From an uncultured Geobacteraceae bacterium (lineage in GTDB: Bacteria > Desulfobacterota > Desulfuromonadia > Geobacterales > CAIOGM01): a stretch of DNA of 32,296 nucleotides. The notes under the pieces were generated by a model that was given only the letters and a program-made list of their open reading frames with translations, was not told the origin of the DNA and did no database searches. Location: contig CAIUUR010000043.1 of the NCBI GenBank assembly GCA_903902345.1, forward strand, positions 1 through 32,296. The letters run 5' to 3'. The position numbers were made by a program, and so were the translations under genes. Numbering within the stretch: position 1 is the stretch's first letter; each line of letters opens with the position of its first letter. Of this stretch, positions 1 to 32,296 are shown piece by piece.

Positions 1-2
1 CG

Positions 3-728
3 ACGTATTTCGAAAAATTGGCTCGCCTGGAGGGGAGTAATTTCTGGTTCCGTGTCAGAAACGATCTGATCCTTTGGGCCATGCAGCGCTATGCGCCGGA
101 TCTCACCTCGTTTCTTGAGATAGGGTGCGGGACGGGCTTCGTGATGAGCGGTATCGCACGAAACTTTCCCGGTGTCGAGCTGAGCGGCAGTGAGATCTTC
201 ACCCAAGGGCTGGGATTTGCCGCACAACGTTTGCCGTCGGCCAACCTCATGCAGATGGATGCCAGGAAGATACCGTTTTGCGAGGAGTTTGACGCCATCG
301 GTCTTTTCGACGTGCTGGAACATGTGGATCAGGATGATGTTGTGCTTTCCCAGATTCACAACGCACTGAAACCCGGGGGGATGCTGCTCCTTACCGTTCC
401 ACAGCACGGCTGGTTGTGGAGCCGTTATGATGACTATGCGTTTCATCTGCGGCGATATGATGCCGTCACGCTGCACAAAAAAGTGAAAAGTGCGGGATTT
501 GAGATCGTCAGAAGCAGCTCTTTTGTGTCATCGCTTCTGCCGGCCATGATGGTCTCGCGACTCCTCGCAAAAAAAACCGACGTGCCCTATGATCCCACAT
601 CCGAGTTGGAAATCTCCTCCGGACTGAACCGGCTATTCGCCAAGATCCTCGGTGCTGAATTGGCGGTAATAAAAAGTGGCTTTAATTTTCCCGTGGGGGG
701 ATCACGTATTGTTATCGCCAAAAGGTGA
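3..728 (+). CDS. Class I SAM-dependent methyltransferase, 5' end outside window
   Basis: Partial gene: the frame is open to the left edge (reading TYFEKLARLEGSN), so the real start lies upstream and the in-frame TTG at 18 is probably internal. A Rossmann SAM-binding motif I is visible (FLEIGCGTGFV), followed by motif II/III-like FDVLEHV and the post-motif LKPGGMLLLTVP. These are the signatures of Methyltransf_11/23-type enzymes that methylate small molecules or glycans. The C-terminal part is typical of polysaccharide-locus methyltransferases. The stop lies 16 bases before the next gene's ATG, which implies co-transcription. The substrate cannot be deduced; a sugar or lipid-linked glycan methyl transfer in the cytoplasm is inferred from context only. 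Confidence 0.85.
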   Translation, partial: TYFEKLARLEGSNFWFRVRNDLILWAMQRYAPDLTSFLEIGCGTGFVMSGIARNFPGVELSGSEIFTQGLGFAAQRLPSANLMQMDARKIPFCEEFDAIGLFDVLEHVDQDDVVLSQIHNALKPGGMLLLTVPQHGWLWSRYDDYAFHLRRYDAVTLHKKVKSAGFEIVRSSSFVSSLLPAMMVSRLLAKKTDVPYDPTSELEISSGLNRLFAKILGAELAVIKSGFNFPVGGSRIVIAKR

Positions 729-744
729 CGATTCCGGAAATCTA

Positions 745-1671
745 ATGCCTCTCCTGTCGGTAATTATTCCCGTCTACAAAGCAGAGAGTACTCTGCATGA
801 ACTACACCGCCGTCTTACCGGTTCCCTGGAGACGATAACGGAGGATTACGAGATCATCCTCGTCGAAGATTGCGGCGGAGACCGTTCGTGGGGAATTATC
901 GAAGAGTTGGCGCGGAAGGATCCGCGGGTCAAGGGGCTTCAATTCAGCAGGAATTTCGGGCAGCATTACGGGATAACCGCCGGTATCGATTGCAGCCGTG
1001 GCGACTGGGTTGTTATTATGGATTGCGATCTTCAGGATCGCCCCGAAGAGATACCGCGTCTTTACCGTAAGGCGCTGGAAGGTCATGATATCGTCCTTGC
1101 TCGTCGAGGGTGGAGAAAGCATTCCATCCCGAAGCGGATTGCTTCCTGGCTGTTTTATCGTCTGTTTCGCTATCTATCCGGAATGAAATACGATTCCGAA
1201 GTCGGTAATTTCAGGATCATGTCGCGCCAGGTGGCGGACAGTTTCAAGGCCATGCGGGAACAGGCTCGTTTTTTCGGAGGCTTGATCGAGTGGCTGGGCT
1301 TTCCCACATCCAGCATCGATGTGGAGCATGCCAAGCGCTACGCAGGAGAAAGCACCTACGATATGACTAAGCTCCTGAACCTTGCCGCCGGGGCGATTAT
1401 CGCCTATTCCGACAAACCATTGAGAATGGCCGTGACGGTGGGGTTTTTCATGTCCGCGTTTGCATTTTTGTATGGAATTTACATCGTGCTCAGAGTCCTC
1501 TTCATCGGCGTTCCGGTCTTGGGGTGGGGGAGCATTATCGCTTCCATCTACTTCACATCAGGCATCATTATCGGCATTCTCGGCATTATCGGCATTTATC
1601 TCGGCAAGACCTTTGACGAGACCAAAAACAGGCCGCTCTATGTCGTCAGGAGGAAAACCGGAAATGTCTGA
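745..1671 (+). CDS. GtrB/DPM1-like polyprenyl-phosphate glycosyltransferase (GT2)
   Basis: 308 aa from the ATG at 745. The frame is open further upstream to 676, but that would overlap the methyltransferase and add a non-homologous leader. The N-terminal GT-A domain starts with LSVIIPVYKAES, has VEDCGGD and the metal-binding DCDLQD motif, and is followed by two hydrophobic hairpin segments (about residues 228-290). This is the architecture of GtrB, ArnC and DPM1 enzymes, which move a sugar from a nucleotide donor to undecaprenyl phosphate at the inner membrane. Its stop overlaps the next gene's start by 8 bases. With the GT87-like protein at 3556 it could form a flipped-lipid-sugar decoration module, which is inference. 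The sugar is unknown; Fuc4NAc is possible because wecD/wecE-like genes follow. Confidence 0.9.
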   Translation: MPLLSVIIPVYKAESTLHELHRRLTGSLETITEDYEIILVEDCGGDRSWGIIEELARKDPRVKGLQFSRNFGQHYGITAGIDCSRGDWVVIMDCDLQDRPEEIPRLYRKALEGHDIVLARRGWRKHSIPKRIASWLFYRLFRYLSGMKYDSEVGNFRIMSRQVADSFKAMREQARFFGGLIEWLGFPTSSIDVEHAKRYAGESTYDMTKLLNLAAGAIIAYSDKPLRMAVTVGFFMSAFAFLYGIYIVLRVLFIGVPVLGWGSIIASIYFTSGIIIGILGIIGIYLGKTFDETKNRPLYVVRRKTGNV

Positions 1672-2338
1672 AGGTGGCTACCTGTTGAAAACTCCCTGGG
1701 ATCGCGCCGTTTTCGGGATCGACACCTACGAGCTTAAAAGCTCAACGCGGGAGGCGTTGGAGTGCGCCGACACGATACCGGGGCATTTTAGCGTCAGAGT
1801 AGATCCTACCGTTTCCAAGTCATTGCTCCATGAATTCGGTTATTATTACTGCGACACCCTTCTGGAGCCGTACTGTTGTCGCGGTGACTTTGTGGAGCAT
1901 TATCATGATAATGTCGACATCTCCACCGATATCCCCCTGGAAGAGCTGCTGACCATTTGTGACGGTGCTTTTGAGCACGGCAGATTCCATCGCGACTTCA
2001 ATCTGGATGTCGGCGCCTCGGACCGACGCTACAACCACTGGCTCCATCAGTTATTCCGTGAACAGACGGTATTTTCCCTCATGTTCGACAATGATGTCGC
2101 CGGTTTTTTCGCAGCCATCGGCGACAGGATTGTTCTCCATGCGCTGAGCCCTTCGTACAAGGGAAAGCGATTGGCCAAATATCTCTGGAGTGCGGCCTGC
2201 GTGCGCCTTTTTGATTCCGGCCATGATGAACTGCGGAGTTCAATCTCCGTCTCAAACCTTGCGGTAGTCAATCTCTACGTATCGCTGGGGTTCAGGTTTC
2301 GCGGAGCATACGATGTTTACCACAAACTGAATCACTGA
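1664..2338 (+). CDS. wecD: WecD-like dTDP-fucosamine N-acetyltransferase (GNAT)
   Basis: 224 aa, the same length as E. coli WecD. The start is the ATG at 1664, preceded by a strong AGGAGG at about 1649; the longer upstream open frame is only the shadow of the previous gene. The C-terminal half shows the GNAT fold: an acetyl-CoA pyrophosphate-binding loop (SPSYKGKRLAKYL) and the late motif SNLAVVNLYVSLGFRF. The immediately following gene is a WecE-like transaminase, so the likely reaction is acetyl-CoA-dependent N-acetylation of dTDP-4-amino-4,6-dideoxygalactose to dTDP-Fuc4NAc. In E. coli that sugar belongs to enterobacterial common antigen. Here the setting is a different polysaccharide locus, so other acyl groups or glycans are possible. 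The family is confident and the exact donor is inferred. Confidence 0.8.
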   Translation: MSEGGYLLKTPWDRAVFGIDTYELKSSTREALECADTIPGHFSVRVDPTVSKSLLHEFGYYYCDTLLEPYCCRGDFVEHYHDNVDISTDIPLEELLTICDGAFEHGRFHRDFNLDVGASDRRYNHWLHQLFREQTVFSLMFDNDVAGFFAAIGDRIVLHALSPSYKGKRLAKYLWSAACVRLFDSGHDELRSSISVSNLAVVNLYVSLGFRFRGAYDVYHKLNH

Positions 2339-2357
2339 CAGATGACAGGACACGTCC

Positions 2358-3563
2358 ATGATTCCCTTTAACCGGCCCTATATGACCGGCAAGGAGCTCT
2401 GGAACATCAGCCAGGCTCATCATAATGGGCAACTCTCCGGGGACGGCCCTTTTACCAAGAAATGTCACCAATGGTTTCAGCGTGAGTTGGGATGTCATCG
2501 GGCGCTGTTGACCCATTCCTGTACGGCTGCGTTGGAGATGGCGGCGATTCTGGCCGACGTCAAGCCGGGGGATGAAATCATCATGCCGTCCTATACCTTT
2601 GTCTCCACCGCCAATGCCTTCGTCCTGAGGGGGGGGGTGCCGGTTTTCATCGATATCCGGGAAGATACCCTTAATCTGGACGAGACCAAAATAGAGGCGG
2701 CCATCACAAACCGGACCGTCGCCATTGTTCCCGTTCATTACGCCGGTGTCGGGTGCGAGATGGATACGATCATGGAGATAGCCCGCCGGTATAATCTGCT
2801 GGTGGTCGAAGATGCGGCCCAGGGACTCATGGCCCTGTACAGAGGGCGACACCTCGGCACCATCGGCCATCTGGGAACCCTCAGCTTTCACGAGACCAAG
2901 AATATCACCTCCGGCGAGGGGGGAGCGCTCCTGATTAATGATGAACGCTTCGTGGCGCGGGCGGAGATCATACGGGAAAAAGGGACCAACCGGAGCCGTT
3001 TCTTCCGGGGGGAAGTGGACAAATATACCTGGGTGAATATCGGATCATCGTTTCTTCCGGGGGAACTCATCGCGGCGTTTCTGGCGGCTCAACTGGAGGA
3101 AGCGGCGGAGATAACCCGAACGCGGCTGGATATCTGGGACCGCTATCATGTCGCTTTAGCCGACATGGAGGCGTCGGGAAAGGTGCGGCGCCCGGTTATA
3201 CCGGGGGATTGTACCCACAATGCACACCTGTATCATCTCCGGTTGCCGGATAGCCATCAACGTGCACGTTTCATTGCGGCCATGGAGAACGAGGGAATTC
3301 ATACGGTTTTCCACTACATTCCTCTGCATAGTTCCCCTGCGGGAGTGAAGTACTGCCGGGTGAACGGTGTGATGACGGTAACCGATGCCGTGAGTGACTG
3401 TCTGGTGCGGTTGCCGCTCTGGATTGACATGACGGAAGAGCAGGTGAACCACGTTGTTGCTGCTATTGGAGCGTACTTCCAGGCGATTTCATCTGAGAGG
3501 CGGGAGCCGATGTCGGGTCGACTGTCCGCATCCGGACGTTTCGTGGGGAGTTGTGATGGATAA
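2358..3563 (+). CDS. wecE: WecE-like dTDP-4-amino-4,6-dideoxygalactose transaminase
   Basis: 401 aa PLP-dependent DegT/DnrJ/EryC1 aminotransferase. It aligns by eye along its whole length with E. coli WecE/RffA: N-terminal MIPFNRPYMTGKELW, then SGDGPFTKKC, SCTAALEMAA, MPSYTFVSTANAFVLRGG and VPVHYAGVGCEMDTI. The cofactor-contacting Asp152 (VVEDAAQG) and Schiff-base Lys181 (SFHETKN) are present. It converts dTDP-4-keto-6-deoxyglucose plus glutamate to dTDP-Fuc4N. A tail of roughly 25 residues after the usual end (from about 3480) is extra and may be an extension into the next gene's leader. It follows wecD by 19 bases and overlaps the next ATG by 8 bases. RmlA/RmlB, needed for its substrate, are not in the window. 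Confidence 0.92.
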   Translation: MIPFNRPYMTGKELWNISQAHHNGQLSGDGPFTKKCHQWFQRELGCHRALLTHSCTAALEMAAILADVKPGDEIIMPSYTFVSTANAFVLRGGVPVFIDIREDTLNLDETKIEAAITNRTVAIVPVHYAGVGCEMDTIMEIARRYNLLVVEDAAQGLMALYRGRHLGTIGHLGTLSFHETKNITSGEGGALLINDERFVARAEIIREKGTNRSRFFRGEVDKYTWVNIGSSFLPGELIAAFLAAQLEEAAEITRTRLDIWDRYHVALADMEASGKVRRPVIPGDCTHNAHLYHLRLPDSHQRARFIAAMENEGIHTVFHYIPLHSSPAGVKYCRVNGVMTVTDAVSDCLVRLPLWIDMTEEQVNHVVAAIGAYFQAISSERREPMSGRLSASGRFVGSCDG

Positions 3564-4830
3564 ACAGGCAAAGCTTGAGCTGATTACGACGGTCATGGTC
3601 ATCGGTTTTTTCCTGGCCGTACTGTATCATTATATTCTGGGGAAATATTTGGGATTCGGCTACCCCCATGATACCTTTCTTTTTGACCCCAGTGATAAAT
3701 TCAGGGATTTTCTGAACCTTCTGGATTACCGGTCGTACTATGCAAGGCTTTTTAAAAGTAGTACCGCCGAAGGTTCGGTCTTTCCGGTCATGGGGTGGGT
3801 CATAACTTTCTTTTCGCTCATCGGATCGGCCAAGGTTTCCCTTGTATGCTTTTTAGGTGCGTTTACCGCCGTATTTGCTGCAACCACTTGGTTTACTGTG
3901 AAGGGTGAATCACCGGTGGTAACGGCGAAAAACACGGTTGTTCTCGTATTCATGTCGTTTCCGGTTCTCTTTGTGCTGGATCGCGGCAATTTCGAGTCGT
4001 TGGTTTATCTGTGTCTGCTGGGATTTGTCTCCTCATACGTCCACGGAAGGGATCTTGCGGCGGTGTCTTTGTTGTCGCTGGCCATTTGCATGAAAATTTT
4101 CCCGGCTGTTTTTCTCCTGCTGTTTATTTCTGATCGAAAATATGGGCAAGCTCTCTTGACGGTACTCCTGACGCTGGGGTTGACGATCATCCCCTTGTCG
4201 CTATCACCCTGGGGGTTGCAGAAAAGTCTCTCCTCCATAGCCTTCACCCTGAACTCATATAACGCTTTGTACGCAGTGCAAGATGCCGGACTGGATTTCG
4301 GGCACTCCGCATTCGGGCTATTCAAGCTGTTGCTTCGCCAATGCTGTTTTGCCGGCGACCTTGCACCGTTCATGCGCCCCTACACGGTGACCGTACTCCT
4401 CTTTTTTGGTATTGTTTCGGCGCATATCATCCTGATCGAGACCGAGTTGTGGAAGAAAATCATGCTGCTGGTGGCGGCCATGTGCCTGTTCCCCCATGTG
4501 TCCGGCGATTACAAATTGCTGCATCTCTACCTTCCGCTGTTTCTGTTTCTGAACACAGATCCTGAAAAAAGAGCCGATGTCCGGTACGCTCTCCTCTTTG
4601 CGCTGCTTCTTATTCCGAAAAATTATCGTCTGATCATTATTCCCAGCCATCTCTGGACAGCGTCTCTTTATCCCGGAGTGGTCCTTGACCCGCTGCTGCT
4701 GGTAATATTCATGTTGCTTATCATCGGGCAGGGGGTGAAACGGGTGCGGCGGGAGGATCTGCTTCGGCGCTTCTCGGAACATCGCCAGGCGCTGGTCGCG
4801 TTGCTAACCGTTAGGGTAAAACAGCAATGA
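3556..4830 (+). CDS. Multi-pass membrane glycosyltransferase, GT87/DUF2029-like (GT-C fold)
   Basis: 424 aa from the ATG at 3556, which overlaps the wecE stop and has a GGGGAG ribosome site at about 3545. About ten hydrophobic helices alternate with short loops. The first extracytoplasmic loop carries FDPSDKFRDFLN, an acidic loop of the kind that holds the catalytic Asp in polyprenyl-phosphate-dependent GT-C enzymes such as the GT87 mannosyltransferases. Later segments VLDRGNFESL and ICMKIFPAVF are also GT87-like. It probably transfers a lipid-phosphate-linked sugar on the periplasmic side of the inner membrane. The GtrB-like enzyme at 745 would be a logical donor maker. Family assignment is good; donor and acceptor are unknown. 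It ends 114 bases before the next operon. Confidence 0.75.
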   Translation: MDKQAKLELITTVMVIGFFLAVLYHYILGKYLGFGYPHDTFLFDPSDKFRDFLNLLDYRSYYARLFKSSTAEGSVFPVMGWVITFFSLIGSAKVSLVCFLGAFTAVFAATTWFTVKGESPVVTAKNTVVLVFMSFPVLFVLDRGNFESLVYLCLLGFVSSYVHGRDLAAVSLLSLAICMKIFPAVFLLLFISDRKYGQALLTVLLTLGLTIIPLSLSPWGLQKSLSSIAFTLNSYNALYAVQDAGLDFGHSAFGLFKLLLRQCCFAGDLAPFMRPYTVTVLLFFGIVSAHIILIETELWKKIMLLVAAMCLFPHVSGDYKLLHLYLPLFLFLNTDPEKRADVRYALLFALLLIPKNYRLIIIPSHLWTASLYPGVVLDPLLLVIFMLLIIGQGVKRVRREDLLRRFSEHRQALVALLTVRVKQQ

Positions 4831-4944
4831 TTCTTGAGCAGATGCTTTCGTTGAAAGTAAAAAAAGAGTTGATTGTGACTAATCTGCGGTTTAAAACCGT
4901 TCATCCTTCCACAGGCTCATATCTTGCTAAAAGGAGAAATTGAA

Positions 4945-5811
4945 ATGGCATGGATTCAAGTCGGTAATCATTTGGTGGGTGAAGGGCAACCATGTTATAT
5001 TATCGCAGAAATCGGTATCAATCATAACGGTGATATTGATATTGCCAAAAAATTGATTGATCTGGCCCATTTTGCCGGCTGCAGCGCGGTTAAATTCCAG
5101 AAGCGTACCGTGGACGTGGTCTACACACCCGAGGAATTGGCGGCCCCTCGTGAGAGTCCCTTCGGCGCCCAAAACGGCGACTTGAAATATGGGCTCGAGT
5201 TTGAACTGGAAGAGTACCAGGAGATCGACCGGTACTGCCGGGAAAAAAATATCGCCTGGTTTGTTTCATGTTGGGATGAAGGCGCTGTTGATTTTATAGA
5301 TCAGTTTCAGATCCCCTGCTACAAAATCGCTTCGGCCTCTCTGAGTGATGACAACCTTCTGCTCCATACGAAAGCCAAGGGGAAACCGATACTTCTCTCC
5401 ACGGGGATGAGCACACTGGAGCAGGTTGACCATGCGGTGGAAATTCTCGGCAAGGAGAATTTGGTCCTGCTGCATACAACCAGCACCTACCCGGCCTATT
5501 ATGACGAGTTGAATCTTTCCGTGATCCCCGCACTTAAACAACGCTATGGTCTTCCCGTTGGCTACTCCGGACATGAGACCGGGATAGTTACCTCTGTCGG
5601 TGTCATCGCTCTTGGGGCGTGTGTGGTTGAACGGCATATCACGCTGGATAGAGCGATGTGGGGTTCAGACCAGGCGGCGTCACTTGGCCCGGGCGGGGTC
5701 CTCAAAATGGTCGATGGCATCAGATTGCTGGAAAAGTCCTTGGGTGACGGCGTTAAGCGGGTCGTTGAGCGGGAAAAGCCGATTATCAAGAAACTTCGAC
5801 GTAAGGGTTGA
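4945..5811 (+). CDS. NeuB-family PEP-condensing sugar-acid synthase lacking the SAF domain
   Basis: 288 aa from the ATG at 4945 (AAGGAG at about 4931); an in-frame start at 4924 is less likely. It has the complete NeuB TIM barrel: IIAEIGINHNGD, KFQKR, CYKIAS, LSTGMST, HTTSTYPA, GYSGHETG and VERHITLDRAMWGSDQAAS. NeuB enzymes condense phosphoenolpyruvate with an open-chain amino sugar to give a nine-carbon 2-keto acid. The protein stops after the barrel: the C-terminal antifreeze-like (SAF) domain of about 60 residues found in NeuB, LegI and PseI is absent. It heads a six-gene operon with a ThDP enzyme, SDRs and a TIM-barrel isomerase but no CMP-sugar synthetase. PEP-dependent C-C bond formation is the safe prediction; the aldehyde partner is unknown. 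Confidence 0.88.
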   Translation: MAWIQVGNHLVGEGQPCYIIAEIGINHNGDIDIAKKLIDLAHFAGCSAVKFQKRTVDVVYTPEELAAPRESPFGAQNGDLKYGLEFELEEYQEIDRYCREKNIAWFVSCWDEGAVDFIDQFQIPCYKIASASLSDDNLLLHTKAKGKPILLSTGMSTLEQVDHAVEILGKENLVLLHTTSTYPAYYDELNLSVIPALKQRYGLPVGYSGHETGIVTSVGVIALGACVVERHITLDRAMWGSDQAASLGPGGVLKMVDGIRLLEKSLGDGVKRVVEREKPIIKKLRRKG

Positions 5812-5835
5812 TATCGTGAAAATGAGGAATTGAAT

Positions 5836-7638
5836 ATGCGCGTCGCCGATTACATCATGAATCGCCTGGCCGAATTGGGAATACGACATGTTTTCTTTCT
5901 GCCGGGTGGCGGGGCCATGCACCTCAACGATGCGCTGGGGCAACATCCGGATCTGGAGCCGGTGCTCTGTTTGCACGAGCAGGCGTGTGGCATCGCGGCG
6001 GAAGCCGCCGGGAAACTACTCGCGGCGCCCAGCGCTTGCCTTGTCACCAGCGGCCCGGGGGCGACGAATGTCGTCACCGCCACGCTGGGCGCGTGGCTGG
6101 ACTCAACCCCGGTATTTTTCATATCCGGACAAGTAAAAACCGCAGACCTCAAGGCCGGCACCGCTCTTCGTATGCTCGGCGTGCAGGAGTGTGATATCGT
6201 TTCACTTGTCTCCACGATCACCAAGAAAGCCGTGACCTTGCTTGACCCCCACGACGTTGCCTACGTATTCGATGTCCTGGAGGAGGCTGCGTTGACCGGT
6301 CGCAGAGGGCCCGTATGGCTCGATGTCCCGCTGGACGTTCAGGCTCTGGAGGTGGACCCGGCAATGCTACGCAGATTACCTCGCTCCGCTCAAGATACGG
6401 CCCCGATCTCACCCGCACTACGACAGGCGGTTCTTAAGACCTTGAAGTTGTTGGCAAAGGCGGAAAGACCGGTGATAGTGGCAGGTAACGGCATTCGGAG
6501 GGCCGGTGCGGTTGAGGAGTTCCGGCTTTTTTTCCAGCGGACCGGCATTCCCGTGCTCACAACCTGGCTGGGGATGGATCTGATCGAAGATGATCATCGG
6601 TTATATGCCGGCAGACCCGGGTCCATTGCGCCTCGCTGGGCCAATTTCACTCTGCAAAACGCGGATCTGCTTCTTGTTATCGGGGCGCGCCTGGACATGG
6701 CGATTACGGCTTATGCGCATGAGACCTTTGCACGCAACGCGGTGAAAATCATGGTGGATATCGACGCCGCCGAGATCCGTAAAATGCGCATGGAGATCGC
6801 CGTTCCGGTCATCGGCGATGCCGCCGAGTTTCTTGCCTGCATGAACGGGGCATTGGATACCGTGCCTCCCTCGACCTCCCCCACGCAGTGGGTGAACCGG
6901 ATTGATCAGTGGAAAATCGCCTACCCTCTCCTCCAATCGACTCACGTTACCACGGAGGGGCCGCTGAGTCTTTATCATTTTGCCGACGCACTTTCATCGG
7001 AATTGGCGGAGGGGGATGTCATTGCGTCGGGGAGCGCCGGTTTTACCGCCGAATTGTTTTTACTCGCACTGAGACTGAAACGACGCCAGCGCTGTTTTCA
7101 CAATCGTGGAACCGGTTCCATGGGGTTCGCCCTTCCGGCGGCGATCGGCGCCTGTCTGGCCTCCGGACGGGAGAGAACCATCTGCGTCGAGGGTGACGGA
7201 GGTTTTCAATTCAATTCACAGGAGTTGGCGACACTGGTGGGTTTGCGGTTGCCGGTGAAGTGCTTTGTCATCAACAATGCAGGGTACGCATCCATCAGGA
7301 GCTCGCAGAACAATTATTTCAAGAGAGTGTTGGGGGCGGACGCCGACTCCGGAATGATACTTCCCGATCTTGAGAAGTTGGCGGGCGCCTACGGTGTACC
7401 CTTTATCCGCATCGACTCGGGCGCCGATCTGTCGCAGAAATTGCGGACGGCGATTGCCGTTGAGGGGCCGGTCCTCATCGAGGTAGTGGCTCTGCCGGAC
7501 GAACCACGAATCCCCCGTACGGCTACTACCATGGGAGTCGACGGGCGGATGGTGTCGTCCCCCCTGGAGGATCTTTTCCCTTTTCTGGACAGGGAAGAGT
7601 TACGCCGTAATATGTATATTCCGTTGCTTGAGGATTGA
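5836..7638 (+). CDS. Thiamine-diphosphate-dependent enzyme, acetolactate-synthase/decarboxylase superfamily
   Basis: 600 aa. The ATG at 5836 has GAGGAA seven bases upstream; the TTG at 5830 is less likely. All three ThDP-enzyme domains are present. The N-terminal PYR domain has FLPGGGAMHLNDAL and the activating glutamate Glu48 in LHEQACGIAAEA. The central domain has PVIVAGNGIRRAG. The C-terminal PP domain has the cofactor motif GDGGFQFNSQE (Gly453-Asp454-Gly455) ending in INNAGYASIR. Relatives act on pyruvate or other 2-keto acids, and the homologous sugar enzyme YerE adds a two-carbon unit from pyruvate to a keto-sugar. Its place directly behind the NeuB-like synthase suggests that it handles a 2-keto acid or keto-sugar intermediate, or builds a branch. 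Not a housekeeping acetolactate synthase, judging by context and by the absence of a small subunit. Confidence 0.88.
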   Translation: MRVADYIMNRLAELGIRHVFFLPGGGAMHLNDALGQHPDLEPVLCLHEQACGIAAEAAGKLLAAPSACLVTSGPGATNVVTATLGAWLDSTPVFFISGQVKTADLKAGTALRMLGVQECDIVSLVSTITKKAVTLLDPHDVAYVFDVLEEAALTGRRGPVWLDVPLDVQALEVDPAMLRRLPRSAQDTAPISPALRQAVLKTLKLLAKAERPVIVAGNGIRRAGAVEEFRLFFQRTGIPVLTTWLGMDLIEDDHRLYAGRPGSIAPRWANFTLQNADLLLVIGARLDMAITAYAHETFARNAVKIMVDIDAAEIRKMRMEIAVPVIGDAAEFLACMNGALDTVPPSTSPTQWVNRIDQWKIAYPLLQSTHVTTEGPLSLYHFADALSSELAEGDVIASGSAGFTAELFLLALRLKRRQRCFHNRGTGSMGFALPAAIGACLASGRERTICVEGDGGFQFNSQELATLVGLRLPVKCFVINNAGYASIRSSQNNYFKRVLGADADSGMILPDLEKLAGAYGVPFIRIDSGADLSQKLRTAIAVEGPVLIEVVALPDEPRIPRTATTMGVDGRMVSSPLEDLFPFLDREELRRNMYIPLLED

Positions 7639-7644
7639 CGGCAG

Positions 7645-8391
7645 ATGGTTCCGAATCTTTCCCTGTTTTCTCTTGAGGGGCTGACCGCGGTCGTTGCGGG
7701 GGCATCCCGCGGTATCGGCTACGCAGTGGCGACGGGGCTCGCCCGGGCGGGAGCTTCGACCATAGGCTTCGGACGATCCTCCGATGTGGAGAGCGAGCAT
7801 TTCTCCTATCGGCAATGCGACGTAAACCAAGGTGAAGCGGTGGCGCGGCTGTTTGACGACATTGAGCAACGTCATGATGGGATCGATGTGTATCTGCATG
7901 TCGCGGGGATTACGCTCCCTTCCGGTACGGAGGCTCAATCGCCGGAGGAGTTCGCGAGGAGTCTGGAGACCAATCTGACCAGCGCGTACAGATGCTGCGC
8001 TCTTGTCGGTGGCTTCATGGCGCGCCGGGGAAGGGGCTCCATAATCAACGTGACCAGCATCGGCTCCCTGCTCGGCTTTCCCCATAACCCCGGTTATGTG
8101 GCGGCGAAAGGGGGATTGCGCATGATGAGCAAGGCGTTGGCGTTGGATCTGGGGCCACGCAATGTGCGGGTAAACTGTCTTGTCCCCGGTTATATTCATA
8201 CGGAAATGACCGCGGCAAGTTATGATGATCCGATCCGGAACCGGGAAAGAACGGAGCGAACCATGCTGGGCAGATGGGGGGAGGTGGATGATCTTGTGGG
8301 TGCGGCGATTTTTCTCTCCTCCGGAGCAAGCACCTATGTCACCGGATCCGATTTGATCGTTGATGGTGGTTGGTCCGCAAAAGGATTGTAA
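7645..8391 (+). CDS. Classical SDR oxidoreductase
   Basis: 248 aa Rossmann-fold short-chain dehydrogenase. The cofactor motif is at residues 19-25 (GASRGIG). The usual NNAG is replaced by HVAG at about 85-88. The catalytic triad is Ser138 (NVTSIGS), Tyr151 and Lys155 (YVAAK). The C-terminal YVTGSDLIVDGG is standard for FabG-like tetrameric SDRs. The gene follows the ThDP gene by 6 bases and its stop overlaps the next ATG (TAATG). In this operon it should reduce or oxidise a sugar or keto-acid intermediate with NAD(P)H. Substrate and cofactor preference are not determinable from sequence alone. Confidence 0.88.
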   Translation: MVPNLSLFSLEGLTAVVAGASRGIGYAVATGLARAGASTIGFGRSSDVESEHFSYRQCDVNQGEAVARLFDDIEQRHDGIDVYLHVAGITLPSGTEAQSPEEFARSLETNLTSAYRCCALVGGFMARRGRGSIINVTSIGSLLGFPHNPGYVAAKGGLRMMSKALALDLGPRNVRVNCLVPGYIHTEMTAASYDDPIRNRERTERTMLGRWGEVDDLVGAAIFLSSGASTYVTGSDLIVDGGWSAKGL

Positions 8392-9230
8392 TGAATAGTG
8401 TCGGATTCATGCAGGGTCGTTTGGTGGATCAAATTGATGGAAAAATTCAGGCGTTTCCGTGGAAGCAGTGGGAGCTTGAGTTTCCCCGGGGGGCTGCGTT
8501 GGGTCTGGGCGCCATGGAATGGACCCTGGACCACACGCGGCTGGCGGAGAATCCGTTTGTTACGGCGGACGGTCAGGAGCAGATCCGCGCCTTGATGGCG
8601 CAGTACGACGTTGCGGTTCCATCGGTGACCTGCGATTGTTGTATGCAGGCGCCGTTTTGGAAATGCGCAGGAGCCCGTCGTGGGGAGCTTTTGACCGAGT
8701 TGGATCTCGTGCTGCGGTCCGCAGCAGAATTGCGGGTTCGTTTCGTGGTGATTCCCCTGGTGGACAACGGTGGAGTGGAAAACGACGAGCAGAGAGAGCT
8801 CCTGACGCTTCATCTCATGGCGAGAGCCCCTTTTTTGCGGCATAATGACCTGCAGATCATCTTCGAAACCGACTATGATCCCATAACATACGCTTGGTTC
8901 ATGGAGCAATTGCCCGAGGACGCTTTCAATATCAACTACGACATGGGTAATAGCGCCAGCCTGGGTTTTGATCCCCTAGAGGAATTTGCCGCCTATGGTG
9001 AACGTATCGTTAATGTGCATGTGAAGGACCGGTTGCGTGGAGGCGGTACCGTTGCACTTGGGGCCGGAGCGGTTGATTTCGATCGAGTGTTCGCAGGCCT
9101 TGCGCGTCAAAGGTACTCCGGAAATTTCATCCTGCAAACGGCCAGGGCAGCCGATGGGGCGCATGAGTCGACGTTAGCCGAATATCTCCGGATGGTGACC
9201 ACGTTATGGCGACGTTATTATGAACCTTGA
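8391..9230 (+). CDS. TIM-barrel sugar isomerase/epimerase-like protein (AP-endonuclease-2 superfamily)
   Basis: 279 aa starting at the ATG that overlaps the previous stop (TAATG at 8389-8393). The N-terminus VGFMQGRLVDQIDGKIQAFP is that of a xylose-isomerase-like TIM barrel subfamily met in polysaccharide loci. Likely metal and catalytic positions are Glu159 (IIFET), Asp184 (NYDMGN) and His210 (NVHVKD). The fourth position, Glu in sugar epimerases of this superfamily, appears to be Gln249 (ILQTAR). It probably interconverts a ketose/aldose or epimerises a small sugar or acid intermediate of the operon. The start of the next SDR lies 11 bases inside its 3' end, so translation is likely coupled. 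The substrate is unknown. Confidence 0.8.
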   Translation: MNSVGFMQGRLVDQIDGKIQAFPWKQWELEFPRGAALGLGAMEWTLDHTRLAENPFVTADGQEQIRALMAQYDVAVPSVTCDCCMQAPFWKCAGARRGELLTELDLVLRSAAELRVRFVVIPLVDNGGVENDEQRELLTLHLMARAPFLRHNDLQIIFETDYDPITYAWFMEQLPEDAFNINYDMGNSASLGFDPLEEFAAYGERIVNVHVKDRLRGGGTVALGAGAVDFDRVFAGLARQRYSGNFILQTARAADGAHESTLAEYLRMVTTLWRRYYEP

Positions 9231-9969
9231 GTTGGCGGATAAAGTCGCGCTGGTGACCGGATCGTCCAGCGGCATCGGTCGCGCGATCGCCGCCTTGCTC
9301 TGCGAGGAGGGGGGGCGCGTAGTCATGAACGGTCGCCATGAAGAGTTGTTGTTCAACGTCGCCGCCGTCCATGGCGCGCAGGCGGTAGTCGGCGATGTCT
9401 CCACCGAAACAGGCGCAGACGCCGTCGTTAACCAAGCCGCAGCTATTCATGGGGGGCTTGACATCGTCGTCTGCAATGTCGGCACGGGAGCATCAGTCGC
9501 GCCGGGCATGGAGAACGAACAAGAATGGCTGAAGATGCTTCAGTTAAACTTGTTGTCGACCACTAATGTAGTCGCCGCGGCACGCCCCTACCTGAGCGCC
9601 CGAGGTGGTGTTATTCTCTGCATTTCTTCCATCTGCGGTAGTGCTGCTCTCGGTGCGCCCATCGCCTACTCCGCCGCCAAGGCCGCACTCAATAGCTTTG
9701 TGCGGGGAGCGGCGCGCTATCTGGCCAAGGAGAACATACGCATTAACGCCCTTGCTCCGGGAAATATTCTCTTTGAGGGATCCACCTGGGACCGGAAGCT
9801 GGCCACCGCACCGGAAGAGGTCGCCTCCATGCTTGCCGCTGAGGTGGCGCTGGCTCGACTGGGGACACCCCGCGAGGTCGCCGCAATGGCGGTTTTTTTG
9901 TGCTCGCCCCTGGCCGGTTTTTCCACGGGAGGCCTCTTCGTCCTCGACGGAGGCCAATTGCGTGGTTGA
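9220..9969 (+). CDS. Classical SDR oxidoreductase
   Basis: 249 aa. The nucleotide-binding motif TGSSSGIG lies at residues 13-20. The NNAG position reads CNVG (about 85-88). The catalytic residues are Ser137 (CISSICG), Tyr150 and Lys154 (YSAAK). It ends with GLFVLDGGQLRG, as in FabG-like SDRs. It overlaps the TIM-barrel gene by 11 bases, so it belongs to the same operon. It is only distantly similar to the SDR at 7645, so the two are unlikely to be simple duplicates and probably act on different steps. The likely role is NAD(P)-dependent keto/hydroxyl interconversion on an unidentified sugar-acid intermediate. Confidence 0.88.
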   Translation: MNLELADKVALVTGSSSGIGRAIAALLCEEGGRVVMNGRHEELLFNVAAVHGAQAVVGDVSTETGADAVVNQAAAIHGGLDIVVCNVGTGASVAPGMENEQEWLKMLQLNLLSTTNVVAAARPYLSARGGVILCISSICGSAALGAPIAYSAAKAALNSFVRGAARYLAKENIRINALAPGNILFEGSTWDRKLATAPEEVASMLAAEVALARLGTPREVAAMAVFLCSPLAGFSTGGLFVLDGGQLRG

Positions 9970-10000
9970 TCCATTTCCCCTTGAAGGAGGATTCAGATCA

Positions 10001-10843
10001 GTGCAAAAATCCAACAGAGGATTTGAACTGTTCGATCTGACCGGTCGAGTCGCCATAATCACGGGGGGTGGCGGCATGCTCGGTTACCAGCATGCCGCCA
10101 CCGTTGCGGGGCTTGGCGGGACGCCGGTGTTGATCGATATCAGCACACAGGGCTTGCAAAAAAACAGTGCGCTTTTGCACGCCGAATTCGGGAACGAAGT
10201 ATTGTCGCTGGAAGTTGATATTACTGCTCCGGAATCGGTGCAGGCATCCCTGGTTGAGGTGCTGGAGCGTCATAACCAGGTCGATATCCTGATTAACAAC
10301 GCTGCCCGAAATCCCATGATGGAGGAGAGCGCCGGCGTGGATTTTTCGCGTTTGGAAAATTTTCCGGCCGATCAATGGCGCCTCGATCTCGCGGTGGGGC
10401 TGGGCGGTGCGTTCAACTGCTCCAAGGCATACGGCGGCTGGATGGCGGCGGCCGGTCGCGGAGGGGTGATTATCAATATCGCTTCGGATCTGGGAGTCAT
10501 TGCCCCGGATCAGAGGTTGTACAAAATTTCCGGTCGCGAAGATCATTTGCAGCCGGTAAAACCGGTTACCTATTCCGTTGTCAAGCATGGTTTGATCGGC
10601 CTGACCAAATATCTGGCGACTTACTGGTGTGATCAGGGTATCCGCTGCAATGCGCTCTCACCGGGTGGCGTTTACACGGGGCAGAACGAGCTTTTTGTCC
10701 GGAATCTGGTCAAGTTGATCCCCATGGGCCGGATGGCCGAGCCGGATGAATATCGGGGCGCCATCGCCTTTTTATGTTCCGATGCATCGAGTTATCTTAA
10801 CGGCGCCAATCTGATCGTTGACGGAGGACGCAGTGTCTGGTGA
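10001..10843 (+). CDS. PtmA-like SDR oxidoreductase
   Basis: 280 aa from the GTG at 10001, chosen because AAGGAGG (9984-9990) sits ten bases upstream and because the protein begins right before its Rossmann motif (TGGGGMLG, residues 21-28). The open frame further upstream merely overlaps the previous SDR. NNAARN is at 99-104; the catalytic residues are Ser162, Tyr191 and Lys195 (YSVVK). The 28-residue gap between Ser and Tyr, with GVIAPDQRLYK inside, is longer than usual. It matches what I recall of PtmA of Campylobacter (flagellin nonulosonate locus). That link supports a nonulosonate-like product for this operon, with a NeuB-like enzyme at its head. The exact reaction is not known. Confidence 0.85.
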   Translation: MQKSNRGFELFDLTGRVAIITGGGGMLGYQHAATVAGLGGTPVLIDISTQGLQKNSALLHAEFGNEVLSLEVDITAPESVQASLVEVLERHNQVDILINNAARNPMMEESAGVDFSRLENFPADQWRLDLAVGLGGAFNCSKAYGGWMAAAGRGGVIINIASDLGVIAPDQRLYKISGREDHLQPVKPVTYSVVKHGLIGLTKYLATYWCDQGIRCNALSPGGVYTGQNELFVRNLVKLIPMGRMAEPDEYRGAIAFLCSDASSYLNGANLIVDGGRSVW

Positions 10844-10915
10844 TGACGTATGGTGGGCGGAGACTACGGACAATATTGACATATTCAAAAGAGATATGAT
10901 TGTGAGTAATGAATA

Positions 10916-12889
10916 GTGCATATCCGTAATCGTATTAATTCCGGTATAACTATCGTGAAGCACCTTCACACGAGTAAAGTGTTCGCCGCAATTTTATATG
11001 TCACCTTTTTCTGTCTTGCTTACCTATGGGCATTTTTTTTAAGTGGAACCGAGTTGCCGGATTTACGTTATGCCGACAAAACATTTCCGCTGATTCTGAC
11101 GTATGCCCTTGAAACAAAAATGCAATTCGGTAAGGATATAGTTTTTACCTATGGTCCTCTCGGTTTTTTGAATACTGTCGCAAGCCAAGGAGACCTTATT
11201 GCGGTGAGGACTCTGTTCGCCTTCTTTTGGAGTGGTGTTGTTGCGTGGTCTGTCGTAAAAGTTGGGCGGAAATTGACACTGTTCGCCAGGTTAATTTTTA
11301 TAAGTTGGTTTTTTTTGTACCCGCTCCAGATTACCGCCTACCCTCTGGACACCCATTCACTTCTCGTAATTGCGGTGAGTTGTTTGGTTCTTACTGGTGC
11401 TGTTGCGGAACAGAAGATCGAGTCACTGGTATATGTTGTAGTTCTTGCAGTGCTGTGTCTTGTTAAATTGACTTTTCTTGTATTGGTGTTTTTTGTCATT
11501 GCTTTGTCACTTCTTGCTCATTTCGTGAAGCGTGACTATAACGTCGCCCTCTCACTACTGTTTTTTTTCGGAATTATAGCGCTTTTTTTATGGATTTTAA
11601 CTGGTCAGGACCCAGGAAACTTCATTTCCTGGATCCTGACCAGTTTTCAGATAACATCAGGGTATACGCAGGCCATGTCTCTCATGCCTGAGATGCATAC
11701 GTTACTATTCAGCGGGACAGCCCTGCTTCTGTTTTCTTTAACGTTTGGTATTATTGCACTGCGTGGCAACGCAGATTTGGGTAAGGCTGTATTTATTGTG
11801 ATTTTATTGTTAAGCGTATTTGTTTCGTGGAAACATGGATTTGTAAGAGCCGACGATCATGTTTATATATATATGTATTATCTGCCTTTGGCTTTCAGCT
11901 TTTTATTTCTGAAGGAGCTTATACAAAATACAACATCCAACGAGATTAAGATTTTACAAGTCATGTTATTGTTGTCAGTTTTTTGTTGTAGTGCCGGAAC
12001 GTATTTTTGTAATCATCAGGCACGTCCTTTTTTTGTGCTGAAGCAAAATATTAAAGCAAAACTTGTAACTATAATGCGAGCTGCCACCGGAAGAGTTTCT
12101 GAAAACTACGGAGTAGTAATTCCTGGTTGGATAAAGGAGCCTGATTTTGAACACGCAAAGTTCAAAGTAGGCCGAGAAAGCTTGGATATTCTTGGCTATC
12201 AACAATTGATAGCTTTTTCAGGTAAATTTAAGTACACGCCAAGACCGATTATTCAGTCGTATTCTGTGTATACTCATCAATTACAGGATTTAAATCTTAA
12301 TTATTACAAGAGCAAACATCGCCCCAAATGGTTGGCCTACCAAGTCGGTGCGATAGATGGGAGATTTCCGCTTCTCGAAGATGCTACCGTACTACCATAC
12401 ATTCTCTGTAATTATCAATTGGAGATCCAGGAACATGACTTTCTGTTTTTTCATGATACGGGGAGGTTTGATGCGGTTCATCCATCACTCCTGCACAAAA
12501 TACAACTTGCTTTTGGCAAACGTTTGAGCCTGTCGCAATTCGGCGGCGACCCGTTAGTGATGAATGTTTACATGGAGCGAACGTTATTGGGCCGTATGAT
12601 CGGCTTTTTTTATCAGCCACCTCAGGTAACTATGGTTGTAACGGTTGATGGTCGTCTCAGAAAATATCGCTTCATTCCTGCCATGGCTGAACGAGGCGTC
12701 ATGATCAGTCCATTTATTGCTGAAAACGCAGACCTGATTGATGCGTTGGAAAAAAACAGGTACAAGATTCCTGAAAATATCGAGTTTGATCTGGAATGTT
12801 TTCCGTTAAAAAATCATAAATCCATTGCCAAATACCTGTATGCTGAAAATTTTACAGTAGAAATATATCGAATTAACAAATTTCACTGA
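10916..12889 (+). CDS. Large polytopic membrane protein with C-terminal soluble domain, function unknown
   Basis: 657 aa from a GTG at 10916; a GTG at 10955 is an alternative and neither has a convincing ribosome site. About ten to twelve hydrophobic helices occupy residues 20-370, with acidic loop text such as SGTELPDLRYADK after the first helix and KHGFVRADDHVYIY in the middle. A mostly hydrophilic region of some 280 residues follows. The arrangement recalls GT-C glycosyltransferases or O-antigen polymerase/ligase-like proteins, but I recognise no specific family. The gene is clearly AT-richer than the operon before it and sits just upstream of wzt, suggesting a separately acquired block. 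A role in periplasmic glycan transfer is a guess. Confidence 0.7.
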   Translation: MHIRNRINSGITIVKHLHTSKVFAAILYVTFFCLAYLWAFFLSGTELPDLRYADKTFPLILTYALETKMQFGKDIVFTYGPLGFLNTVASQGDLIAVRTLFAFFWSGVVAWSVVKVGRKLTLFARLIFISWFFLYPLQITAYPLDTHSLLVIAVSCLVLTGAVAEQKIESLVYVVVLAVLCLVKLTFLVLVFFVIALSLLAHFVKRDYNVALSLLFFFGIIALFLWILTGQDPGNFISWILTSFQITSGYTQAMSLMPEMHTLLFSGTALLLFSLTFGIIALRGNADLGKAVFIVILLLSVFVSWKHGFVRADDHVYIYMYYLPLAFSFLFLKELIQNTTSNEIKILQVMLLLSVFCCSAGTYFCNHQARPFFVLKQNIKAKLVTIMRAATGRVSENYGVVIPGWIKEPDFEHAKFKVGRESLDILGYQQLIAFSGKFKYTPRPIIQSYSVYTHQLQDLNLNYYKSKHRPKWLAYQVGAIDGRFPLLEDATVLPYILCNYQLEIQEHDFLFFHDTGRFDAVHPSLLHKIQLAFGKRLSLSQFGGDPLVMNVYMERTLLGRMIGFFYQPPQVTMVVTVDGRLRKYRFIPAMAERGVMISPFIAENADLIDALEKNRYKIPENIEFDLECFPLKNHKSIAKYLYAENFTVEIYRINKFH

Positions 12890-12949
12890 AATGGAACGGG
12901 TGTATCGGATTTGTGTACGATGCCAATTTACTGATTTGGTGGTGAATCA

Positions 12950-14158
12950 ATGTCGGACGTTTTGCTTAAGGTTGACTTTCTGTCTAAAAAATTCTGCCGC
13001 AGTCTCAAACGATCACTCTGGTATGGTTTAAAGGACCTCGGTAGCGAAATGCTTGGACATCGTCATGAAAATAATGATGTGTTGCGAAAAAATGAATTCT
13101 GGGCCGTTAAGGATATGAGTTTCGAGTTGAAACGCGGGGAGTGCCTGGGGCTCATTGGACACAACGGCGCCGGAAAAACCACTCTGTTGCGAATGCTCAA
13201 TGGTTTGATTAAGCCTGACCAGGGGCGAATAGAAATTCGTGGTTCCATAGGAGCATTAATAGCACTTGGCGCGGGATTCAATCCGATTTTAACCGGACGG
13301 GAAAATATTTACGTCAACGGGTCAGTATTGGGCCTGAGCAAATCAGAAATAGATGACAAAATCGAGGAAGTAATAGAGTTTTCAGAAATGAGTGCTTCCA
13401 TAGATTCTCCGGTGCAAAATTACAGCTCAGGAATGACCGTACGGCTAGGATTTGCGACGGCAGTTCTCCTTATTCAGCCTGACATTTTGTTTCTCGATGA
13501 AGTCCTGGCGGTGGGAGATATCGGATTTAGCATAAAATGCCTCAATGTTGTACAAAAACTCATTCAGAAATCAGCGGTCGTATTCGTTTCTCATAATATG
13601 CAGTTAGTTTCCATGTTTTGTACTCGGGTTATCGTGATGGGCGAAGGAATGTCCTTGTTCAGTTCTCAAAAGGTAGAAGAGTCAATAGACTTCTATTATT
13701 CACTGTTTGACCAAGGTGTGTTGGTTTTGGGGAGTGGCGGGGCAGAAATGCTGAAATATTCATTATTCGTAAACGACAGGTTGATTGATCCGCAAGCAGA
13801 ACGTCTCAGGGCCGGTGATAGTATCGATATATATCTTGAATTCAGGATACTTGATGCTGATGTGATTGCCGAGTTGTTGATAAGTATAAATGAAATATCA
13901 ACTAAAACAGTCATCTGCTATCCGTTGATCGAAAATGATTTTGGCGTCCACGAATTTTCGCAGGGGCAGTATGACGTCAAAGTGCCTCTTGGCGCCTTGG
14001 ATCTCAATGCCGGTAAGTATTCATTCGGGATTCTGCTACGCGATAAGATAACTAACAAGATACTTTCATCGGTTCAGTGTGCGTTGCCTTTTCAAGTTAT
14101 AGCTGAAACTCTCTATTGGAGTCCGGTTGTCAGACCAACTTGTGCGAAGCTCGTATGA
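12950..14158 (+). CDS. wzt: O-polysaccharide ABC transporter ATP-binding protein with C-terminal cargo-recognition domain
   Basis: 402 aa. The nucleotide-binding domain has Walker A GHNGAGKTT (residues 70-78), the signature YSSGM (158-162), Walker B ILFLDE (179-184) and the H-loop SHN (His215). The unusually long N-terminal stretch before Walker A and ALGAGFNPILTGREN are hallmarks of the polysaccharide (Wzt/TagH) branch. Residues from about 250 on form the beta-sandwich Wzt-C domain, which in E. coli O8/O9a binds the modified end of the finished O-chain. It energises export of lipid-linked polysaccharide across the inner membrane. Its partner permease Wzm is not in the window. The stop overlaps the next gene's ATG (ATGA at 14155). 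Confidence 0.92.
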   Translation: MSDVLLKVDFLSKKFCRSLKRSLWYGLKDLGSEMLGHRHENNDVLRKNEFWAVKDMSFELKRGECLGLIGHNGAGKTTLLRMLNGLIKPDQGRIEIRGSIGALIALGAGFNPILTGRENIYVNGSVLGLSKSEIDDKIEEVIEFSEMSASIDSPVQNYSSGMTVRLGFATAVLLIQPDILFLDEVLAVGDIGFSIKCLNVVQKLIQKSAVVFVSHNMQLVSMFCTRVIVMGEGMSLFSSQKVEESIDFYYSLFDQGVLVLGSGGAEMLKYSLFVNDRLIDPQAERLRAGDSIDIYLEFRILDADVIAELLISINEISTKTVICYPLIENDFGVHEFSQGQYDVKVPLGALDLNAGKYSFGILLRDKITNKILSSVQCALPFQVIAETLYWSPVVRPTCAKLV

Positions 14159-15105
14159 AAGAGTTATCGTTATCACGGAATATGTGTAAAGACAGTGTTA
14201 AGCTCAGCATTTTACTTGTGAGTTATAACCATAATGAATACATAGACGAATGTCTTGACGGCATATTGATGCAGAAATTTTCATGCAAGTATGAAATTAT
14301 AGTTGCTGATGATTGTTCGGATGATGAAACTCTCGAAATTATAAAAAACAGGCTATCGTTAGCTAGTATAGAGTATGTAATAGTGCCCAGCGATATCAAC
14401 CTCGGAATTGTCAAAAACTACCAGACCAGCTTTTCGTATTGTCGTGGTGAGTATATCGCCATTATAGAGGGAGACGATTATTGGACAGATCCAGAACGGC
14501 TCGAAAAACATGTCAAATTTTTAGATAGTCATAGAGAGTGCGTACTAAGCTTTAACCGGTTTGCGCGGTTTGATGGCAGGCTGTCTCGATTTGAAGTGGT
14601 CGATTGGTCTGTTCCTGATGATTTTGAATACATTACCACGAGCATGATGGCGCAAGGAAATCGTATCGGTAATTTGTCTGCTTGCGTTTTGAGGCGCTCC
14701 GCCGTTGAAAGATTGAAGCCGGATTTATTTGAAATGGAAATAGCCGATTGGATGCTCGGTATGGCGTTAGGTGGGTCTGGGTTGATTGTTTATCTGAAGG
14801 ATGTCATGTCAGTTTACAGGATTCATAGTCAGGGGCAGTGGTCGGCTTTTTCTGAGCAGGAGCAAAAGTGCAAGATAATGGAGTTAATAGATATATATGA
14901 TACCTATCTCGGGTACAAATTTTCCGCAGAATTCACAGCATATAAAGAACGCTTGAGCTCTCCTGACAACTATAGACACGTGCCGGTACGTGAAACTAAC
15001 TCCGTGCTGCTTGTACTATTGAGAGTGGTAGTTACCTGCCTGAAGGTTTTAGTGCCGATGACGCTAAAGAATAAAATTAAAAAAATTATATTCCAAATCA
15101 AGTAA
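14155..15105 (+). CDS. Family 2 glycosyltransferase (GT-A)
   Basis: 316 aa from the ATG overlapping the wzt stop; a second ATG at 14182 is possible. The GT-A core reads LSILLVSYNHNEYIDECLDG, then VADDCSDDETLEI and IIEGDDYWTDPERLEKHVKFL, which is a GT2 subgroup typical of O-antigen loci. The same subgroup occurs twice more in the window (20248 and 22851), but this copy is more divergent. The segment VYRIHSQGQWS near residue 225 is the usual end of the catalytic domain. A hydrophobic stretch near the C-terminus (LVLLRVVVTCLKVLVPM) may anchor it to the inner membrane. AT-rich like wzt. Donor and acceptor are unknown. Confidence 0.9.
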   Translation: MKELSLSRNMCKDSVKLSILLVSYNHNEYIDECLDGILMQKFSCKYEIIVADDCSDDETLEIIKNRLSLASIEYVIVPSDINLGIVKNYQTSFSYCRGEYIAIIEGDDYWTDPERLEKHVKFLDSHRECVLSFNRFARFDGRLSRFEVVDWSVPDDFEYITTSMMAQGNRIGNLSACVLRRSAVERLKPDLFEMEIADWMLGMALGGSGLIVYLKDVMSVYRIHSQGQWSAFSEQEQKCKIMELIDIYDTYLGYKFSAEFTAYKERLSSPDNYRHVPVRETNSVLLVLLRVVVTCLKVLVPMTLKNKIKKIIFQIK

Positions 15106-15171
15106 ATGGTTAAGATATGGTCGTTGTCGTTCCGGTTTATATGCCGGCCTGCCTGCAATGGAGTTTTTTAG

Positions 15172-16224
15172 ATGCGATCAGTTATGGTTACCGGCTCATC
15201 AGGTCTTATCGGTTCAGAAGTCGTCGCTTTTTTTCATAATCTCGGTTTTACGGTTTACGGTATCGACTGCAACCAGCGTGCGCACTTCTTCGGGCCGCAG
15301 GGAGACACGCGCTGGAGTCAGCGGCGTCTGGTAAATTTATTCCCGAACTTCCGACATTGCGAACTGGATATTCGCGATCGTCAGGGAGTCCTCGCGTTGG
15401 TGAAGGAGTTGACGCCTTCAGGTATAATCCACACTGCAGCCCAGCCATCCCACGATCTGGCCGCAGCAATCCCCTTCGATGATTTTGACACCAACGCCGT
15501 GGGCACCCTGAATCTGCTGGAATCGGCGCGACAATTTTGTCCCGAGGCGCCATTCATACATATGTCTACCAACAAGGTCTATGGCGACCTTCCCAACCGC
15601 ATCCCGTTGGTGGAGTTGCAGAGTCGCTGGGATTATGCCGACTCTGTCTACAACAATGGAATAGCGGAGAGTTTTTCAATCGATCAGTCCCAGCATTCAC
15701 TCTTCGGAGCCTCCAAGGTTGCGGCGGATGTGATGGTTCAGGAATATGGCCGCTACTTCAATATGCCGACCTGCTGCCTGAGGGGTGGTTGCCTCACCGG
15801 TCCCAATCATTCAGGTGTCGAACTGCATGGATTTTTGAGCTATCTCGTGATGTGCAATCTGGAAGGGCGAGAATACCGTGTGTTCGGTTACAAAGGCAAG
15901 CAGGTGCGCGACAACATTCACTCCGAGGATGTCGCCCGGTTTATTCATGCTTTCTTTGCTAATCCCCGCTGCGGCGAGGTTTACAACCTGGGAGGGGGCA
16001 AGGAAAATTCCTGCTCTGTTCTTGAAGCTTTTTCACTGGTAGAAGAGTTCAGCGGCAAGAAGCAACTGTATACGTATGTCGAACAGAACCGAATCGGCGA
16101 TCATCTCTGTTACTACAGCGATTTGACCAAGATGAGGGCGCATTATCCGACGTGGGGCGTTACTAAATCACTGGCGCAGACAGTTAAAGAGATCGTGCAT
16201 TCCTGGCAGCAGCGTCTGAAATAG
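15172..16224 (+). CDS. CDP-tyvelose 2-epimerase-like extended SDR with Phe at the catalytic Tyr position
   Basis: 350 aa. The Rossmann motif TGSSGLIG is at residues 7-14, HTAAQPSHD at 87-95, and the active-site Ser/Thr at 132-133 (MSTNKVYG). Residues 178-182 read FGASK, so the usual catalytic Tyr of YxxxK is Phe here while the Lys (182) stays. The segment [18 protein letters not shown] and [13 protein letters not shown] match the RfbE/NAD-epimerase subgroup often found in O-antigen clusters. It probably epimerises or otherwise modifies a nucleotide-linked deoxy sugar using tightly bound NAD. It is paired with a second extended SDR at 16469, separated by 244 bases. GC content rises again relative to the block before it. 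Confidence 0.85.
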
Positions 16225-16468
16225 TGAAAAATGTTTTTTCTCAGCGATGGCGTGGGGTTGCTCAACGTTTTCAGCCGGGATTAGATGCTTTTTTTTGTTT
16301 CTGTCGTGTTAGCCGTTACCTTCTTGAAATAAGTTGACGATTATGTGAGAATGATTTCCTTGAAGAGAGTGAGACGTTAATGCGTGACAGGGGACGCCGG
16401 CTTGTCCTTTGAGTTTCTTTGCTGCGATCGCATATGTTCAGAGACCTAAAAAAGGCCGCACGCCCAGC
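16225..16468. other. Intergenic region, 244 bases, no gene seen
   Basis: The region is AT-richer than either neighbour. It has no convincing ORF or strong terminator hairpin. A TGGC-to-TTGC pair at 16248-16260 resembles a sigma-54 promoter but has the wrong spacing (see rejected items). Confidence 0.5.
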
Positions 16469-17542
16469 ATGAATATTCTTATCACAGGTATCTGCGGCTT
16501 CGTCGGCAGCACACTGGCCAAGGCTTGGCTTGAGTCCCAGTCGGGACTCACTATCTACGGAATGGACAACTTTATTCGTGCGGGGAGCGAAGAGAACCGG
16601 AAGGAGCTCCTGGCGCTGGGGGTCAGACTCTTCCATGGCGATATCAGGGTGGCGTCCGATTTTGAGACGCTCCCCCCGGTGGAGTGGGTCATCGACGCCG
16701 CTGCCAACCCCAGCGTGTTGGCGGGGGTCGACGGCCGGACCAGCAGTCGCCAACTGGTGGAACACAATCTGCTGGGGACGGTGAACACCCTGGAGTACTG
16801 CAAACGTGTGGGCGCCGGGTTCATCCTCCTCAGTACCAGTCGCGTCTATTCCATCGCCTCCCTTTCATCCATAGCCGTAGAGATGTCTGATTCGGCGTTC
16901 ACCCTTGTCTTGGACCAACACGTGCCGTACGGGCTGAGTGCTGCCGGGGTGAGCGAGCTGTTCAGTAGCTCCCCACCGATCTCTCTTTACGGAAGCACCA
17001 AGCTCACCTCTGAGCTGCTGGCGTTGGAATACGGAGAAACTTTCGGTTTTCCCGTCTGGATTAATCGGTGTGGTGTACTGGCGGGAGCCGGACAGTTCGG
17101 TCGACCGGATCAGGGGATCTTCGCCTTCTGGATCAATGCCTGGCTCCGGCGAAGAGCTCTTACCTATCTCGGTTTTGGCGGCAGTGGCTACCAGGTTCGC
17201 GATGTCCTTCATCCCCGGGACCTGATTTCGTTGCTGAGGAAGCAAACGGCGCCAGGCGCCAACGCTTCAGTCAGAATTCTTAATCTGGGGGGTGGCGTTG
17301 TAAACTCCCTGTCGCTGGCGCAACTGAGCGACTGGTGCGGTCAACGGTTTGGTGAGCAGGAGGTACGACGAAACCCGGAGACGCGCAGATTCGATATCCC
17401 CTGGTTGGTGATGGATGCCGCACAGGCAAAGAGCGTTTGGGGATGGGAGCCGCAAACAGCTCTCCAGAGCATACTGGAGGAGATAGCACTCCACGCCCGG
17501 CAGCACCCGGAATGGTTGGAAGTTTCGGGGATGGTTTCATGA
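16469..17542 (+). CDS. CDP-paratose 2-epimerase-like NAD-dependent epimerase/dehydratase
   Basis: 357 aa from the ATG at 16469, whose N-terminus MNILITGICGFVGSTLAKAW is a canonical extended-SDR start; an upstream in-frame start at 16409 adds an unlikely leader. Active-site residues are Ser122/Thr123 (LSTSRVY), Tyr174 and Lys178 (YGSTK). NRCGVLAGAGQFGRPDQG and FGGSGYQVRDVLHP are characteristic of CDP-paratose/tyvelose 2-epimerase relatives. It forms a functional-looking pair with the gene at 15172, and unlike that one it keeps the catalytic Tyr. The 3' end overlaps the next ATG (ATGA at 17539). The precise substrate nucleotide sugar cannot be read from the sequence. Confidence 0.85.
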   Translation: MNILITGICGFVGSTLAKAWLESQSGLTIYGMDNFIRAGSEENRKELLALGVRLFHGDIRVASDFETLPPVEWVIDAAANPSVLAGVDGRTSSRQLVEHNLLGTVNTLEYCKRVGAGFILLSTSRVYSIASLSSIAVEMSDSAFTLVLDQHVPYGLSAAGVSELFSSSPPISLYGSTKLTSELLALEYGETFGFPVWINRCGVLAGAGQFGRPDQGIFAFWINAWLRRRALTYLGFGGSGYQVRDVLHPRDLISLLRKQTAPGANASVRILNLGGGVVNSLSLAQLSDWCGQRFGEQEVRRNPETRRFDIPWLVMDAAQAKSVWGWEPQTALQSILEEIALHARQHPEWLEVSGMVS

Positions 17543-18297
17543 ACGAGGTCTTCACGAGAAAGCCCCTGGAACTTCTTTCCATCGTACTTCCCGCTCGTGA
17601 TGAGGAAGGGTGCATCTGCTCCACCGTGGAGCATCTTCATCTGGAGCTTCGTCTGCACGGAATCCATCACGAAATCATCGTTGTCGACGACGGGAGCAGC
17701 GACCGCACCTGGGAGCTGCTCCAGGATCTGTCGCTCAGGCTACCTGAACTCAACCCCGTGCAAAACAACGGACCTCACGGTTTCGGCCGAGCCATTATCC
17801 GGGGCCTTGACCGAATGAACGGTGATGCCGTGGTCATCATGATGGCCGACGAGTCGGATGACTGCCGGGATGTGGTTCGCTACTGGCAGGAACTCCGAAA
17901 TGGATTCGACTGCGTTTTTGGTAGTCGCTTTCTTAAGGGTGGTGGGACCATTGATTATCCCGTGGTCAAGCTTGCAATCAATCGCATGGCCAATACTTTT
18001 TTGCGGTTTTTTTTCAGGATAAAGTTGAATGACACAACCAATGCCTTCAAGGCCTACCGTCGGGAGGTCATAGATGGCTGTCGGCCACTCATTGCTCCCC
18101 ATTTCAACCTGACGGTAGAGTTGCCGTTGAAGGCCATAGTGAGAGGCTACCGTTGGACTACTCTGCCGATAACTTGGCGTAACCGAAGGACCGGTATTGC
18201 CAAACTCAAAATAAAGGAGATGGGAAGCCGCTACCTCTTTATCTGTCTCTATATATGGTTGGAAAAACATTTGTCAAGAGGTGATTATAAACAATAA
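17539..18297 (+). CDS. DPM1-like family 2 glycosyltransferase
   Basis: 252 aa starting at the ATGA overlap. The GT-A domain reads LSIVLPARDEEGC, then VVDDGSSDRTWELL, and the metal site appears as MMADESDD. The DxD-like position is therefore Asp-Glu-Ser-Asp-Asp, the form seen in this DPM1-type subgroup. GSRFLKGGG and the conserved DTTNAFKAYRREV follow. It lacks the two C-terminal transmembrane helices of GtrB-type enzymes, having only the weak hydrophobic stretch YLFICLYIW. It likely transfers a sugar from a nucleotide donor to a lipid carrier or growing glycan at the cytoplasmic face. Translation is coupled to the epimerase before it. Confidence 0.88.
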   Translation: MNEVFTRKPLELLSIVLPARDEEGCICSTVEHLHLELRLHGIHHEIIVVDDGSSDRTWELLQDLSLRLPELNPVQNNGPHGFGRAIIRGLDRMNGDAVVIMMADESDDCRDVVRYWQELRNGFDCVFGSRFLKGGGTIDYPVVKLAINRMANTFLRFFFRIKLNDTTNAFKAYRREVIDGCRPLIAPHFNLTVELPLKAIVRGYRWTTLPITWRNRRTGIAKLKIKEMGSRYLFICLYIWLEKHLSRGDYKQ

Positions 18298-18358
18298 TGA
18301 CCTGTTGCATGTCGGAAATGGATTATTTGTACGTAATTTTATTCAGGTCGGTTTGGTT

Positions 18359-19027
18359 ATGCAATTAACTACAAAAAAAATCAGGTTATTTGTCTGGGGT
18401 GCTTCTGGGCATGCTCGTTTTGTCATGAACATTCTTTGTTTTTTTGATCATTTCGATTTGGTCGGCTTGGTTGATGATCTCACTCCTGACAGAGCGGGGC
18501 AGAGCTTTCATGGGGCGCCCATACTGGGTGGCAGGGAACTGCTGCCTGAACTCAGGGCGCAAGGTGTGCAGGGGTGCGTATTCGGGTTCGGGAACTGTTC
18601 CGCACGACTGAAGCTGGGAGAAGTTGTTAAAACTGAGGGTTTTAACCTGATTACCTTGATCCATCCCGGAGCCGTCATCGCGCATTCAGCGACCATTGGT
18701 GCAGGTGTGGTAATTGGCCCTGGCGTTGTTGTGGACGCCGACTGTGTTATCGGAGATAACTGTATTCTGAATAATAACTGCTGCGTAAGCCATGGTAGTC
18801 GAATCGGGATGGGGGCGCATATCTGTCCTGGGGTGACCATAGGTGGCGACGTGGTTGTAGGCGATGGCAGCTGGGTAGGCATAGGGGCAACGGTCATGGA
18901 AAAGGTCTCCATAGGATCCGGTAGCTTTATCGGGGCAGGGTCTCTGGTAACGCGCTCCATCCCTGGTGGCGTCCTGGCGTACGGTTCTCCGGCACGGGTT
19001 GTCAGGAGAATTAATTCAACGTTCTGA
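18359..19027 (+). CDS. PglD/NeuD-like sugar O/N-acyltransferase (left-handed beta-helix)
   Basis: 222 aa from the ATG at 18359, which places KKIRLFVWGASGHARFV right at the N-terminus as in PglD; the in-frame GTG at 18281 overlaps the previous gene. The N-terminal Rossmann-like lobe binds the nucleotide sugar. The C-terminal hexapeptide repeats (IGAGVVIGPGVVVDADCVIG and onward) form the beta-helix. The proposed catalytic His lies in CCVSHGSRIG. Together with the VioA-like aminotransferase 16 bases downstream, it likely acetylates dTDP-4-amino-4,6-dideoxyglucose to dTDP-Qui4NAc (VioB-like role). The alternative is an O-acetyltransferase acting on the nonulosonate pathway (NeuD-like). Confidence 0.85.
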   Translation: MQLTTKKIRLFVWGASGHARFVMNILCFFDHFDLVGLVDDLTPDRAGQSFHGAPILGGRELLPELRAQGVQGCVFGFGNCSARLKLGEVVKTEGFNLITLIHPGAVIAHSATIGAGVVIGPGVVVDADCVIGDNCILNNNCCVSHGSRIGMGAHICPGVTIGGDVVVGDGSWVGIGATVMEKVSIGSGSFIGAGSLVTRSIPGGVLAYGSPARVVRRINSTF

Positions 19028-19043
19028 TGGAAATAGCTGATCT

Positions 19044-20258
19044 ATGAAAAATAACATCCAGGATTTAGCGCTGTTTGGCGGCGCCCCATCATTTGCCACA
19101 CAACTCCATGTCGGTCGCCCCAACATCGGTAACCGGGAAACGTTGCTGTTGAGATTCAATGATATTCTCGATCGAAACTGGCTGACCAATAACGGACCCT
19201 ACGTTCAGGAATTTGAACGGAAAATCGCCGACTACCTTGGGGTCAGGCATTGTATCGCCCTCTGTAACGCCACGGTGGCGCTGGAAATTGCCACGAGGGC
19301 GCTTGGTCTGAAGGGGGAGGTCATTGTTCCTTCTTTCACCTTCATCGCCACTCCACATTCATTGCAATGGCAGGAAATAACTCCGGTTTTTTGCGATATT
19401 GATCCGGCCACCCATAACCTTGACCCGACTTGCGTTGAAAGGCTGATCACGCCACGCACGACGGGAATCATCGGCGTTCACCTCTGGGGGCGCCCCTGTC
19501 CCGTTGAAGCTCTGGCCGAAATCGCCCATAGGCATGACCTGAAGTTGATGTTCGATGCCGCTCACGCCTTCGGATGCTCACATGGGGGAAAGATGATCGG
19601 CAATTTCGGCAGCGCCGAAGTCTTCAGCTTTCATGCGACCAAGTTCTTCAACACCTTCGAGGGGGGAGCCATTGTCACCAATGATGACGATTTGGCCGCC
19701 AAGATCCGGTTGATGAAAAATTTCGGTTTCGCCGGGTACGATAAGGTGGTCTATATAGGCACGAACGGGAAAATGCCGGAAATTAACGCCGCCATGGGGT
19801 TGACCGGTTTGGAAAGCCTTGACGACTTCATTGAAATTAACAGGAGGAATTACCGGCAGTACTCAGCCGGTTTGTCAGGAATCCCGGGTATTACGCTGGC
19901 CGGTTTTGACGATCAGGAAAAGAGTAATTATCAGTACGTCGTCCTGGAAATAGACCCGGAAAAGTCAGGCCTGCATCGGGATAAGCTTATTGAAATTCTT
20001 CATGCTGAAAACATCATGGCGCGGAGGTATTTCTATCCGGGGTGCCATCGGATGGAACCGTATCGCTCCTATTTCCCCCATTCATACCTGCTCCTTCCCG
20101 AGACGGAGAGATTGTGCGGCAGGGTAATGGCGTTGCCGACGGGGCAAGCGGTGAGTAGCGCCGACATTGTCACCATATGCCAAATTATCGGATTGGCTAT
20201 TGAGCGTAGCGTTGAGATCGCAACCCATGCAGGTATCGGGGTTCGATATGAAGCTTAG
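19044..20258 (+). CDS. VioA-like dTDP-4-keto-6-deoxyglucose aminotransferase (DegT/DnrJ/EryC1)
   Basis: 404 aa PLP enzyme. The N-terminus LFGGAPSFATQLHVGRPNIG and NWLTNNGPYVQEFERK are those of VioA-type dTDP-Qui4N transaminases. PSFTFIATPHSLQW, FDAAHAFG (Asp171) and the Schiff-base Lys200 in SFHATKFFNTFEGG are intact. It should aminate dTDP-4-keto-6-deoxyglucose to dTDP-4-amino-4,6-dideoxyglucose, which the acyltransferase just upstream can acetylate. The 3' end overlaps the next GT2 start. A second, partial copy of this gene's last 55 codons occurs at 22677-22844. Confidence 0.9.
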   Translation: MKNNIQDLALFGGAPSFATQLHVGRPNIGNRETLLLRFNDILDRNWLTNNGPYVQEFERKIADYLGVRHCIALCNATVALEIATRALGLKGEVIVPSFTFIATPHSLQWQEITPVFCDIDPATHNLDPTCVERLITPRTTGIIGVHLWGRPCPVEALAEIAHRHDLKLMFDAAHAFGCSHGGKMIGNFGSAEVFSFHATKFFNTFEGGAIVTNDDDLAAKIRLMKNFGFAGYDKVVYIGTNGKMPEINAAMGLTGLESLDDFIEINRRNYRQYSAGLSGIPGITLAGFDDQEKSNYQYVVLEIDPEKSGLHRDKLIEILHAENIMARRYFYPGCHRMEPYRSYFPHSYLLLPETERLCGRVMALPTGQAVSSADIVTICQIIGLAIERSVEIATHAGIGVRYEA

Positions 20259-21159
20259 CGTGGCCATGATAACTTATAATCATGAGATGTATATATCCCA
20301 GGCATTGGAGAGCATTTTGGCGCAAAAGGTCGATTTCGACTATGAAATCGTAATCGGGGAGGATTGTTCCACCGATAGCACCAGAGCAATTGTTAAGGAT
20401 TACCGGCAGAAATACCCTGATATCATAAGATTGCACCTTCCCGATACGAACAGTGGCATGATGTGCAATTTTATGAGAACTTTCAATAGTTGTTCCGGAG
20501 AGTATATAGCCTTGTTGGAGGGTGACGATTATTGGACCGACCCTTTTAAACTTCAAAAACAAGTTGATTTTCTCGATAAAAACCTCGATTTTACCGTCTG
20601 TCACCATAACGTTGTCGTTAAAAATGAAGATTATCCGGAGAGAAACAGGCGGCAAAACGGAGCAGAAACGCCGGAAATTTCCGGGTTGGATGATCTGTTG
20701 ACAAAAGGAAATTTTCTCGCTACCGCCTCGGTTATAATCAGGGCCAATGCGATCGGCGAAATTCCCGATTGGTTTATAGGTTTACCCTTTGGTGATTATC
20801 CTTTATATCTTCTCGCGTCACAATTCGGGAAGATCCGTTATTTAACCGATATAATGGGAGTTTATCGAATTCATAAAGGTGGAGTACATGGCCATTTAAC
20901 AAATTCACCGGATACACTCACAACTGCGTATGAGTTGCACTTTGAGTTTTGGCGGAAGATTGCTATTACGGGGTTGTTTGAGGCTGACAAGTTAACTTTT
21001 CCGATACTTGAGTCGCTTCAAAATGTTATCAATAATGCAGCTAAGGCGAAACTGACTAAAGTTTTTTTGAAATACAATTTTTTATTTTTACGGTATGCCG
21101 GAATTAAAGAATCTAAGAAAGTTACCCGTCAGATCATTCAATATTGCAAAGCTAACTGA
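20248..21159 (+). CDS. Family 2 glycosyltransferase, paralogue of the gene at 22851
   Basis: 303 aa from the ATG at 20248; an in-frame ATG at 20227 is equally open and is matched by the start of the paralogue, so the start is uncertain. The GT-A core reads LSVAMITYNHEMYISQALES, then IGEDCSTDSTRAIV and LLEGDDYWTDPFKLQKQVDF. PDWFIGLPFGDYPL and GVYRIHKGGVHG close the catalytic part. The first 110 or so residues are nearly the same as those of the protein at 22851, while the later part is much more different. It overlaps the aminotransferase by 11 bases. It probably adds one sugar, perhaps Qui4NAc given the context (inference). Confidence 0.9.
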   Translation: MKLSVAMITYNHEMYISQALESILAQKVDFDYEIVIGEDCSTDSTRAIVKDYRQKYPDIIRLHLPDTNSGMMCNFMRTFNSCSGEYIALLEGDDYWTDPFKLQKQVDFLDKNLDFTVCHHNVVVKNEDYPERNRRQNGAETPEISGLDDLLTKGNFLATASVIIRANAIGEIPDWFIGLPFGDYPLYLLASQFGKIRYLTDIMGVYRIHKGGVHGHLTNSPDTLTTAYELHFEFWRKIAITGLFEADKLTFPILESLQNVINNAAKAKLTKVFLKYNFLFLRYAGIKESKKVTRQIIQYCKAN

Positions 21160-21215
21160 CTGCTTATTTATACTATTGAACAATTATAGCATAAATGTGA
21201 TTAATTTAAAATCGG

Positions 21216-22391
21216 ATGTATTCTTATATGATATTAGATTGTAAAGTGCTTTTTGTCGGACATGACGCGTCGCGAACGGGTGCACCTGTAATTTTGCTTA
21301 ATCTGCTTATCTGGTTAAAAAAGCATTACTCCTTGGATTTTATCGTCTTGCTTCGCGATGGAGGACCGTTAAGGTGCGATTATGAACGAATAGCGTCAAC
21401 GTATGTTTATAGCGATGTTGTTCCCGTAAGCATTCCTTCCTTTTTTTGGTCAAAAAAGAAGGGTGGAGATGTCAGTAAAGCACAGTATTACAGAGAGTTG
21501 CTGGAAAAAGAAAATATAAGTTTGGTTTACTCCAATACTGCGACCAATGGTGAACTCTATGAGTTATTCAAAGAGCTTAAATTGCCAGTCATTACGCATA
21601 TTCATGAACTCGAATATGTGCTGCGTGTCTGCAGCAGTGCATTAAACCTCCGGCGTGTTAAAGTGATAACCGACCATTTTATCGTCGCCTCGCAGGCAGT
21701 AATGGCGAATTTGATGGAAAACCATGCAGTGCCTCCTGAAAAGATGACGCTTTGCCATGATTTTATCCATTGTGAAGATATTGCCAAAGACACATTCCCG
21801 CAAGATATTTTTTGCCGTGAACTGAACATCGCTGTTGATTCTTTTATCGTATGCGCCATCGGAACCATGGACTGGCGGAAGGGAGCCGATCTTTTGGCGT
21901 TATTAGCTAATTCAGTAGTTAATAAATCTCCGGATGTTCCCATTTATTTCATATGGGTTGGTGGTCCTCTCGAAGGTGATTTTTTTGACAGATTAATGTT
22001 TGATGTGATTAGGCTTGGCCTGCAGGACAGAATATTCTTTCCGGGGGAGAGTGGTAATCTCGGTAAATATTACGCCGCGTGTGATGTTTTCACTCTTCTT
22101 TCCAGAGAAGATCCTTTTCCTCTCGTCTGTCTTGAAGCCGCAGCCTTTGGTAAACCGATAGTGTGCTTTGCTGATTCCGGGGGGATGCCCGAATTTGTGG
22201 AAAAAGATGCTGGGTTTGTCGTCCCGTATCTGAATATTGAAGCCATGGCGGAACGTATCATTGAACTTCATGCAGACTGTACACTCCGACAATTTTTAGG
22301 GGCACAGGCCGCAGTGAAGGTTCGGCAACGACATGACATAGCTGAAAGTGGGAGAAAGATCATGGAAATCATGGGTAGTCTCGTGCCGTAA
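21216..22391 (+). CDS. Family 4 glycosyltransferase (GT-B)
   Basis: 391 aa from the ATG at 21216; the ATG at 21228 is also plausible. The N-terminal acceptor domain starts VLFVGHDASRTGAPVILLNL, characteristic of GT4 enzymes with an N-terminal GA-P motif. The donor domain has AIGTMDWRKGADLL, then SREDPFPLVCLEAAAFGKPIV, where the family EX7E motif appears as an Asp-X7-Glu/Glu-X8-Glu form. Retaining transfer from a nucleotide sugar is expected, at the cytoplasmic face of the membrane. It is AT-richer than the aminotransferase upstream. The TAA stop immediately abuts a transposon-like terminus (22392). Intact, in contrast to the broken GT4 at 27116. Confidence 0.9.
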   Translation: MYSYMILDCKVLFVGHDASRTGAPVILLNLLIWLKKHYSLDFIVLLRDGGPLRCDYERIASTYVYSDVVPVSIPSFFWSKKKGGDVSKAQYYRELLEKENISLVYSNTATNGELYELFKELKLPVITHIHELEYVLRVCSSALNLRRVKVITDHFIVASQAVMANLMENHAVPPEKMTLCHDFIHCEDIAKDTFPQDIFCRELNIAVDSFIVCAIGTMDWRKGADLLALLANSVVNKSPDVPIYFIWVGGPLEGDFFDRLMFDVIRLGLQDRIFFPGESGNLGKYYAACDVFTLLSREDPFPLVCLEAAAFGKPIVCFADSGGMPEFVEKDAGFVVPYLNIEAMAERIIELHADCTLRQFLGAQAAVKVRQRHDIAESGRKIMEIMGSLVP

Positions 22392-22420
22392 GGTGATTAG
22401 CGACAAAAAGCATACCAACT
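22392..22420 (+). repeat. Single terminus of the MITE-like element
   Basis: GGTGATTAGCGACAAAAAGC and the next bases ATACCAAC closely match the reverse complement of the right end of the 168-bp element at 27691-27858 (GGTGATTTGCCGCAAAAAAC then ATACCATC). It starts at the base after the GT4 stop codon and is followed by an unrelated hairpin repeat. No matching right terminus was found downstream. Confidence 0.6.
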
Positions 22421-22423
22421 GCC

Positions 22424-22495
22424 TGTCATCCTGAGCAACGCGAAGGATCTGCTTTTCAAACAGAAGCAGATTCTTCGCTATCGCTCAGAATGACA
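22424..22495 (+). repeat. Interspersed hairpin repeat (TGTCATCCTGAGC type)
   Basis: Two near-complementary arms, 22424-22454 and 22464-22495, start and end in TGTCATCCTGAGC...GCTCAGAATGACA around a nine-base loop. Arm sequence of this type recurs in intergenic regions of many environmental bacteria, from memory. It could fold as a long RNA hairpin at the end of the GT4 transcript, although no U-tract follows, so a terminator role is unproven. Confidence 0.75.
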
Positions 22496-22600
22496 TCTTT
22501 TGAAATTGTCAAGATGATGTCCAGCGCTTAGAGACGCGTTGTCCGACGAGGGTATCCGTAGTAGTAAAGGGTTGCTCCGCCGATGACTGCAAAGCAAGCG

Positions 22601-22672
22601 GACCCTTATGGTTCCAGGCAGGACCCACGAGGAATTCAAGGCGCAATAGCCGTTTTCCTTGGTAAAGTAGCC
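22601..22672 (+). pseudogene. Fragment of the NAD-dependent epimerase gene
   Basis: This 72-base piece encodes DPYGSRQDPRGIQGAIAVFL plus GKVA, which differs from the intact epimerase (29449-29520) only at the first residue. It has no epimerase sequence on either side and is joined at its 3' end to an aminotransferase fragment. It is a recombination scar, not a functional gene. The 100 bases before it show nothing certain on the + strand; on the - strand they could read AVIGGATLYYYGYPRRTTRL before a stop, perhaps another gene end. Confidence 0.85.
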
Positions 22673-22676
22673 AGCG

Positions 22677-22844
22677 ATGGAACCGTATCGCTCATATTTC
22701 CCCCATTCATACCTGCTGCTCCCGAAAACGGAGAGATTGTCCGACAGGGTGATGGCGTTACCCACCGGGCAAGCGGTGAGCAGCGCCGATATTGTTACTA
22801 TCCGCCAAATTATCGGATTGGCCATTGAGCGGATGTTGAGATAG
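22677..22844 (+). pseudogene. 3' fragment of the VioA-like aminotransferase gene
   Basis: The last 55 codons of a second copy of the aminotransferase at 19044 (matching 20052-20220). It reads MEPYRSYFPHSYLLLPKTER and on to AVSSADIVTIRQIIGLAIER, then stops at TAG. It stays open in the original frame with mostly conservative differences. It precedes the paralogous GT2 by six bases, exactly as the intact gene precedes its GT2. It is therefore the left flank of a duplicated segment. Confidence 0.88.
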
Positions 22845-22850
22845 CCACTC

Positions 22851-23825
22851 ATGCAGGTATCGGGTCATAATGTGAAGCTGAGTGTCCTGATGGTGACCTA
22901 TAATCACGAAAAATTCATATCCCAGGCGTTAGAGAGCATTCTGACGCAGAGGGTTGGTTTCGACTATGAAATCGTGATCGGGGAAGACTGCTCCACGGAT
23001 AGCACCAGAGCCATTGTCATGGATTATCGGCAAAAATACCCTGATATCATAAAACTGCTACTCCCCGATAATAACAGGGGGATGATGTGTAATTTTATGA
23101 AAACTTTTGAAGCCTGTTCCGGAACGTATATTGCGATGCTTGAGGGGGACGATTTTTGGACCGACCCTTTCAAGCTGCAAAAGCAGGTAGATTATCTGGA
23201 TTCGCATCCCGAATCAGTCGCTTGTTTTCATAATGCTCAAATTGAATATGAAAATGAGCCTGGAAAGCAGAATTTTTTTCATGCTACCCAAATGAAAGAT
23301 TCGTACACGCTTCTGGATATTTTGAACGAATCCATTATCCCGACCTGCTCAACAGTGTTTCGTGCCGGTCTCTTTGGTATGTTTCCCGACTGGTATTCAT
23401 CTATGCCCATGGGAGATTGGCCACTGCATGTGATGAACGCACAACACGGCGATTACGGGTATCTTGCCGAGGTAATGGCAACCTATAGAGTCCACGATGG
23501 TGGCGTATGGTCGTCGCAAAAACGTATCGACATCCTTTCCAAAACCATATTCGCACGGGATGTAATACGAAACTACCTCGGCTGCAGTTATAAGACTATA
23601 GTTAACATTAAAACAGCGGGACTCTACGACGAGAAGGTGTCCATCGAATATGGCGATCTAAATGTTGTAAAGCTTGCCGTGGCAGCTTTTTACTCGCTCT
23701 ACAACTATCCCGATTACACCAGGTTTGTTTCGCACAGAAGGACTTTTTTAAACTGTGTCAGAAGGAAAGTCGGCCTGCGAACATTTTTAAGGGCTAAACT
23801 CCGCGCCGTCAAAATGATTCGGTAG
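22851..23825 (+). CDS. Family 2 glycosyltransferase, paralogue of the gene at 20248
   Basis: 324 aa from the ATG at 22851; a GTG at 22872 would match the shorter start of the paralogue. The core is LSVLMVTYNHEKFISQALES, then IGEDCSTDSTRAIV and MLEGDDFWTDPFKLQKQVDY. Downstream, PDWYSSMPMGDWPLHV and TYRVHDGGVWS mark the acceptor side. The N-terminal third is very close to the 20248 protein, but from about residue 125 identity drops sharply. This suggests different acceptor or linkage specificity after duplication or recombination. It sits directly after the duplicated aminotransferase tail. Intact and probably functional. Confidence 0.9.
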   Translation: MQVSGHNVKLSVLMVTYNHEKFISQALESILTQRVGFDYEIVIGEDCSTDSTRAIVMDYRQKYPDIIKLLLPDNNRGMMCNFMKTFEACSGTYIAMLEGDDFWTDPFKLQKQVDYLDSHPESVACFHNAQIEYENEPGKQNFFHATQMKDSYTLLDILNESIIPTCSTVFRAGLFGMFPDWYSSMPMGDWPLHVMNAQHGDYGYLAEVMATYRVHDGGVWSSQKRIDILSKTIFARDVIRNYLGCSYKTIVNIKTAGLYDEKVSIEYGDLNVVKLAVAAFYSLYNYPDYTRFVSHRRTFLNCVRRKVGLRTFLRAKLRAVKMIR

Positions 23826-23856
23826 CATGGTGAGTTATCTCATGACGGAGGGAACA

Positions 23857-24726
23857 ATGGAATTTGGCGCCCTTGCTTTTACGGGTGAGCGATACGTCCC
23901 GGAGGTGGGTGGGACCATCGAGATGGAGCACCTTCATCGTTATCTGCTCGCCAAACAGGTGGTGGCCGGCAAGGAAGTTCTGGATATGGCCAGCGGGGAA
24001 GGGTACGGGAGCGCCATGCTTGCCCAGAGTGCGCGAAAAGTAACGGGAGTAGATATATCTCAAGAAGCGATATCGCATGCTCAGATGAAGTATCAGCGAA
24101 ATAATCTTGAGTATCGTCTCGGTTCCTGCGCGGCGATCCCCTTGGCAGATGCTTCTGTTGATATTGTGGTCAGTTTCGAGACCATTGAGCATCACACCGA
24201 ACATGAAGCCATGATGCGGGAAATTAAGAGAGTACTGCGACCGGGAGGTCTGCTTGTTATTTCCAGTCCCGAAAAACTGGAGTATTCGGATAAGCCCGGT
24301 TATAACAATGAGCACCACGTCAAAGAACTCTATCGCCAGGAGTTTGACGAGCTTTTGGGCCTGTATTTCAAAAACAGGAGTATGTATGGACAGCGGATTG
24401 TTTATGGCTCAGCAATACTCTGTGAGGACAGGAAAAGCCCGGTCGGAGGGTATGAACTCATTGACGATACGTTATCGGTCATTCCGGGGGTGCCGCACCC
24501 GGTTTATCTCATTGGCGTTGCGTCGGACGAGGATCTTCCCCTGTTGACCGGCGGAACGCTGGAGCAAAACCCCAACGACGCGTACCTCGTCCAGGGGTTG
24601 GTCGCACAGATTGCGGCTCTCAACAGGGCGATAGTAGAACGAGATGAAAGAATAATTGGGCTCCAGGCGTCCACTTCCTGGAAAGTTACTCGGCCGTTAC
24701 GTTTTCTGGGAAGGATCATCCGTTAA
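23857..24726 (+). CDS. SAM-dependent methyltransferase with C-terminal coiled coil and SWKVTRPLR tail
   Basis: 289 aa from the ATG at 23857, preceded by GGAGGG five bases upstream; ATGs at 23827 and 23842 are weaker. The class I methyltransferase domain has LDMASGEGYGSAML (motif I), VSFETIEHH (motif II) and LRPGGLLVISSPE (motif III). The last 50 residues are hydrophilic and helical (VAQIAALNRAIVERDERIIG), followed by QASTSWKVTRPLRFLGRII. This is a tail shared by many glycan-assembly proteins and probably contacts membrane or partner enzymes. It may cap or modify the chain; a methylated terminus can be the signal read by a Wzt-C domain (inference). Substrate unknown. Confidence 0.88.
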   Translation: MEFGALAFTGERYVPEVGGTIEMEHLHRYLLAKQVVAGKEVLDMASGEGYGSAMLAQSARKVTGVDISQEAISHAQMKYQRNNLEYRLGSCAAIPLADASVDIVVSFETIEHHTEHEAMMREIKRVLRPGGLLVISSPEKLEYSDKPGYNNEHHVKELYRQEFDELLGLYFKNRSMYGQRIVYGSAILCEDRKSPVGGYELIDDTLSVIPGVPHPVYLIGVASDEDLPLLTGGTLEQNPNDAYLVQGLVAQIAALNRAIVERDERIIGLQASTSWKVTRPLRFLGRIIR

Positions 24727-24763
24727 CCGAAATTTAAACGAAGTTATTTTTTCAGGTTTTTTT

Positions 24764-25678
24764 GTGATCAGTACTCTCCCGGATATTTCCATAATTATGC
24801 CTGCCAAGAACGGCAGTCCGCAGATTGGCAGAGTTTTAGAGGCTGTCTTTAACCAGAAGTGCGCTCTGAGCTATGAAGTAATTGTTGTCGACTCCGGCTC
24901 TGTTGACGATACTCTGGAAATAGTTCGGCGCTATCCTGTCCGTTTACACTGTATCTCGCCGGAGGAGTTCAGTCACTCCCGTACCCGCAATTACGGTGCG
25001 CGTCTTGCTACTGCCACCCGCTACCTTGTCTTTCTCAACCAGGATGCTCTTCCCACTGATGACCAGTGGCTTGCCAATCTGGTCAGGAGTATGGAATTAT
25101 TCCCTGATCTCAAGGCGGTATGCGCCACGGAGTTGACGGACGACGGAAACTACTTTAATGTGTACGGCGTTGCATCGTATGTGTTTCAAACTTCGTGCAC
25201 TCGTGGCGTGCATGTCATCGAACCGCACGTTTTGGAGAGATGTCAACTTCTCACCAAGCCGGAGCAGCGGGCGCTCTTTCCGTTCACGACCGTTTGCGCC
25301 ATCTTTGATCGACTTCATTTTCAGGAACGCCCTTTCAATGAAGACGTATCGTGGGGCGAAGATCTGCATTGGGCCGTGAAGAATTCAGCGGACGGTTATG
25401 CTTCCGGTTGTAGCTCCCTGGCCCGTGTCTATCACTACCATGAGTATACGGAAGAGGAAGAAGGGATCAAGTTTTTCCATTTAAAGCGCCTCTATGGTGA
25501 GTTATTCGAGTGGTCGCTGGCGGGGAGCGAAGACGGTGACCCAGCCACAGAAAAAGAAGATGGGAGTGCTCCGTTTTTCTTGAGAGTGGCTATTTTCCTG
25601 ACAGTCAAAGCCTTATCACTGCTTGGTCGCGTGCATTCCTTTCTCCTGAGCTGTGCTGATGACTGGGTGCGTTCTTAG
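24764..25678 (+). CDS. Rhamnosyltransferase-like family 2 glycosyltransferase
   Basis: 304 aa from a GTG at 24764; upstream in-frame starts as far as 24656 overlap the methyltransferase and give a non-homologous leader. The GT-A fold reads ISIIMPAKNGSPQIGRVLEA, then VVDSGSVDDTLEIV and the metal motif LNQDALP. SHSRTRNYGARLATATRYLV is typical of RfbF/WbbL-like rhamnosyltransferases. SWGEDLHWAVK is the putative catalytic-base region. A second, 3'-only copy of this gene lies at 28735-28916. Intact here. The sugar transferred is likely a deoxyhexose, which is a family-level inference. Confidence 0.88.
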   Translation: MISTLPDISIIMPAKNGSPQIGRVLEAVFNQKCALSYEVIVVDSGSVDDTLEIVRRYPVRLHCISPEEFSHSRTRNYGARLATATRYLVFLNQDALPTDDQWLANLVRSMELFPDLKAVCATELTDDGNYFNVYGVASYVFQTSCTRGVHVIEPHVLERCQLLTKPEQRALFPFTTVCAIFDRLHFQERPFNEDVSWGEDLHWAVKNSADGYASGCSSLARVYHYHEYTEEEEGIKFFHLKRLYGELFEWSLAGSEDGDPATEKEDGSAPFFLRVAIFLTVKALSLLGRVHSFLLSCADDWVRS

Positions 25679-25727
25679 TACACCGTCCTGTTTGACATTT
25701 CGCAGTTTGTGCCGTAATTTTGAGGCG

Positions 25728-25802
25728 GTCGACCGTCTTATTGCGGACGGATACTCGGTACGTGTTTTAGACAAGTACCCTGAACGATACCGGGTACCCT
25801 TG
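25728..25802 (+). pseudogene. Fragment of the NAD-dependent epimerase gene, 5' region
   Basis: 75 bases align without gaps to 28996-29070 of the intact epimerase (VDRLVADGHSVRVFDKYPER region). It lies 50 bases after the GT2 at 24764 and breaks off at a stop shortly after (TTCTGA at 25815). The remaining intergenic DNA, 25679-25727 and 25803-25894, has no recognisable gene. It marks the place where a GT2-epimerase pair lost its second gene. Confidence 0.85.
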
Positions 25803-25894
25803 CTTTATGGGCAGTTCTGACAAACATGAATATTAAAATATCGGATGGTACTGAGGGTCGCAATAACATTAATAAGGTGTGAGGCAGGCGGAGA

Positions 25895-27049
25895 ATGGCC
25901 GAACGAGCTGTCTGTACGGTGATTACAAAGAGTTTTCTGTCTCATGCGAGAATGCTTGCACACTCCATTGCGCAGCATAATCCAGGGCTAAAATTATACG
26001 TACTTCTGGCGGATCACGTCGACGGTTACTTCGATCCGGAAACTGAAGATTTTGAACTGATAACCCTTGATTGCCTTGCAGATCAAGAACTAGTCCAAAA
26101 GATGTGTTTTTACTATACACCTTTTGAGCTCTGCTGCGCATTGAGAGGACTTCTTCATAAATACATGTACGATGAAATAAAAGCTGAACGATGGATATTT
26201 TTGGATTCCGACATCATGGTATTCGGCTCACTGGACAGACTGTATAAACAGCTTGAATGTTGTTCTCTGGTTCTTTCACCGCACATCAGAGTTCCTGTTG
26301 AAATTGACTTCTGCTATCATGAAATAAATATACTTTCTTCCGGATTATACAATGGCGGTTTTCTTGCTTTACATCGGGATGATAACGCCCGGAAATTTAT
26401 AGAGTGGTTTGCCGGCAGGTTGTATCGTTATGGCTTCAATGATTTGCATTCCGGGTCGACAAGAGGGCTTTTTGTTGACCAGAAATGGCTTGATCTGGTT
26501 CCTTTGTATTTTAACGGTGTGGGATATTTGACTGAACCAGGGGCTAATCTGGCTCATTGGAACCTTTATGAACACAACCTCTGCGTCGATCAGGGGGGGA
26601 ATATTTCTGTTGATGGCGAGCCGCTTCTTTTCGTGCATTTCAGTGGATTGGATTTGAATCAAACCGGTAACGTCTCGATCCATTCCAAAATGTACGACGG
26701 GCTGGAGTTGCCCGTCTGGAAAATGGTAGCGGACGCCTACCGCGATAGCCTTATCATGTTCGACCATGGGAATGTCGTATCATACCCGTATGCTTTTTTG
26801 ACGTTCCAATCGGGCGAGGTGATAGAGGCGGCGTCGCGCAGGGGATATTATGACGGGACGACCTCGGTTGATTTACTGTGGGATTCACCGTTCCTCAAGT
26901 CAAACGCGTTTTTCTGTGAAAAAATCAATGATGTGTCGGAGTATCCTGAAAAAGTCGGCCTATTGAGTCGATCCAAGAGGATAGCGTATAATGGTTTGGC
27001 CGAAATCGCTCGCCGCGCTCGTGGTGCGTTTTCGGAAGATAGCCGGTAA
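25895..27049 (+). CDS. GT8-like (GT-A) glycosyltransferase, nucleotide-diphospho-sugar transferase fold
   Basis: 384 aa. The start is the ATG at 25895, with GAGGCAGG about nine bases upstream. The N-terminus AVCTVITKSFLSHARMLAHS and the metal-binding DSDIMVF (preceded by RWIFL) are those of GT8-type and related retaining GT-A enzymes. LYNGGFLALHRDD follows, then VDQKWLDLVP and LAHWNLYEHN, which form the conserved substrate pocket of this polysaccharide-locus family. HFSGLD near residue 250 is a probable metal-ligand His. The 3' end (RRARGAFSEDSR) is duplicated as a scrap at 30986-31058. It probably adds a hexose to the repeat unit. The gene at 31373 is a relative. Confidence 0.85.
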   Translation: MAERAVCTVITKSFLSHARMLAHSIAQHNPGLKLYVLLADHVDGYFDPETEDFELITLDCLADQELVQKMCFYYTPFELCCALRGLLHKYMYDEIKAERWIFLDSDIMVFGSLDRLYKQLECCSLVLSPHIRVPVEIDFCYHEINILSSGLYNGGFLALHRDDNARKFIEWFAGRLYRYGFNDLHSGSTRGLFVDQKWLDLVPLYFNGVGYLTEPGANLAHWNLYEHNLCVDQGGNISVDGEPLLFVHFSGLDLNQTGNVSIHSKMYDGLELPVWKMVADAYRDSLIMFDHGNVVSYPYAFLTFQSGEVIEAASRRGYYDGTTSVDLLWDSPFLKSNAFFCEKINDVSEYPEKVGLLSRSKRIAYNGLAEIARRARGAFSEDSR

Positions 27050-27115
27050 CGCTGGCAGAGATTCGCGTTTGCACCTGAAGTTTGAGAATAATAGACGTAG
27101 TTACGGAGTGAAACC

Positions 27116-28005
27116 GTGCGAGTGGCGATCTGGCATAACCTTCCTTCCGGCGGTGGTAATCGGGCGCTTCACGATCAGGTCCGAGGATTGGTCGCCCGTG
27201 GGCACCACGTGGAGATCTGGTGCCCACCGACTGCCAACCGCTCATTCCTCCCCCTTGGTGATATCGTCACGGAACATGTCGTCCCGCTGGACGAGCACCG
27301 GCGTCCCGCCAAAGGTCGAGTCGATCATTGGCTGAAACCGTATCGGGAGACGATTGCTTCCTACGAGGCCATGGACCTTCACTGTCAGGCGTGCGCCGCG
27401 GAAATTAATGCCGGCGGATTCGACCTGCTACTGGCCCATCCCTGTGTATTCTTTCGGGCAAGTCCCATTGGTCGGCATGTTAAGCTCCCCAAAGTGCTTT
27501 TCCTGCAAGAGCCCAAACGGGAGTTGTACGAGGCTGCACCGCGACTTCCCTGGGTTGCTCTGCCCGCTCCAACCGGTCGTCCATCGGTAAGTTATGGGAA
27601 ATGGTTTCTTCACGACTTGATTCATGTCCAGTCACTGAGGGTTCAGGTGCGTGAAGAGTTAGCCAACGCCAGCGCGCGACGGTGAAGTTAGGTGATTCGC
27701 GGTAAAGACGATACCGCTTCAATGTATTTGTCACGTTTTATTGTAGGGATACCCCTTGCGGGTATCCTGTTCTTGAATCGGCACCCAAGGGCGCCCGCAA
27801 GGGGCGCCCCTACAAAACAACGTTCAGAACGATGGTATGTTTTTTGCGGCAAATCACCTTACTGCTGATGAGCCGTGAGAAGGCGGTCGAGCTCGGGCGG
27901 AGCGCCCGACTGCAGGTGGAATCCCTCTGGAGCCTTGAGGCGTCCATTGATCGCCTCGAATCGCGACTTCAGATGTTTCTGGAGTCAAGGCGCGTTCCTA
28001 ATTAG
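27116..28005 (+). pseudogene. Family 4 glycosyltransferase, broken by stop, internal loss and a MITE-like insertion
   Basis: The 5' part (27116-27685, GTG start with CGGAG upstream) encodes 189 residues of the GT4 N-terminal domain (VAIWHNLPSGGGNRALHDQV) and ends at a TGA. Five bases later a 168-bp palindromic element begins. After it, 27862-28005 encodes 47 residues of the C-terminal end (MSREKAVELGRSARLQVES and SLEASIDRLESRL). The central half of the protein, with the donor-binding motif, is missing, so no catalytic GT4 can be made. The N-terminal fragment could still be translated. A similar C-terminal scrap sits at 31209-31361. Confidence 0.8.
27691..27858 (+). mobile_element. MITE-like palindromic element, 168 bp
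   Basis: Terminal inverted repeats begin GGTGATT and end AATCACC and extend imperfectly over about 27 bases. A direct TTA flanks both ends (27688-27690 and 27859-27861), as expected for a target duplication. An inner inverted repeat (TTGTAGGG at 27741 with CCCTACAA at 27808) makes most of the element one long hairpin. There is no coding capacity, so movement would need a transposase supplied elsewhere. It lies inside the remains of the GT4 gene. Confidence 0.7.
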
Positions 28006-28054
28006 CGCAATGTCGTCTCGCCACTATTCACCCGTGGTTTTACTGCTAATGTTG

Positions 28055-28083
28055 TTGACAGATTATCGCCAGCGTAACATGAT
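28055..28083 (+). promoter_or_regulatory. Possible sigma-70-type promoter for the nucleotidyltransferase gene
   Basis: TTGACA at 28055-28060 and CATGAT at 28078-28083 are separated by 17 bases. The -35 box is perfect and the -10 box matches four of six. It is about 110 bases before the ATG at 28195. The surrounding 28006-28194 stretch is AT-rich and otherwise empty. Position and composition are reasonable, but nothing else supports it. Confidence 0.3.
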
Positions 28084-28194
28084 GTTTACAATAGCAACGC
28101 GCAATTATGGCTTTTTACGGCAATTCAGCGCCCTGTTTACATCAAATATTAGGTGCGTACTCAGTGGGATAATTCTTACGGTGGAAGGATTATA

Positions 28195-28524
28195 ATGGAA
28201 TTAGCAGAACTTAAAAAAAAGATCATTTCTCTACTGGGGCCACTTGACCCAGAGAAAATCATTCTGTTCGGAAGCTACGCTTGGGGGGAGCCTACCGATG
28301 AGAGTGATATTGATTTGTATATTGTTACCAAGGATTCAATTTTGCCTCGTAGTTACCAGGAAAGAAGTGAAATCAACCTGCGATATGCTCGTGCAATCTC
28401 GGATTTGGTCGGGTTGGTTCCTGTTGATCTGATAGTTCATACTCGTCCAATGCATGAAAGATTTATTGAAGTTGATAGTATGTTCAGTAGAAAAATCCTT
28501 CAGTCCGGGGTATCTCTCGTATGA
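28195..28524 (+). CDS. MNT-type minimal nucleotidyltransferase (antitoxin-like)
   Basis: 109 aa from the ATG at 28195 with GGAAGGA eight bases upstream. The polymerase-beta nucleotidyltransferase core is clear: LFGSYAWG (Gly26-Ser27), then ESDIDLYIV with Asp38 and Asp40, and a third acidic strand VDLIV near residue 89. Such small proteins are usually encoded next to a HEPN-domain protein. In characterised HEPN-MNT pairs the MNT partner neutralises the HEPN RNase by adenylylation. Here the ATGA overlap leads into a decayed HEPN gene, so this looks like an antitoxin without a toxin. Not part of glycan assembly. Confidence 0.85.
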   Translation: MELAELKKKIISLLGPLDPEKIILFGSYAWGEPTDESDIDLYIVTKDSILPRSYQERSEINLRYARAISDLVGLVPVDLIVHTRPMHERFIEVDSMFSRKILQSGVSLV

Positions 28525-28646
28525 GATACGCAACTGCGTAATGGTTGAAAGCAGGGGAGCTTGATCTGAGAACAATGGAAAACTCCTTTGCTTTTTCTGT
28601 TGAATTATACGAACGAACACAAACGTTGCCGGCCTCGTCAGTGTGA
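28521..28646 (+). pseudogene. Decayed HEPN-domain gene
   Basis: It starts at an ATG overlapping the nucleotidyltransferase stop and reads MRYATA, a TAA at codon 7, then WLKAGELDLRTMEN. That segment resembles the first helix of HEPN proteins that pair with MNT proteins. After about 20 more unrelated-looking codons the frame ends. The RX4-6H catalytic motif region is absent. The gene is therefore dead by both a nonsense codon and truncation. The bases 28647-28734 hold nothing I recognise. Confidence 0.6.
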
Positions 28647-28734
28647 TTTGTGGAGGCACACAGAAACTTTAAGCTGGATAAGGCGCTGATATCCTACGCG
28701 GCTTGAATATATGGGTTCATCTCAGACAAATCTC

Positions 28735-28916
28735 TGGGCAATTATCGATTGGTTGCTGGGGGTGGCGAAAATGGCGGACTAAACCCTGAAAATGAATATG
28801 GTAACGCTCCGCGCCTCTTGCGAGTGGCTATTTTTCTGACAATTAAAGCCGAATCTATCCTTGGTCGCGTGCATTCCTTGCTCCTGAGGTGTTCTGTACG
28901 GCGGGCAAGTTCGTAG
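28735..28916 (+). pseudogene. 3' fragment of a GT2 gene related to the one at 24764
   Basis: Aligns with the last 180 or so bases of the GT2 at 24764, ungapped from about 28800 (offset 3238), down to the TAG stop at the same position (25676 and 28914). The shared protein text is LRVAIFLTVKA and LGRVHSFLL in the intact copy. No 5' part of the gene is present. It ends 19 bases before the intact epimerase and is the mirror image of the arrangement at 24764-25802. Confidence 0.85.
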
Positions 28917-28935
28917 TTGGGGGGGGGGACTCGTG

Positions 28936-29874
28936 ATGAATGTAAAGCAAAATATCCTGGTCATGGGCGGTAACGGATTTATCGGATCACACCTAGTCGA
29001 CCGTCTCGTTGCGGATGGACACTCGGTGCGCGTTTTCGACAAGTACCCTGAACGATACCGAGCACCCTTGACGGAAGTAGAGTATCATTACGGTGATTTC
29101 GGTAACCGGGGCCTCCTGGGTGAGGCTCTGCGGAATATCGACACCGTTTATCATCTTATCAGCACTTCTCTTCCGAAAACGTCCAACGACGATCCGGCAT
29201 TTGATGTGCAGTCAAACGTCATAGAGACCATTTTTCTGCTGGAACAGTGCCTGGCGCAAAAAATTTCAAAATTTGTCTTTGTCTCTTCCGGAGGGACCAT
29301 TTACGGCAGACCGGAACGACTACCCATAGCCGAAGACGCTCCCACAAACCCGGAATGTTCCTACGGGATTACCAAGCTGACCATCGAAAAATATCTGGCT
29401 CTTTACCACCATCTGCACGGACTTGATTACCTCATTGTGCGACCGTCGAACCCTTATGGTTCCCGGCAGGACCCCCGGGGAATTCAAGGCGCCATAGCCG
29501 TTTTTTTGGGCAAAGTTGCGGGCGGTGAACCGATTGTTGTCTGGGGCGACGGCGAGGTGGGGCGTGATTATATCTATATTGATGATCTGGTGGAAGGAAT
29601 AGTTCGTGCAGTCGGAACTCCCTCCCAAAGCCGGATCTTCAATCTGGGGAGCGGCGTCTGCGTGTCTTTAACACAACTAATCGAAATCATTGGCGATGCT
29701 ATCGGTTCGATCGTCGCGGTGCACCATGCTCCCGGCAGGGGATTCGATGTGCCGCAGATACGGTTGGATATCACCCGCGCCCGTAGGGAACTTGGCTGGA
29801 ATCCGGAAACGAGCCTGAGAGACGGTGTTTTGTCGATGTATGACTTTATCAGGTCGGCAGTGAAAAGCAGCTGA
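28936..29874 (+). CDS. NAD-dependent epimerase/dehydratase (GalE/WbpP-like extended SDR)
   Basis: 312 aa; the ATG at 28936 follows an in-frame GTG at 28933, with a G-rich tract upstream. The Rossmann motif is MGGNGFIGSHL, with FVSSGGTIYG (active-site Ser) and YGITK (catalytic Tyr and Lys). RPSNPYGSRQDPRGIQGAI and GDGEVGRDYIYIDDLV are hallmarks of UDP-hexose 4-epimerases and relatives. It probably supplies a UDP-galactose-type or similar sugar to the transferases around it. Two broken pieces of homologous genes occur at 22601 and 25728, so this is the only complete copy in the window. Exact substrate unknown. Confidence 0.88.
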   Translation: MNVKQNILVMGGNGFIGSHLVDRLVADGHSVRVFDKYPERYRAPLTEVEYHYGDFGNRGLLGEALRNIDTVYHLISTSLPKTSNDDPAFDVQSNVIETIFLLEQCLAQKISKFVFVSSGGTIYGRPERLPIAEDAPTNPECSYGITKLTIEKYLALYHHLHGLDYLIVRPSNPYGSRQDPRGIQGAIAVFLGKVAGGEPIVVWGDGEVGRDYIYIDDLVEGIVRAVGTPSQSRIFNLGSGVCVSLTQLIEIIGDAIGSIVAVHHAPGRGFDVPQIRLDITRARRELGWNPETSLRDGVLSMYDFIRSAVKSS

Positions 29875-29987
29875 TTCCTCGGATGTATTCGATAGTACGG
29901 AGAATAGCTGTTTCAATAACGTCGTGCGCAAAAATTACGGGTTGCTTGAAAGCTGTATGAATAAATGATTATAAATGTGGAGCTTAT

Positions 29988-30923
29988 GTGCAAAAAATAG
30001 ATAAAATAGTTATAGTCTGTCATAAAGGGATACTCTGGCTGACCCAAATTTGTATAGCCAGTATCAGATATTGGTATCCTGATCGTGATATTTATATCGT
30101 TAAAGACCTATACGGTGGTAATTTTGATACATCCGAACTGGAAAGATATTGGAATGTAAAAGAACTTGTGATTGAAGACAAGAAATACGGATCATCTCTT
30201 TCCAAGCTTGGTTTGTATGTATTGAAAGAAAAACAAAAAATTTTAGCTCTTGATGCAGATATACTCTTTGTAGGCGAGGTGATGGACGTTTTGGATTCAT
30301 CCGAATCTGAATTCGTGGTGAACGCTGATGACTATGAATCACCTGGCTCTGACTGGTTTTCAGAAATGTATTACAATTATGATAAACTTAAGCATGTAGA
30401 TCCCGATTTCATTTTTCCAAAGTATGCTTTTAATGGTGGTCAAATAGTTTTAACATCTGGTCTCCTGTCAAAATCAGATTTTGAACCATTTGTTGAATGG
30501 AACGGGATACCCTGTATGGCTAAAAAGTATGGAGATATGTTTTTTTTTGAACAAGGTTTGTTGAATTATCTTCTTCCTAAGTATGAGTCCATAGGGAGAT
30601 TTTCGATGAGTAGATTGAAATTCATGTTGTGGTCTAACCACGATGAGACTAAGGAAATTGATTTGCGTGGTATAAAAAACAAAAAAAGTATTCCTTATAT
30701 GATCCACTGGGCAGGGACAGTCAGGCCGAATATCTCTGAAATGACACGGAGTGATATCGTATCGTTTTATCAGAAATTTTACTATAGCAGGATTCCGTTT
30801 GGGGGCGTTAGGAGGGTCGCATTTAATGTATGGCGTGAATTACGTTATGGCAGAGCAACGCGCTCCCTTAAGCGTTGCTTTCCACAAGGTGTCTTGAAAT
30901 TATTGAAAAAAATTGGATGTTGA
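29988..30923 (+). CDS. GT8-like glycosyltransferase, AT-rich
   Basis: 311 aa from the GTG at 29988, with TGGAG five bases upstream. The GT-A fold begins KIVIVCHKGILWLTQICIAS, and the metal motif is LALDADILFVG. YAFNGGQIVLTSGLL, then DMFFFEQGLLNYLLPK and MIHWAGTVRPN make up the rest of the pocket. These features place it with the GT8-like/nucleotide-diphospho-sugar transferases of this locus, but sequence similarity to the genes at 25895 and 31373 is low. It is markedly AT-richer than the epimerase before it, which points to a separate origin. Donor and acceptor are unknown. Confidence 0.8.
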   Translation: MQKIDKIVIVCHKGILWLTQICIASIRYWYPDRDIYIVKDLYGGNFDTSELERYWNVKELVIEDKKYGSSLSKLGLYVLKEKQKILALDADILFVGEVMDVLDSSESEFVVNADDYESPGSDWFSEMYYNYDKLKHVDPDFIFPKYAFNGGQIVLTSGLLSKSDFEPFVEWNGIPCMAKKYGDMFFFEQGLLNYLLPKYESIGRFSMSRLKFMLWSNHDETKEIDLRGIKNKKSIPYMIHWAGTVRPNISEMTRSDIVSFYQKFYYSRIPFGGVRRVAFNVWRELRYGRATRSLKRCFPQGVLKLLKKIGC

Positions 30924-30985
30924 TGCCTCATTATAAATGTTGCTATCCTGTGTAACGTCCCACCACGATAATGGCGGACGCTGAG

Positions 30986-31058
30986 AGGGCTTGGTGGAAA
31001 CTACTCGCCGCGCTCGTGGTGCGTTTGCGGAAAATAGTCGATAAGGATCGTTGGGATT
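30986..31058 (+). pseudogene. 3' end fragment of a GT8-like gene
   Basis: It encodes ETTRRARGAFAENSR then TAA at 31049, matching the C-terminus of the gene at 25895 (AEIARRARGAFSEDSR). Similarity continues past the stop through the spacer to about 31105, matching 27050-27115. The GT4 start that should follow is missing: the copy jumps to the middle of the MITE-like element. The bases 30924-30985 show no gene. Confidence 0.8.
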
Positions 31059-31104
31059 TGTGTTTACTGATTAGTTTTGAGTATAATTCAGGCGTAGTTA
31101 TGGA

Positions 31105-31205
31105 GCGGGTATCCTGTTCTTGAATCGGCAGCCAAGGGCGCCCGCAAGGGGCGCCCCTACAAAACAACGTTCAGAACGATGGTATGTTTTTTGCGGCAAA
31201 TCACC
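31105..31205 (+). mobile_element. Truncated copy of the MITE-like element
   Basis: 101 bases identical to 27758-27858 except for one base, by eye. The right terminus AATCACC and the following TTA are kept, while the left 67 bases are lost. It is joined on the left to the spacer that normally precedes the GT4 gene. Confidence 0.75.
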
Positions 31206-31208
31206 TTA

Positions 31209-31361
31209 CTGCTGATGAACCGTGAAAAGTCGGTTGAACTCGGGCGGAGCGCCCGACGGCAGGTGGAATCCCTCTGGTGCCTCGAGGCGTCCATCGATCG
31301 CCTTGAATCGCGGCTTCATAAGTTTTTCGAGTTAAGGATTGGCTGTAACAAATTAACTTAA
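31209..31361 (+). pseudogene. C-terminal fragment of a GT4 gene
   Basis: 50 codons reading MNREKSVELGRSARRQVES then LEASIDRLESRLHKFFELRI and a stop. Paralogous to 27862-28005, with roughly one base in eight different. No other part of the gene remains upstream; the sequence before it is the truncated MITE-like copy. Confidence 0.8.
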
Positions 31362-31372
31362 TGAGGATGACT

Positions 31373-32296
31373 ATGCCCCTGGATACCCACTCGAAATCGA
31401 TCTGCACGATCATAGCCAAGAATTACCTGGCGTTTGCCCGCACGCTCTGTAATTCGTTTTTACGGCAGCATCCCGATGGCGTCTGTTATGTGCTCATTAT
31501 CGACGATATTGAAGGCTATCTGGATCGGGATAAAGAAAAGTTTGAAATTGTCACAATCGGTGACTTGGGCATATCGCGGCTGACGGAGTTCTGTTTTAAA
31601 TATGACATCACCGAACTGGCGACTGCAGCTAAGCCGTATCTCTTACAGTATCTTTTTGCTCAAAAGGGGATGAACGAGTTACTCTACCTTGACCCCGACA
31701 TCCTGGTGACCGCTCCTCTTGACGAGCTCTTCGGTGAACTGCAGCGAAACGATATCATCCTGACCCCCCATCTGGATAAAGATTATCCCGATGATGGATG
31801 GTTCCCCATAGACGCGAATATCATGATCAGCGGCATATTCAATCTCGGTTTTATCGGAGTGAGACGATGTGATAACGTAGGTGGCTTTTTGACGTGGTGG
31901 CAGGATAAGCTCTACAGTAAATGTGTCATCGCTCCCTCCGCCGGGTACTTCGTTGATCAGAAGTTCATCGATCTTGCCATAACATTATTTCCTGGCATGG
32001 GAATCATCAAGGATACCGGTTATAATGCCGCTTACTGGAATATTCACAGCAGGGAGATAACGAAGTTCGGGGAAGAATGGCGCTGCAACGGGAGGAGATT
32101 GTATTTTTTTCATTTCAGTAACTATAAGCCGGAAAGGGCCGGGGAGATATCGGGGCATCAAAACCGTTTCACTTTTGACGATATGCCTCAACTCCGCATC
32201 CTGTTTGATGAATACTACCGTATGCTCATGGATAACGGATATTCCGAGACCTTCGTCTGGCAGTACAGCTATAATTTTTATACCAATGGCAACGCG
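31373..32296 (+). CDS. GT8-like glycosyltransferase, 3' end outside window
   Basis: Partial: 308 codons are open from the ATG at 31373 (GAGGA six bases upstream) to the window edge without a stop. The N-terminus reads ICTIIAKNYLAFARTLCNSF, the metal motif is LLYLDPDILV, and the pocket contains FNLGFIGVRR, then VDQKFIDLA and GYNAAYWNIHSRE. FFHFSNYKPE holds the conserved His. It belongs to the same family as the protein at 25895 but is clearly a distinct member. An upstream GT8 scrap at 30986 is closer to 25895, so this gene is not simply that scrap's other half. Likely another repeat-unit glycosyltransferase. Confidence 0.85.
   Translation, partial: MPLDTHSKSICTIIAKNYLAFARTLCNSFLRQHPDGVCYVLIIDDIEGYLDRDKEKFEIVTIGDLGISRLTEFCFKYDITELATAAKPYLLQYLFAQKGMNELLYLDPDILVTAPLDELFGELQRNDIILTPHLDKDYPDDGWFPIDANIMISGIFNLGFIGVRRCDNVGGFLTWWQDKLYSKCVIAPSAGYFVDQKFIDLAITLFPGMGIIKDTGYNAAYWNIHSREITKFGEEWRCNGRRLYFFHFSNYKPERAGEISGHQNRFTFDDMPQLRILFDEYYRMLMDNGYSETFVWQYSYNFYTNGNA

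What the first reader, a model, noticed from the sequence alone, without database searches (positions are those of the whole stretch)
27691..27858. 168-bp palindromic MITE-like element with TTA duplication inside a GT4 gene
It has matching termini (GGTGATT/AATCACC), a flanking TTA direct repeat, an internal inverted repeat and no coding capacity. These features suggest a non-autonomous element moved by a transposase elsewhere in the genome. It may be a so far unnamed family.
Basis: partly seen in the sequence, partly recalled or inferred. Interest (0 to 1): 0.65.

Follow-up and report, generated by a model that had tools for sequence, protein, structure and literature searches.

The report
MITE family with interchangeable palindromic cores
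The 168-base element is a real, insertion-generated small transposon copy, one of a family found in only one genus of Geobacter-like bacteria, whose members share the same 25-base ends and a 3-base target duplication but carry at least five unrelated hairpin-forming repeats in the middle; no gene that moves them was found.

Summary
Confirmed at 27691-27858, with TTA on both sides. The element is multicopy: near-full copies lie in two other contigs (92-93% identity, TTA/TTA), with about 60 further partial or diverged matches. The more telling fact lies outside the coordinates. Its ends are one shared 25-bp terminal inverted repeat, GGTGATTCGCGACAAAGAACATACC, present 69 times in this genome (0 in control) and in two same-genus genomes, but in none of 54 other genomes of the order; an exact scan of 84,980 species found only those two. 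Between these ends sit at least five unrelated palindromic cores; identity between classes falls to chance at base 26. The window's core is an inverted pair of GTAG-tagged REP hairpins. Of 49 complete elements, 23 have exact 3-bp flanking repeats (10.2 expected; none extend to 4 bp). A sister element in a relative has an empty site with a single TAA in the window's own genome. So it is a MITE-like element, very probably moved in trans by a transposase that makes 3-bp TTA/TAA duplications. I found no autonomous partner: the IS5-type and RAYT genes tested do not carry these ends. The GT4 context is a gene remnant, not a clean insertion into an intact gene.

The parts
27688..27690 (.). left copy of target duplication, TTA
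   Evidence: sequence; same TTA/TTA at two other full copies C337 and C435
27691..27858 (+). complete MITE-like element, core class A, 168 bp
27691..27715 (+). left 25-bp terminal inverted repeat GGTGATTCGCGGTAAAGACGATACC
   Evidence: 0 mismatches to family end pattern; 25-bp boundary
27834..27858 (-). right 25-bp terminal inverted repeat (minus strand GGTGATTTGCCGCAAAAAACATACC)
   Evidence: 1 mismatch to pattern
27743..27767 (+). first GTAG-tagged REP-like hairpin GTAGGGATACCCCTTGCGGGTATCC
   Evidence: inverted repeat
27789..27813 (-). second GTAG-tagged REP-like hairpin, inverted orientation (GTAG on the outside)
27859..27861 (.). right copy of target duplication, TTA
31105..31205 (+). truncated second copy of the same element (right part only), part of a segmental duplication 27758-27990 ~ 31105-31337 (93%)
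22392..22530 (+). sister element with the same left TIR (22392-22416) but core class B (TGTCATCCTGAGC...); right end degenerate, so the end coordinate is approximate
27116..27685 (+). GT4-like glycosyltransferase N-terminal remnant, stops just before the element
27862..28005 (+). 47-codon tail resembling a GT4 C-terminus, downstream of the element
   Evidence: sequence reading; no Pfam match

Best explanation
The element is a miniature, non-coding transposon (MITE). It consists of two 25-bp ends that a transposase acting in trans recognises, enclosing an inverted pair of GTAG-tagged REP-type hairpins. Insertion cuts the target with a 3-bp stagger, preferring TTA/TAA, and duplicates those 3 bp. 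The transposase sees only the ends, so the same ends have become attached to at least five different palindromic cores in this genus, each arrangement then amplified as a sub-family. Shown: shared 25-bp ends, unrelated cores, 3-bp duplications, an empty site for a sister element, copies within one genus only. Inferred: a DDE-type transposase, the mode of movement, and the route by which cores were exchanged. Not found: the transposase.
For: Multicopy with conserved ends (69 ends against 0 in the reversed-pattern control). TIR boundary: identity between consensus ends of different core classes is high over bases 1-25 and about 0.25 from base 26. Of 49 complete elements in three genomes, 23 have exact 3-bp direct repeats (permutation mean 10.2, maximum 19 in 20,000; none match over 4 bp; TTA 12, TAA 7, TTG 2, CAA 1, TGG 1). 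Empty site: a core-F element at G002:C96 is flanked TAA/TAA, while the homologous place in the window's own genome (G000:C381) reads through with one TAA, 86% identity over 538 bp including 38 bp past the junction. Recent spread: core-F copies in the relative are up to 99% identical. Genus restriction. Interiors without the TIRs are hairpins in every class, z -2.4 to -8.8.
Against: No autonomous copy: no pair of these ends encloses a transposase in any fetched stretch. Few DDE_Tnp_1 matches in the genus and none with these ends. DDE_Tnp_1_2 and DDE_Tnp_4 gave only one sub-threshold match each, and the IS5-like element found in a relative has a different TIR. 26 of 49 elements lack an exact duplication, which needs decay or recombination to explain. 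The strongest empty site is for core F, not core A; for the core-A copy at C337, homologues run through the insertion point but with only 7-11 bp beyond it.
Confidence: 0.8

Rival explanations
1. The REP hairpin pair is the mobile unit (a REPIN moved by a RAYT tyrosine transposase), and the outer palindrome is only the target or context it sits in.
For: The core is an inverted pair of GTAG-tagged hairpins, as in REP dimers. Of 37 core-A hairpins in fetched stretches of own genome, 15 have no TIR near them. Four RAYT-type genes are in the genome. REP dimers inside longer palindromes are described in PMC3733652.
Against: The duplicated 3 bp and the sharp homology boundary lie at the outer ends, not at the hairpins. 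Five unrelated cores share these ends. RAYT enzymes are not expected to make target duplications (established knowledge of the IS200/IS605 type). The RAYT genes examined are not flanked by this TIR; one inspected in G002 is bracketed by its own inverted repeats (GGGGTCAGGGCTCAACAAT), and the one in C558 by another.
Confidence: 0.1
2. Old immobile palindromic repeats copied only by segmental duplication and recombination.
For: One copy in the window (31105-31205) did arise in a larger duplication; many copies are truncated.
Against: Unrelated flanks with exact 3-bp duplications, an empty site with single TAA, near-identical copies in different contigs.
Confidence: 0.04
3. The family belongs to an IS4-type element: a remnant with this end lies beside an IS4-like transposase fragment in G003.
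For: A TIR-like end lies about 50 bp from an IS4-family transposase fragment.
Against: Full-length relatives of that transposase carry a different end (AATGGCGCTAGTTTAAG), and the same G003 locus keeps that IS4 end on its other side.
Confidence: 0.02

Closest known systems
Chunjie MITE of Geobacter uraniireducens (Chen et al. 2008, as summarised in PMC10969869)
   Same: Geobacter-type host, non-coding, 178-235 bp, TIRs and direct repeats, many partial copies, one copy in an operon.
   Different: Original paper not held, so end sequences could not be compared. The exact end pattern of the present family was found only in two MAGs of this genus.
GTAG-tagged REP dimers within longer palindromes (Anabaena variabilis GTAG-15; PMC3733652)
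   Same: GTAG hairpin dimers enclosed by a conserved outer palindrome, with no empty palindromes found.
   Different: There one core type per outer palindrome and no target duplication stated; here at least five unrelated cores share one outer TIR with a 3-bp duplication.
TIRtrons / TIRYT (PMC3733652)
   Same: Tyrosine transposase genes flanked by inverted repeats that also occur as dispersed families.
   Different: RAYT/TIRYT genes examined here have other flanking repeats; the present ends flank no such gene.
IS5-family MITEs with 3-bp TNA duplications (recalled, IS1031/ISL2 groups)
   Same: 3-bp duplication of TTA/TAA type, TIR of about 25 bp starting with GG.
   Different: No IS5-type transposase with these ends in the genus.

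Membership tests
MITE (miniature inverted-repeat transposable element) | short (about 70-300 bp), non-coding, multicopy | tested here: met
   168 bp; most copies 118-251 bp, a few longer
MITE (miniature inverted-repeat transposable element) | conserved terminal inverted repeats | tested here: met
   25-bp TIR
MITE (miniature inverted-repeat transposable element) | target-site duplication and empty site | tested here: met
   23/49 exact 3 bp; empty site for a core-F sister
MITE (miniature inverted-repeat transposable element) | autonomous partner with the same ends | tested here: inconclusive
   None found in draft genomes; not all transposase families were searched and contigs break at these repeats. 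Typical of MITEs, not required
GTAG REP dimer / REPIN | two inverted GTAG-tagged hairpins | tested here: met
   27743-27767 and 27789-27813; describes the core only
GTAG REP dimer / REPIN | cognate RAYT gene flanked by the same REPs | tested here: not met
   Four RAYT genes in own genome; only the C558 gene has a core-A element near, 1.1 kb to one side
TIRtron (TIRYT element) | the TIR flanks a tyrosine transposase gene | tested here: not met
IS5 family (IS1031/ISL2-type) derivative | 3-bp TNA duplication | tested here: inconclusive
   TTA/TAA dominate, but TTG, CAA and TGG also occur
IS5 family (IS1031/ISL2-type) derivative | related transposase with matching ends | tested here: not met
Chunjie MITE | same terminal sequence | not testable with these tools
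   paper not held; exact pattern found in no other named species

The most novel reading that the evidence does not exclude
A modular MITE system: one genus-restricted pair of transposon ends has repeatedly captured unrelated REP-type palindromes as cores, so hairpin repeats normally thought to depend on their own enzyme are spread by a DDE transposase. A palindromic core may even be required, since every complete element examined has one.
Probability: 0.35. Interest if true: 0.6.

Novelty: new variant of a known kind. Interest (0 to 1): 0.45.

Why it matters
It is a naturally repeated experiment: the same ends, the same target preference, at least five unrelated hairpin cores. That lets one separate what the transposase needs (25 bp) from what the core contributes, and offers a concrete route by which REP-like palindromes could spread without their own transposase. 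Two of the cores (B and F) also occur on many unrelated viral-collection contigs; the core-B copies examined there lack these ends.

Tried and rejected
IS4 partner (G003:C18): adjacency is coincidental, the IS4 has other ends. IS5-type partner: absent or with other ends. RAYT partner: other flanking repeats. Convergent end pairs with a gene inside: only chance-level ends or neighbouring copies. Rfam: no match in the window. Plasmid and phage collections: no match to the element; an end-only query gives chance hits. My initial belief that all cores are widespread in bacteria was tested: true for B (112 stretches) and F (24), not supported for A (0) or C (1) in the viral collection, and core B is absent from 54 other genomes of the order. 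Literature searches for core sequences and shared-end MITEs found nothing relevant.

Full report
Observation. The element is exactly where stated: 27691-27858, 168 bp, with TTA on both sides. The two 25-bp ends match at 19 of 25 positions as inverted repeats; no other 168-bp interval in the 32-kb window does as well. It folds more stably than any of 200 shuffles and has an internal 30-nt inverted repeat.

Copies. The window is contig 43 of a 4.9-Mb draft genome in 568 contigs. blastn gives 63 matches in this genome, including near-complete copies at C337 (93%) and C435 (92%), both flanked TTA/TTA, and truncated copies, several at contig edges. A truncated copy in the window (31105-31205) belongs to a 233-nt segmental duplication.

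The family is wider than the finding. A pattern made from the ends, AGGTGATTNGCGRNAAARANNATACC with up to 3 mismatches, hits 69 places in the genome and none in the reversed-pattern control. Pairing them shows elements with the same ends but different interiors: core A (window; GTAG-tagged hairpin pair), core B (TGTCATCCTGAGC...GCGAAGGATCT and its inverted partner), core C (GGGAGCACGGACATCCTGTCCGT...GGGCAGGATGCCCGC), core D (CCCCTCCTAAAATAGGAGGGG...), and in a relative core F (TTCGACAAGCTCAGGGCGAACGG...). A second element in the window itself, at 22392, has core B. One 513-bp copy holds cores B and C together (C415).

The boundary. Taking 49 non-redundant complete elements from three genomes and comparing consensus ends between different core classes, identity is 0.33-1.0 over bases 1-25 (1.0 at bases 1, 2, 5, 6, 9, 10, 14, 15, 18, 24, 25) and about 0.25, chance level, from base 26 onward. 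The shared unit is therefore a 25-bp end, GGTGATTCGCGACAAAGAACATACC, and the interiors are unrelated. The interiors of 19 representatives, tested without the ends, are themselves hairpins (z -2.4 to -8.8).

Insertion. Of the 49 elements, 23 have identical 3-bp flanks, against 10.2 on average when right flanks are permuted (maximum 19 in 20,000). None match over 4 bp, so the duplication is 3 bp. It is TTA in 12, TAA in 7, TTG in 2, CAA and TGG in one each. A core-F element in relative G002 (C96) lies between TAA and TAA; the homologous sequence in the window's own genome (C381) runs straight through with one TAA at 86% identity over 538 bp, 38 bp of it beyond the junction. This is a genuine empty site for the family. 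For the core-A copy at C337, three homologous sequences in relatives pass through the insertion point without it, but only 7-11 bp align beyond, so that is consistent rather than decisive. No empty site was obtained for the window copy.

Distribution. Ends at <=2 mismatches occur in own genome (48), G001 (11) and G002 (127), none in G003 and none in 54 further genomes of the order. An exact scan of 84,980 species genomes finds them only in two MAGs, uncultured Geobacter sp. A14_bin-2059 and uncultured Desulfuromonadales F14_bin-0369; the window's own genome may be left out of that scan. Viral contigs: none. In contrast, core B occurs on 112 and core F on 24 stretches of the viral collection, and none of 104 core-B copies examined there has these ends. 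Core A and core C were not shown to be widespread. Inside the genus, about half of the core-B copies examined lack the ends, and 15 of 37 core-A hairpins do too, so cores also exist free-standing.

Partner enzyme. None identified. No pair of ends encloses a transposase in the stretches fetched. The DDE_Tnp_1, DDE_Tnp_1_2 and DDE_Tnp_4 searches give few matches and none with these ends. An IS4 fragment beside a degenerate end in G003 has its own different ends. RAYT genes examined are not flanked by these ends, except that one lies 1.1 kb from an element copy in C558. Not every transposase family was searched, and the draft genomes may hide a multicopy IS at contig ends, where many copies of the elements lie.

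Gene context. The GT4-like frame upstream ends at TGA 27683-27685, before the element, and only a short C-terminal-like tail follows it; the middle is missing. The element sits among remnants in a glycosyltransferase cluster with segmental duplications.

Known comparisons. Chunjie, a MITE of Geobacter uraniireducens of 178-235 bp, is the nearest described element by host and form; its sequence could not be compared. GTAG REP dimers enclosed in longer palindromes are reported for Anabaena variabilis. I found no report of one TIR carrying several unrelated REP-like cores, in an open-access library only.

Verdict. A real, unnamed MITE-like family; ordinary in kind, unusual in that one set of ends carries several unrelated palindromic cores. 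Membership in any IS family is not claimed.

Noticed in passing
window 25522-27990 and 28760-31337: Successive segments of a polysaccharide gene cluster are duplicated (epimerase, glycosyltransferase, GT4 tail, element), and the second copy is joined within the element after a deletion.
   Followed up: partly
window 20051-20510 and 22676-23134: A second duplicated pair in the cluster: aminotransferase tail plus start of a family-2 glycosyltransferase gene (79-88% identity).
   Followed up: no
window 27691-31205: Left end of the first element and right end of the truncated copy face each other, both with TTA outside, 3.5 kb apart; in principle a composite unit.
   Followed up: no
L209 1-130 and 290-1290: A RAYT gene in relative G002 lies beside core-F hairpins without the 25-bp ends, and is bracketed by its own inverted repeat GGGGTCAGGGCTCAACAAT, fitting the published GGGGWSAS motif.
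   Followed up: partly
L211 1000-2100: A CRISPR array (repeat GTTTCAATCCTCGCCCGCCCTTTCGGACGGGCGCTAC) next to a RAYT gene in G002.
   Followed up: no
L298 3800-5400: On an unrelated viral-collection contig, core B alternates with another GTAG-tagged hairpin (GTAGGGACCGGCCTCCGGACGGTCC) in a mosaic array.
   Followed up: no
L014 1502, L020 1571, L034 1606: A further core variant (GTAGGGGCACCCC...GGGCGACCGCAAGGGATCGCCCCTAC) with the same left end but no recognisable right end.
   Followed up: partly
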